Shown here piece after piece: positions 1 to 64,000 of a stretch of DNA of 64,000 nt. The notes under the pieces were generated by a model. That model did not search any database. It saw nothing but the letters and a program-made list of their open reading frames with translations, and was not told where the DNA came from. Position numbers and translations under genes: made by a program. This DNA is from an uncultured Arenicella sp. (GTDB taxonomy: Bacteria > Pseudomonadota > Gammaproteobacteria > Arenicellales > Arenicellaceae): positions 1-64,000 of the forward strand of contig CALAKU010000002.1 in NCBI GenBank assembly GCA_937922925.1, written 5' to 3'. The first letter of the stretch is position 1. Every line of letters starts with the position of its first letter.

Positions 1-11
1 GAGGTCTTACT

Positions 12-1076
12 ATGCAATGCCAAAACAAAAACAAAATACGTTGCACCTACCTAGCGGCGTTTTTAATGATGAGTGTTTTTAGCTCTGGAACAGCCTTGAG
101 CCAGACAACAGCCTTGAGCGAAGAAACAGCCTTGAGCGAAGAAACAGCCTTGAGCGAAATAACAGCCTTGAGCGAAATAAAGGCCTTGAGCGAAGAAAGC
201 GAAAAATCCGCCGAAGCTCAAGAGCTCATTGCACTCGAAGCAAAGCTCGCCGAGGCCGAGCGTGAAGTGCCAAACCTCATTCAAGGCACAGAGAAAACCA
301 TTCGCTGGTTTAACGGTGAGCGCCGCAAAACACCGATATCGCTGGTATATTTGCATGGCTTCTCGGCAACACACAAAGAGATCAGCCCAGTCCCCGAGGC
401 CTTAGCCGACAAGTTGCAAGCCAATGTGTTTTTTAGCCGCCTTGCAGGCCATGGGCGCGACGACGATGCCATGCTTGAAGGCACTGTCTCTGCGTGGCTC
501 AACGACACCCGTGAAGCACTCGAAATCGCTCAACAAATCGGCGACAAAGTGATTCTGATCGGCACCTCCACTGGCGCCACATTATCAACCTGGTTGAGCG
601 CTCAAACAGGCACTGATAATGTAATCGCCAACATCATGGTATCGCCAAATTTTGGGGTTGCGAGCGACCAAGCCTGGATCATGCAAACATCCTTGGGCCT
701 GTGGTTAGTCAAAAAACTCAGTGGCGAATACCGAGGTTTTGAACCTCAAAACGAATACCATGCCAAATATTGGACCGAACGTTACCCGGTGGATGCCTTG
801 GTTCCCATGTTGGATTTAGTGGACATGGTTAACGAGATGGATAAATCCAGCATCACTATTCCACAAATGATGATTTACTCTCCCTTAGACCAAGTCATCA
901 ATGTTGAGAATGCTAAAAACACCTTAGCCAGCTTTAGTAACGCCGCCACTAAGGAGATCTTATATCAAGACAGCATAGACCCGGGCCATCACGTATTGTT
1001 CGGCTACGGCTCGCCCCCTGAACAAATAGATGAAGTGAGCGATTTTATGCTGAGTTTTGTCGGCCCTTATCGCTAA
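12..1076 (+). CDS. secreted/periplasmic alpha/beta hydrolase (esterase/lipase-like) with N-terminal TALSEE repeats
   Basis: Signal-peptide-like N-terminus; YLHGFSATHKE oxyanion-type motif, nucleophile elbow GTSTG, late His in PGHHVLFG. Confidence 0.75.
   Translation: MQCQNKNKIRCTYLAAFLMMSVFSSGTALSQTTALSEETALSEETALSEITALSEIKALSEESEKSAEAQELIALEAKLAEAEREVPNLIQGTEKTIRWFNGERRKTPISLVYLHGFSATHKEISPVPEALADKLQANVFFSRLAGHGRDDDAMLEGTVSAWLNDTREALEIAQQIGDKVILIGTSTGATLSTWLSAQTGTDNVIANIMVSPNFGVASDQAWIMQTSLGLWLVKKLSGEYRGFEPQNEYHAKYWTERYPVDALVPMLDLVDMVNEMDKSSITIPQMMIYSPLDQVINVENAKNTLASFSNAATKEILYQDSIDPGHHVLFGYGSPPEQIDEVSDFMLSFVGPYR
90..197 (+). repeat. in-frame 18-bp tandem repeat (consensus acagccttgagcgaagaa), about 6 units, encoding (TALSEE)n
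   Basis: Read directly: acagccttgagccagaca / acagccttgagcgaagaa x2 / acagccttgagcgaaata x2 / aaggccttgagcgaagaa. Confidence 0.95.
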
Positions 1077-1220
1077 AGGCCTTGGCGTAACGCTTTAACG
1101 CTGGCTGCTTCTATTTGCTGCTTCTTATCAAAACAGACCGAGCACTCTGAAAAGCCCAGAGGCAGTCTTTAACTGAGGCAAACTTTAAGTGCGGCGAGCT
1201 TGATGCAGCACTCTCGGATG

Positions 1221-2678
1221 CTATTCGGAACTCGTTTTAGGCTCGGTCTTACGGAAGTCAACATCGAGCTCGGCCGCTAAATACGCCAGCACTGCATACG
1301 CCGCTACGTTTTGCGCAAGTTCTCTTGGATCGATTTTGTCGAGTGTGTCGTCGGGCGTGTGGTGAAGATCAAAATAGTCCATCCCGTTTTGATTTAATCT
1401 AACGGTGGGTACGCCTTGCTCGGCCAGCGGAATAATATCAGGCCCACCGCCCGGCACCTCACTGCCGCCACGAACGATTCCAAGCGGCGCAATTACGTTA
1501 GCAATTGCGTCAATCGCGGGATTTGCGTCAGGATTGACGTTGGAAACGAATTGCCAAATCGATTCAGCACCGAAATCAGATTCGGTTGCTAATACGTGAT
1601 TGCTCAAAGCATCCGCGTGACGCTCAGCATAAGCCCGTGCACCCAATAGACCTACTTCTTCGGCGCCAAACATAACCACCCTTATGGTTCGTTTTGGCCG
1701 AACGGGTAACTGCGCAATCAGGGCGGCGGCAGCGGTCGTAATCGCAACCCCTGCACCGTCGTCGACGGCTCCGGTTCCTAAATCCCAACTGTCGAGATGC
1801 CCGCCAATCAACACAATCTCTTCGGGCTTTTCGCGTCCAACTAAATCCAAAATGACATTGCCGCTTGTGACGTCGCCTTTCCAGCGAGCGCCTGAGGAAA
1901 GCGACATTTTTAAGGGCTTGTTCAGGCGATGCAAACGGCGTAGATGATCGGCGTCTGGATTGGAAATCGCAATCACGGGAATCGAAGCCCACTTGCCATC
2001 GTTGGCACTCATCATGCCGGTGTGCGGAAAGCGGTGAGACTCCGAACCCACCGAGCGAATCACCAATGCTTTGGCATTGGCCCGCTCTGCATGTTGCCAA
2101 CCAATTCGGCGGCGTTGATTAGCCGGTGAGTAACCGGCCCCGGTTTGGCTTTTAACCACAAAGTCGCCATCGACAAAGGCGATCTTGCCTTTCAAAGCGC
2201 CGCTATCGACTTGCTCTAGCGCAGCAATATCTCGAAAATAAACCAGCGGCGCATTAATATCCGATTTACTGCGTGCCGATCCACCGAGCGCCGTGCCGTA
2301 CAGCTCTTGGTCATAGGGTTCGGTGAGCTTGATGTTTAAGTCACCGCGCTCCCAAAACGGCATGGTGAAGTCTTCCACGACAACTCGATCGAACTTGAGG
2401 TCTTGCCCAAGAGTAAGCCCCCACTCACGCGCTCTTTTTTCCGCTTCTGAACCGGCTAGCCTGGGGCCTACCTCAGTGGTAAGTGACTCGACAATTTGAT
2501 ACGCCAAGTCGCTCTCAAGGGCGTCTTGCATAAGTTGCTGACTGGACTCACGGAGCTGAGGGCTGAGCTCAGAGCTTGACTCCTCCTGCGCAGAGGTACT
2601 TAACGCTGTCGTTAATGCAAGGAAACATATGGCCACAAACCTAATAGCTAACCTAATAACTATAAGATTAGTACGCAT
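1221..2678 (-). CDS. M28 family metallopeptidase (carboxypeptidase Q-like, PA domain insert), exported
   Basis: GGHLDSWDLGTGAVDDGAGVAI and MFGAEEVGLLGARAY motifs; signal peptide from internal Met at 2678 (ORF opens to 2765). Confidence 0.85.
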   Translation of the reverse strand: MRTNLIVIRLAIRFVAICFLALTTALSTSAQEESSSELSPQLRESSQQLMQDALESDLAYQIVESLTTEVGPRLAGSEAEKRAREWGLTLGQDLKFDRVVVEDFTMPFWERGDLNIKLTEPYDQELYGTALGGSARSKSDINAPLVYFRDIAALEQVDSGALKGKIAFVDGDFVVKSQTGAGYSPANQRRRIGWQHAERANAKALVIRSVGSESHRFPHTGMMSANDGKWASIPVIAISNPDADHLRRLHRLNKPLKMSLSSGARWKGDVTSGNVILDLVGREKPEEIVLIGGHLDSWDLGTGAVDDGAGVAITTAAAALIAQLPVRPKRTIRVVMFGAEEVGLLGARAYAERHADALSNHVLATESDFGAESIWQFVSNVNPDANPAIDAIANVIAPLGIVRGGSEVPGGGPDIIPLAEQGVPTVRLNQNGMDYFDLHHTPDDTLDKIDPRELAQNVAAYAVLAYLAAELDVDFRKTEPKTSSE

Positions 2679-2783
2679 AAAACGAATACCGTTAAACTTC
2701 CTAGCAATAAAGCTCATACTAAAACACCTCTGAGAAAAGTTTAGGATATCGCTCACGTTAATCACCTTAAATTTATTTTACTG

Positions 2784-5700
2784 CTACTTTAGCCACACAC
2801 GGGCATTGCGAAACAAGCGCATCCAAGGGCTATATTCGCCCCACGACGAGTCTTGCCAAGAGTTTGTAACGGTTCTAAAAATGCGCTCGGGATGCGGCAT
2901 CATGATGGTTACACGACCATCGTCATTACTAAGCCCTGCCAAGCCATTAGGCGAGCCGTTAGGATTGGCTGGATACGCGTCAGTACTATTGCCTTGATAA
3001 TCCACATACGTCATCGCTAGATTCGATCCAGTTACCTCGGCTTGCTGAGCATCGTGATCAAACTCAGCTCGACCTTCGCCATGGGCAACTACTACAGGCA
3101 ATAATGAGCCTTGCATGCCGTCGAGTAAAATTGAATTACTGGATTCACCAATTTTCGACTGAACTAATCTCGCCTCGAACTGCTCAGAGGCATTGCGAAC
3201 AAAGTGAGGCCAGGTCTGTGCGCCAGGAATGATCGATTTTAAGTTAGACATCATCTGACATCCATTGCAGATACCCAAAGCGAAAGCATTGTCGCGTGCA
3301 AAATACGCAGCAAATTCATCATGTAATTTTGTATTAAATAGAATGGACTTGGCCCACCCCTCTCCGGCACCGAGAACATCGCCGTAAGAAAACCCACCAC
3401 AGGCCACTAATCCATTAAAGTCATGCAGGCTTTGCCGACCTTCGATTAAATCGGTCATGGTGACATCAATGGCATTAAAACCGGCTTGGCTGAACGCCGC
3501 TGCCATCTCCAACTGCCCATTAACGCCTTGCTCCCGCAAAATCGCAATGCTTGGCTTTGACTGGTGAATCCATGGAGCTGTTACATCGACTTTGGGGTCA
3601 AAGGTGAGCTTGCTAAACAAACCTGTATCGTTGGTATCAAGCAGACGCTCATATTCTTGATCCGCGCAATCAGGATTGTCACGAAGGCGTTGCATTTGAT
3701 AACTGGTTTCTGACCAAATTCGATGTAGCTCTACCCGCTTTCGGCTGATAACTGAGTCACCATTGACCTTGATATCAATCACATCACCAGCCGAAACTGC
3801 GCCGAGAGTGTGCCAGTTAGCGATGACATTATGTTTCGATAAAATGGATTCGACGGCCGCTCGATTATTGTCTGCGACTTGCACTACCACGCCCAATTCT
3901 TCGTTGAACAAGCTCGCCAGCGCCGACTCGCTCTGGACATCAATGTCGAGACCGCAGCGGCTGGCAAAAGCCATTTCACAGAGCGTGGCAATTAGCCCGC
4001 CATCTGAACGATCGTGATAGGCGAGCAGTAAACCGTCTCGCACACAATCTTGCAGGGCCATAAAACCATTTTTAAGAAGGCTAGCGTCATCAACATCGGC
4101 GGTAATTGCGCCCATTTGGTTATAGACCTGAGCCAAAATAGAGCCGCCCAAACGTTGTTTGTCACCACTTAAATCCAACAAGTAAAGCCCGGCTGAAAGC
4201 TCGACATCGAGTTGCGGAGTAAGGGTTTTCGCCACATCATCAACTGGTGCAAAAGCGCTTATCACGCAGGATACCGGCGCGGTCACTGAGCGCTCTTTAT
4301 CTCGCTCTTGCCAAACCGTTTTCATTGACATCGAGTCTTTACCAACCGGAATGGCGATACCAAGTTCTGGGCATAATTTCATGCCAATGGCTTCGACCGT
4401 AGCGTAGAGCGCGGCATCGTCTCCAGGATGCCCAGCCGCCGCCATCCAATTCGCCGATAACTTGACTTCATTGAGGCGACGTATGTTGGCCGCACCTAAA
4501 TTCGTTAAAGCCTCACCAATGGCCATGCGTCCACTCGCAGGTGCATTGACGCTGGCCAAGGGCGTTCTCTCGCCCATGGCCATGGCTTCGCCACTAAGGC
4601 CGGTGAACGCTGAGGTTGTTACGGCCACATCGGCCACGGGCACTTGCCAAGGGCCAACCATTTGGTCGCGCGCGATCATGCCAGTGATGCTGCGATCACC
4701 AATCGTAATCAAAAATGACTTATCGGCAACAGCCGGATGAGACAGCACTCGCTCTAGGGCTTGCTCCGCAACGATTGAATCAAGCTCAAGATCGGAGTAA
4801 GCGGAGTTTACAGAATTGACGTCGCGGAGCATTTTTGGCGGTTTGCCAAACAAGGTTTCCATCGGCAGATCAATCGGATTTTGCTGACGCTCAGTGCCGT
4901 CACTGAAATGCGCATCACTCACAATTAGGTGTTCATCTTCGGTCGCCTGACCCACAACGCAATACAAACAGCGCTCACGCGAACAGATCGCTTCAAACTC
5001 GGCCAATTGTTCTGGTGACACAGCCAAGGTGTAGCGCTCTTGTGCTTCATTACACCAGATTTGCATGGGACTCATGCCCGGTTCGTCGTTAAGCACATCA
5101 CGCAAATTGAAACGCCCACCACGACCGGCATCGCCTACTAGCTCTGGCAAAGCATTGCATAATCCTCCAGCGCCGATATCGTGAATGGAGATAATGGGAT
5201 TGTTCTCGCCCATGGCCCAACACGCGTCGATCACTTCTTGGCAACGGCGTTGCATCTCAGGGTTACCTCTTTGCACTGAGGCAAAATCTAAGGCCTGCGA
5301 GCTTTGTCCGGACGCGACACTCGAGGCGGCACCACCCCCCAAACCAATCAGCATGGCCGGCCCACCTAAAACAACAATGTAGGCCCCATCTGGAATTATG
5401 TTCTTGGCAACATGTTGCTCGCGTATATTGCCCATGCCGCCGGCGAGCATAATGGGTTTGTGATATCCCCTAACAGTGCCATCATCCAGAGACTGCTCGA
5501 AGGTGCGAAAATACCCAGCGATGTTCGGTCGCCCAAATTCATTATTAAACGAAGCACCACCAATCGGGCCCTCTAACATAATCTGCAACGGGGATGCGAT
5601 GCGCTGAGGTTTGGCCTCCTCGCCTTCCCAAGCTTTTGATGCGCCGGGGATACGCAGGTTCGACACCGAAAAACCCGTTAAACCAGCCTTGGGCTTAGAA

Positions 5701-6680
5701 CCGCGGCCGGTCGCACCCTCATCTCGAATCTCGCCACCTGAGCCGGTGGCCGCCCCCGGAAATGGTGAAATGGCCGTTGGATGATTATGGGTTTCAACTT
5801 TGCACAATATATGCACCGCCTCTTCGACACTCCCGTAGTGATGCGACTGCGTATCGGCAAAAAACCGATTGGCGACAGAACCTTGTAAAACCGAAGAGTT
5901 GTCTGAGTAAGCAACCAAGGTGCCTGCGTCATTTTGCATATGCGTCTCGCGAATCATGCGAAACAAAGAATGCTCCTTGGCTTGCCCGTCAATAATCCAA
6001 TCGGCATTAAATATTTTGTGGCGACAATGCTCAGAATTGACTTGCGCAAACATCATCAATTCAACATCCGTAGGGTTTTTATCAAGCGCTTGATATTGAT
6101 CAACCAAATAATCAATTTCATCGCTCGACAGAGCCAAGCCCAATTCGGTGTTTGCCCGCTCTAGCGCGCTTTTACCCTCGTCTAACAAAGGCACTTCATA
6201 AAGCGCCTGCGGTGCTTGTTGTTCAAACAAGGCTGATGCATCGGCGAGATCGAAGACCACAGATTCAATCATCGGGTCGTGCAATAGTTCACTTACGCTT
6301 TGGAGCTGCGCTTGACTAAGCGGCTCTGACGCATTGACAAAGTAGGCAATGCCGCGCTCTATTCGTTTAATACTATCCAGTGCGCAGTGATGGGCGATAT
6401 CAGTTGCCTTAGTTGACCATGGCGAAATGGTTCCGATTCGGGGGATAACATAAATACGTTGGCCATGATGTTCTACCTCGGCCATTTTTGGCCCGTATTG
6501 CAACAAGCGCTCAAGCTTTTCTTGATCTTGGTGATTTAACTCAGCGCCCTCTTCCAAGTGCACCAAATGCTGGTATTCGCTATCAATGGTTTGGATCGTA
6601 GTGACGCGATGCTGAGCCTGTTGCCTCAGCTTGTCGTTACGAAATGCGGAGAGAGCCTGACTGCCTCGAATTCGCAGCAT
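2784..6680 (-). CDS. purL: phosphoribosylformylglycinamidine synthase
   Basis: 1298 aa single-chain PurL; VETHNHPTAISPFPGAATGSGGEIRDEGATGRGSKP and C-terminal glutaminase GICNGCQMMSNL. Confidence 0.98.
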   Translation of the reverse strand: MLRIRGSQALSAFRNDKLRQQAQHRVTTIQTIDSEYQHLVHLEEGAELNHQDQEKLERLLQYGPKMAEVEHHGQRIYVIPRIGTISPWSTKATDIAHHCALDSIKRIERGIAYFVNASEPLSQAQLQSVSELLHDPMIESVVFDLADASALFEQQAPQALYEVPLLDEGKSALERANTELGLALSSDEIDYLVDQYQALDKNPTDVELMMFAQVNSEHCRHKIFNADWIIDGQAKEHSLFRMIRETHMQNDAGTLVAYSDNSSVLQGSVANRFFADTQSHHYGSVEEAVHILCKVETHNHPTAISPFPGAATGSGGEIRDEGATGRGSKPKAGLTGFSVSNLRIPGASKAWEGEEAKPQRIASPLQIMLEGPIGGASFNNEFGRPNIAGYFRTFEQSLDDGTVRGYHKPIMLAGGMGNIREQHVAKNIIPDGAYIVVLGGPAMLIGLGGGAASSVASGQSSQALDFASVQRGNPEMQRRCQEVIDACWAMGENNPIISIHDIGAGGLCNALPELVGDAGRGGRFNLRDVLNDEPGMSPMQIWCNEAQERYTLAVSPEQLAEFEAICSRERCLYCVVGQATEDEHLIVSDAHFSDGTERQQNPIDLPMETLFGKPPKMLRDVNSVNSAYSDLELDSIVAEQALERVLSHPAVADKSFLITIGDRSITGMIARDQMVGPWQVPVADVAVTTSAFTGLSGEAMAMGERTPLASVNAPASGRMAIGEALTNLGAANIRRLNEVKLSANWMAAAGHPGDDAALYATVEAIGMKLCPELGIAIPVGKDSMSMKTVWQERDKERSVTAPVSCVISAFAPVDDVAKTLTPQLDVELSAGLYLLDLSGDKQRLGGSILAQVYNQMGAITADVDDASLLKNGFMALQDCVRDGLLLAYHDRSDGGLIATLCEMAFASRCGLDIDVQSESALASLFNEELGVVVQVADNNRAAVESILSKHNVIANWHTLGAVSAGDVIDIKVNGDSVISRKRVELHRIWSETSYQMQRLRDNPDCADQEYERLLDTNDTGLFSKLTFDPKVDVTAPWIHQSKPSIAILREQGVNGQLEMAAAFSQAGFNAIDVTMTDLIEGRQSLHDFNGLVACGGFSYGDVLGAGEGWAKSILFNTKLHDEFAAYFARDNAFALGICNGCQMMSNLKSIIPGAQTWPHFVRNASEQFEARLVQSKIGESSNSILLDGMQGSLLPVVVAHGEGRAEFDHDAQQAEVTGSNLAMTYVDYQGNSTDAYPANPNGSPNGLAGLSNDDGRVTIMMPHPERIFRTVTNSWQDSSWGEYSPWMRLFRNARVWLK

Positions 6681-6905
6681 GATGATTTATCTGTAATTAC
6701 GGAGCCATCATTGCGTTGGTTTGGCTGACTAAGGCAGCGCAACCACAATGCTACTCCTGTGTTAAAAAACGACGCCAATTTAGCTATGGCAAAACTGGCA
6801 TTAAATATCTAATTACGGTTGCGTTTAAAACGGTCTGGCAAACAGGACGATCTAATACACACTCCAGCAAACAATCTAGACTGAGACGGCCGAGGTTTAA
6901 TCGCT

Positions 6906-7616
6906 CTAAAGTTGTAAACCTAATCGAGCCGCGACTTGCTCATAAGCTTCAACCACACCACCGAGACCTTTGCGAAATCGATCTTTGTCTAGCTTTTCAC
7001 GCGTCTTCGCATCCCAAATCCGGCAGCCATCAGGCGTAAATTCATCACCCAAATAAAGTGTCTCACCTTGGCGGCCAAACTCGAGCTTAAAGTCCACGAG
7101 AATCATATTGGCATCGGCAAACAACTTACCCAATATTTTGTTTACTTCAAAGGTGCGCGCTTTCATAAACGCGACTGCGTCGGCATCTGCCCACCCAAAC
7201 GACTCAATGTGGTACTCATTGATCATTGGGTCGTGCAAAGCATCGTTTTTAAGAAAAAACTCAAACGTTGGTGGCGCCAGATCAGTACCATCTTCGATCC
7301 CTAAGCGACGCGTCATTGAACCAGAGGCGATGTTTCTCACCACACATTCAATCGGGAACATCTCCAATTTACGAACCAAGGCTTCGTCATCCGACAAGAG
7401 TTCTAAAAAATGCGTTTTAACCCCCTGGCTCTCAAGATGTTGCATGATAAATGCATTGAACTTGTTGTTAACCACGCCTTTACGATCCAAAGACTCCATT
7501 TTTTCGCCGTCGAACGCCGATGTGTCATCTCGAAACTTAAGAATAAGAGCGTCGTCGCGCTCACAACGATAGACCGATTTGGCTTTGCCGCTGTAAAGTT
7601 CTTCACCACGTAGCAT
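6906..7616 (-). CDS. purC: phosphoribosylaminoimidazole-succinocarboxamide synthase
   Basis: [30 protein letters not shown]...[23 protein letters not shown] synthetase motifs. Confidence 0.97.
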
Positions 7617-7636
7617 ATAGTCAATCCTCTTTAGAT

Positions 7637-8389
7637 TTAATTGTTGAGAATTCGCTTATAAACATCATTGCTAAACTCGCTGCCAACTTCGTCTCCGGCT
7701 CGGTTTAACACTTGCACAAAACTGACACCCCGGCGTTCAGCAACTTGCAAGGCGCAATAATCGCTGCCTCGGCTTTTATCACGAGTAAAAATTGACCAGC
7801 CACCAGACCTCGACACTTTGGGCGCGGTTTCTAAAGCCCCGCAACCAATAGAGAATCGCCCGGCGCTCTTATTTCGGGTAAACACAGTAATATCAGAGCG
7901 CTTAAGATTATTGGTTAAAAACTCCCAAGCAACATCAAAATCCGCGTCGATGCTTAAGCGGGAGGCGCCATTGTCTTCAATCACTCGCGCGCTTGGCGTT
8001 GCTTTTTGAGTGTCGCTTTCACTGAGCGAAGTTGAACTATTAGTTTGAGCCCGCTGCCCGTCTCCATCGACTGCGCCGCCAGCGCCGCTTAAACCGCCAC
8101 CTTGGGCTAGCACGCTGGTTTGCGAACCAGGATCATCTGATTCGACAACAGCAAGCCCACCTGAGCCGGCTGCCGTTTGTGACACCGTGCCAGAGCTTAC
8201 CTGCGGAGCCGGATCGGCCTGCGAACTCGGCTTAATTAGGGGCGGCAACGATTTCGCCGATTTGTAGTCAACACTGCGATCGACCGTATCTACCGTCCGC
8301 CCGGCGCAAGCCACTAATACGAACGCTAGCAAGCCCAATGTTGTTATTTTTATACAGCGTGTTAGTGAGTAACATAAATGAATGGCCAT
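7637..8389 (-). CDS. bamC: BamC/NlpB-like outer membrane assembly lipoprotein
   Basis: Lipobox [21 protein letters not shown] segment similar to the BamC N-terminus; located downstream of dapA as in other gammaproteobacteria. Confidence 0.7.
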
Positions 8390-8605
8390 TGTTTTCCTCG
8401 AGAATCCAACTTCGGTATCTTGACACGTATTACAATCATAATCAGAGACCGGTCAGTCTCTAAAAGCGTTTGTTCAGCTTAAAAAAAGCAGAGCAACAAC
8501 TATTAATTAGTACCTGTTTGATCAGTGCTTATTAATAGTGGTACTCAGAGTGAATAAGCTGGTTTCAAAAGCCGTTAGCGCGTCTAGATACAGAGTGAGC
8601 CAGTG

Positions 8606-9496
8606 TTAGTTTTTATCAATAACGTCGGCGCTCTGCATCGCGTTATCAATCGCTTGATAATGCTGCGGGCTAACCGGCGTTAAAGGCAATCTCAATGTGT
8701 TGTAAGTATAGCCCATTTTAGCCACGGCATACTTAACTGGAATCGGATTCGATTCAACAAATAGTGCTTCGTGTAAGCCCCGCAACTTAGCATCCAAGGT
8801 TTCAGCCAGTTCAAAATTACCTTGCAAAGCAGCTTCGCACATTTGACTCATTAGCCCAGGCGCGACGTTGGCGGTCACTGAGATATCCCCTTTTGCACCT
8901 AAACGCATGTATTCCAGGGCGGTCGGGTCATCGCCAGACAGTATGGCTATCTTATGCCCACACAAATCCAATAATTCTTTGCCTCGAGCGAGGTCTCCCG
9001 TCGCATCTTTGCAGCCTACAATGTTATCAATATCGGCGAGCCGAGCCACGGTGTCGTTGCTCATGTCGGCTACGGTGCGGCCCGGCACGTTGTACAAAAT
9101 TTGAGGAATCGCGACCGCATCGGCTAGGGTTTTAAAGTGTTGATATAACCCTTCCTGAGTCGGCTTGTTGTAATACGGAACCACCGAAAGCGCTGCATCA
9201 GCACCGCATTCGTGAGCTAGCTTGGTCAGGTGGGTTGCTTCGCGCGTGGAATTCGCACCTGTGCCAGCAATAACCGGCACGCGTTTTTTAACTACCTCAA
9301 CGGTGTGCTCAATCACTCGAAGGTGCTCATCCACATCCAAGGTTGCCGATTCACCTGTCGTGCCAACCGAAACAATACCGTGTGTCCCGCTGGCAATATG
9401 GAAATCCAACAAACGCGTTAGCGCATCGTAGTCGATTTGCTTATCGCTCTGCATTGGCGTAATTAAGGCAACTAAACTACCTTGGAGATCGATCAT
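8606..9496 (-). CDS. dapA: 4-hydroxy-tetrahydrodipicolinate synthase
   Basis: GTTGESATL, ILYNVPGRTVADM, VGCKDATGD motifs. Confidence 0.97.
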   Translation of the reverse strand: MIDLQGSLVALITPMQSDKQIDYDALTRLLDFHIASGTHGIVSVGTTGESATLDVDEHLRVIEHTVEVVKKRVPVIAGTGANSTREATHLTKLAHECGADAALSVVPYYNKPTQEGLYQHFKTLADAVAIPQILYNVPGRTVADMSNDTVARLADIDNIVGCKDATGDLARGKELLDLCGHKIAILSGDDPTALEYMRLGAKGDISVTANVAPGLMSQMCEAALQGNFELAETLDAKLRGLHEALFVESNPIPVKYAVAKMGYTYNTLRLPLTPVSPQHYQAIDNAMQSADVIDKN

Positions 9497-9556
9497 AGCT
9501 TGATGACGCTTTTAGGGCGTTAGTGAGAGGCCACCATTGAAAACAACGGCGGAAAT

Positions 9557-10390
9557 TTATTTGGCAGAATCATGACTGGTTTGATCATCGTCATCAATTC
9601 CAATTTCGTTTGTTTCTTTGCTCGTGTCGCCGCGTTGTAACAAATAGGCGATTACGCCACTGAGCATATAGGCCGAGCCTATGGTCAGAAACGCCACTGG
9701 CGGATCCAAGTAGACAATGGCGATAATCAATACCGTGACAATTAAGCCAACAAAAGGGATTTTATCGCGTAATTCAAAATCTTTAAATGATCGATAGCGG
9801 ATATTGCTCACCATCGCCAATGCCATCAAGATCATTAAAATTGCGAACACCACTTTAAGTTCCAAGGCACTAAAACCATAATCAACACACACCCAGATAC
9901 TAGTGGCAATCATCCCGGCGGCACCAGGGCTGGGCACACCAGTAAAGTGTTTTTTGTCGCTGGACTTGGCCACATTAAAACGAGCAAGTCTGAGAGCTGC
10001 GCAGGCGATGTAGACAAAAGCAACCAAGCTTCCGAAGCGGCCTAGGTCTGTTAAGGCATACTGAAATAAAACCAGCGCTGGCGCGACACCAAAAGAAACC
10101 ATGTCCGAGAGGCTATCAAGTTGAGAACCAAATTCGCTTTGAGTGTTGGTTAAACGAGCCAAACGCCCGTCGATAATATCCATTAGCATAGCGGCATAAA
10201 TGGCCAAACAAGCGGCCTCAAAATTACCGGCATGTGCTTGCATGATGGCGTAAAACCCAGCGAATAAGCCAGCCATTGTGAACAAGCTGGGTAGTATAAA
10301 AAAACCCTTGGCGGGCTTTCGGCTGGTCAAGTCCGCAACACTCTCATTTTGTGCATCAACAGACTGAAGGTTAGGCTTTTTTGCGCTCAT
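9557..10390 (-). CDS. pssA: CDP-diacylglycerol--serine O-phosphatidyltransferase
   Basis: Multi-TM; DIIDGRLARLTNTQSEFGSQLDSLSDMVSFG CDP-alcohol phosphotransferase motif. ORF opens to 10408. Confidence 0.93.
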   Translation of the reverse strand: MSAKKPNLQSVDAQNESVADLTSRKPAKGFFILPSLFTMAGLFAGFYAIMQAHAGNFEAACLAIYAAMLMDIIDGRLARLTNTQSEFGSQLDSLSDMVSFGVAPALVLFQYALTDLGRFGSLVAFVYIACAALRLARFNVAKSSDKKHFTGVPSPGAAGMIATSIWVCVDYGFSALELKVVFAILMILMALAMVSNIRYRSFKDFELRDKIPFVGLIVTVLIIAIVYLDPPVAFLTIGSAYMLSGVIAYLLQRGDTSKETNEIGIDDDDQTSHDSAK

Positions 10391-10720
10391 AAACTTAGTA
10401 TAACCCATCCTTTAAATCGTCGCGTAACAGCCTGAACGCGTTTTATTTTTCGGCGTTTAAACGGTACCCGTTAATCCATTAAAGCCTTATCCTGCACGCT
10501 CGCTGCTATCGAGCAAGATTTTGACAAATGCCCCTATAGACAAGCGCCACATAATTTATATTCCAGATGAGACCTTATCGCCCAAGGCAACTTGAGTTTC
10601 AAATCCCACTGGTACTCAGCCTTCTCGGAGCTGATCCCTTCTCGGGCAATGTAACGGACATGAATCGATTTTATTCGTATTCGCTTAAAGTGCTTTCTTA
10701 TAGTGCTTTCTAAAGTACCT

Positions 10721-11215
10721 TTAAGACACAGTGAGCGCATCGGTACCGGATGACAATCCAATAACACCGGAGCGAGCGACTTCTGTGATAGTGGTCTGAC
10801 TCAAACTGCGCAGCAATTCATCAATTTTTTCGCTGCTTCCACTCATTTGAACAATAAATGTGGTTTTAGCGACCGTGATTAACTCCCCATTGAACGCTTC
10901 CACTACTCGCTCAAGATCGGCAATTTGATCATCAACAACCTCGACTTTGGCCAGCATCACCTCGCGTTCGAGATGACCGCCTATGGTGATGTCATGTAAG
11001 GCCGCGACATCGACCAACTTGTTTAACTGCTTTTCAATTTGGTCGATCTTACGATCGTCGCCCACCGTCACTATTGTCATACGAGACAAAGTGGGGTCAT
11101 TGGTTGGAGCAACCGTTAACGACTCTATGTTGTAGCCTCGGGCAGAAAACAAACCGGATACACGCGACAATGCGCCAGATTCGTTTTCAAGCAAAATAGA
11201 AATAATATGTCTCAT
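10721..11215 (-). CDS. ilvH: acetolactate synthase small subunit
   Basis: N-terminal ACT domain: MRHIISILLENESGALSRVSGLFSARGYNIESLTV. Confidence 0.95.
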   Translation of the reverse strand: MRHIISILLENESGALSRVSGLFSARGYNIESLTVAPTNDPTLSRMTIVTVGDDRKIDQIEKQLNKLVDVAALHDITIGGHLEREVMLAKVEVVDDQIADLERVVEAFNGELITVAKTTFIVQMSGSSEKIDELLRSLSQTTITEVARSGVIGLSSGTDALTVS

Positions 11216-11224
11216 ACTGCGCCT

Positions 11225-12934
11225 CTATGCCTTACTTCCAGGCCGCAAGCGCATTTCATGATGCCCCTTGCCTGCTTCGATCATAGGATAAACGTTTTCT
11301 TCTTGGTCGGTAATGAAGTCCATAAAGACCAAACGATCTTTCATTGCAAATGCTTCTTTTAAGGCACCTTCAACGTCTGAGGGTTTGTCGATAATCATGC
11401 CGACATGACCATAAGCCTCAGCTAAGGCAACAAAGTCTGGCAAAGAATCCATATACGAATTTGAATAGCGTTTCTCATAAGAAAATTCCTGCCATTGCCT
11501 GACCATACCAAGATAACGATTGTTCAAATTAATGATCTTAACTGGCAGGTCATACTGCTTGCAGGTCGCTAATTCTTGGATGCACATTTGAATGCTCCCT
11601 TCACCAGTCACACAGGCGACGTCGGCATCACGGTGCGCAAATTTGACTCCCATAGCCGCAGGCAACCCAAAGCCCATGGTTCCCAATCCACCAGAGTTGA
11701 TCCAGCGATGAGTATCTGAGAAACCGTAAAACTGAGCGGCGTACATTTGGTGTTGGCCAACATCTGAGGTCACATAAGCTTGGCCACCGGTGACCTTGTG
11801 CAATGCTTGAACGACTGCTTGCGGTTTTATCACGTCGCTGTCTTCGTGATACCACAAGCTATCCAGGCCACGCCAATCGTTGATTTGCTGCCACCATTGC
11901 TTGGTCAATTCCGAATTGATGTCATCTGAGCGACGCGCCAATTCTTTATTAAACGAGGTCAATACCTCTTTAACATCGGCCACTATGGCAATATCAGCTT
12001 TGATATTTTTATCGATTACAGAAGGGTCAATATCGACATGCAAAATTTTGGCGTGCGGGGCAAAATTATCAAGTGAGCCAGTGATACGATCGTCAAAACG
12101 GGCACCCAAGGCGATAATCAAATCGGCTTCATGCATGGCCATATTGGCCTCGTAAGTACCGTGCATCCCAAGCATCCCAACAAATAATGGGTCGTCGTGC
12201 GGATAAGCACCCAAACCCATTAAGGTATTAGTACACGGAAAACCGAGCTTTTGCACCATGTCCCGTAATTCTTGTTGAGCATGCGCCAAAACAACGCCAC
12301 CACCGGTGTAGACGATCGGCTTTTTAGCGTTCAACATCGCTTCGACAGCCGTTAATACATCACTGGACTTCGCAGGTTCCACTGGCTGATAAGAGCGCAT
12401 CGACAGCGTTTCAGGATAAATAAAATCAGCAAGCTGGGCGGTGATATCTTTAGGAACGTCGACCAGCACCGGGCCAGGCCGCCCTGAACAGGCCAAGTGA
12501 AATGCTTTTTTGATGGTAACCGCAATATCCTCTACGTTTTGGATGAGAAAATTGTGTTTAACACAAGGTCGGCTGATACCAACCGCATCAATTTCCTGAA
12601 ACGCGTCGTAGCCAATTAAAGGCTTCATTACCTGGCCGGATATCACCACCATGGGAATCGAATCCATATAGGCGGTGGCAATACCGGTGATTGCATTCGT
12701 TACTCCCGGGCCAGAGGTCACCAGAACCACCCCCGGTTTTCCAGTTGCGCGCGCATAACCATCAGCGGCATGCGTTGCGCCTTGTTCATGTCGCACCAAA
12801 ATATGCTCGACATCGTCTTGGCGGTGAAACGCGTCGTAAATATGTAGTGCGGCTCCGCCTGGATACCCAAACACATATTCAACGCCTTCTTCATTTAGGC
12901 TTTTTACAATTATGTCTGCGCCGGTAAATTGCAC
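11225..12934 (-). CDS. ilvB: acetolactate synthase large subunit
   Basis: ThDP enzyme; FGYPGGAALHIYDA, RHEQGATHAADGYARATGKPGV; adjacent to ilvH. Confidence 0.96.
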   Translation of the reverse strand: MQFTGADIIVKSLNEEGVEYVFGYPGGAALHIYDAFHRQDDVEHILVRHEQGATHAADGYARATGKPGVVLVTSGPGVTNAITGIATAYMDSIPMVVISGQVMKPLIGYDAFQEIDAVGISRPCVKHNFLIQNVEDIAVTIKKAFHLACSGRPGPVLVDVPKDITAQLADFIYPETLSMRSYQPVEPAKSSDVLTAVEAMLNAKKPIVYTGGGVVLAHAQQELRDMVQKLGFPCTNTLMGLGAYPHDDPLFVGMLGMHGTYEANMAMHEADLIIALGARFDDRITGSLDNFAPHAKILHVDIDPSVIDKNIKADIAIVADVKEVLTSFNKELARRSDDINSELTKQWWQQINDWRGLDSLWYHEDSDVIKPQAVVQALHKVTGGQAYVTSDVGQHQMYAAQFYGFSDTHRWINSGGLGTMGFGLPAAMGVKFAHRDADVACVTGEGSIQMCIQELATCKQYDLPVKIINLNNRYLGMVRQWQEFSYEKRYSNSYMDSLPDFVALAEAYGHVGMIIDKPSDVEGALKEAFAMKDRLVFMDFITDQEENVYPMIEAGKGHHEMRLRPGSKA

Positions 12935-13004
12935 GACTTTCTCCCACTGCTACTGATCTTAAACCGAACCGATTCAAGCGATTCGTTAATACTTTTAAAT
13001 GTCG

Positions 13005-13028
13005 ATAAAAAAGCCCGCATGCGGGCTT
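13005..13028 (-). terminator. intrinsic-terminator-like hairpin in ilvB 5' leader
   Basis: Minus strand AAGCCCG-CATG-CGGGCTT followed by TTTTAT; about 70 nt upstream of the ilvB ATG. Confidence 0.6.
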
Positions 13029-13042
13029 CTAACAAGAACGAA

Positions 13043-13070
13043 AGTATAAACGGCTCTGTATAAAAGACAA
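13043..13070 (-). promoter_or_regulatory. candidate sigma70 promoter for ilvBH
   Basis: Minus strand TTGTCT-N16-TATACT (13070..13065 and 13048..13043). Confidence 0.45.
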
Positions 13071-13227
13071 AGCTTCAGGAGCCAATTTTAGATAGAGCCA
13101 ACTGGCTAAATCGCATTTTTATCAATATGTTGCCGCAATTTCCCGCATGACTATTTTAAAAACAAATTGTCGGGATTCGTCGCACAGCCAAATTGCGGCT
13201 ATTGAGCTAGACGATTACACTATCGCC

Positions 13228-13959
13228 ATGCAGACCTACTTTCTTTCTGACTTGCATCTAAAGCGCGAAGAGCCTCAAATCATCGAGGCGTTTTTGCAGT
13301 TTTTAATGGGCCCCGCAGCCAACGCAGATCAAGTCTATGTGCTTGGTGACTTATTCGAATATTGGGTTGGCGATGATGCGGTTAGGCACATTGGTGTTGA
13401 GCCTGTGCTGGCAGCAATGAGGGAACTCAGCCAAACCATACCCTGCTTTTTCATCGCAGGTAATCGCGACTTTTTGGTGCGCCAAGGGTTTAGCGAAGCC
13501 AGCGGGTTTACCATTTTGCCAGACGAGACAGTGATCGACCTATACGGCACGCCAACGCTGATACTCCATGGAGACAGTCTTTGCACCGATGACATTAAGC
13601 ACCAACAGTTTAGAACCAATTTTGTCACCAACAAATTGGTTTGCGACTTATTACTCGGGCAGCCACTCAAAGAGAGATTAAAACTAGCTGAACAGGCTCG
13701 CGGGCAAAGCCAATCGAACTCTAAAGACATGGATATGACCATCATGGATGTAAGTCACAATGCGGTGCTAAAAGCATTCAAACAACACAGCGTGAAACAA
13801 ATGATCCATGGGCACACTCACCGACAAGCGACTCACGCCTATGACTTAGATATGGGCCAGACAACTCGCTTTGTTTTGGGCGATTGGCACACATCAAGCA
13901 GCATACTCACCGCCACCGCGGATGGAATTCGAATTGATAACCAACCTATTGAGCATTAA
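13228..13959 (+). CDS. lpxH: UDP-2,3-diacylglucosamine diphosphatase
   Basis: SDLHLKREEPQ, GDLFEYWVGDD, GNRDFLV, HGDSLCTDD, HGHTHRQ metallophosphatase motifs; likely start is internal Met (ORF opens at 13147). Confidence 0.93.
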   Translation: MQTYFLSDLHLKREEPQIIEAFLQFLMGPAANADQVYVLGDLFEYWVGDDAVRHIGVEPVLAAMRELSQTIPCFFIAGNRDFLVRQGFSEASGFTILPDETVIDLYGTPTLILHGDSLCTDDIKHQQFRTNFVTNKLVCDLLLGQPLKERLKLAEQARGQSQSNSKDMDMTIMDVSHNAVLKAFKQHSVKQMIHGHTHRQATHAYDLDMGQTTRFVLGDWHTSSSILTATADGIRIDNQPIEH

Positions 13960-14032
13960 GTAAACAGCGAGAAAGATTAAGTAGCGAGACCGAATCGTAA
14001 AAACTGGCGAGGCTAAACTCTAGTTGTGTTCG

Positions 14033-14317
14033 CTAGTTCTGTTCAGGAATCACCCGGTAAAAAGTCTCACCGTCTTTAATGAAACCTAATTGGCTGCGAG
14101 CTCGATCTTCCAGGGCCTCTTTGCCTTCCTTGAGCTCTTGAACTTGCGCGTGCAGCGCTTCATTGCGCTCGCTTAGCTCTTGATTTCTTTGTTGATTGCC
14201 CTCGATGGTGTTCTGCATTGACCAGAGCTGAAATACCCCATGCGCACCGAACCAAAGCTGCAATTGCAACACAAGCAAAAGCGCAAACAACAAACTGGCA
14301 ACGATCTTCATACTCAA
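14033..14317 (-). CDS. ftsB: cell division protein FtsB
   Basis: 94 aa, one TM then coiled coil; ARSQLGFIKDGETFYRVI typical FtsB C-terminal motif. Confidence 0.85.
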   Translation of the reverse strand: MSMKIVASLLFALLLVLQLQLWFGAHGVFQLWSMQNTIEGNQQRNQELSERNEALHAQVQELKEGKEALEDRARSQLGFIKDGETFYRVIPEQN

Positions 14318-14462
14318 ATTATAACACTAGATAATCGCAATACAGATTTAGCAGCAATGATAAATTACCATAGCAATGAGCCTCAAATTATTGAAATCTA
14401 ATGGGCTATACGTTATTTTGATTAACCAAAAAACAAAACACAACTCGGTAAGGCAACGTGCT

Positions 14463-15077
14463 ATGACCAAAAAATTGCAAAACGACCTGCGGAAACTGTC
14501 TACTACGACCCGTGTAGCCTTTATTAGCCTCACTTTTTTGTTCGCGTGCAGTTTCAGCGCAGCGCATGCGCAAGATGATAACAGCGGCCCATTTTTTGGC
14601 AAAAGCGCGCCTGGCAAATGGATTATCGGGGTAAAAGCGGCTCGCGTTGACCCTAACGTTGAACAAGTCGACGACGCTGACGCGGTAGGCCTTGTGGTTG
14701 GCTATGAATTCGCAAAGACCATTGGCGGTTTTGGCGGCACTTCGAGTGTTGAACTAGAGTACTTGCAAAGCGATACCACACCAACACTAACCGGTTCTGG
14801 CACGAGCTACGACGCCGAAGTATTGAACTTGTTTTTTACCTACCGTTCTCCGGGAACGCTGTACTACAAATTTAAAGGCGGCCTGTCGGTGGCCACTTTT
14901 GAGGTCAACAGCGTGATCCCCGGATTGATTGAAGATTCCGAAGACGTTTCGCTGGCGGCTGGTATTGGTATCGGTTTACGCATTCAAGACCGAGCCTTTG
15001 TCGAACTGGAGTATTCTCAAGACACCGGCGAATCAGATTTTGGCATTCTAGGTTTGAATGCCCTGCTTCAATTCTAA
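14463..15077 (+). CDS. OmpA/porin-like outer membrane beta-barrel protein
   Basis: Signal peptide (AAHAQDD) and amphipathic strands ending ...NALLQF with terminal Phe; likely start at 14463 (ORF opens at 14376). Confidence 0.7.
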   Translation: MTKKLQNDLRKLSTTTRVAFISLTFLFACSFSAAHAQDDNSGPFFGKSAPGKWIIGVKAARVDPNVEQVDDADAVGLVVGYEFAKTIGGFGGTSSVELEYLQSDTTPTLTGSGTSYDAEVLNLFFTYRSPGTLYYKFKGGLSVATFEVNSVIPGLIEDSEDVSLAAGIGIGLRIQDRAFVELEYSQDTGESDFGILGLNALLQF

Positions 15078-15126
15078 AGCCTTCAGCATGCTGATTTAGC
15101 CTTTATAAAGCTCTGATCAAACGAGA

Positions 15127-15155
15127 AAACCGCAGTAACCACTGCGGTTTTTTTG
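15127..15155. terminator. bidirectional intrinsic terminator between convergent porin-like gene and metZ
   Basis: AACCGCAGT AACC ACTGCGGTT followed by T-run on +, with A-run on the other side. Confidence 0.8.
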
Positions 15156-15256
15156 TGGCTAGTAGAATCCGTTTTTACAAGCTTGTATCTCTCAAGCTCT
15201 TGTCTTTAAAACTGAGAGTAATAAGACGCTATTTGAATTTTCGCCACACCACTGGT

Positions 15257-16435
15257 TTAACTCAAAACAAGATCCTCAAATACATCGTCGGGATGCTCAA
15301 GACCAACGGCGACACGAATCAAACTCGGTGTTATTCCCGCGGCATGCTTGTCTTCCTCTGACCAACGCGCATGAGTGGTGGTAAAGGGATGCGTTATCGT
15401 GGTTCGTGTGTCGCCCAAATTTGAGGTGCGCGAGAGCAATTGTGCTTTGTCGATCACCGACCAAGCACTGTCTTGACCTCCCTCGACCTCGAAGGACACC
15501 ACTGCACCGGCCTTGCGCTGCTGTTGGCGGCACAAATCAAATTGGCTATGGGACTCCAAGCCCGGGTAGTACACACGTTTGACCTTTGGATGGTCATCCA
15601 AGCGCCTAGCCAGTATTAAGGCATTATCGCAAGACTGATTCACACGCAACTCAAGTGTTTCCAAGGCCTTTGTAAAAACCCAGGCGTTAAATGGCGACAT
15701 CGACGGCCCAGCGGTGCGCATAAACGCGACCATATCTTTGCCTACCAATTGCTCATCACCAACCACAGCGCCACCGACACAGCGGCCTTGCCCGTCAATG
15801 GCCTTGGTTGCTGAATGAATAACCACGTCAGCCCCTAGGGTTAATGGCTGCTGTAGTGCGGGCGTGCAAAAGCAATTGTCTACCACGACTTTTATTTGTG
15901 GGTTCGCCGCATGAGCTAATTCGGCGATCGCCGAGATGTCGCCCAACTCCATGAGAGGATTGCTCGGCGTTTCAAAGAACACCATTTTGGTATTGCTTTG
16001 AATGGCTTGTTCCCACTCTTTTAGATCGACCAGCGAGACAAAAGTCGTTTGAATATCAAAACGACCCAATAGCTGCTTTAGTAACGTGAAGTTCGCGCCA
16101 AAAATTGAGCGCGATGCCACCACATGATCACCCGCATTTAGTAAGGTCATACAGAGGCTTAGCAAAGCAGACATACCTGATGCCGTTGCCACACAGGCCT
16201 GGCCCTGCTCCATCAGAGCTAATCGACGCTCGAATGCCTGCACCGATGGATTGGTAAAACGAGAGTAGATATTGCCCTCTTCTTGTTGTGAGAAGAGCTT
16301 CGCGGCCTGCGCTGCGCTCTCAAACACAAAGCTTGAAGTGGTGAAAATCGCTTCGCTGTGCTCGTTTTCGGAACTGCGGATTTGGCCACCACGAACTGCG
16401 ATCGTTTGTGGCCGATATGACTTGCTGTTGTCCAT
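15257..16435 (-). CDS. metZ: O-succinylhomoserine sulfhydrylase
   Basis: Cys/Met PLP family: SRFTNPSVQAFERRLALMEQGQ, SATKAIDGQGRCVGGAVVG; adjacent to purF as in Pseudomonas. Confidence 0.9.
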   Translation of the reverse strand: MDNSKSYRPQTIAVRGGQIRSSENEHSEAIFTTSSFVFESAAQAAKLFSQQEEGNIYSRFTNPSVQAFERRLALMEQGQACVATASGMSALLSLCMTLLNAGDHVVASRSIFGANFTLLKQLLGRFDIQTTFVSLVDLKEWEQAIQSNTKMVFFETPSNPLMELGDISAIAELAHAANPQIKVVVDNCFCTPALQQPLTLGADVVIHSATKAIDGQGRCVGGAVVGDEQLVGKDMVAFMRTAGPSMSPFNAWVFTKALETLELRVNQSCDNALILARRLDDHPKVKRVYYPGLESHSQFDLCRQQQRKAGAVVSFEVEGGQDSAWSVIDKAQLLSRTSNLGDTRTTITHPFTTTHARWSEEDKHAAGITPSLIRVAVGLEHPDDVFEDLVLS

Positions 16436-16444
16436 ACTAAGGAT

Positions 16445-17971
16445 CTAATTACTAAACTGAGAAACGTCTCTTAGCTTCGAAGGGCTGATTTCGCTCGCGC
16501 GTTTAGCGTCATCGCTGCGCGCGTGCTCAAGTTCAGTAAAGTAGTTGATATCTACGTCGCCGGTTACATATTGCTTACTAAAGCAAGAGGTATCAAATTG
16601 CGTGATTTGAGGATTGCCCTCTGAGGCGGCCTCAATCAAATCGTTTAAATCTTGATAGATCAAACCATCTGCGCCGATTTGTTCTTGAATTTGCTCAACC
16701 GTTCTGTTGTTCGCGATAAGTTCAGAAGCCGCTGGCATATCAATGCCATACACATTTGGATAGCGCACTGGCGGCGCAGCCGAAGCAAAATACACTTTTT
16801 TTGCACCAGCATCTCTGGCCATCTGCACGATTTGCTTTGAGGTGGTACCGCGCACTATCGAATCATCGACCAAGAGCACATTCTTATCGCGAAATTCAAG
16901 CTCAATGGCATTCAGTTTTTGACGCACTGATTTTTTGCGCATTTCTTGGCCGGGCATAATGAACGTTCGCCCAATATAGCGATTCTTAATAAAACCCTCA
17001 CGATAGCGAACCCCTAAAATCTGCGACATTTCCAAGGCCGAGGTACGGCTGGTGTCGGGGATCGGTATGACCACGTCGATGTCGTGATCTTTCCACTCAC
17101 GCTGAACCTTACGAGCCAGTTTCTCGCCCATACGCATGCGCGTTCGATACACCGAGATGCCATCAATCATCGAATCTGGCCGCGCTAAATAAACTTGCTC
17201 AAAGATACAAGGCGAATAGCTGGAGCCTGACGCGCATTGATGGGTTTGCACCTCGCCATCGATTGGCAAGATTATGGCTTCACCGGGTCGCACATCAGAG
17301 ATGATCGTAAACCCTTGGCTATCAAGCGCCACACTCTCCGAGGCAACCATGTACTCTCGCCCCTCTTGCGTGTCTTTATATCCGTAAATAAGCGGGCGTA
17401 TCCCAAACTTATCACGAAAGGCAACAATGCCGATGCCCATAATGAAGGCCACCACTGCGTAGCCTCCCTGACATCGTTTAAATACTTGCTCTAACGCCGA
17501 GAATATCTGTTGATTATTTAGCTGATAATCCTTGGGTTGCAAAACCCGGTACAGCTCATGTGCGAAAACATTGAGTAGGATTTCCGAATCAGACGAGGTA
17601 TTCACATGGCGTCGATCATCGGTGAATATGCGCTTTCGCAGATTCGCCGCATTGGTCAAATTACCATTGTGTGCCAAGGCAATCCCAAAGGGCGAATTAA
17701 CGTAAAATGGTTGAGCTTCTGCTGGCGAGCTCGAACCCGCAGTTGGATAACGACAGTGTGCTATGCCGACCTTACCCGACAAGCGCTGCATATGGCGGCT
17801 AAAAAATACGTCTTTGACTAATCCATTGTCTTTACGCAAATTAACAAAACCGTTGTTGTCACAAGTCAAGATGCCTGCCGCGTCTTGACCACGATGTTGC
17901 AATACCGTTAGCCCGTCATAAAGGCTGGGGCCAACTGGGGATTTACCTACAATTCCTAAAACGCCACACAT
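16445..17971 (-). CDS. purF: amidophosphoribosyltransferase
   Basis: [34 protein letters not shown]; PRTase motif [18 protein letters not shown]. Confidence 0.97.
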
Positions 17972-18000
17972 TGCTAAGATTTGCCGATATTAATTACGGA

Positions 18001-18060
18001 TGAGTCTTGGTTTTAAACGATATGACTTGGGTTTAAACGACATGTCTTGAGTTTAAACAC
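18001..18060. repeat. three tandem 20-bp repeats upstream of purF
   Basis: tgagtcttggttttaaacga / tatgacttgggtttaaacga / catgtcttgagtttaaacac; two copies carry the GTTTAAAC palindrome. Confidence 0.9.
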
Positions 18061-18146
18061 AGATCGCGCGAAAAGTAACTCAACCTAAGGTGAGCCGAAT
18101 CATACCCTATTTAGCATTTCAGGGTTTATTTTTGCGACTGATACAG

Positions 18147-18767
18147 CTACCGAGCTTCGTCAAGCTGCTCCGGCAACGAGTTAAGCTCATTTGCCTTATC
18201 CGACGATTCAATTAACTGCTCAAGCGCTTTTTGTTGAAGCTGTTGTTGAACGTTGCCTTGCACCGAGGCGTCTTCGCCCAACTCGTCACGCTGCAAGGAA
18301 TTAGGCAATAGGTCTTCGACAAAATCCATTACCGGAACCAGTTTGGGGATGTGTTTTGACGATTGCCACCACTGCGAATTCTCTAAACCTAAAGCCCGAG
18401 CGACCATCAGCAAGGCCACCGAAATGGCGATACCTCTTACCACGCCAAAGCCTATGCCTAAGACCCGATCAATGCCTTTAATTGGGCCTCGGACAATAAA
18501 CTTGTAAAGAAGATAAGAGATAAAAGCAAAAATAAACAAAGTGCCAATAAACACGGCAGCAAAACCCGCCCACTCTCGAAACTTAGGCGTGGGAATGCGA
18601 ATGTACTGATGAATGAATTCACCCATCTCCACGCAAAACGTAATGCCCAACCAAATCGCCAAAATCCATGAAACCAGCGACAGTGCTTCTTTAATAAAAC
18701 CGCGGAACACGGCGACGATCATCGAAATAACAATAATTGCCGCAATTACCCAGTCAAAACCCGCCAT
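18147..18767 (-). CDS. cvpA: colicin V production protein homolog
   Basis: MAGFDWVIAAIIVISMIVAVFRGFIKEALSLVSWILAIWLG; upstream of purF. Confidence 0.93.
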   Translation of the reverse strand: MAGFDWVIAAIIVISMIVAVFRGFIKEALSLVSWILAIWLGITFCVEMGEFIHQYIRIPTPKFREWAGFAAVFIGTLFIFAFISYLLYKFIVRGPIKGIDRVLGIGFGVVRGIAISVALLMVARALGLENSQWWQSSKHIPKLVPVMDFVEDLLPNSLQRDELGEDASVQGNVQQQLQQKALEQLIESSDKANELNSLPEQLDEAR

Positions 18768-18835
18768 ACTTACCTCTGACACCACATAATTAGTTTTTGG
18801 CTCATCGATTTAATCTGAACTTATTGAATCTACAC

Positions 18836-19702
18836 TTAAGGATAAACACGAACAAAACCATCTTTGCCGGTTTTCGTTTTTAAACGCTGAACTTCGTTAC
18901 TGGCATCTGCACGTTTAGTAAATGGGCCAAGCCACACGCGCATGCCCTTACCTCGATTGGTGTCTACTATGGTGCTGCCAGCATCAAACCCTTGTCGGTT
19001 TAACTCGTTCACCAGTTTAGTGGCTCTCAACTGATAACCCGTCGTTGAAAACAAACCAACCTGCACCACCCAACCAACATCTACCGAGCTTGAGGGCTTG
19101 GTGGGCTCTGCCGGCGAACTGGACTTTGATACTGATTTTGATGCTGGTTTTGCATTCGATGAGGAATTTGCCGATGTGCTTTCGCGTGGCCCTGTCGATG
19201 CTGGAGTATTCGCCGCTACCGAGCCCGAACTAGCTACGGACGGAGTCGATTTCTTGTCTTGCGCCGGTACCGTGGTGGGCGTGGCACTGACCGATGTTTC
19301 TGGCTGTTCTTGTTTAGGCTGAGGCGTAGCCGGTTTACTGGCTTGTTGTGCCTGCTTGCTTGACTCTTGCGAGTCTGTTTGTTCGGATCGATTCGCTTTT
19401 TGCTGATCTGCTTTTTGCTGATCTAAAGGAGTAATTTTAGAGATATAGACGGTTTCTTCTGGTTCATCTTCAAACCCCGTATCAGGGATAAGCGGATTGG
19501 GATCGGAATTATCTGGTACCCGAAGTGGCGCCGACTCGGTGCCCGCTTGTGCATCTTGGGTTGAATCCGAACCACTGGGCGGCCCTAGCATCCACGGCAA
19601 CACCAGCACGCCAAAGAAAATTAACACTGCGGCACCGGTAATACGATGTTTTAAATTAAAGTCCGCCGTGGACTCAGCATTGATTTGATCAACGTTTGCC
19701 AT
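18836..19702 (-). CDS. SPOR domain-containing protein (DedD-like)
   Basis: Single TM, low-complexity linker, C-terminal SPOR domain WVVQVGLFSTTGYQLRATKLVNELNRQGFDA; between folC and cvpA as dedD in E. coli. Confidence 0.88.
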   Translation of the reverse strand: MANVDQINAESTADFNLKHRITGAAVLIFFGVLVLPWMLGPPSGSDSTQDAQAGTESAPLRVPDNSDPNPLIPDTGFEDEPEETVYISKITPLDQQKADQQKANRSEQTDSQESSKQAQQASKPATPQPKQEQPETSVSATPTTVPAQDKKSTPSVASSGSVAANTPASTGPRESTSANSSSNAKPASKSVSKSSSPAEPTKPSSSVDVGWVVQVGLFSTTGYQLRATKLVNELNRQGFDAGSTIVDTNRGKGMRVWLGPFTKRADASNEVQRLKTKTGKDGFVRVYP

Positions 19703-19783
19703 TTACTTAACTTGCCATTACCTAATTTGCCATTTTATAAAAAGGCCCAAAAAGAACCAGAGACAACAACGCATCGTACAAGG

Positions 19784-21088
19784 TTAAGAAGCCTTGCCGC
19801 GATGGGCAATTATATCACCAACAATATGGAAGGAACCAAAAACCACCAAACAGTCATTGATTGTTAACTGAGCCATTGCCACGTCATAGGCTGCCTCCAC
19901 TTTTTCGAAGCACTGACTTGACGCATTGCTTGGCAGCAACGCGTCGATCTGAGCAGCCGAGGCACCACGTTCATTGTGAATGCTCGCAAGAAACCAGGTG
20001 TCAACAAGTCTAAACATATGAGCCAAGCTGGCGTGTATATCTTTATCCCCTAACATTCCGCAGACCGCATAACAAGTGCCTGAATGTTGTTGAATCTTAG
20101 ACTCAACAAAATCAGCGAGCCGCTCTAATGAGGCTTGATTGTGCGATACATCAACGATAACCAAGGGCGACTCTTGCACAATCTGGCATCGCCCCGGCAG
20201 GCGCGCGGCCCCTAAACCAACCGCCAAATCAGTTGCGCTTACGGCGTGACGTTGTTGCAAACATTCAATCGCCATTAATGCACCGGCGGCATTGTCGATT
20301 TGATGCCCGCTTTGATCAAACGGCAAGGGTAAATCTCGATAATTGGTATTTTCGGTGAACCAATGCCACGTATCGGTTTGACCACCCTCTTGCACCTGAA
20401 ATTCTTGATTGCGCTGCCAAACATGCGCTCCGATCTCTTTGGCTCTGGGTAGTAATGTTTCGGGAGGTTCAGCACTGGCAACAACCAAGGGCCGCTTAGG
20501 CCGGGCAATACCGATTTTCTCGAGGGCAATATCATTGACATCTTCGCCCAACCAAGCGGTGTGGTCTTTAGAGATGTTGGTCACGACTGCAACGTCGGCG
20601 TCTAAAATATTTACCGCATCCAATCGCCCTCCCAGCCCTACTTCCATAATGAAAATATCTAACTCAGCTTGCACAAACAAATCGATTGCGATTAGGGTTC
20701 CGAATTCAAAAAAAGTAAGGCCTATCTCGCCACGCACAGATTCGATACGCTCAAACGAAGCCAGCAATTTCGAATCGACAACAGCTTGGCGATTTATCTC
20801 ATAGCGTTCATTAAAACGAACCAAATGCGGCGAAGTGTATTTACCCACAGAGTAACCCGCACCACTGTAAATACTGGCCAACATCTCTGCCGTGCTGCCT
20901 TTGCCATTGGTACCGGCTATCGTAATCACGGTCGACGAAACGCCTTCGGGATACAGCAATTGATAAACTTGCCGCACGCGTTCAAGACTCAGATCTATGG
21001 AACGCGCGTGCAGCGTTTGGATGTAGTCAATCCATTCTGGCAAACTTTTCATTTTTTGTTGATCTGTATGCACAATAAACCCGCTCAA
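19784..21088 (-). CDS. folC: bifunctional folylpolyglutamate synthase/dihydrofolate synthase
   Basis: ITIAGTNGKGSTAEMLASIY, YTSPHLVRFNERYEIN; overlaps the trpF stop. Confidence 0.93.
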   Translation of the reverse strand: MSGFIVHTDQQKMKSLPEWIDYIQTLHARSIDLSLERVRQVYQLLYPEGVSSTVITIAGTNGKGSTAEMLASIYSGAGYSVGKYTSPHLVRFNERYEINRQAVVDSKLLASFERIESVRGEIGLTFFEFGTLIAIDLFVQAELDIFIMEVGLGGRLDAVNILDADVAVVTNISKDHTAWLGEDVNDIALEKIGIARPKRPLVVASAEPPETLLPRAKEIGAHVWQRNQEFQVQEGGQTDTWHWFTENTNYRDLPLPFDQSGHQIDNAAGALMAIECLQQRHAVSATDLAVGLGAARLPGRCQIVQESPLVIVDVSHNQASLERLADFVESKIQQHSGTCYAVCGMLGDKDIHASLAHMFRLVDTWFLASIHNERGASAAQIDALLPSNASSQCFEKVEAAYDVAMAQLTINDCLVVFGSFHIVGDIIAHRGKAS

Positions 21089-21708
21089 CCGAGATGCTTA
21101 ATGTTCTCAAGAGCGGTTGCCAACAATCCCAGGTTTTTACGCCCCGGCGCATTCTCCAAACCACTGTTTAGATCAACTGCCCAAGGGCTGAATACCTTGA
21201 TCGACTGAGCGACATTCTCTGCATTTAAGCCGCCCGCCAAAATTAAAGGTTTTGGGCTTGATTTTGGCCACACCGACACGTCGAGCCGATGGCCAGTGCC
21301 ACCATAAAGACCGTTTACATAAGGGTCGACCAACAGGGCTTTGGCATCAGCAAAGCAGTGAGACAAACGCTGTGATTCCTCTGCGGTCTTAGGGCGAATC
21401 GCTTTAATAAAAGGCTTGCTGAGTGCAGCACCAACCGCATTGCTTTCATCGCCATGCAGTTGAACATAGTCTAGCCCTATCTGTTCAACCAAATTATCAA
21501 TATGAGATGCACTTGCGTTAACCACCACGCCGACCAGTTTGACTGAATCAGGCACGACGTCTCGAATCGCTTGAGCAGCGGCCACGTCTATCACGCGAGG
21601 GCTGTTGGCATGCAAGATCATGCCAATCGCATCGACACCCAAATCACACGCAGCTTTCGCCTCGTTAGCTCGAGTCATACCGCACACTTTTACATAAACT
21701 TTAGACAT
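21085..21708 (-). CDS. trpF: phosphoribosylanthranilate isomerase
   Basis: VKVCGMTRANEAKAACDLGVDAIGMI; VQLHGDES; LAGGLNAENV. Confidence 0.95.
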   Translation of the reverse strand: MSKVYVKVCGMTRANEAKAACDLGVDAIGMILHANSPRVIDVAAAQAIRDVVPDSVKLVGVVVNASASHIDNLVEQIGLDYVQLHGDESNAVGAALSKPFIKAIRPKTAEESQRLSHCFADAKALLVDPYVNGLYGGTGHRLDVSVWPKSSPKPLILAGGLNAENVAQSIKVFSPWAVDLNSGLENAPGRKNLGLLATALENIKHLG

Positions 21709-21743
21709 TCTTTTTTGCTAGCCAGCTAAGCAGTAAGTCCGAA

Positions 21744-21779
21744 ACCTTACCCAACACCTTACCCAACACCTTACCTAAA
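21744..21779. repeat. 12-bp tandem repeat (accttacccaac) x3
   Basis: accttacccaac / accttacccaac / accttacctaaa between truA and trpF. Confidence 0.9.
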
Positions 21780-21808
21780 ACCCGTAACTAAAACCTCGCC
21801 CTAATACT

Positions 21809-22594
21809 CTAGGCCCAATACTGTACCTGTCGGAGTTGGCTCGGCAGCGCAAACTCCGATGGATAGTCAACACCCACTAAATATAAACCATTTGCAGGCG
21901 CGGTAACGCCCGCTTTTGTGCGATCTCTTAAAGCCAAAACCTCGCCGAGCCATGCCGCAGGATACTTGCCACTGCCGACCGCAATTAAACAGCCCGCGAT
22001 GTTACGGACCATGTGCTGAAGAAAAGCATTGGCCTTGATGTCAAACCAAATCCAATCACCTTGATGAGATAGTTTGAACTGGCTCACGGTTCTGACTGGC
22101 GAATGCGCCTGACAGCCAGCCGCGCGAAAGGAAGTAAAATCGTGTTCGCCTAAGAGCGATTGCCCCGCTACTTGCATCGCTTCCACATCTAAGTCGTAAT
22201 AAACGTGGGTAAGTTGTTGCCGCAAAATGGCAGAGTTGACTCGATTATTGAAAATAACGTAACGATATTGACGCGCTTGAGCTGAGAACCTCGCGTGAAA
22301 ATCATCGCTCACGGGCACCAACCACTGCACCCTAACGTCTTTGGGAAGAAAGCGGTTACAACCGCGCAACCATGCAGTTATGTCACGCTCGGCATCGCTG
22401 ATAAAATGCACGACTTGGTGAGTCGCATGCACTTTCGCATCGGTGCGACCCGCGGTAATCAATTGGATGTCTTCGTTCGCAACCTTGCTAAGCGCCGCTT
22501 CAAGCGTTTGTTGCACTGTGCGCACATCGTGTTTTTGCGCTTGCCAACCATTGAATTGCGACCCATCGTATTCTACACAAGCGGCATAGCGCAT
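21809..22594 (-). CDS. truA: tRNA pseudouridine(38-40) synthase
   Basis: MRYAACVEYDGSQFNGWQAQKHDVRTVQQTLE; AGRTDAKVHATHQVVHF; likely start 22594 (ORF opens at 22660). Confidence 0.95.
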   Translation of the reverse strand: MRYAACVEYDGSQFNGWQAQKHDVRTVQQTLEAALSKVANEDIQLITAGRTDAKVHATHQVVHFISDAERDITAWLRGCNRFLPKDVRVQWLVPVSDDFHARFSAQARQYRYVIFNNRVNSAILRQQLTHVYYDLDVEAMQVAGQSLLGEHDFTSFRAAGCQAHSPVRTVSQFKLSHQGDWIWFDIKANAFLQHMVRNIAGCLIAVGSGKYPAAWLGEVLALRDRTKAGVTAPANGLYLVGVDYPSEFALPSQLRQVQYWA

Positions 22595-22638
22595 AACGGT
22601 TTCCGACTTATCCAAGGTTTGTTTCGAGTGATTACAAG

Positions 22639-22671
22639 AAGAGCCCGAAGGTATCCCCACGGGCTCTTTTA
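22639..22671 (-). terminator. putative terminator hairpin between fimV and truA
   Basis: AAGAGCCCG ... CGGGCTCTT inverted repeat immediately 3' of fimV; weak T-tract on the minus strand. Confidence 0.5.
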
Positions 22672-22705
22672 CTTAAAACGAGCTGAGCTGCGCTAGGTGA
22701 CGCGT

Positions 22706-25700
22706 CTAACTAATCGATTTAAGCAATTCTTTTGCTTCGTCCATAACATCACTGTCATTTGAATCATTAGCCACTAACTCATTCAAGATTCGGCGAGCTC
22801 CGTCTTCGTCGCCCAAGTCGACAAAAACCTTGGCTAGCTCATACTGCGTTCTGGCTTCGTCGTAACCAGAATCAATTTCTAGATCACTCACCTCTTGAAC
22901 TTCGCGCAGGTCGCGTTCGCCATCATCGTCGTCAAAGCTAATCTCTTCATCTAATGGGGCGGCGCTAAAATCAAGCACCTCTTCATTATCGAGATCAATT
23001 TCAATGACACTGCTTTCTTCTTCGCTCACTAGTTGAACAACATTGTCCACATCAACCGTTAAGTCTTTTGGTGCATCATCGACACCAAGGTTCAGGGCAT
23101 CAATCTCGACTTCATCTAACTCACTGATTTCACTGCCGCCGTCATCAAAGTTAATCAACTCAATGGGGTCTGCTTCATCGCCACTTTCAGATGAATTGAT
23201 GGCATCAACGGCATCCTCAAGGGTAGAGTTTGAGAGCTCTAATGGCGCATCGTCTTCCGGGCTTTCGTCAGCGATGTCTTCAACTGAAGCGGCCTCAGAG
23301 CTATCTTCCTCAGGAGTCGTCAAAACTTCTGAGATATCATCGCCTTCGACTGAGATTTCTGAGTTCATATCGACGGCGTTGACTAATTCTACGCCAGAGG
23401 TTGAAAACAACGGGTTGGCTGGAGATAGCTCTTGCCCCATTTGAACAATTTCTTGCCAGGGCTCAGCGCCAATTTCACCGCCGGAATAAAGCTCTTCTGC
23501 TACGCGTTCGAAACCTTCTACATTTCGATTCTTGTGGTACAGACCCAGCAACTTTTGTTTGATATCGAGGCGATCTGGTTGGCTGGCTATGCCATCAAGC
23601 AGCACCTCTTCGGCCTGTTCGTCTCGACCGTAGGCAATGTATACGTCAGCCTCAGCAACCGGATCAACTTCGTCAGCTTGAACGACGGCATCAGAATCGC
23701 TGTAGACTGTCAAAAAGGAGGTTTCTTTATCTGGATTCTCGGCAACACTCTCAACGCTAGCGCTCTGCGTAGCCGACAACGATGCCGCGTCGCTGGAATG
23801 CTGCGTCGTGTCCTGAGTCTGCGAGTTACTTTCTATAGAAAGCATGCTGATCTCAAACTCTTCGTCTGCACGTCGCCGACGAATAAAAAATAAGGCGATG
23901 AACGCCAACAACAAAGCACCCACACCGGCTATGATTTTGCCGACACCACTGGAGGTGACGGATTCGATCAGACCTGCAAAAAAGCCAGTTGGCTCGGGCG
24001 CTGATGATTGAGTCGACGCAGTCGTACTAGGGGCTGCGGCTGGCGCAACCTCGGTGTCGCTCAAATCGCTTTCGACTGAATCGCCTGCGTCGCTGCCGCC
24101 GTCAAGCGCAGCTAAAAGGTCGTCGTCTTCTAAAGCTTCACCTTCGGCTAGCGATTCTGACGAATCGTCGAGAAACTCCTCTATCGAGCCATCACCCTCT
24201 TCGCCGGCTTGGTCTGTATCGCCCACAACGTCAGACAGCAAAGAATCCAATTCATCTTCTTGCGAATCAACGCCAATGTTATCTAGTGCGGAGTCTTCTG
24301 CGAACGCTAACTCATCGGTGTTTTGCTGAGCTAAGGTGGCCTCAACTTGAGCTAAACCGCTGTTCTCCACCCCCAACTCTAGCAGCCGATTCATATCAGC
24401 CAATTGGCCTTCTAATATCGAGATTCTTTCCGACAATTCTTGGTTTTCAAGCTCACTGGACGCTAGCGAGGTCTCGAGCTGAGTGATTTCGCTGCGCAAT
24501 GCTAATACTTCGCCTTCTCGATTACCGCCTTGATCGGCGTTAACCAAATTGCTTTGCTCTGACGAGGAGCCTACTTGGAAGCTGTCGCTCGTGGTTGACG
24601 AGCCAGAGCTGTCGCTGTCTTGGTCATCGAAGCTGGAGCCAAAATTGTAGTTATCATCACTGACGCTAACCGCTGAATCCGACCCGCTGTTTAGTAGAGA
24701 TGGGTCCCATGCCGACAACTGATCTCGGAAAAATCCACGAGCCTCAACAATGTCTACTGCCCGAATCGCATCAAGATCGCCGACTCTAAGCACCGAACCA
24801 GCTATTAAACCATTGATATTATTGTCAATAAATGATTCTGAGTTCTCTTCGAACAACACCTTCATGATTTGGTAGATGCTCAAGTCAGGGAATTGTTTTT
24901 GTAATTCTTGCGCAATCAAACTCAAAGATTCGCCGCGCACTACTGGGCCATATTGAGCATCCGTCGCGCTTTGCTGCGCAGCCGATGAATCAATGCTTAA
25001 GTCTTCTGAGAACTGCGATTCTCCCAGATCGTCGCTAGCGGTATCACCAACTTGCTCATCGTCAACAATATCGGAAACTTGACCCTCACTTTGCGGCTCG
25101 AATGGCTGGTCGTCGCTAACATAACGTTCATCAGTGCCGACAAATTTTGGCTCTGAGACAGCTTGTGGTGCCTCGGCCGCGTAAACTGGCGGGTCAATAA
25201 GCGCCGTATACTCGCGCAAAAAACTGCCGCCCGACCACTCGACACGAATCAAAAAATGGATGAACGGCTCTTTGATGATGACATCGTTGCTGGTGACTCG
25301 CAGTAAGGGCTGAGGCCCAAGTTGATCAACAACAACCCCGATGTCGGCCAAATAGGCTGGGTAATCTATTCCCAAACTCTCAAAATCTGAGCGCGGGGCG
25401 ATCACTGCCGTTAAGGTGTCTAAATCATCGCCGGGGCTGACATTGAGCGTGATTGCGCCGTTTAAGGGCTGATCTAAATTTGATTTAATTTCGAGCGAGC
25501 CCAAACCTAAAGCGAAACTGGCGGAGCTAAACAGCGTGCTCAGCACAAACGTGGCACTAAGGATTGCCGCATTAAAAAATCCACTTGATCTCGTTCCGCC
25601 CACGCTCATTTCCCCCAATCTTGGGAGCGAGGCTTGGGGCTGATTGTTCAATAGATCGCACTGTATCGCTTCACCATTTCTCGAAAAACAGTGCTGGCGA

Positions 25701-25741
25701 GCTAAGCTAAGCTGACGCAATGACCTAGGTAGGTATGCCAT
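22706..25741 (-). CDS. fimV: FimV/HubP family polar landmark / pilus assembly protein
   Basis: LGLGSLEIKSNLDQPLNGAI N-terminal FimV signature, LysM-like segment, single TM, acidic cytoplasmic region and C-terminal YDEARTQYELAKVFVDLGDEDGARRILNELV motif. Confidence 0.93.
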   Translation of the reverse strand: MAYLPRSLRQLSLARQHCFSRNGEAIQCDLLNNQPQASLPRLGEMSVGGTRSSGFFNAAILSATFVLSTLFSSASFALGLGSLEIKSNLDQPLNGAITLNVSPGDDLDTLTAVIAPRSDFESLGIDYPAYLADIGVVVDQLGPQPLLRVTSNDVIIKEPFIHFLIRVEWSGGSFLREYTALIDPPVYAAEAPQAVSEPKFVGTDERYVSDDQPFEPQSEGQVSDIVDDEQVGDTASDDLGESQFSEDLSIDSSAAQQSATDAQYGPVVRGESLSLIAQELQKQFPDLSIYQIMKVLFEENSESFIDNNINGLIAGSVLRVGDLDAIRAVDIVEARGFFRDQLSAWDPSLLNSGSDSAVSVSDDNYNFGSSFDDQDSDSSGSSTTSDSFQVGSSSEQSNLVNADQGGNREGEVLALRSEITQLETSLASSELENQELSERISILEGQLADMNRLLELGVENSGLAQVEATLAQQNTDELAFAEDSALDNIGVDSQEDELDSLLSDVVGDTDQAGEEGDGSIEEFLDDSSESLAEGEALEDDDLLAALDGGSDAGDSVESDLSDTEVAPAAAPSTTASTQSSAPEPTGFFAGLIESVTSSGVGKIIAGVGALLLAFIALFFIRRRRADEEFEISMLSIESNSQTQDTTQHSSDAASLSATQSASVESVAENPDKETSFLTVYSDSDAVVQADEVDPVAEADVYIAYGRDEQAEEVLLDGIASQPDRLDIKQKLLGLYHKNRNVEGFERVAEELYSGGEIGAEPWQEIVQMGQELSPANPLFSTSGVELVNAVDMNSEISVEGDDISEVLTTPEEDSSEAASVEDIADESPEDDAPLELSNSTLEDAVDAINSSESGDEADPIELINFDDGGSEISELDEVEIDALNLGVDDAPKDLTVDVDNVVQLVSEEESSVIEIDLDNEEVLDFSAAPLDEEISFDDDDGERDLREVQEVSDLEIDSGYDEARTQYELAKVFVDLGDEDGARRILNELVANDSNDSDVMDEAKELLKSIS

Positions 25742-26021
25742 ATAAACTCCAGATTTTTGAGACTATCGTAAACCCCAATTGGCTCGGTCGTGAATGCAGA
25801 AATGTAAGCCCCCAACCCTGAATGGCTTTTCTACCTGCAAAACGAAGACCTAGCGAGGCTTACCGAATCGTGTTCAAAGATTTTTTTTAATAGTTTTAGG
25901 TAGTTAGAAAATTATTGTAACAACTTACATCAGTTTTAAGCAAATGACTTGTCCAATAAAAAGCAATAATCTCTTGACACTCTGTCTAGCGAATCAGGCG
26001 TCTTAATCTTTATTTTGTGAG

Positions 26022-27056
26022 CTAGAGATAGTCTTTTACTAAACATTCAGCGATTTGCACGCTATTGGTTGCCGCGCCTTTGCGGACATTGTCCGCTACA
26101 ACCCACAGATTAATGCCATTGGCATGGCTTATATCTTCGCGAATTCGTCCAACGTAAACAGGATCTTGCCCTGCGGAATCGGTGACCGCGGTGGGATAAC
26201 CGCCGTCTTCGTGCTCATCAATTACGGTAACGCCCGGTGCTTTTTCCAGCAAAGCACGCACTTCTTCGGCGGATATCTTAGACCGCGTCTCGATATGACA
26301 CGCCTCGGAATGCCCATAGAAAACGGGTATCCGAACACAAGTGGGGTTTACCTCTATTGACTCATCCCCCATTATTTTCTTTGTTTCCCACACCATTTTC
26401 ATTTCTTCTTTGGTGTAGCCATTGTCCATAAATTTATCGATTTGTGGCAAGGCGTTAAAGGCGATTTGCTTGGGGTAGACCTCAGCTTTTGCAGGCTGGC
26501 CGTTTAATAAGCTTGCTGTTTGCCCAGCCAGCTCTTCAATCGCGGGCTTACCCGTGCCTGATACGGCTTGATAAGTGGCCACATTAATTCGACTGATTCC
26601 GACCGCATCTTGAATTGGCTTGAGCGCCACCAACATTTGAATGGTTGAACAGTTTGGATTCGCAATGATATTCGTGGCCTTATAGTCGGCGATAGCGTGG
26701 GCATTCACTTCCGGCACAACTAATGGTTTGTCGTCGTCGTAGCGAAAGTGCGAGGTGTTGTCTACCACAACACAACCCGCTGCCGCGGCGATGGGCGCGT
26801 AGTGCGCGGAAATAGAACCGCCAGCCGAAAAAAGGCCAATATCGGCTTGGCTGAAATCGAAATCGGCCAAATTTTGAACCCGAATATTGCGCCCTTTAAA
26901 CGGAATGCTTGCGCCCGCCGAACGTTCGCTGGCCAACAAAAAGAGTTGATCAACTGGGAAATCGCGTTCCGCCAGCACTTCGACCAGCGTCTCACCAACG
27001 GCCCCAGTGGCACCGACGATCGCAATATTAAAAAGACGCTTACTTGAATCCGTCAT
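26022..27056 (-). CDS. asd: aspartate-semialdehyde dehydrogenase
   Basis: NIAIVGATGAVGETLVEVLAERDFP; ANPNCSTIQMLVAL active-site Cys; ORF opens to 27188 but conserved start at 27056. Confidence 0.95.
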   Translation of the reverse strand: MTDSSKRLFNIAIVGATGAVGETLVEVLAERDFPVDQLFLLASERSAGASIPFKGRNIRVQNLADFDFSQADIGLFSAGGSISAHYAPIAAAAGCVVVDNTSHFRYDDDKPLVVPEVNAHAIADYKATNIIANPNCSTIQMLVALKPIQDAVGISRINVATYQAVSGTGKPAIEELAGQTASLLNGQPAKAEVYPKQIAFNALPQIDKFMDNGYTKEEMKMVWETKKIMGDESIEVNPTCVRIPVFYGHSEACHIETRSKISAEEVRALLEKAPGVTVIDEHEDGGYPTAVTDSAGQDPVYVGRIREDISHANGINLWVVADNVRKGAATNSVQIAECLVKDYL

Positions 27057-27344
27057 AACAATTAAATTTAAATGTAATTTCTTAGCAAAGCTGACAAGGC
27101 GTTTGACACCTTTGCGGTTAATCGATAACTTAGTTTCTAATGAGGGTTTTAGCCTCGATTGATGTTTCCAAAAGAGTTTGACAAGCAATGCTTGGCAAAC
27201 AAGTTAGAATACCGCGATAAACGAGAACACTATTAGCTTATCGGTTTGATATAAAACGGCTGAACATAACTGAAAGTCGCTGAAAATCGAGAGTTTAAGC
27301 ACAGCTGGGCGATGTTAGCACTGCTTAGTAATCAGACAAAGGTC

Positions 27345-27830
27345 ATGAGTAAGCAATTTGTAAAAAAAAGGGCTAATTCCATTAAATCGAGAGAGAGCTT
27401 CTTGGGTTTTTGGCATTTGGTCGCCACTTGCTTGGGCGATGGCCGCTTACGTATTCTGAAAAACGCGGAAGCCTTAGAGCAATTACTCGCACCGAATAGC
27501 GATCATCGTGATTTTTTGCGCGACATCATCATTACCTCGTACTTCGAATGCGACTGCTGCAGCCTGGACGATTCTGTTGATGTAAACACCATTCTTGATG
27601 TGCTTGGCGAGGCGGCCTATGAACTGCAAGCCCGCAACGCCGACGATCTTTTGGACATCGAACTACTTGAAGAAATTGCCTATCACATTCAGCAACACTT
27701 TCCCCACAAGATTAAGCTCCCAGAGTCTGTTCTACCGAGTAAGCACGACAAAGCGAGTGCAAAAAAACGCCATGCTGCAGTCTACTCTTTAAACGACAGA
27801 CGAATTCGACAAGCAAACGCCAAACTCTGA
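27345..27830 (+). CDS. conserved hypothetical protein of unknown function
   Basis: 161 aa ORF between divergent asd and convergent ligA; alpha-helical, ECDCC motif; no family recognised. Confidence 0.6.
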   Translation: MSKQFVKKRANSIKSRESFLGFWHLVATCLGDGRLRILKNAEALEQLLAPNSDHRDFLRDIIITSYFECDCCSLDDSVDVNTILDVLGEAAYELQARNADDLLDIELLEEIAYHIQQHFPHKIKLPESVLPSKHDKASAKKRHAAVYSLNDRRIRQANAKL

Positions 27831-27904
27831 ATCAGGCTGGCTAAAAGAACTGATAGGGATAAAGCGTTATTTGAAACACGGACTTCCAGAACGTATAAAA
27901 CGAA

Positions 27905-31251
<3,347 letters not shown>

Positions 31252-31261
31252 TAACGCTCTC

Positions 31262-34200
31262 CTAGAGGGCAGCCATCGCTGTCGCTTCGGCTACATCAAC
31301 GGCGACCAAACGCGACACGCCGGGTTCAGCCATTGTGACCCCCACAAGAATGTCAGCCACTTCCATGGTGATCTTATTATGGGTAATGAACAATAGCTGA
31401 GTCTTCTCGCCCAGTTGCTGTAAAACGCCCGCATAACGTTCCACATTGGCATCGTCCATTGGAGCATCCACCTCGTCGAGTACACAAAATGGTGCCGGGT
31501 TCAGCTCAAAGAAAGCAAACAACAAGGACACCGCCGTAAGCGCTTTCTCGCCGCCAGATAACAAGGCGATCGTACTATTGCGCTTACCCGGTGGGCGGGC
31601 CATGACCCCGACTCCGGTATCGAGCAAGTCGTTACCGGTTAGCTCAAGGTAAGCGCTGCCGCCGCCAAATAGCTTTGGAAAAAACTGCTTAAAGCCTTCG
31701 TTCAAACTGTCAAAGGTTTCTTTAAAACGAGTGCGTGTTTCTTTATCGATTTTGTTGATTGCCGATTCCAGGGTTGCCATAGCCTCAGTCAAATCAGCAT
31801 GTTGCTTATCAAGATAGACTTTACGCTCTTCGCACTCTTCGTATTCTTCAATGGCAACTAAATTGACCGCGCCAATACGCTCGAGTTTCTGCGCTATGTT
31901 CACCAGATGCTGTTCAATCTCATCAACCTTGGCATCTTCTGGCAAGTCTTGCTGGGCTTTGAGCATGTCTTCTTCGCCCAAATTTAACTCTTCAGAAATG
32001 GTATCTCTACGAACCAATAACTCTTGACGCCCCATTCGCACAGACTCTAGATTATCGCGAATGCCTTTGGACTGTCGGTCAAAGCCTAGCCTTTGTTGAT
32101 CGGCATTTTGCATTTGATTTTCAAAGTCTGCCAAATCATTACGTGCCTTTGATAATTCTTTTTCAACTCCCAAGCGATTTTCCAACAAGCCCTGTAATTG
32201 CTCACGTAACCCAGCAGTTGGGTCTTCATCGGTTTCAATAATCGCGGCGAGTTCGGCGCGACGCACGGTTTGCTTCTCTAATTGCTGGCTCAACCGAGCG
32301 ATACTTTCTGTTAATGCCACCAAACTGCTTTGATTGCGCTCTAATTCGATTTGTTTTGCCTGGCGCTCGTCTCTGGCTTGCCGTTCGCTCGCGCGCGCAT
32401 CCTCAAGCGTGGAAACTAATCCGTCTTTCTGCTGACTGAGTTGGTCACGCCGAGCACCAAAGTTGGTGGCCAGCTCACGCGCATCTTCCATCCGTTTTTG
32501 CGCGGTATCGACTTCTTCGCGGGCCTTTGCAAGTTGATCATTCAGCTCTTGTTGCTCGATCAATAGTTGATCTCGCTGTGCCAACAACTCAGCACTTCGT
32601 GCTTCCATACCACTCAATTGATTGTGCAGATCAGTGCGTTTGTGCGATTGATTACGAAAGTCGTTGCGCGCCTGTTCGCGTTGTCGATCGCGCTCTGCGA
32701 TTTGGCTTTGCAAGGATTCGATTTGAGCTTGAATCTTTTGCAAATCGTGGCCTGCCAAATCGACTTTGCCACTCAAACTGTCGATCTGTGCTTCACGTTG
32801 CAATACGCCGCCTTCGGTTTGGTCACTGCCAAACGAAGCCCAGTTAGTGCCAATCCAGCATCCTTCACGTGTAACGATTGATTCGTGAGCGGACAAACGA
32901 TGGCGGTGCTCTAGCGCTTCGGCGACGGTATCTAAGGCATAAACGCCGTGAAACCAACCATCTATGTTGATGTCTTTGGCACTGACTTTATCGGCCAAAC
33001 TCTCCATCGCCTGAGCACCTTGGCTTACTGGCGCAGAGCTTTGATCAACCAGCCATACGCGCCCATCTTTGAAATCGGACAACTCATTGGCATAGCGTTC
33101 AAGCTTTTCTACGGAGATCGCATTAAGTTGCCCACTTAGGACGGTATCGACTGCCAGTTCCCAACCGCGTTTCACTGACAATTGCGAGGCCAAACGTTGA
33201 TTGTCTTTGATGCCACGCATCTGCAACCATTCGTTAACTGCCGTATTGTCCTCGCCGAGCGCCGCCGCTTGCAAAGCTTGCAAAGACTTTAATTGCGCCG
33301 AGTCGTCTTGGAGTTTGTGTCGCACCAAACTGTGCCGTTCGCGACACTCCTCTTGTTCTTTTCTTAGGGACGTAAGACTGCTGTCATGCTCGATCAAACT
33401 GGCTTCGAGTTCGGAACAGGTTTTATCGATGTCGTCGACCGATGTTTTAAGATCTTGAATCTCTTTTACATCGATTTTTTGATCGATGTCATGCAGCGTA
33501 CCAGCGACTTGCTCCAGTCTCTGGCTAAAGTGCTGAATTTGCCGCTCATGTTGTTCTTTTCGTTCAGACTGAACCTCACGTTCTTTTTCAGGGTCGGCGG
33601 CGTCTCGGTTGAGCTGTTCCCATTCTTGTTGCCACTGATCGTATTCAAGGCTGGCTTCTTTAAACCGCGCATTCGCGGCTTCATAGCTGCTGGCCAATTG
33701 TTCGACCAGTGGGGCCAAGGTGATTTTAGCGGCTTCGGATTCGGTCAAGCGAATTTGATCCAGCTCTAAATGCTGGCTTGCCTCACGTTCCGCTTCTTCC
33801 AATCGATCAAACTCTTCACGTTGTTGCTGACGCGTCACTCGTGCGTGTTCTATGGATTGCTCAAGGGCGGCGATTTCGCCCCCTACCGCATAGTAATTTG
33901 CTTGAACCTTATTCAGAATTTCGCTTAGCTCATTCTGATCTTGACGCATGATTTCAATGCGAGATTCAACATCGCGTTGCTCCGACATTCGAGATTCAAA
34001 CTCAGTCTGCAAGCGCTCTAGCTCGACGTCTTTGTCTTTAACCTGCGCGTGCAAAGCAGACCACCGCAAGGTTTTGAGCTGGCCATCAAGCTCACGCTGC
34101 TCCTGCTTAAACGTTTTATAGCGCTCGGCTTCATTGGCTTGACGCTTTAAGCGCCGCAACTGACTCTCTAACTCACCAACAATGTCTTCGACCCGACTCA

Positions 34201-34771
34201 AGTTGTCACGCGTATGGCGAATACGATTCTCGGTCTCGCGGCGACGCTCTTTGTACTTCGATATGCCAGCGGCCTCTTCGATTAAAACTCGCAGATCTTC
34301 AGGTTTGGATTCAACAATTTTGCCAACCATGCCTTGCTCAATGATCGAATAAGAGCGAGGCCCCAAACCGGTACCAAGGAAAATATCTTGAATATCTTTA
34401 CGCCGGCAGCGGTTTTTATTGATGAAATATTTTGACCCACCCTCGCGCACCAATTCTCTCTTGATCGAGATCTCAGCAAACTTGGCATACGAGCCTGGCG
34501 CGGTGCCATCGCTGTTGTCGAAAACTAGCTCAACATACGCGCGATTCACCGGTTTGCGAACCGCGGAACCATTGAAAATGACATCCTCCATGCTGTCGCC
34601 ACGCAGAGTCTTGGCCGACGATTCGCCCATGACCCAGCGAATGGCGTCAATCACATTAGACTTACCGCAGCCGTTCGGGCCGACGATGCCAATTAGATTA
34701 TTTGGGACAGCGACCTTAGTCGTGTCAACGAACGACTTAAAGCCGGATAATTTGATGTGTTTTAAGCGCAT
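31262..34771 (-). CDS. smc: chromosome segregation protein SMC
   Basis: Walker A GPNGCGKSNVIDAIRWVMGESSAKTLRG; coiled coils; signature LLSGGEKALTAVSLLFAFF, Walker B CVLDEVDAPMDDANV. Confidence 0.97.
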   Translation of the reverse strand: MRLKHIKLSGFKSFVDTTKVAVPNNLIGIVGPNGCGKSNVIDAIRWVMGESSAKTLRGDSMEDVIFNGSAVRKPVNRAYVELVFDNSDGTAPGSYAKFAEISIKRELVREGGSKYFINKNRCRRKDIQDIFLGTGLGPRSYSIIEQGMVGKIVESKPEDLRVLIEEAAGISKYKERRRETENRIRHTRDNLSRVEDIVGELESQLRRLKRQANEAERYKTFKQEQRELDGQLKTLRWSALHAQVKDKDVELERLQTEFESRMSEQRDVESRIEIMRQDQNELSEILNKVQANYYAVGGEIAALEQSIEHARVTRQQQREEFDRLEEAEREASQHLELDQIRLTESEAAKITLAPLVEQLASSYEAANARFKEASLEYDQWQQEWEQLNRDAADPEKEREVQSERKEQHERQIQHFSQRLEQVAGTLHDIDQKIDVKEIQDLKTSVDDIDKTCSELEASLIEHDSSLTSLRKEQEECRERHSLVRHKLQDDSAQLKSLQALQAAALGEDNTAVNEWLQMRGIKDNQRLASQLSVKRGWELAVDTVLSGQLNAISVEKLERYANELSDFKDGRVWLVDQSSAPVSQGAQAMESLADKVSAKDINIDGWFHGVYALDTVAEALEHRHRLSAHESIVTREGCWIGTNWASFGSDQTEGGVLQREAQIDSLSGKVDLAGHDLQKIQAQIESLQSQIAERDRQREQARNDFRNQSHKRTDLHNQLSGMEARSAELLAQRDQLLIEQQELNDQLAKAREEVDTAQKRMEDARELATNFGARRDQLSQQKDGLVSTLEDARASERQARDERQAKQIELERNQSSLVALTESIARLSQQLEKQTVRRAELAAIIETDEDPTAGLREQLQGLLENRLGVEKELSKARNDLADFENQMQNADQQRLGFDRQSKGIRDNLESVRMGRQELLVRRDTISEELNLGEEDMLKAQQDLPEDAKVDEIEQHLVNIAQKLERIGAVNLVAIEEYEECEERKVYLDKQHADLTEAMATLESAINKIDKETRTRFKETFDSLNEGFKQFFPKLFGGGSAYLELTGNDLLDTGVGVMARPPGKRNSTIALLSGGEKALTAVSLLFAFFELNPAPFCVLDEVDAPMDDANVERYAGVLQQLGEKTQLLFITHNKITMEVADILVGVTMAEPGVSRLVAVDVAEATAMAAL

Positions 34772-35032
34772 TAATGGCCCATAACCATTCGAGGTCCGGC
34801 ATTTTCGCCGTAGTGTTTAAAGCTACCTTAGCCTGCGTGAACCGCCAACCACCATGACCAAGCAGTAATCTCACTTGAGTCTCAGCCGATGATTGTTTTT
34901 ATCTCGCGCAAATGCAGCCTTTTTCAGTTTAATGTGTAAGATTAGTTTAAAATCGCGGTGGTGAAAACCATTGATTCAGGCATTCGCCCAAATTTCTACT
35001 TTTAACCCTAAAACGACCCAAATAAAGCAACC

Positions 35033-35428
35033 ATGGATCGACCAAATCAACCTTCAAAAGACCTCGTGACGTTCCCCAATCCGGCTCCTGAACGAGACTA
35101 TACAATCCGCATAACCGTGCCAGAGTTTACCTGCCTATGCCCATTGACCGGTCAGCCAGATTTCGCTGATTTTGTGATCGAATATGTGCCTGAGGCAAAA
35201 AATGTCGAACTCAAAGCCCTGAAAATGTATTTTTGGTCTTTTCGCGAGGAAGGCGGTTTCCATGAAAAGTTAACTAATGAAATATTGGCGAAACTGGTAG
35301 AGGCTACCGAGCCGCGCTTTATGCGGCTAACCGCCAACTGGAATGTTCGTGGCGGCATATACACAACGGTGGTTGCTGAACACCAAGCCGAGGGTTGGCA
35401 AGCTCGCAATCCAGTTGTCTTGCCCTAG
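35033..35428 (+). CDS. queF: NADPH-dependent 7-cyano-7-deazaguanine reductase (type I QueF)
   Basis: [20 protein letters not shown] active-site Cys; [20 protein letters not shown]. Confidence 0.95.
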
Positions 35429-35456
35429 CTAAGCAATAGGCGCTTTTATCAAGCCA

Positions 35457-36227
35457 ATGTCTTTAACTTACGCACAACGACAGCAGTTTAAAATCGATGG
35501 CTATTTAGTTTTGCCAGGGCTTTTAAGTAGGTCTGAAAGCCAAGCATTGCGTGAACTCAGTGAGAAACACTTACGTGAGCGCATCCCACCGTTTGAGCTG
35601 GAAACCAATGTTAAGTATCCCGGAGCACCGGCGAGTCAAGACAGTGACGGAGGCCAGACGATTCGGCGGATTCAAAATGCCGTAAATCGCGCGCCTTTGT
35701 TTTCAGATTACGCGAATCATCCCACCGTCACCGGCAGCATCAAGCAAATATTGGATTCACAAAGCCTGTGGCTCAATCCGAATCATCATAATTGCGTGAT
35801 GACCAAGCAGCCGCAGTTCAGCTCTGAAACACTGTGGCATCGCGATACGCGCTATTGGAATTTTTCCGACAAATATTTGGTGAACGCTTGGTATGCCTTG
35901 GGCCAGGAGCAAATTGCCAATGGAGCAATGAAAATTTTACCGGGCTCGCATCGTTGGGAGGTCAGAGATCAAGCCTTGGATTCGGATCAATTTTTGAAAC
36001 TAGAACACCCTGATAATACTTATCGATTGCGCACTGCGCGAACCGTCGAATTAGATCAGGGCGATGTCTTGCTGTTTAGTGCGCATTGTTTTCATGCCGC
36101 CGGTCGAAACACGACCGATGAGGCCAAATTTTCTATGGTCTTTACCTATCATGGTGACCACACAAAACCATTGCCCGGCACAGTTTCTGCGCGAGCCGAC
36201 GAGATCAAGTTAGGCCAGCGTAAGTAG
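35457..36227 (+). CDS. phytanoyl-CoA dioxygenase (PhyH) family Fe(II)/2OG oxygenase
   Basis: WHRDTRYWN (HxD) and SAHCFHAAGRNTT distal His. Confidence 0.85.
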   Translation: MSLTYAQRQQFKIDGYLVLPGLLSRSESQALRELSEKHLRERIPPFELETNVKYPGAPASQDSDGGQTIRRIQNAVNRAPLFSDYANHPTVTGSIKQILDSQSLWLNPNHHNCVMTKQPQFSSETLWHRDTRYWNFSDKYLVNAWYALGQEQIANGAMKILPGSHRWEVRDQALDSDQFLKLEHPDNTYRLRTARTVELDQGDVLLFSAHCFHAAGRNTTDEAKFSMVFTYHGDHTKPLPGTVSARADEIKLGQRK

Positions 36228-36282
36228 ACATTAAATAGCAACCAAAAACCGTAGCCTAATTCGACAAGAGACCGATTCGTCT

Positions 36283-36921
36283 TTAATCGGCTTTTCGACG
36301 ATCTTTGAACGCCGCCGCAAGAGTGCTTTGGTCCATATATTCCAGCTCGCCGCCCACCGGCACTCCTCGTGCCAATCGGCTTACACTCACTTCGTATTCG
36401 CCTAATAATTGCTGTGTGTAATCGGCTGTGGCCTCGCCCTCAGGCGTTATATTCGTCGCAATGACGACTTCACGTATTTCGTTAGTTTGCACTAAGTGCG
36501 CGAGGCGCTTGAAGGCTAGCTTTTCTGGGCCAACTCCTTCTAGTGGTGACAGTCGGCCCATCAATACAAAGTAGAGCCCTTGATGTGCGCCAACTTGCTC
36601 TAAGGCCTGCAAATCTGCTGGCGTTTCGACCACGCACAATAGGCCAGAGTCGCGTTTCGAAGAGCTGCAAATTGAACAAAGCGGTGTTTCGCTAAAATTA
36701 TTGCATCGCTGACAAGTAATGACTCGATCAAGTGCATTATTAAGCGCATCCGCAATAGCGCGCGCGCCTTGTCGATCTCGCTCCATTAAATGGAAAGCCA
36801 TGCGCTGCGCGTTTTTTGGGCCCACGCCCGGCAAGACTCGCAACGATTCCTTGAGTGCATCAATGGCACTTAAGCCCAAGGAAGCGACCGCAGAATTTGG
36901 CTTTGAGGATGAACTGGTCAC
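36283..36921 (-). CDS. recR: recombination mediator protein RecR
   Basis: LRVLPGVGPKNAQRMAFHLME; Cys4 zinc motif; Toprim VVETPADLQALE. Confidence 0.96.
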   Translation of the reverse strand: MTSSSSKPNSAVASLGLSAIDALKESLRVLPGVGPKNAQRMAFHLMERDRQGARAIADALNNALDRVITCQRCNNFSETPLCSICSSSKRDSGLLCVVETPADLQALEQVGAHQGLYFVLMGRLSPLEGVGPEKLAFKRLAHLVQTNEIREVVIATNITPEGEATADYTQQLLGEYEVSVSRLARGVPVGGELEYMDQSTLAAAFKDRRKAD

Positions 36922-36927
36922 AATAAC

Positions 36928-37254
36928 TTAAAACGGCATTTTCATACCGGGAATATTTAAACCGCCAGCGAGACCAGACATTTTTTCTTGTTGGGCTTTT
37001 TCGGCTTTGCGCACCGCATCGTTCATGGCGGCGGCAATTAGGTCTTCAAGAATCTCTTTATCGTCTACATCACCTAAAAGCTCAGGGTCGATGCTCACAC
37101 TTTTAACATCGTGACGGCAGGTCATGGTCAATCGCACCATTCCGCCGCCTGACTCACCTTGCACCTCAATGTTTGCCAATTCCGCCTGCGCCTTCTGCAT
37201 GTTTTCCTGCATGGCCTGCGCTTGCTTCATTATGTTTCCTAGTCCACCTTTCAT
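36928..37254 (-). CDS. ybaB: YbaB/EbfC family nucleoid-associated protein
   Basis: [42 protein letters not shown]; between dnaX and recR. Confidence 0.95.
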
Positions 37255-37448
37255 AACCTATTCCTCACAATGTCTGAGACTCGCCCTACTCTGCCATTCG
37301 CATTAGTGACGGGCTTTCAATATTACTTATTACGTTTGTTGATTTCGCATTGTCGTATAGACAAAGAGTCAGCTTTTTACTTTCAAGACACATTATACCC
37401 AAGGCTTGAGCGAATAATGTCGCCGGCTGCGTGTTGAAGTGAGCCACC

Positions 37449-39314
37449 TTAACCCGGCTTTATCGAATTTTCGTTCAAGGTTGCACCGAACTCAGAGATG
37501 ATTGCTTTGACACCTGGATCGTTTTGTAAACTTTGTTTGGTCTGTTCGAACTGTTCATGCCCAAGGCGCTGTAAGCACTCGGTAGGGGTTTCCTTATCCG
37601 ATTCTTCAAACTCGAGCTCAATTTTAATGGCTCGCCGTAGCTGTTCACCAACGGCTTTTTCAACCTGCTCTAAGCGCTCTGGCTTGTAGAGATACTTTAG
37701 GCTCGGCAACAAAGCCAATTCAATTGTATGTTCCCCAAGCCTCTCGCAGGCGCAATTCATCGCCAGCTCTCGAATAAAACCTTGAATCCCAGTTTGTTCA
37801 ATTAACTCGCCCCACTCATTATTTCCTGCCAAAGTAATCGCGACCGAACTGGGTTGATCCTGCTGCTTAGCTTCGTTTGCAGGGCTAGCATTAGAATCAT
37901 CAATCTTTGGAACCGGCGGGTTTTGTGTATGCGCATAATTCGGCGGCGCGCTTACCGCAGAAGAAGGCGCTTGCGGCGCAGCCGGTGTTGCCGAATTTGT
38001 TGATGCCTGTGTTGGCGTCGAAGCGACAGCCACGTCTGATGCAGCCTCAACACTCTTAGACGCACTCGAGGCGCTTTCAGGTTGAGACAAAACGGTTGGA
38101 GATTCCGTTGAAGCTAAGGTGGACTGGCTGCTGGTTGAGGCTAAGGTAAGCTGGCTACTGGAAGAAACTGAGGCCGAAGCCGAGGCTTCAGATTGGCTCT
38201 CAACTTGGTTTGATCCAAGCGATGGCCCATTACTCAGTTCAAATGCCAACATTCGCAGCATGGCCATCTCAAAACCAACTCGCAGGCTAGGAGCCAAATC
38301 GATATCGCGCTTTGAATGCAGGCCAATTTGATAGAACAATTGTAATTGCTCTGGAGAAAGCGATTCGGCTATTTGTTTCAGCCAAGGCGTCGGCGCATCA
38401 CTGTTGCCAAACGCCGTTGGGGCAACGTGCAAAATTGATATTTGGTGTAATTGCATCAACACCTCATCCAATGCACTCGCAAAGTCAACAGCGTGATCCG
38501 CCATATCGGCTACCACGTTTAGCACAATATCGGCATCGCGCTCTAAGAGCGCGCTGATAATGGCTTGAGTATGTTCGCTTTTAATGGTGCCCAACATAGA
38601 CTCAATTGCCGCCGTTTTAACACCATCGCTGCCTTGAGCAATGGCTTGATCAAGCAGGCTTAGACCATCGCGCATACTGCCGTCGGCAGCCTTCGCTAAT
38701 AGCCCAAGAGCGGCTTGCTCAAATTGAATCTCTTCGGCCACCAAAATCTTATGCAATTGGTTTTCAATTTGCTCAGGGCGCATTGCTCGCAGATTAAATT
38801 GCAAACAACGAGACAGCACCGTAACTGGCATCTTTTGCGGATCAGTCGTGGCGAACAAGAACTTGACGTGTTCGGGCGGTTCTTCGAGTGTTTTAAGCAG
38901 CGCATTAAAACTATGACCTGACAACATGTGCACTTCGTCGATCAGGTAAATTTTGTAGTTGCCTGAGGTTGGAGCGTAATGAACGTTCTCGAGGAGTTCT
39001 CTGGTGTCTTCGACTTTGGTGCGCGACGCCGCATCGACTTCAATTAGATCAACAAAACGTCCCTCATCAATAGATTGACAGGTTCCGCACTGCTGGCAAG
39101 GCTCGGCACTGGTACCTTGCTCGCAATTTAACGACTTAGCAAAAATTCGTGCCAGCGTGGTTTTGCCAACACCACGCGTGCCAGTAAACAAAAATGCATG
39201 ATGCACTCGACCACTATCCAACGCATTGGACAAGGCCTGCACAACATGGGTTTGACCAACAACCTCAGCAAAACGTTTGGGCCGCCATTTACGCGCTAAA
39301 GCAAGATATGCCAT
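37449..39314 (-). CDS. dnaX: DNA polymerase III subunits gamma and tau
   Basis: MAYLALARKWRPKRFAEVVGQTHVVQAL; Walker A FTGTRGVGKTT; likely start 39314 (ORF opens at 39377). Confidence 0.96.
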   Translation of the reverse strand: MAYLALARKWRPKRFAEVVGQTHVVQALSNALDSGRVHHAFLFTGTRGVGKTTLARIFAKSLNCEQGTSAEPCQQCGTCQSIDEGRFVDLIEVDAASRTKVEDTRELLENVHYAPTSGNYKIYLIDEVHMLSGHSFNALLKTLEEPPEHVKFLFATTDPQKMPVTVLSRCLQFNLRAMRPEQIENQLHKILVAEEIQFEQAALGLLAKAADGSMRDGLSLLDQAIAQGSDGVKTAAIESMLGTIKSEHTQAIISALLERDADIVLNVVADMADHAVDFASALDEVLMQLHQISILHVAPTAFGNSDAPTPWLKQIAESLSPEQLQLFYQIGLHSKRDIDLAPSLRVGFEMAMLRMLAFELSNGPSLGSNQVESQSEASASASVSSSSQLTLASTSSQSTLASTESPTVLSQPESASSASKSVEAASDVAVASTPTQASTNSATPAAPQAPSSAVSAPPNYAHTQNPPVPKIDDSNASPANEAKQQDQPSSVAITLAGNNEWGELIEQTGIQGFIRELAMNCACERLGEHTIELALLPSLKYLYKPERLEQVEKAVGEQLRRAIKIELEFEESDKETPTECLQRLGHEQFEQTKQSLQNDPGVKAIISEFGATLNENSIKPG

Positions 39315-39525
39315 CGAAAAAGGAAGAATAATAAATTCAATAGAAACTATAGCAGGAAGCCAAAAGATTAAAAGCATTCATCAAGGCCTAAAACCAAATC
39401 CAATGGTAAAAGCCGCCGTTCTTAGTGCTGAATCTAGCCACGACAAGGCAAAAAGAATAAGCAACTTAGCGCCGATCAGAACCACAAACGCTAATATTCG
39501 ACAGGAAAAATTCCAAAAAAATGAA

Positions 39526-39820
39526 ACCAGCCCTGAGCTCGAGTCGCCGAAGCGACTAATGTTGCGAAGCGGAATTTGAACGAATACAGCCCTGAGCACG
39601 GATCGCCGAGGCGGCTAATGTTGCTAAGCAACATTTGAACGAATACAGCCCCGAGCGCGGATCGCCAAGACGACTAATGTGGCGAAGCGGGATTTGAACG
39701 AATACAGCTCTCTGCGCGGATAGCCGAGGTGACCAATGTTGCGGAGCGAAATTTGAACGAATACAGCCCTGAGCGCGGATCGCCAAGGCGATCAATTTCG
39801 CAAAGCGAAATTTGAACGAA
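39526..39820. repeat. five tandem copies of a degenerate palindromic 59-bp repeat between dnaX and ffs
   Basis: atttgaacga recurs at 39574, 39633, 39692, 39751 and 39810 (exact 59-bp spacing); consensus tacagccctgagcgcggatcgccgaggcgactaatgttgcgaagcgaaatttgaacgaa. Confidence 0.97.
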
Positions 39821-39826
39821 CAAAAA

Positions 39827-39931
39827 GTGACGACTAACCCGATCACGGCACCCGAATCAACTGCTGCGGCTGCTCCCTTCCGGGCCTGACCGGGTTCACA
39901 ATTTATCGCCACCGTGGAGACTAGCCGTCAC
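39827..39931 (-). ncRNA. ffs: signal recognition particle RNA (bacterial small, 4.5S)
   Basis: Minus strand GGTCAGGCCCGGAAGGGAGCAGCC apical SRP motif; ends pair (GTGACGGCTA ... TAGTCGTCAC), followed by TTTTT; next to dnaX as is common. Confidence 0.95.
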
Positions 39932-40098
39932 CGACGCGCAGTATACCCAAAGGCGTTTGGTGACTCTAGTTTCTTTGACTGTTTTGTGGGTTCTTTTGTC
40001 GAGCTAACGCCGCGTTAAATTTTACTAAGGCTATCTATAAATTAAAAAAATCGTCTATTATTGACGGCCATCATCCCGTACAAAAAGAAGCCTTATCA

Positions 40099-41436
40099 AT
40101 GCGCCGCGAGCAAACCATACTTCAGGTTAGTGATCTTGCTGATCAATTGCGGCGCTTAGTTGAAGCAAGCTATCCAGAAGTGTGGATTGAAGGCGAGCTT
40201 TCTTCGCTGTCAACGCCGGCATCGGGCCACCTGTATTTCACTCTCAAAGATGAGAAAGCTCAGTTGCGATGCGCTATGTTCAAGGGTCGCGCGGGCATTA
40301 GCAAATATCGGCCTCAGGCTGGCGATCTTGTTCGAGTTAGGGCCAAATTGTCGGTCTACAGCGCAAGAGGCGATCTGCAGTGCATCGTACAACACATCGA
40401 AGAAGCGGGCGAAGGCTTACTTCAACGTCGCTTTGAGGAGCTTAAAGCCAAACTAGCTAAGGAAGGGCTATTTGCTAATGACACGAAACTAGCCATCCCG
40501 TCTTTTCCAAAGCATATTGGCGTGATTACCTCGCCAAGCGGGGCCGCGGTGCGCGATATTTTGTCTACGCTGGCGCGCCGCTGCCCGGGTATCCCAGTGA
40601 CCATCTACCCAGCCGTTGTGCAAGGCGACAGTGGCGCAGCGTCAATACTCAAAGCCTTGCGACAAGCGATAAGCCATGCTCAGGCTGATGTGTTGATCTT
40701 AAGCCGTGGAGGAGGATCACTCGAAGACCTTTGGTGTTTTAACCACGAAGACGTAGCGCGTGCGATCTACTCTTGCCCTATTCCGCTTATCAGTGGTGTG
40801 GGCCATGAAGTCGACGTTACCATCTCTGATTTAGTCGCTGATTTGCGGGCGCCAACTCCGACTGCCGCGGCGGAGCTATTAAGCCCCGATCAAGACTTGC
40901 TCAACGAGCAACTGCAAACCTTGGCATTGCGTCTGCAAAGAGGCTTCGAGCGCAAAGCGCAACAATCGGCGCAGAGTACCGATTATCTGGCGCGACGCCT
41001 GGTGCATCCGAAACGGGGGCTGGCTCTGCAGCAAAAACAGGTAACGCAAATAAGCCAGCGACTTCGAAGATCAATCAAGCAAAGGCAAGTGCAATACGCC
41101 GCCGAGAAACACGCGCTGGCCCAGCGATTGCAGCAAAGCAATCCTCGCCGATTATTAAGTCAACGGTTCTTAGAGCTTAACCAAGCTCGAGCCCTACTTC
41201 TAAAAGAGCAAAAGAACCTACTGTCGTTTAAGCAACAGCTATTGAGCAATCAAGGCGGTATATTGCATTCGGTAAGCCCTTTGGCGACCTTGGGCCGGGG
41301 TTACGCGATTGCGCGGGATGAGAATCAGAAAATCAGCCGCGATGCGGATCAACATCAAGTCGGCGATCAGGTTTCAGTGCAGTTAGCGAAAGGCAAATTG
41401 GTATGCGACGTGATTGAAACGCATTCGGGCGACTAA
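40099..41436 (+). CDS. xseA: exodeoxyribonuclease VII large subunit
   Basis: OB-fold N-terminus; GVITSPSGAAVRDILSTLARRCP; RGGGSLEDLWCFNHEDVARAI. Confidence 0.95.
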   Translation: MRREQTILQVSDLADQLRRLVEASYPEVWIEGELSSLSTPASGHLYFTLKDEKAQLRCAMFKGRAGISKYRPQAGDLVRVRAKLSVYSARGDLQCIVQHIEEAGEGLLQRRFEELKAKLAKEGLFANDTKLAIPSFPKHIGVITSPSGAAVRDILSTLARRCPGIPVTIYPAVVQGDSGAASILKALRQAISHAQADVLILSRGGGSLEDLWCFNHEDVARAIYSCPIPLISGVGHEVDVTISDLVADLRAPTPTAAAELLSPDQDLLNEQLQTLALRLQRGFERKAQQSAQSTDYLARRLVHPKRGLALQQKQVTQISQRLRRSIKQRQVQYAAEKHALAQRLQQSNPRRLLSQRFLELNQARALLLKEQKNLLSFKQQLLSNQGGILHSVSPLATLGRGYAIARDENQKISRDADQHQVGDQVSVQLAKGKLVCDVIETHSGD

Positions 41437-42347
41437 TGAAACAGATCGCTCTAACTACGATGCCCTTATCTATTCGAGTTTTTTCTGCTCAACTTGTGTT
41501 GATTCAACTTGTTTGTCGCCTCTCTATTGCGTTATTACTTGTTATTTTTTTATCAAGTTTGGGCATCAGGCAAGTCATTTCGGCTGAATACAATTACCCC
41601 GGCGGCTTTATCGAATTACAAATCCCTAAGATCAACCAAGAGATACCCGAAGTAAAGTTTGGGCTACGCGACCCCGTTTTGATTGAAGAGAGTAATCATT
41701 GGCGAATCTTGGTTGGTTTAGACCTTGCCTTGTTACCCGGTGAATACGTTGTTTACTTTAAGCACGGCGGGCCAGATACCAGCGGCGAGTATTTGGGCCT
41801 TACCGTGCGCCAACAAATTTTTCCCTTCACTGAAATTAGCGTGAACGATGAAAATACAACATCACTGATCGATCACTACGTCAGCCTGCCGTTGAATAGC
41901 CTGGATTTTAGTAATACTCAACAACCGAGTTTGCCTATGCGAGCGCCGCTGGCTGGTGACTGGTCTGACCACTTTGGTCATCGCTGGCTGGTTAAGGGCC
42001 AAACCGAGATTGTGACCAATAACGCCATCAGTGTTTGGGCACCTCAGTATGCATCGGTATTAGCGCCCCAGAATGCCATTATCTCTAACATTGAAATGGA
42101 TGAGGATGCCTTAGCAACCGTGGTTTTAGATCATGGCCGCGGGCTTTATAGCATTCTGCGAGGGCTCACGGATTTAACCGTCGATATTGGTAATGGGGTT
42201 GTGGGCGGAGCGGTCTTAGGAAGACTACCCTCACTGAATACCGACACAGCGCAAGGCAAGTTAGTGTGGCAAACGCTTTTGAACGGCGTTTTTGTTGACC
42301 CAAGTTTGTTGATAGGTACTAATGAGTTAGACAATGACATTCCATAA
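41436..42347 (+). CDS. M23/LytM-like domain protein, apparently catalytically degenerate
   Basis: C-terminal fold pattern (DHFGHRW...WAPQYASVLAPQNAII...VVLDHGRGLYSILRGLTDLTVDIGNGVVGGAVLG...NGVFVDPSLLI) matches the M23 layout without the HxxxD and HxH ligands; signal anchor at N-terminus. Confidence 0.65.
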   Translation: MKQIALTTMPLSIRVFSAQLVLIQLVCRLSIALLLVIFLSSLGIRQVISAEYNYPGGFIELQIPKINQEIPEVKFGLRDPVLIEESNHWRILVGLDLALLPGEYVVYFKHGGPDTSGEYLGLTVRQQIFPFTEISVNDENTTSLIDHYVSLPLNSLDFSNTQQPSLPMRAPLAGDWSDHFGHRWLVKGQTEIVTNNAISVWAPQYASVLAPQNAIISNIEMDEDALATVVLDHGRGLYSILRGLTDLTVDIGNGVVGGAVLGRLPSLNTDTAQGKLVWQTLLNGVFVDPSLLIGTNELDNDIP

Positions 42348-43260
42348 GACATTTCTTTCGAAGTATTTTTCGACGCGATTTCAAATGACCAAACTTCGAT
42401 TAGCTGTCGCTGCTTTGCTCTGCACATTAATTATTGCGGTCGCAAACGTGAGCGTTCTTGCACAACCCTACACTCCATCGGCAGTCACCGACGTCGGAAT
42501 TCGATTCTCGCAAACTGTCGTTGATGACCATACCATCAGTTACGCCTATTCCGGCAATATCGAAAAGCCCGGCCTTGTGTTCCTTCATGGCACCCCCGGA
42601 GGCTGGGGCGCATTTGAGATTTATCTAGAAAACCATCGCCTGCAAAATGATTTCTTTATGGTCTCGATTGATCGACTTGGATGGGGAGCATCGCCCTTGC
42701 CTTTAAAACAAGTCGACGGCAACTTTGCATTACAAGCCAAAACCATTAACGCGGTATTGAAATCTTATCCTAATAAAAAATGGATCATAGTTGGCCATTC
42801 ATTAGGTGCCTCTATTGCACCTCAGGTTGCTCTTGAGAATCCGCAAGGGATTAGCGATTTACTGCTATTGGCGGGTTCGCTAAAGCCGTCTTTAGGCGGC
42901 CCGCGATGGTACAACCGAGCGGCCAGCACTTGGTTAGTTGCCAAGCTGATCGGCGAAACCATGCGCCGTTCCAATCGAGAGATAATGGCCTTGCGAAAGC
43001 AACTCAAAGCCATGGACGCGCAAATTAAGGCGAGCACGTTGTCGACTCATGTCACCGTGATGCAGGGTCGCAAAGACAAACTCGTTTCGCCCAAAAACCC
43101 AGCTTACGTTGAGAAAGAATGGGCGAATCATTTTGCAAGTGTTGAGATAATTGAGCTGGAAAATGAAGGCCACTTTTTGCCATGGCGGCAAACGCCATTG
43201 GTAGTGCAAACCCTCTATCGGCTAGCTAATAAACAGGTTCGCTTGGCTGAGAAAAACTAG
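42334..43260 (+). CDS. alpha/beta fold hydrolase
   Basis: FLHGTPGGWGAFE, GHSLGAS nucleophile elbow, NEGHFLPW catalytic His. Confidence 0.87.
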   Translation: MTFHKTFLSKYFSTRFQMTKLRLAVAALLCTLIIAVANVSVLAQPYTPSAVTDVGIRFSQTVVDDHTISYAYSGNIEKPGLVFLHGTPGGWGAFEIYLENHRLQNDFFMVSIDRLGWGASPLPLKQVDGNFALQAKTINAVLKSYPNKKWIIVGHSLGASIAPQVALENPQGISDLLLLAGSLKPSLGGPRWYNRAASTWLVAKLIGETMRRSNREIMALRKQLKAMDAQIKASTLSTHVTVMQGRKDKLVSPKNPAYVEKEWANHFASVEIIELENEGHFLPWRQTPLVVQTLYRLANKQVRLAEKN

Positions 43261-43266
43261 GCTGGT

Positions 43267-43310
43267 TCTCTAAGCTACTTCTCGCGCCTCTCTAAGCTAC
43301 TTCTCGCGCC
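43267..43310. repeat. perfect 22-bp tandem duplication overlapping the der stop codon
   Basis: tctctaagctacttctcgcgcc twice in succession. Confidence 0.95.
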
Positions 43311-44748
43311 TGGATTTTCTACCTTTACGCTCGGGCGGCTTGCGTCTCGCACCGGCTGGCGGCGCATACGGGTTCTCTGACTTTTTAAAACTGATTCGAA
43401 CCTTAGTTCCAACCATATCGAAAGCGCGTTCAAAGGTATTCGACAAATAGCGGCAATAGGTTTGCGGCAATTTATCGAGTTGGTTGCCATGGATGATAAT
43501 GTGCGGCGGATTCATCCCTCCTTGATGAGCAAATTTCAGCTTGATGCGATGATTGCCTACCATCGGTGGGTTACGTCGCTCTTCAGCGTCTTTTAATATT
43601 CGATTGATCCGCCCAGTTCCCATGTCGGTCATCGCGCTGTCATAGAGTTTATCGACCAGTGGCATAATGCCTTTGATATTCTTTCCGAACTTGGCGGAAA
43701 TAAATTCGATTGGCAGATTGCCCATGTGGCCAAATTTCCGGTCGATCTGAGCACGCACTTGATCGCGATCATAGCCACTCATCCCATCCCATTTGTTGAC
43801 CAATATCATCAGCGATCGGCCACTATCGAAAACCAAATTAATGAGCCGATTGTCTTGATCGACAATGCCATCACGAGCGTCGATAACAACCGCGACGACT
43901 TGTGCCAACTCAACCGCGCGCAGCGTCTTCATTACGGAAAAACGTTCTACGCGATCGTCGATGCGTGATTTCTTGCGCATCCCGGCGGTATCAATGAGAA
44001 CATATTCTTTCTTATTGAATTCAAATGGCACAAAAATACTGTCGCGGGTCGTACCCGGCATATCAAACACGACGACGCGCTCTTCGCCAACCAGTGAATT
44101 CACGAGCGTTGATTTACCAACATTAGGCCGCCCGACAATGGCCAATTTCGCAACGCCCGGTTTGATTTGGTACTGAGGCTTAACTTCTTCAACAGAGATT
44201 TGAGCTACCGACAGAATTTGATCCATCAGAGCTTGTACGCCATCGCCATTTTTGCCAGAAATGATCTTTGGATCGCCTAATCCTAATTGATAAAAGTCGG
44301 CAGCGACCATGGCTTTATCAAGGCCTTCGGCTTTATTGACGGCTAAAAACACCTCTATGTTTTTATTGAGTCGAAGTTGTTTAGCAATTTCAAAATCCGA
44401 GGCAACGGCGCCATCTCGGCCATCGACAATAAACACAACGGCATCGCTGTCTTGCAAGGCATGATCGACTTGCTCCTTCATCAACAGATGAATTTCTTCT
44501 TGATCCGATTCGATACCCCCGGTATCGACAATCCAATACGGGCTGCGGCCAATACGCCCTACACCCACCATTCGATCGCGCGTAACACCGGGGCGATCGT
44601 CAACAATGGCATCGCGACTGCGGGTTAAGCGGTTATAGAGTGTGGACTTACCAACATTGGGCCGCCCAACAATCGAAATGATGGGTTTGGGATCGGCTTC
44701 CACTGGAAGCGCATCTTGGGCATCGTGAGTTGAATCTGCTGAAGACAT
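43297..44748 (-). CDS. der: ribosome biogenesis GTPase Der (EngA)
   Basis: Two GTPase domains: IVGRPNVGKSTLYNRLTRSRDAIV and IVGRPNVGKSTLVNSLVGEERVVV. Confidence 0.97.
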   Translation of the reverse strand: MSSADSTHDAQDALPVEADPKPIISIVGRPNVGKSTLYNRLTRSRDAIVDDRPGVTRDRMVGVGRIGRSPYWIVDTGGIESDQEEIHLLMKEQVDHALQDSDAVVFIVDGRDGAVASDFEIAKQLRLNKNIEVFLAVNKAEGLDKAMVAADFYQLGLGDPKIISGKNGDGVQALMDQILSVAQISVEEVKPQYQIKPGVAKLAIVGRPNVGKSTLVNSLVGEERVVVFDMPGTTRDSIFVPFEFNKKEYVLIDTAGMRKKSRIDDRVERFSVMKTLRAVELAQVVAVVIDARDGIVDQDNRLINLVFDSGRSLMILVNKWDGMSGYDRDQVRAQIDRKFGHMGNLPIEFISAKFGKNIKGIMPLVDKLYDSAMTDMGTGRINRILKDAEERRNPPMVGNHRIKLKFAHQGGMNPPHIIIHGNQLDKLPQTYCRYLSNTFERAFDMVGTKVRISFKKSENPYAPPAGARRKPPERKGRKSRREK

Positions 44749-44913
44749 AAGACTAGAATAAATGGCCCAAAAAAAGGATTGTGCGAAAACTTCTGTTTAG
44801 CAGCTATTCATTGAACAGCCTTCGGTTTACCAATGATTGGCAAGATCACTAAAGACCAAACGACGAGAGACGCTATTCAACCGCGTTCTCAGGACTTTGC
44901 CGATAAAAACTAA

Positions 44914-46083
44914 TTAGCCTTCGCGGCGTTCAATGCTGATAGATTGGAGTGCTCCGTCGCTGTCGAGAAGAAACACCTTATCGTCTTCAACAATGGGCTC
45001 GCCCACAATACTTCGAGCTCCAAAGCTGTGTTTACCAAGAAACTGGCCATTCTTTTTATCAATCACATACAGATTGCCGTCGCCTTCACCAACTAGGACA
45101 AAGCCGCCAAGTGAGATGGGCGCGCTAATCGAAAACAGACGAAGGCCCTCTTGTGACCAGGATTTCTCGCCGGTGGCTCGCTCTATTTGATGGACGACCC
45201 CATCACGATCAGAGATATACAAAAAGGCGGCGTCGGCCGATAAGGCATGATAGGAAGACACGTCAACACTCCACGCTATTCGTTGATTACGAATATCGAG
45301 CGCGTGCGTGACTTCCTGATAAGAACTTAGGTAAATCTGATCGCCGACCAGCAAAGGGTTTGTGTCAATGTCGGCAAGGCGATCTATTTCATTGGTGCCG
45401 CGCGGAAACGCAATGGGGAAGTCCCATAAATTTCGTCCATTCTTGGCTTCTAAAGCCACCAGATAGCCGTCAGAGAAACCAGCAAACACGATACCCTGGG
45501 TTAATAGCGGGCGAGATTCACCGCGAATGGTTAACCGCGGCAATTGGCGACTAATCGTCCAGAGGCGCTCACCGTCAAACGAAGAAAGGCCATACACTTT
45601 GCCGTCGCCAGAGCGGGCAACTACCACATCACCTTCGGTCACCGGGCTGGCCAATATTTCGCTGTCTAACTTGGACTTCCAAGCCACGCTGCCATCTTGT
45701 TGGCGCAAAGCATAAACAATGCCTTGATCTGTCCCGAACAAGACCAAACCACCGCCAACGCCAACGCCTGCCGTGATGGTTTCTTTTTTGAGCCTAATTG
45801 ACCATTCACGCTTGCCAGTTTGTGAATTTATGCGATAGATGCGGCCATTGCTTGATGCGGCATAGATTGCGTCGCCAAGCTGAGCCGGCGACATAATAGC
45901 TTGGCCGGGGCGAATGCTCTCCCCCAGATCGACTCTCCAGTTGCGCTTAAAGCGAGTGCTCGTTTCAATTTTGGGCTTTTTCGCTTTCTCGACTTCACCA
46001 AAAAAGTCTGTCTTCTTGCTACCACCACCGCAGGCGCTAAGCAATAGACTCAACACTACAAGAATAGGAACACTTCGCTTCAT
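44914..46083 (-). CDS. bamB: outer membrane assembly lipoprotein BamB
   Basis: Lipobox LLSACGGG, PQQ-like beta-propeller repeats; between der and yfgM; ORF opens to 46182. Confidence 0.93.
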   Translation of the reverse strand: MKRSVPILVVLSLLLSACGGGSKKTDFFGEVEKAKKPKIETSTRFKRNWRVDLGESIRPGQAIMSPAQLGDAIYAASSNGRIYRINSQTGKREWSIRLKKETITAGVGVGGGLVLFGTDQGIVYALRQQDGSVAWKSKLDSEILASPVTEGDVVVARSGDGKVYGLSSFDGERLWTISRQLPRLTIRGESRPLLTQGIVFAGFSDGYLVALEAKNGRNLWDFPIAFPRGTNEIDRLADIDTNPLLVGDQIYLSSYQEVTHALDIRNQRIAWSVDVSSYHALSADAAFLYISDRDGVVHQIERATGEKSWSQEGLRLFSISAPISLGGFVLVGEGDGNLYVIDKKNGQFLGKHSFGARSIVGEPIVEDDKVFLLDSDGALQSISIERREG

Positions 46084-46114
46084 GACTTGGCCTTTTATCT
46101 TTATCTGATCGAGA

Positions 46115-46912
46115 TTACTGATCGTTTGTTTCGGCTTCGGCGCTGGCTTCGTCGGTAGCACTTGCGCTTGCCGCTTCGTCAACGGCCTCGTTTTGCTCGA
46201 CAGCCGCCGCTGTTTCTGAAGCGACTTCTGACGGTTCGATTGAGAGTTCTTTTGAAAGTTCTTTCGAAGACTCTTCGCTTACTGGCAATCGATCTAACTT
46301 GATCGTTAGCACTCTTGCATACGAGGCTTGCGATTGCGTGAGTTTATCAATGGCAGTTTGCAGCTCTTGGCGCGCTAGCTCATTGTCTCCGCGCTCAATG
46401 GCGACTTCGGCCCTTATTTCTGCATAGTGTGATTCGAAGCTCAGCTGTGGTTCCACACTGGCCAACTGCGCGGCCGTATCCAAATCACCTTGGCTGAGTT
46501 TAATCTTGGCTAAACGAATCCTAGCAGTGTGCTTTAGCCCGCTTTCTGGGGCATTATCTATCACCCATTGCAATTGCTCCGACGCGCCATCCAAATCGGT
46601 AACCGCCAATTGACGCGCTTTGATTAAAGAAGCCTTGGCGGCATAAGATGTGCCTGCGTAGCTCTCTTTGAGCTTATTCAGCTGTGCGTCAAAATCAGAT
46701 AGCTCAGAATCGCCGTACTCTTCTAAAACTTGTTCATACAAGGCCGATGCTTGTTGAGCATTGCTTTCCTGGCTTGCTTTGTATTGTTCCCAACCAAAGA
46801 TCCCACCTAAACCCAACAGAATACCAATAATAAGGGCCGGCCCATTATCCTTGAGCCACTTGCGGGCGCGCTCATCCTGCTCTTCTTGCGTTAAAAAAAT
46901 ATCGTCAGCCAT
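46115..46912 (-). CDS. yfgM: YfgM family TPR membrane protein
   Basis: TQEEQDERARKWLKDNGPALIIGILLGLGGIFGWEQYK N-terminal signature; syntenic. Confidence 0.9.
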   Translation of the reverse strand: MADDIFLTQEEQDERARKWLKDNGPALIIGILLGLGGIFGWEQYKASQESNAQQASALYEQVLEEYGDSELSDFDAQLNKLKESYAGTSYAAKASLIKARQLAVTDLDGASEQLQWVIDNAPESGLKHTARIRLAKIKLSQGDLDTAAQLASVEPQLSFESHYAEIRAEVAIERGDNELARQELQTAIDKLTQSQASYARVLTIKLDRLPVSEESSKELSKELSIEPSEVASETAAAVEQNEAVDEAASASATDEASAEAETNDQ

Positions 46913-46994
46913 TTGCTCTTATCTCTTTTGGTCTTGATCGGTTGGTCGTGCTTATCTGCGGCTGTTATTTCAGCCAGCTCTCTCTAGGCCCGGA

Positions 46995-48296
46995 TTATAG
47001 CGTTTTCAGCAGATTAGTCACCACGTCAACGACTTGATTGTAGGCGATACTTTGTTGTTCTTGAGTCGACTCTGCGGCCTGTTTTCGCAGTATTTTTAGC
47101 CCGACGGTCTCAGCTTGAGCTTCGTCGTCGCCAACAATAAGCGCCACACTTGCCCCTGATTTATCTGCGCGCTTAAACTGGTTCTTGATACTGCCCTCAC
47201 CCATATGGCACAGCACTCGACATCCAGCATTCACTAATTGTGCCTGGAGTGTCAACGCAATTTCACGACCGGGCGAGCCCAGCGAGACGAGGAAAACGTC
47301 TGGTGCTTGAGGCTCGCTAAGCGCATTATCCGATTGCTCTTGCAGCATTTGAATGAGCCTTTCCAAGCCCATCCCAAAGCCAAAGGCAGGCGTTGCTTGC
47401 CCGCCTAATTGAGCGACCATGCCATCATAGCGCCCACCGCCACAAACCGTGGATTGAGCGCCAAATTCAGTATTAATCCACTCGAAAACAGTATCGTTAT
47501 AGTAATCAAGCCCACGTACTAGCTGCGGGCTGATCGTGAATTCTAGGCCCAACGCCGTTAAGTAGGCTTGTAAACGCTCAAAGCGGCTTTGCGACTGCGG
47601 ATTTAGATAATCTAAGATGCTAGGCGCGCCTTCGAGTATCGACTGCGTTGTTGGATTTTTACTGTCCAGAATACGCAGCGGGTTCGAGTTAAGGCGACGT
47701 TGACTGTCCTCATCTAAAGACGATTGATGCTGGCTTAGATAATCTACCAAGGCCTGACGGAAGGCCGCGCGGCTGGCTTGATCGCCTAAACTATTAATAT
47801 GCAGCTGCGTGTTTTTAAGCCCCAATCGTTCAAACAAAGCCTGCGTCATTGACAGCACCTCGGCTTCGATGTCGGGTTCTTGCCAACCATAGCATTCAAC
47901 CCCGATTTGGTGAAATTGCCGGTAGCGACCTTTTTGTGGCCGCTCGTAGCGGAACATCGGCCCGACATACCATAGGCGTTGCTGCTGGTTATAAAATAAG
48001 CCGTTTTGTATACCCGCTCTGACAGTGCTCGCCGTGCCCTCTGGGCGCAGCGTCAAACTGTCGTTATTACGGTCAGCAAAGGTGTACATCTCTTTGGAGA
48101 CGATATCAGTGTCTTCACCGATTGATCTTGCGAATAAAGACGTACTCTCGACAATCGGCGTACGAATTTGGCGATACGAAAACTGCGCGAACAACTCTTG
48201 GCATAGTTGTTCTACTTGCTGCCAAAGGCCAGTTTGATCAGGCAGAACATCGTTCATGCCTTTTACGGCTTTGATAATTGAAGTTTTACTGGCCAT
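46995..48296 (-). CDS. hisS: histidine--tRNA ligase
   Basis: LRPEGTASTVRAG; VRGLDYYNDTVFEW; GGGRYDGMV. Confidence 0.97.
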   Translation of the reverse strand: MASKTSIIKAVKGMNDVLPDQTGLWQQVEQLCQELFAQFSYRQIRTPIVESTSLFARSIGEDTDIVSKEMYTFADRNNDSLTLRPEGTASTVRAGIQNGLFYNQQQRLWYVGPMFRYERPQKGRYRQFHQIGVECYGWQEPDIEAEVLSMTQALFERLGLKNTQLHINSLGDQASRAAFRQALVDYLSQHQSSLDEDSQRRLNSNPLRILDSKNPTTQSILEGAPSILDYLNPQSQSRFERLQAYLTALGLEFTISPQLVRGLDYYNDTVFEWINTEFGAQSTVCGGGRYDGMVAQLGGQATPAFGFGMGLERLIQMLQEQSDNALSEPQAPDVFLVSLGSPGREIALTLQAQLVNAGCRVLCHMGEGSIKNQFKRADKSGASVALIVGDDEAQAETVGLKILRKQAAESTQEQQSIAYNQVVDVVTNLLKTL

Positions 48297-48367
48297 TCGT
48301 TAAGCGAGATTAGCTGATGACTGGGTAGCGTTTTAAACTAAAAGACCGTCTAACTCAAACGATTGAG

Positions 48368-49273
48368 CTATTGACGCGGGATAGAGAATCGCGCGAACAC
48401 CCCTTCTCGATAAGGCTCCAAGTCAAATTCTTGGCCATCAACCTTGGCATTCACTGCGCTGACATTGCCTAAAAATACGCTCATGGGTAATGCTGAGTTC
48501 AAATTCAAGATCTCACCACTGGTATAGCTTTTATAAGCCAATCGCTGACCTTCTTCGTCGCGTATATCGACCCAACAGGTATCGGTAAACTGCAATTCGA
48601 TTTCGTAGCCAGCAACACCAGCGCTTGGCTCCTGCCCAGCGACGTCATCTGTCGAGTCACTGCCAGAGTCTTGCTCAAGTATCTCGCCACTGTCGCCAAC
48701 ATCACCTTCCACAGGAGTAGTCGATACTGTCTCATCAGCCGCGCCTACAGTGGTTGCCCCTAGGCGCGACTCGGCAATTGGCACGGTGGGGTTCGCGCGA
48801 GTTTCATTTTTTGCCTCTTGCGCTTGATTCGAATTAGAATCAAACGGCAGGCCTCCCTGCGAATTTATCACCGCAAACGCAATCGCCGCGCCGACCAACA
48901 CTAAAAACGCGAGCAAGCGGCCTGGTGTGACAAATCGGGTTTCGCTGTGTTCTTGAACTTCCAGGCCTCGCGGCATTTCATCCAAACTTGAGCCTTTCTG
49001 CCAATTTGGATTGAGATAATGTTCTAGTACCTCGTCGGGGTTGAGGCCCAGTAACTTTGCATACGAGCGTATGTAGCCTCGCACATACGTGGGCTCAGGC
49101 AAGCCCTCGTTTTGATCTAACTCGATGGTTCGAATTTGGCTAACCGACAAATTGAGCTGCTCAGCAATTTCTTCGACCGTGCGCTTTTGATCTTTGCGCG
49201 CCGACGCAAGCATCTTGCCGCTGCCAACTTTTGCCTCAATTTTTTCGTCCGTTAATGTCTGCGTTTCTTCCAA
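48368..49273 (-). CDS. rodZ: RodZ-like helix-turn-helix cytoskeletal protein
   Basis: N-terminal HTH LASARKDQKRTVEEIAEQLNLSVSQIRTIE; TM; C-terminal DUF4115-like domain. Confidence 0.88.
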   Translation of the reverse strand: MEETQTLTDEKIEAKVGSGKMLASARKDQKRTVEEIAEQLNLSVSQIRTIELDQNEGLPEPTYVRGYIRSYAKLLGLNPDEVLEHYLNPNWQKGSSLDEMPRGLEVQEHSETRFVTPGRLLAFLVLVGAAIAFAVINSQGGLPFDSNSNQAQEAKNETRANPTVPIAESRLGATTVGAADETVSTTPVEGDVGDSGEILEQDSGSDSTDDVAGQEPSAGVAGYEIELQFTDTCWVDIRDEEGQRLAYKSYTSGEILNLNSALPMSVFLGNVSAVNAKVDGQEFDLEPYREGVFARFSIPRQ

Positions 49274-49372
49274 AATAATGTCTCACACAACCCATAAAAC
49301 CCGTTGATAAAAACTCATAACAGCTCGGCAAAAATGGGAGATTTTAATTGCTTAATTACAGCAAAAAGCCAC

Positions 49373-50176
49373 TTAAGATCGACTTTTAGCCCGTAGCTCG
49401 TTTGCTTGCCGGCTGCCTGGGAAAGCGGTCAAAATCTGCTTACGATACTGCGCAGCTTGATCATTCGCCTTCAAACTTGATTCTATTTTATAAGCAAGCA
49501 TCAAAGCGCCAGGTTGCGGATCGGTAATCGCTAAATATCGCTCGATAAATGCTCGTGCCGATAAAAGTTGCTGCGATTTATATTTAAGCTCAGCGAGACT
49601 AAATAAGGCTGGGCGCAATCGTGAATCAATCTGCAACGCTTTGGTTAGGTAAGCTTCAGCGCGCTCGGGATTTGACGGCGCAATACACTGACCAGCCCGC
49701 GCATAGCTCAATTTTGCTTGCGCAAACAAAGGATTTGAAGCAGCGATATCAAAGTACTCTACCGATTTACTTAGCTTACCTGTTTGGCATAAAAAGGTAC
49801 CAAAATCGTGAGCAGCCGCCGAATTATTTCTATCTGAATCCACCGCCTTACTGAAATGCGTTTCGGCGATATCGTATTGCTCGAGCCGCATCATCAATAA
49901 TGCCATTACATAATTGCTATCTGAGTGCGATGGACTAATGTCCAGCGCTCGATCAAGTTCAGTTTTAGCGGTCGCTAGTTGGTTTTGTTGCATGTAACCG
50001 CGAGCCAGCTGGGTATGAACCATTGCTTTTTCATCAGCACTTGCGCTTGCAATACCGGGGGCTCTTCTGTCCGAAGGCCCCTCAGTGATGGTTGTGCACG
50101 CGTTTGTCCCTGCCAACAAAAAGGTGGCGAATAGTATTCTGACTGGGCGAATAAACGAAAACTTGAGCTTGTGCAT
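49373..50176 (-). CDS. pilW: type IV pilus biogenesis/stability lipoprotein PilW (TPR)
   Basis: Lipoprotein signal, TPR repeats, position between rlmN and rodZ. Confidence 0.85.
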   Translation of the reverse strand: MHKLKFSFIRPVRILFATFLLAGTNACTTITEGPSDRRAPGIASASADEKAMVHTQLARGYMQQNQLATAKTELDRALDISPSHSDSNYVMALLMMRLEQYDIAETHFSKAVDSDRNNSAAAHDFGTFLCQTGKLSKSVEYFDIAASNPLFAQAKLSYARAGQCIAPSNPERAEAYLTKALQIDSRLRPALFSLAELKYKSQQLLSARAFIERYLAITDPQPGALMLAYKIESSLKANDQAAQYRKQILTAFPGSRQANELRAKSRS

Positions 50177-50181
50177 ATAAG

Positions 50182-51303
50182 CTATTGTATTTTCTCAGCC
50201 TGCTTTTGTCTAAATCTTTCGGCACGCCGAGTGCGATCCATTACATCTCCGGCGAGTTGACCACAAGCTGCTTCTATGTCGTCACCGCGGGTTTTACGAA
50301 CCGTCACGATGACCCCGGCATCTTGCAAGATGTCTTTAAATCGATTTATCCGCGAATTTGAAGAGCGTTTATAGTCGATGCCCTCAAAAGGGTTAAATGG
50401 GATTAAGTTAACCTTGCTGGGCACGGTTTGCATCAGCGACGCCAATTGATGCGCGTGCTCAAGATCATCATTAATGCCTTCCAACATTACGTATTCAAAC
50501 GTCACCTTGGCTCGATTAGAGCTCGCCACATAACGTCGGCAAGCAGACAGCAATTCATCGATTGGGTATTTACGATTTAAGGGCACCAACTCATTGCGAA
50601 GCTCGTCATTCGGCGCATGTAAAGACACCGCCAAACTTACGTGACAGGCTTCTAGCAAGGCATCGATTTGCGGAACCACTCCAGCGGTACTGAGAGTAAT
50701 TCGCCGCCGGGACAATCCAAAACCGCAGTCGTCTTGCATGATATTCATGGCGGCGACGACGTTATCAAAGTTCATTAATGGTTCGCCCATACCCATCATG
50801 ACAACATTACTGACAATACGATCGTCGGTCTGATACTGCTGAGCCAAAAGGGTTTTAGCGAGCCAAACTTGTCCGACGATTTCAGCGGTGTTGAGGTTAC
50901 GGTTATAGCCTTGTTTACCGGTGGCGCAAAAGGAGCAATTGAGTGTGCATCCAACTTGCGAAGACACACACAAGGTTCCTCTGGACTCTTCGGGTATAAA
51001 CACCATTTCAATGGCACTTTTACCGGGCACGCTTAATAACCATTTGCGTGTACCGTCTTCGGACAACTCATCAGACAAGATGCTGGGCACAGTGATTTCA
51101 GCACTGCTCGCTAATGCGGCTCGCAATGACTTTGAGATGTTCGTCATTTGCTCAAAGTCATTGACGCCGACTTGATGGATCCACTTCATGACCTGTGTCG
51201 CGCGAAACGATTTCTCCCCCATCTCGGCAAAAAACGCTTCCATTGCAGGCCGATCTAGGCCCAGCAAGTTCGTTTTTTCGGAGCTGGCGAGTTGAATATT
51301 CAC
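50182..51303 (-). CDS. rlmN: dual-specificity 23S rRNA/tRNA adenine-C2 methyltransferase
   Basis: Radical [27 protein letters not shown]-terminal AACGQL. Confidence 0.96.
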
Positions 51304-51347
51304 AGGTCAGATAGTGAGTTAGCTTACTTCAAAGGGCTCGTAAGGGC

Positions 51348-51779
51348 TTAACGTGTGCGTGGGCATACGCCGTCAGCACCGAAGAAAAATTCAATTTCTT
51401 GGGCCGCGGTGTCTGCGCCATCAGAGCCATGGCAGGCATTTTCGTCGATGCTCGAGGCAAAATCAGCTCGGATGGTTCCAGCTGCGGCTTCGGCAGGATT
51501 CGTTGCACCCATGATATCACGATGCGCGGCAATCGCATTCTCGCCTTCTAGGGCTTGAACAATTACTGGGCCAGAAGTCATAAATTCAATCAAGTCATTG
51601 TAAAATGGGCGTTCTTTATGAACGGCATAAAACTCGCCTGCTTGCTCAGCCGACAAATGCATCATGCGCGCGGCAACGATACTCAAACCGGCTTTTTCAA
51701 AGCGTGAGTAGATTTCACCGATAACATTTTTAGCAACAGCATCAGGTTTAATAATAGAAAGAGTACGTTCAACAGCCAT
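51348..51779 (-). CDS. ndk: nucleoside diphosphate kinase
   Basis: [23 protein letters not shown]; active site NACHGSD. Confidence 0.96.
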
Positions 51780-51922
51780 TTTTGACTCCAAATCGGAAAG
51801 TAAAGGATTAAGTTAGAAGATTGCGGCACTTTCGCAGCACGTATAGCTTGGCGCAAGCATCGCTGATTCGGCGCGTATTCTAACCGCAGGCGCGAGCAAT
51901 TACTAACTCAGATACGTAATAA

Positions 51923-53353
51923 TTAAGCGGGTTCGGCAAGCAATTTATCGGCCTGAATGCCGCTGTACTTCACTTTAATCCAGCGGCCTTTTTTGACCTG
52001 CTTGCTAGGCACTAAAACCGCAAGATAATCTTCTGCACGGCATAAAGTATAGTTGCCCTCTTTGGCTGGGCGCTCTGGCAAGACAAACGCCTCATGCCCG
52101 AGCCGAGAAGCCAATAGAGCTCGCTTGATTGACTCGCCTGTTTTACGTAAGGCTGCGTTACGCTGTTTGCGTTCAGCGACCGGCACTTGTTTGTCAAGCG
52201 GAATCCTGGCTGCTGGAGTGCCGTCGCGTTCAGAATAAGAAAACGTATGCGGAAAAGCGATCTGCAAATCGCGAACCATGGCTTGTGTGTTGGCAAACTG
52301 TTCTGGTGTTTCCGTAGGGAAGCCCACCATCACATCGGCACTCATCACCAGTTTTGGCACTTTTGCGCGCAAAGCCATAATTCGCTCTCGAACTTGATCG
52401 GCACTATAGCGGCGCTTCATGCGCTTAAGAATCAAGGTGTCGCCGCTTTGCAGTGACAAATGAATATGCGGGCAAAGTCTCGGCTCTTGCGCGATTAAAT
52501 CGATTAGTCGATCACTAATGTGGTGTGGATCAATCGAACTCAGGCGAATTCGAAAAGGATTGTCTGGCGCATGTTCAAGCGCCAAAAGCTCTGTGAGTAA
52601 GTCCACCAAATCAAAATGAGTATCTGCGACGCCTAAATCCTCGCCGTAGGAGCCTAAATCGACGCCACAAATCACTATCTCGGGGAAACCATTCAGCACC
52701 AAACGCTGAACTTGGCGTTTAATAAGGCTGGGCGCTAATGATCGGCTTGGTCCTCTGGCTACATGAATAATGCAAAACGTACAGCCTTGATTGCAACCTT
52801 GTTGGATTTGCACAAAAGCACGTGTTTGCGACTCATAGGTGGTCAAGAGCTGTTTTGGTAGGCTGACATGCTCGTCTAAATCGCCCACCATCACTTTAGG
52901 CAAGGCGCCCGCTTGTAAAGCCGGCATCAACTCATGCAAATCAAGCTTACGGTCATTGCCGAGCACCAAATCAACCCCGGGAATATTCGCACAGGCTTGA
53001 GCATCCATTTGCGCATAACAGCCAGTCACTACAACCAATGCATCGGGGTTGCGCTTAACCGCTTTGCGAACCTCTTGACGAGCTTGACGATCGGCTTCGC
53101 GGGTCACGGTACAAGTGTTTATTAAATAAAGATCAGCAAATTGGGTATTGGGCACCAAAACCCAATCGCGGGTCTGTAAGGTTTCGCCAATTAATTCACT
53201 TTCAAAGGTATTTACCTTGCAGCCAAGGGTCGTTATTCCGACTCGTTTTGCGCCTGGGCTAGCGATATTCGGCGCACCTTTGGCCTGTTGCTGGGCTTGA
53301 GTCGCCTTAGGCTTGCTCGCAATTTGTTCAATTTTAATTTCGACCGGCTGCAT
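51923..53353 (-). CDS. mtaB: tRNA t6A37 methylthiotransferase MtaB
   Basis: TLGCKVNTFESE; radical SAM CNQGCTFCIIHVARG; likely start internal (ORF opens to 53416). Confidence 0.88.
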   Translation of the reverse strand: MQPVEIKIEQIASKPKATQAQQQAKGAPNIASPGAKRVGITTLGCKVNTFESELIGETLQTRDWVLVPNTQFADLYLINTCTVTREADRQARQEVRKAVKRNPDALVVVTGCYAQMDAQACANIPGVDLVLGNDRKLDLHELMPALQAGALPKVMVGDLDEHVSLPKQLLTTYESQTRAFVQIQQGCNQGCTFCIIHVARGPSRSLAPSLIKRQVQRLVLNGFPEIVICGVDLGSYGEDLGVADTHFDLVDLLTELLALEHAPDNPFRIRLSSIDPHHISDRLIDLIAQEPRLCPHIHLSLQSGDTLILKRMKRRYSADQVRERIMALRAKVPKLVMSADVMVGFPTETPEQFANTQAMVRDLQIAFPHTFSYSERDGTPAARIPLDKQVPVAERKQRNAALRKTGESIKRALLASRLGHEAFVLPERPAKEGNYTLCRAEDYLAVLVPSKQVKKGRWIKVKYSGIQADKLLAEPA

Positions 53354-53402
53354 GGCTCTATTGTAAACGATGGAATGCGATATAAAAGCGATGCCCAGAA
53401 AT

Positions 53403-53430
53403 AGAAAAAGCGGCAATTGCCGCTTTTTCT
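53403..53430 (-). terminator. intrinsic terminator after OM barrel gene
   Basis: AGAAAAAGCGGCAATTGCCGCTTTTTCT perfect inverted repeat with flanking T/A runs. Confidence 0.8.
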
Positions 53431-53451
53431 GGGGCTAACTAAAACTAGGAA

Positions 53452-54480
53452 TTATTTGAAAACGTATCTCAAACCAGCGCTGAACGCTCGGTTATTTGAG
53501 ATCGAATCCAATGTTTCAGAGTCGCTATCAAATACACGCCCTTCTAAAATCCATTGCAAGTTAGTTTTACCAATATCGCCACCAACGTGGGCAAACAGAC
53601 TGGTTTCGCTGAAATCACTGTCGTCGATATCCCAGATACCAATGCCACCGCCAATGAAGGCGCGCTGACTCAAGCGATGCTCTAAGCCGACGTCCAGAGC
53701 AAAATTTTCTTCAGGAAAATCATTACCCACATTCACACCTTGACGGCTGTAAAAAGAAACTTGGCCGAAAATCGATGTTTTTGGTGAAATGTTTTTCAGT
53801 AGACCTGCACGCAAACCCAAAATACCAGATGAATCACGGAATTCTTGCTCCCATGCAAATTCAAAACGAGGTCGAGTTTCCGTTCCGGCGAAAGCACCAA
53901 TAAACGGTATTAGAGCCAGTGGATTGGCTTTCTTCTCGGCAGGAGCTTCAACAACTGGTGCAGGTGCAACAACGGGCGCCGCAGCTTGCGGCTGACATTC
54001 CGCTGCATCACTGTCTGTGATGCCCACCAAAGACACGTTACAACATGCCAAAGGAATGGCGATTTCGTGAACTTCACAGCCGTTGCGAACCATTACTTGA
54101 AATGCAGGGAACGATTGCTTACCAGCCCATTCACGATACCGGTGGGCCAAATAACGGCCATTTTTCTGAGCGCCCGTCCACTGAAGCCGAGTCCCGATCG
54201 GATACGCTTGGCGGGTAAAGTCACCCGCAGCGACCGCCGCAATAAGCGCGTCGGCGCTGCCGTTCCAGCCGGCATCAGAGACAATTTGTCGAACAGCCGC
54301 TGGATTTTGAGCAAAGAATTCTTGTAGTTGATCAGCAGTTTGAATACCACCTGGGCATACTGACTGCGATGTGCCTAGTCGCGTTATCTTTTTATATTCT
54401 TGAGCGTGGACAGCTTGAATGCCACTAACACCAAGAACAGCAATAAGACAAATAGCTTTAATGAGTTTGATCGCCCGCAC
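53452..54480 (-). CDS. two-part exported protein: Cys-containing periplasmic N-domain, Pro/Ala linker, C-terminal OM beta-barrel
   Basis: Signal peptide ...AVHAQEYKK; linker APVVAPAPVVEAPAEKK; alternating amphipathic strands ending SAGLRYVFK. Confidence 0.6.
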   Translation of the reverse strand: MRAIKLIKAICLIAVLGVSGIQAVHAQEYKKITRLGTSQSVCPGGIQTADQLQEFFAQNPAAVRQIVSDAGWNGSADALIAAVAAGDFTRQAYPIGTRLQWTGAQKNGRYLAHRYREWAGKQSFPAFQVMVRNGCEVHEIAIPLACCNVSLVGITDSDAAECQPQAAAPVVAPAPVVEAPAEKKANPLALIPFIGAFAGTETRPRFEFAWEQEFRDSSGILGLRAGLLKNISPKTSIFGQVSFYSRQGVNVGNDFPEENFALDVGLEHRLSQRAFIGGGIGIWDIDDSDFSETSLFAHVGGDIGKTNLQWILEGRVFDSDSETLDSISNNRAFSAGLRYVFK

Positions 54481-54773
54481 GATGGGTTCCCTCTGTTTAG
54501 TTTAATTAATGTGTTCTGACTTCTATTATCGACTGTCTGCGAGCTTAGGTCAGCATAAATCTCAGACAAACGGCCAAATAATATTATGTCCGTATTTTAG
54601 GCCGATAAATCGTGAGCGTGGCAAACTTATCAATAATTAACAAATTGGAAAGCTCGCTTTGAATTTGCCCGATTGGCTTTGTTTTGCGAGTTCAAATTGA
54701 CTCTTCACAGCCTAAAAGCGTTGAGTCGCGATTAAAATCTCAAATTTACCTGCGACGAATTAGGTGGCTGGCG

Positions 54774-55097
54774 CTAGGCGCTCAGGGCAAAACTCTCGCC
54801 GCATCCACATTCGTCAGTCGCTTTCGGATTGGAGAACTTAAAGGTTTGGTTTAAGCCCTCTGAGACGTAGTCAATTTGAGTTCCCTCAAGAATTGGTAGG
54901 CTCTTTTGATCGACCACCACTTTCACGTCAAATTGTTCAAACACGTGGTCGTCTTGATTTATTTGCTGCGCAAAATCCAACACATAAGAATAGCCTGAGC
55001 ATCCAGATTCTCTGGCGGCAAAACGCAATGCGAGTGCGTTATTTTTAGCCAACTGATTGGCGATTCGTGTTGCGGCAGATTCAGTAATCGTGATCAT
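54774..55097 (-). CDS. A-type iron-sulfur cluster carrier (IscA/ErpA/SufA family)
   Basis: ESGCSGYSYVLDF and C-terminal CGCGESF cysteines. Confidence 0.92.
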   Translation of the reverse strand: MITITESAATRIANQLAKNNALALRFAARESGCSGYSYVLDFAQQINQDDHVFEQFDVKVVVDQKSLPILEGTQIDYVSEGLNQTFKFSNPKATDECGCGESFALSA

Positions 55098-55185
55098 ATC
55101 GGTAATGTTGGCGCTAATGTATTTATTTCAAGGCTTGGCTTAATTTTCGAGTTGAGCTTAGCTCGCTCTTTATGGCTCTTCTTTG

Positions 55186-55944
55186 TCAACCCTCGTCGTT
55201 TTGCGCTTGACCAGAACTCTCACCAAGCTGCAAACACTCAGTATTCACCGCTGGTGGCGTCAATTTTTTGACATCAATGCCAGCGGCAGACAAAGCCTTC
55301 AACAAGTCTCTATTATACCCGTCTAGTACTCTAATTTGTGCACAAAGCCCATTTATTGCCTGCGCGATCGGATCATCGTCATCAGGTTTGTGACCATAAG
55401 CGTCGAATTGGCCATTGGCGCGCTTGTAATCATCTGACCCGACCGCGTGAGCTGGCAAGCCGACCATCGTTGCGCCTGGCTCCACGTCTTTAACCACCAC
55501 CGAGTTCGAACCAATTCGTGCATTGTCGCCAACCGACAAAGGCCCGAGCACTTTTGCTCCAGCGCCAATCACCACATTATTGCCTAAGGTCGGATGCCGC
55601 TTACCCTTTTGCCAGCTGGTTCCGCCTAAGGTTACGCCATGATACAGAGTGCAGTCTTCGCCGATCTCTGCCGTCTCGCCAATCACAATGCCCATTCCAT
55701 GATCAATAAACAGCCGACGACCTAGTTTAGCTCCAGGATGAATTTCAATACCCGTAATCCAACGAGAGAAATGCGAGATAACACGCGCGAGCCATTTAAG
55801 TTGAATATTCCAACAGGCATGCGCCAAACGATGAAACAAGACCGCGTGAACCCCCGGGTAGGTCGTTAAAATTTCCAGAGTATGCCGTGCAGCTGGATCG
55901 CGGTCGTAGACGATACTAATGTCTTCTCGAATTTTGCTAAACAT
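55186..55944 (-). CDS. cysE: serine O-acetyltransferase
   Basis: Left-handed beta-helix hexapeptides; [31 protein letters not shown]. Confidence 0.95.
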
Positions 55945-55946
55945 CT

Positions 55947-56768
55947 TTAATTTCTCAGTTGGCTTTGAATTGCGGTGAGGATGCCTCTGAGTATCTGGAC
56001 CTCTTCGCCGGTCAATTCAGCTTTAGAGTATAGCCTTGTGAGTTTACGGAACAAAACAGTGGGCGACTCTGATTTAACAAAATCGAGTTCATACAAAACT
56101 TGTTGTAAATGCTGTAAATGCCCCTCTTTGGAAGCCTCATCAGCAGGGAGTTTGCGCTTTTGGGCGCCGGTGAGAGGCTTAGTGCCGAGTGGCTTAATAT
56201 TATTGGCAAGCCTTTCTTCTTGGCCGCCCTCGCCTGCAGCTGACTCGCTCTCGGCGTCTAAATTGACTAGGGCTACGCGTAATTCGTAAGCCAAAATCTG
56301 CACCGCCGAGGCAAGATTTAACGACGAATACTCAGGATTTGCATCAATGCGTATCTGTCCATGACATCGCTCTAGCTCGGCGTTCGTTAAACCACTGCTT
56401 TCGCGACCAAAGACGATTGCGATTTGTGCTGAGTCGACGCCGTCAAACAGCGATAAATGTTGGCTCGCCCGCTCAGCGGCCTCACGCGGGCTACTCGTTG
56501 GCCAACTCACTTCTCGGTCTCTTACCGAGGTACCCAATACCAAGGTGCAGTCGGCAACCGCGTTGGCTAGGCTATCGACTACGTTTGCGTTGTTAAGCAC
56601 GTCTTCACCACCCGCAGAGCGCTTTGTGGCTTCGTAGTGCGGAAACTTTTTGGGTTGAACGAGGCTCAATTGACTCAATCCCATTGTCTTCATCGCGCGC
56701 GCTACCGCACCGACATTACCTGGATGGCTTGGCTCAACCAAAACAATTTTAATCGCGGAAAGACTCAT
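55947..56768 (-). CDS. trmJ: tRNA (cytidine/uridine-2'-O-)-methyltransferase TrmJ
   Basis: [46 protein letters not shown] opens to 56849. Confidence 0.92.
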
Positions 56769-57125
56769 ACAGCAGAATTTGGCTCCAGTTATGTAAGCAT
56801 CAGCAGACGTTGGCGAGTGTAACCCAGTGCCATACAAAAAAATCGACATTCAGGCAGAGCAAGCTCATGCAGCCATATAATTTCTCTGCTATCGGAATAA
56901 TTATTAAACGGCTTTTTACGCTAGAGCCTGCCTAGGCAAACAGAAATAAGGCCAAATCAAGAAACCACAAGAGCAAACACTCGGCAAACCTCGGCGCGTA
57001 TCGACAAACGCATCACCCAATATAGTGGCCCTAAAAAGGGCCTAGAGTCAGTAAATTAGGGCTACTAAAAAGATAAGCGCAGGGCTACAATTCGCCCCGA
57101 CTTTTTTGCACTTTGGTAATTCTGC

Positions 57126-57920
57126 ATGAGCACCAACACTAGCTCCGGCGCTCTTAATGTCGCGACCGCCGCGGCACTTGAGGCTGGTAAACATATTAAT
57201 CAGCAAATCGCCAAGCTCGACAGAATTGAAGTGCAATCTCGCCCTAATGACGAGCAGCGCAGTAATTGGGTAAGCAGTGTTGATACTCAGGCTGAACAAT
57301 TGATCATCGAAGCACTGGATGCCGCGTACAAAGACTATCGAATTCATGCCCGCGAGGCTGGCGAGATCGTTAAAGGCGATGCTGGTGAGTACACCTGGCT
57401 GATCGAACCTTTAAACGGCACTCTCAATTTTATCCACGGCCATCCGCACTGTGCGGTGGGCCTCGCATTACAACAAAAAGGCGAGACCCTATTAGCGGTT
57501 GTTTACGACCCATTTCGCAACGAATTGTTCACTGCCCGAAATGGCGGTGGCGCCCAGTTAGATGGGCGGCGAATTCGAATCTCGGAAGTGTCTCGTTTGC
57601 GCGATGGTTTATTGTGCACTGCGCTGCCGAGGCGTGGCAGCAAAGCCACCAAACAATGGCTCAAAACCTACGCGGGGCTATTACCGCGAGCTCAGAGCAT
57701 TCATCAAACCAGTGCCCCTCTTCTGGATTTGGCATTTTTGGCTTGTGGCCGCTATGACGCCTATTGGGGCTTTGGTCTAAATCATTGGGAATCGACGATT
57801 GGGTCTCTAATCGTGCGAGAAGCCGGTGGGCTTATTCATGAGAACGCCGGCAATATCAGCGCCGGTACGCCAAAAATTCAAGAAAAGCTGCGCTATTTCA
57901 CTCAAAACCAGCTCGACTAA
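57126..57920 (+). CDS. suhB: SuhB-like inositol monophosphatase family protein with substituted active-site motifs
   Basis: Overall SuhB alignment ([34 protein letters not shown]) but WLIEPLNGT replaces WxIDPLDGT; divergent from trmJ as in E. coli. Confidence 0.85.
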
Positions 57921-57928
57921 TCATCAAG

Positions 57929-60511
57929 ATGGCGCAGAATCACACGCCAATGATGCAGCAATATCTGCGCATCAAAGCCGACTACCCTGACATACTGGTG
58001 TTTTACCGGATGGGGGATTTTTACGAGCTGTTCTACGAGGACGCGCAACGCGCTGCGCACTTGCTCGATATTACGCTTACCGCTCGAGGCAAGTCAGGCG
58101 GTGCGCCCATTCCAATGGCCGGCGTGCCCTTTCATGCAGTTGATCAGTATCTGGCTAAACTGGTCAGACAAGGCGAATCAATTGCCATCGCTGAGCAAAT
58201 TGGTGACCCCGCAACCAGCAAAGGCCCGGTTGACCGAAAGGTAGTACGCGTGGTCACGCCCGGTACCTTGGTTGAAGACAGCTTACTAAACGAGCGCCAA
58301 GACAATCTACTCGCGGCCGTCGTTCAGCAAGATCAGCATTATGCGATCGCCAGTTTAGAGTTGTCGCTGGGCCAATTCACGGCGCAACAATTAGATTCGT
58401 TAGAGCATCTTCAAGCCGAGCTTGAACGGTTAAAACCGGCGGAAATTTTAGTCGCTGAAAATCAGCTCTTAAGCACCCAACTGAACTTGCCAAGCGCGGC
58501 CAGCAGTGTGCCGCCGTGGTACTTTGATTTTGACGTGGCCCAAGAGTTGCTGTGTCGACAGTTCAATACCAAAACTCTGGTGGCCTTTGGATGCCAAGAC
58601 TTTCCGTTAGCAGTCAGCGCGGCCGGAGCCTTGCTTCAATATACCAAGGACATGCAGTACCAATCGGTTCCGCACATAACCGATCTTCAGCTTAGCCAGA
58701 AAAGCGACTTTTTGATTATCGATGCGGCAAGTCGACAAAACCTTGAGATCGAGGTTAATCTTGGTGGAGGAAAGAATCACACCTTAGTCGCACTCATGGA
58801 TCGTTGCGCTAATCCGATGGGCGCGCGATTACTGCGGCGCTGGCTGCATGGGCCAATTAGTAACCAAGAGCAATTGGGCCAACGCCAGATCGCGGTTGAT
58901 GAATTTATTCACCGACTGCCACAAGACGACGTTCATCGGCACCTATCTTATTGCGGCGACGTAGAACGAGTATTGAGTCGCATCGCCTTGAATACGGCCC
59001 GACCACGAGACTTGGTTCGCTTGCGAAGCGCATTGCAAACGCTGCCGGCGTTACAAAATCTGCTAAGCGACGCGCAGTCTGAGCTGTTGCAAATGAACGC
59101 CAATCGGCTTGGCCCGTTTAACCAATTAGTGCAACTCCTAGAGCACGCCATTCTCGAAGAACCCGCTGCAGTAATACGAGAGGGCGGCGTGATTCGCCCC
59201 GAATTCGATGAAGAATTCGCACAACTTCATCGCTTAAGTAAAGACACCGGTGCATTTTTATTAGAACTCGAACAACGTGAGCGCGATACCTCAGGGATTG
59301 CCAATCTGCGCGTTAAATACAATCGAGTGCACGGGTTTTATATTGAGGTCAGTCGCGCACAAGCCGACGCTGTGCCTGAACATTATATTCGCCGACAAAC
59401 GCTTAAAAACGCCGAACGCTATATCACAGAAGAATTAAAGGAATACGAAGATAAAGTTCTGAGCGCCCGAGAGAAGGCTTTAGCGAGTGAAAAAGCGCTG
59501 TATCAGCAAGTGATAGACACACTTCAGCCGCAGGTTCCGGCCATGCAAGCCATGGCTCAAGCTTTGGCGCAATTGGATGTATTGAGCAATTTTGCAGAAC
59601 GAGCGCTTAGCCTAAATTTTTGCAAACCTACGCTGAGCAAAGATGCGCACATTCAAATCTCTGGCGGCCGCCATCCTGTTGTTGAAGCCAATCAAAGCAC
59701 GCCGTTTATAGCTAATGATCTGCATTTTGATCAACACACCAAGATGCACGTTATCACTGGCCCTAACATGGGCGGCAAAAGCACTTACATGCGTCAATGT
59801 GCTTTGATCACACTGCTGGCATACACGGGGAGCTACGTGCCTGCCGATAGTGCCGTGATTGGCCCTGTGGATCGCATATTCACTCGCATCGGCGCCGCTG
59901 ATGATTTGGCCGGCGGGCGTTCGACTTTTATGGTGGAAATGACCGAAATGGCCAACATTTTGCGCAATGCCGGCCCCAATAGTTTAGTGTTAGTCGACGA
60001 AATCGGTCGCGGAACAAGCACTTACGATGGCCTATCACTGGCGTGGGCCTGTGCTATTGATTTGGCGGAACGAGTACAAGCCTATAGCTTGTTTGCTACT
60101 CATTATTTCGAGATCACCGATTTAGCCGACGCCTATCCAACTGTCAGTAATGTTCATCTGGATGCCGTCGAACACGGTCAAGATATCGTGTTTATGTATC
60201 ACCTAAAACAAGGCGCAGCAAATCAAAGTTACGGTATTCAAGTTGCTCGTTTAGCGGGCCTGCCTGACGCGGTATTAACCGCCGCCAGAAAAAAGCTCCG
60301 CGTACTTGAACAATCGGCGCTCTCTAATTCTACGCACTCAAACTCTACCCACTCAAATTCCGAACAACAAAGCCTGATTTTAGAAGAACCCGAACCGAGC
60401 TTTGAAGAGCATCCGCTGAGTCAAAAACTGGCTAACATCGATCCAGATGAACTAAACGCTAGACAAGCTCTTGAACTATTGTACGAGCTCAAAAAAGAAG
60501 TCGGCGATTAA
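57929..60511 (+). CDS. mutS: DNA mismatch repair protein MutS
   Basis: [13 protein letters not shown] mismatch-binding Phe motif; Walker [29 protein letters not shown]. Confidence 0.98.
60323..60367 (+). repeat. in-frame 15-bp repeat (SNSTH)2-SNSEQ in the MutS C-terminal linker
   Basis: tctaattctacgcac / tcaaactctacccac / tcaaattccgaacaa. Confidence 0.85.
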
Positions 60512-60666
60512 TCACAAAGCGGACTAAGTAGCTCGGCCAGTGATATCCGTCGCCCCTAAATTGGCTGACTTAGAATTCAATGAATTCTGGCCCTATATCC
60601 GTTGCCAAGCAATGACCTTCCCCCTAAAATACGCGGCTTGTTCGAGCACCTAGCGCGGAGACGACA

Positions 60667-60993
60667 ATGACTTATGTTGTAAAAGAAGAATGCATTAAAT
60701 GTAAATACACAGACTGCGTAGAAGTCTGCCCGGTGGATTGTTTCCATGAAGGCCCTAACTTTTTGGTGATCGACCCTGAAGAATGCATTGATTGCAGCTT
60801 GTGCGAACCAGAGTGCCCGGTAAACGCCATTGTCGCCGATGATGACTTGTCAACAGACGAAGAACACTACGTTGAGCTTAATGCTGAGCTTTCGGCCATT
60901 TGGCCCGTTATCACCGAAAAGAAAGACGCGCTTGAAGACGCTGATGAGTGGGCTGAAAAGACCGGCAAACTGGAATTACTCGAACGCGAATAA
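60667..60993 (+). CDS. fdxA: 7Fe ferredoxin FdxA
   Basis: [18 protein letters not shown] and [16 protein letters not shown] cluster motifs. Confidence 0.95.
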
Positions 60994-61014
60994 CGAATTT
61001 AAGTTTGTATTAAA

Positions 61015-61042
61015 AAGGCAGCCCAAGGCTGCCTTTTTTGTG
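61015..61042 (+). terminator. intrinsic terminator of fdxA
   Basis: AAGGCAGCC CAA GGCTGCCTT TTTT. Confidence 0.88.
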
Positions 61043-61153
61043 TCTGGAGTAAGAAGTGGTAAAACCGGTTTAAGCTCTTTGACTGCGATAAACTGAGTTA
61101 ACCAACTTAGCGAAACAAAGCCAAGCCAAGCCAAGCCCAGCCAAATCTAGCCC

Positions 61154-61897
61154 CTATCCACTCAAACCAAGGCGTTCAATTAACACATTGCTAGGCAAAT
61201 AGCCGGGCGCTACCGTGCCGTCATCGAAGATGATAGTTGGAGTGCCGCGCACACCAACTTGCTGACCTAATTGATAGGAGTCGCTGACTGGATTGTCGCA
61301 GCTCGCGGTGGGAACATCGCCACCGCTTTTGGCCGAGGTAAGTGCAGATTGTTGATCGTCGTTACACCACACAGACACGTATTTTTTGTGGCTATCTGAA
61401 CCAATGCCTGCTCTTGGGAAAGCTAAGTAGCGAACCTGAATGCCAGCGGCCGTGAGTTCGGGAACCTCGCGATGCAGCTTACGACAATAACCACAGTCAA
61501 TATCGGTAAAGACCGTGATATAGCGTTTTGGTTTTTCAGGCCCAAAGACAATCATCTTGTCTTTGGAGACATCGCCGACCATTTGTGCCATTCGAGCGCT
61601 TTGTGCTTGATCGCCTAAGTTAACCTTGTCTTTGGTATTCAGTAAATCACCGATCAAAATATGCTCACCGCTAACATAGGCATACGCATAGTTGCCTTGA
61701 ATCTCCAGTCGATAAACCCCTTCCACATCAGTCGCCTCAATCTCGGCCTCGTTTGCTGGCGGTATCATCTTAACGAGTTCAGCGCGAACACGTTCGATTT
61801 CTGAATTGTCTTGCGCGGTCACCTTATTGATAGAACCGGTGCTTATTAGCATTGAGGCTGCGATAAACAGGCCAACGCCGATGAGTGCTGATTTCAT
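61154..61897 (-). CDS. dsbC: thiol:disulfide interchange protein DsbC/DsbG family
   Basis: Signal peptide; FTDIDCGYCRKLHREVPEL CxxC; GVRGTPTIIFDDG cis-Pro loop. Confidence 0.93.
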   Translation of the reverse strand: MKSALIGVGLFIAASMLISTGSINKVTAQDNSEIERVRAELVKMIPPANEAEIEATDVEGVYRLEIQGNYAYAYVSGEHILIGDLLNTKDKVNLGDQAQSARMAQMVGDVSKDKMIVFGPEKPKRYITVFTDIDCGYCRKLHREVPELTAAGIQVRYLAFPRAGIGSDSHKKYVSVWCNDDQQSALTSAKSGGDVPTASCDNPVSDSYQLGQQVGVRGTPTIIFDDGTVAPGYLPSNVLIERLGLSG

Positions 61898-61971
61898 TAT
61901 TTAATTCTCAAAAGTTTACTTAAAATTTTCTGATCCAAGAGCGAGCTTAGACCAAATACTTGTTGGCTGAC

Positions 61972-62457
61972 TTAATCGCGAAAGTTATTAAACTGCACGG
62001 GTATACCTAAGTCAGCTTCTTTTAAAAAGGCAATCACCTGCTGTAGATCATCGCGCTTTTTGCCAGTTACTCGCAATTGGTTACCCTGGATTGCTGTCTG
62101 GACTTTCAATTTCTTTGCCTTAATTTGTTTAACAATTGATCGACCTAGGTCGGAGTCAATACCTTCTTTTAATTCTATAATCTGGCGGGCTTTGCCGCCG
62201 CCAACTTCTTCGATGTCTTTATAGTGCAGACATGCTAAATCGACCGATCTTTTGGCTAATTTCTGACATAAAACATCGACCGCCTGTTTTACCTGAAAGT
62301 CGTTATCAGCGAAAACAGTCAATGCACTCTGGCTCACTTCAACACGAGCATCTGTGCCTTTAAAATCAAAGCGAGTACTCAGCTCTTTGTTTGCTTGATG
62401 GACGGCATTGTTTAACTCAGGATGGTCAATTTCAGAAACAATATCGAATGACGGCAT
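61972..62457 (-). CDS. yajQ: YajQ family cyclic-di-GMP/nucleotide-binding protein
   Basis: MPSFDIVSEIDHPELNNAVHQANKELSTRFDFKGTDA. Confidence 0.95.
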   Translation of the reverse strand: MPSFDIVSEIDHPELNNAVHQANKELSTRFDFKGTDARVEVSQSALTVFADNDFQVKQAVDVLCQKLAKRSVDLACLHYKDIEEVGGGKARQIIELKEGIDSDLGRSIVKQIKAKKLKVQTAIQGNQLRVTGKKRDDLQQVIAFLKEADLGIPVQFNNFRD

Positions 62458-62666
62458 GATAACTGGCCTTGGCTTAACCAAAGATTAACGAATATTACTA
62501 AATGTAACATAGGCAAGTGAGGTTTTATCGCACGCTTTGGCGTAAAATCTCGTTAACTAATGCGGCAGTCTGTGTGCTTATCGGCTACAACTAGGCCCGT
62601 TTGACTATATAAGAGATTTAAATGTATCGCGTTTTCACCCAAACATTTACCCGCATAGGTTTTTGA

Positions 62667-63287
62667 ATGCGCTATTTCTGGCGACAACTTAGCGTATTGC
62701 TCATTACGTGCTTTGTTATTGGCTTCGTAGCCCAGAGCTATGCGCGCGTGTACGTGTATGAAACACCTAGCGGCGGTAGCTTGATCACTGACACAAAGAT
62801 TCGTAAAAAGGGTTATCGCCTCAAACGTAGTTACAACACGAAACCATATCGATCAGGCGCAACAAGCGCGCCCTATTTCGCAAAGACGATTCGCTCACAG
62901 TACGATGCGCTGATTGTTAACACCGCACTTAAATACGATTTAGAACCCAGCTTTGTTAAAGCAGTAGTGCATGTCGAATCCTCTTTTGATAAAGATGCCG
63001 TATCCAAAGCGGGCGCAATGGGGTTAATGCAATTAATGCCGGCCACTGCAGCAATTTATCAACTGAATCAAGACCACTTTAATGCCGAAAAAAATGTCGA
63101 AGTTGGCGTGCAACACTTACGCGAGTTATCCGATAGATATGGCGGCAATAAGCGACTTTCATTGGCGGCATATAATGCAGGAGAAGGCGCAGTAGCTCGC
63201 TATCAAGGCGTGCCGCCTTTCGACGAAACACGCGATTACATCAAGAAAGTAATGCGGCTTTATAACCTCTATAAAAAGGAAATATAA
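62667..63287 (+). CDS. lytic transglycosylase (SLT domain)
   Basis: HVESSFDKDAVSKAGAMGLMQLMPATA; SLAAYNAGEGAVARY. Confidence 0.93.
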   Translation: MRYFWRQLSVLLITCFVIGFVAQSYARVYVYETPSGGSLITDTKIRKKGYRLKRSYNTKPYRSGATSAPYFAKTIRSQYDALIVNTALKYDLEPSFVKAVVHVESSFDKDAVSKAGAMGLMQLMPATAAIYQLNQDHFNAEKNVEVGVQHLRELSDRYGGNKRLSLAAYNAGEGAVARYQGVPPFDETRDYIKKVMRLYNLYKKEI

Positions 63288-63373
63288 GGCTAAACTAAGA
63301 ATTGCGTAGTGGGTTGCGCAGTTGACTAAGAGTTGCGCAGTTTGCCAGTGGTTAACAAGGTCTAACTATAGGA

Positions 63374-64000
63374 CTACAAACCTTGCCCTTCGGACTCAAG
63401 TCTTGCGCCATTGAGTATTTGTTTCATAGCAAAAACGGCTTCGTACATACCGGTCATCGAGGCACGCGCAATAATGGCATGGCCAATATTCAAACAAACG
63501 ATTTCAGGTATGGCAGCGATAGCACTCGTATTTTGATAGTGCAAGCCGTGACCGGCATTGACTTGCATGCCTAGCTTGTTGGCTAAGGTGGCAGCGTCTT
63601 TTAGCCTTTTTAGCTCTTGTTCTTGCAGCTCATCTTGCGCCTGTGCGTAGTTGCCCGTGTGTAATTCAACTATGTCTGCACCAATTTTTTTACTCGCTTG
63701 AATTTGCTCAGCATCGGGATCGATAAATAAAGAAACCAATGCGCCTGATTGTCTAATAGTGCTTACAGCGTCAGCCAGCGCGGATACTTGTGACACCACA
63801 TCCAGGCCTCCTTCGGTGGTGAGCTCTTCGCGTTTTTCAGGCACCAAACAACACTCGTGCGGGCGAACTTTAAGTGCAATCTCTATCATTTCATCGCTTG
63901 CGGCCATTTCAAAATTCAATGGCAGAGCAATCTCATTCTTTATGTTGAAAACATCATAGTCTTGAATGTGTCGCCGATCCTCGCGCAGGTGCACCGTTAC
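63374..64000 (-). CDS. pdxJ: pyridoxine 5'-phosphate synthase (truncated at window edge)
   Basis: TVHLREDRRHIQDYDVFNI; NAGHGLHYQNT; EVCLNIGHAI. The ORF-track start codon is an internal GTG; the gene continues past 64000. Confidence 0.92.
   Translation of the reverse strand, partial: VTVHLREDRRHIQDYDVFNIKNEIALPLNFEMAASDEMIEIALKVRPHECCLVPEKREELTTEGGLDVVSQVSALADAVSTIRQSGALVSLFIDPDAEQIQASKKIGADIVELHTGNYAQAQDELQEQELKRLKDAATLANKLGMQVNAGHGLHYQNTSAIAAIPEIVCLNIGHAIIARASMTGMYEAVFAMKQILNGARLESEGQGL

Follow-up and report, generated by a model that had tools for sequence, protein, structure and literature searches.

An Arenicella SuhB orthologue with a dismantled metal-binding site, a candidate pseudo-phosphatase

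The suhB locus and its host genome

The window analysed here, that is, the whole stretch of 64,000 nucleotides, carries an open reading frame (ORF) at 57126..57920 on the forward strand, which runs from ATG to TAA and encodes 264 aa. The product was assigned to PF00459 (Inositol_P) with an E-value of 3.9e-45 and 154.9 bits, against a curated cut-off of 27. In an Inositol_P search of the genome it scored 154.7 bits, compared to 204–249 bits for full-length copies of intact orthologues and paralogues in the genus. The NCBIfam equivalog PRK10757 gave 174 bits and stayed below its cut-off of 332, a threshold possibly tuned to near relatives of E. coli.

The AF2 model of the protein (pLDDT 71.5, pTM 0.76, from a shallow alignment) has the inositol monophosphatase (IMPase) fold. 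Its best PDB matches were the SuhB:NusA-AR2 complex 6ib8 and the rrn antitermination complex 6tqn, which speaks for the fold only. The solved relatives closest to the suhB product are the SuhB proteins of P. aeruginosa and E. coli. The former (8wdq and others) is the closest solved sequence and is also among the best structural neighbours, but its active site is intact and was solved with inositol-1-phosphate, unlike that of the window SuhB. With E. coli SuhB (b2533), a Nus factor and inositol-1-monophosphatase, the window protein shares the family, the predicted fold, the divergent trmJ neighbour and 36% identity.

The gene lies mid-contig, on a 129-kb contig, between trmJ (55947..56849, reverse strand), encoding the tRNA Cm32/Um32 methyltransferase and divergent as in E. 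coli, and mutS (57929..60511, forward strand), whose start follows the suhB stop by 8 bp. trmJ adjoins suhB in 16/16 full-length genus orthologues and in most order-level relatives, and the E. coli order is identical. Since this gene order is shared with E. coli and the genus, the ORF is the suhB orthologue by position, as the SuhB-family assignment in the initial annotation had implied. By vertical descent it is the trmJ-linked suhB of an Arenicella species, and no stray paralogue. Two smaller points concern the neighbours. The mechanical trmJ ORF includes about 27 extra N-terminal residues, and the homologous start is probably a later ATG near 56768. The suhB-mutS gap (57918-57932) measures 8 bp here and 17–161 bp in sister genomes, with possible translational coupling to mutS.

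The host genome is a 2.69-Mb draft in 104 contigs, reported as 87.6% complete with 0% contamination. Two PF00459 genes were detected in this assembly, suhB and a gene on contig 6 (L002). The latter is the second intact IMPase for which a search had been proposed; it encodes 273 aa with the motifs EEFG, DPLDGT and WDIAAG intact. It belongs to the same Pfam family as the window SuhB, with 34–35% identity, but falls in a separate clade and is without trmJ linkage. That clade is old, was sampled in 14 genus genomes and has a support of 100, and a recent duplication was rejected on these grounds.

Metal-site residues and the distribution of their loss

The window protein was compared in an alignment with E. 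coli SuhB, whose residue numbering is used below, and with 16 genus orthologues, 14 genus paralogues and 21 wider relatives. The metal-ligand assignment was taken from the description of M. tuberculosis SuhB and human IMPase (PMC2080633), the human ligands E70/D90/D93/D220 corresponding to E67/D84/D87/D212 in E. coli.

In the alignment, 4/4 metal-ligand carboxylates of the window SuhB are replaced (E67R, D84E, D87N and D212E), so that R, E, N and E stand where the canonical active IMPase has its ligands. Residue 76 is R (CGC, 57351..57353, forward strand, as for all residues given here) in place of E67. The signature W-x-[IV]-D-P-x-D-G-T reads WLIEPLNGT (57396..57422), in which residue 94 is E (GAA, 57405-57407) for D84 and residue 97 is N (AAC, 57414-57416) for D87. 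Towards the C-terminus, W-D-x-A-A-G reads WESTIG (57786..57803), with E (GAA) at residue 222 for D212 and I at residue 225 for A215. Both readings agree with those quoted in the initial annotation. That annotation had also listed the glutamate pair of the TEESG motif as lost (AREAG). This holds for the first glutamate, the metal ligand E67; the second, E68, is retained, as is D44. D84E and D212E are chemically mild and conserve the charge, while E67R is a charge reversal. Loss of any of the four ligands was found in 0/52 of the other aligned sequences.

Further changes in the window SuhB are K34R, P60K, G156A, R184Q, G186S, E205G and A215I. The first places R at residue 39 (57240..57242) for the family lysine, the metal-3 lysine in the mobile loop (PMC2080633). 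R184-x-G186-S187 reads Q-T-S-A (residues 194-197, 57705..57716). Residue 215 is G (57768..57770) for E205, which we take to be a substrate contact from family knowledge (M. tuberculosis E228). An in-frame deletion of eight residues (24 nt) relative to all sisters lies between residues 239 and 240 (57840..57845).

Among family-wide invariant columns (≥95%), 10/38 differ in the window SuhB, compared to at most four in any other sequence tested alike. Structural invariants away from the metal site are mostly retained. Of 47 columns that are invariant in the genus and near-invariant in relatives, 11 are changed and 36 kept, and all four ligands are among the 11 (hypergeometric p = 0.002). In M. 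tuberculosis SuhB, mutating these metal ligands cuts activity dramatically (PMC2080633). Because all four ligands are lost, the window SuhB is very probably catalytically dead, and would neither bind Mg2+ nor hydrolyse phosphate monoesters. The initial label of candidate pseudo-phosphatase is supported by the loss of four of four ligands. Beyond what the initial annotation had listed, ten of the 38 family invariants are changed.

The genus sample comprised 18 genomes, 16 of which, besides this one, had a full-length orthologue; in the last one, G008, contig ends interrupt the gene. All 16 orthologues have the same neighbours and intact metal-site motifs (EE, DPxDGT and WDxxAG) and are without the eight-residue deletion, and genus-wide loss was accordingly rejected. 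Their identity to the window protein is 49–57% by tblastn. A degenerate DNA pattern for the N-for-D (D87N) signature matched this genome alone out of 369 searched from the class, a search that would miss pseudo-SuhBs with other ligands lost; the intact signature pattern was present in 53/56. The four-ligand loss is private to one species among the genomes compared.

Two side observations were made on the sister proteins. The genus SuhBs read DPxDGTH rather than DPxDGTT at E. coli position 90, with the rest of the signature intact, and the window has L there. The second most divergent SuhB of the genus (L018, genome G014) retains all four ligands; its substrate glutamate E205 is replaced by A, and its grouping with the window SuhB is weak.

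Decay, maintenance and competing explanations

On the SuhB protein tree, the path from the most recent common ancestor to the tip is the longest in the genus for the window protein (0.80, compared to 0.19–0.60 for the sisters). The paths of trmJ (0.57; sisters 0.39–0.81) and mutS (0.38; sisters 0.38–1.03) are ordinary. With acceleration in suhB while both neighbours evolve at ordinary rates, the change in constraint concerns suhB itself.

The leading rival explanation is that suhB is a redundant gene under relaxed selection and on its way to being lost, its frame still open as the relaxation is recent or as translation into mutS selects against stops. In this case other proteins would supply the catalysis, and perhaps the Nus role too. 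We regard this as a real possibility, but not a probable one. It is favoured by the fast suhB branch, by changes beyond the ligands (R184, G186, A215 and P60) together with the eight-residue deletion, by the shrinkage of the suhB-mutS gap to 8 bp, and by an intact paralogue in the genome with the loss limited to one species. Against it, the gene is without stop or frameshift and has kept 36 of the 47 invariants. The frame is open over 264 codons at ~55% identity to the sisters, in spite of the in-frame deletion, and the GC content by codon position resembles that of trmJ, mutS and the intact sisters. In a codon model, with the optimiser limited to 25 iterations, omega = 1 over the whole suhB branch was rejected (2dlnL = 29); the contrast between foreground and background omega was not measurable because synonymous sites were saturated. 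Under simulated neutral drift at 0.2 substitutions per site, 0.6% of such ORFs stayed stop-free, which makes neutral relaxation over the entire branch unlikely. Relaxation may, however, be recent, and since mutS starts 8 bp after suhB, protection of the frame by translation running on into mutS has to be reckoned with. Of the hallmarks of a pseudoenzyme, the fold and the loss of catalytic residues were both found, and maintenance was supported over the whole branch only.

It is improbable that hydrolase activity persists with a changed use of metal or a changed substrate, although D84E and D212E keep carboxylates at two ligands, E68 and D44 are retained, and a displaced site might function. 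E67R introduces a positive charge at one of the metal ligands, two more acids are lost through D87N and E205G, and the mobile loop is altered by K34R, a combination present in no compared relative. We consider it equally improbable that the protein was neofunctionalised for a non-catalytic role outside the Nus system, for example in binding a phosphate-containing ligand or RNA in a remodelled pocket. The accelerated evolution did hit pocket residues, including the change from E to R, and R184 was lost, but a positive sign of a new ligand is absent and the case concerns a single species.

Intact motifs in sister species had been named in advance as a sign of recent decay or of a sequencing artefact. 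The sisters are indeed intact (16/16), but neither an artefact nor decay by frameshift was indicated, and the divergence is deep (~55% identity). A chimeric or error-laden sequence is very unlikely in spite of the draft state of the genome (104 contigs, 87.6% complete), as the codon changes are numerous and independent, the deletion is in frame and the gene lies mid-contig between ordinary, syntenic neighbours, with 0% contamination reported.

A putative non-catalytic role

In E. coli, SuhB interacts with NusA AR2 and with the rrn leader, and the effects of suhB mutants are relieved without any requirement for its IMPase activity (PMC6614801, PMC4807359). E. coli variants without RNAP binding fail to complement a suhB deletion (PMC6614801). 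The laboratory variants without IMPase activity, with which the suhB phenotype is still relieved, are a precedent for the separation proposed here. D87N is reportedly the laboratory SuhB variant used by Chen and Roberts in 2000. The window SuhB naturally has N at position 87; the laboratory case is a point variant, whereas the natural loss extends over several sites, including E67, D84, D212 and R184. E. coli SuhB, an active IMPase, has E67, D84, D87, D212 and R184, and the window SuhB has none of these five.

The best single explanation, to which we attach an even chance, is that a catalytically dead SuhB has been kept for a non-catalytic and most likely Nus-type role. The protein would keep the IMPase fold while having lost catalytic Mg2+ binding and phosphate monoester hydrolysis. 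It would be expressed, with purifying selection maintaining it for a function that depends on fold and surface and not on catalysis, most likely as a scaffold in the complex for Nus/rRNA antitermination and rRNA folding, where it would bind NusA AR2, RNAP and rrn leader RNA. The NusA of this genome (511 aa) has AR1 and AR2, the latter ~49% identical to that of E. coli. This explanation is favoured by the four-ligand loss, the open ORF, whose start and synteny are conserved, the rejection of neutrality over the whole branch, the acceleration of suhB only, the intact paralogue and the presence of NusA AR2.

Several observations stand against it. The loss is seen in one draft genome, with no close sister sharing it, and D84E and D212E are mild. 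R184, which in E. coli lies in the dimer core and is linked to RNAP binding, is Q in the window SuhB and R in all other compared sequences; R184I reportedly lost RNAP binding and complementation in the work of Wang et al. in 2007. The E. coli contacts to NusA-AR2, K251 and L254, are E and R in the window SuhB, and E and variable in the sisters. As these two positions are not conserved in the genus, a preserved Nus surface is not recognisable from sequence. The suggestion that this lineage has kept SuhB as a transcription factor was consequently not borne out as a demonstrated fact, with R184 lost, K251/L254 unconserved in the genus and a single species involved.

More tentatively, and with somewhat less than an even chance, the case may be a natural separation of function, in which IMPase chemistry was permanently lost, SuhB became purely a transcription and rRNA-folding factor and catalysis was left to the ancient paralogue. 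In such a division of labour the remaining need for phosphatase would be met by the intact contig 6 IMPase. The evidence on the need for SuhB phosphatase chemistry in rRNA synthesis has so far come from laboratory variants of one species. If the reading is correct, a wild bacterium living with a metal-free SuhB and an intact paralogue would offer independent evidence for the separability of the phosphatase and rRNA-synthesis roles, and the protein would be a ready-made reagent for testing this. A limited literature search found no bacterial IMPase-family pseudoenzyme, and as far as that search shows the window SuhB would be an undescribed one.

Two further features were recorded. A third, more distant IMPase-family gene is present in several genus members and absent from the assembly of the window; the copy in one sister genome (G017:C247:3048-3896) carries one in-frame TAG. 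The sole Rfam match in the window is a bacterial small SRP RNA (RF00169, 66.7 bits) at 39830-39925 on the reverse strand.
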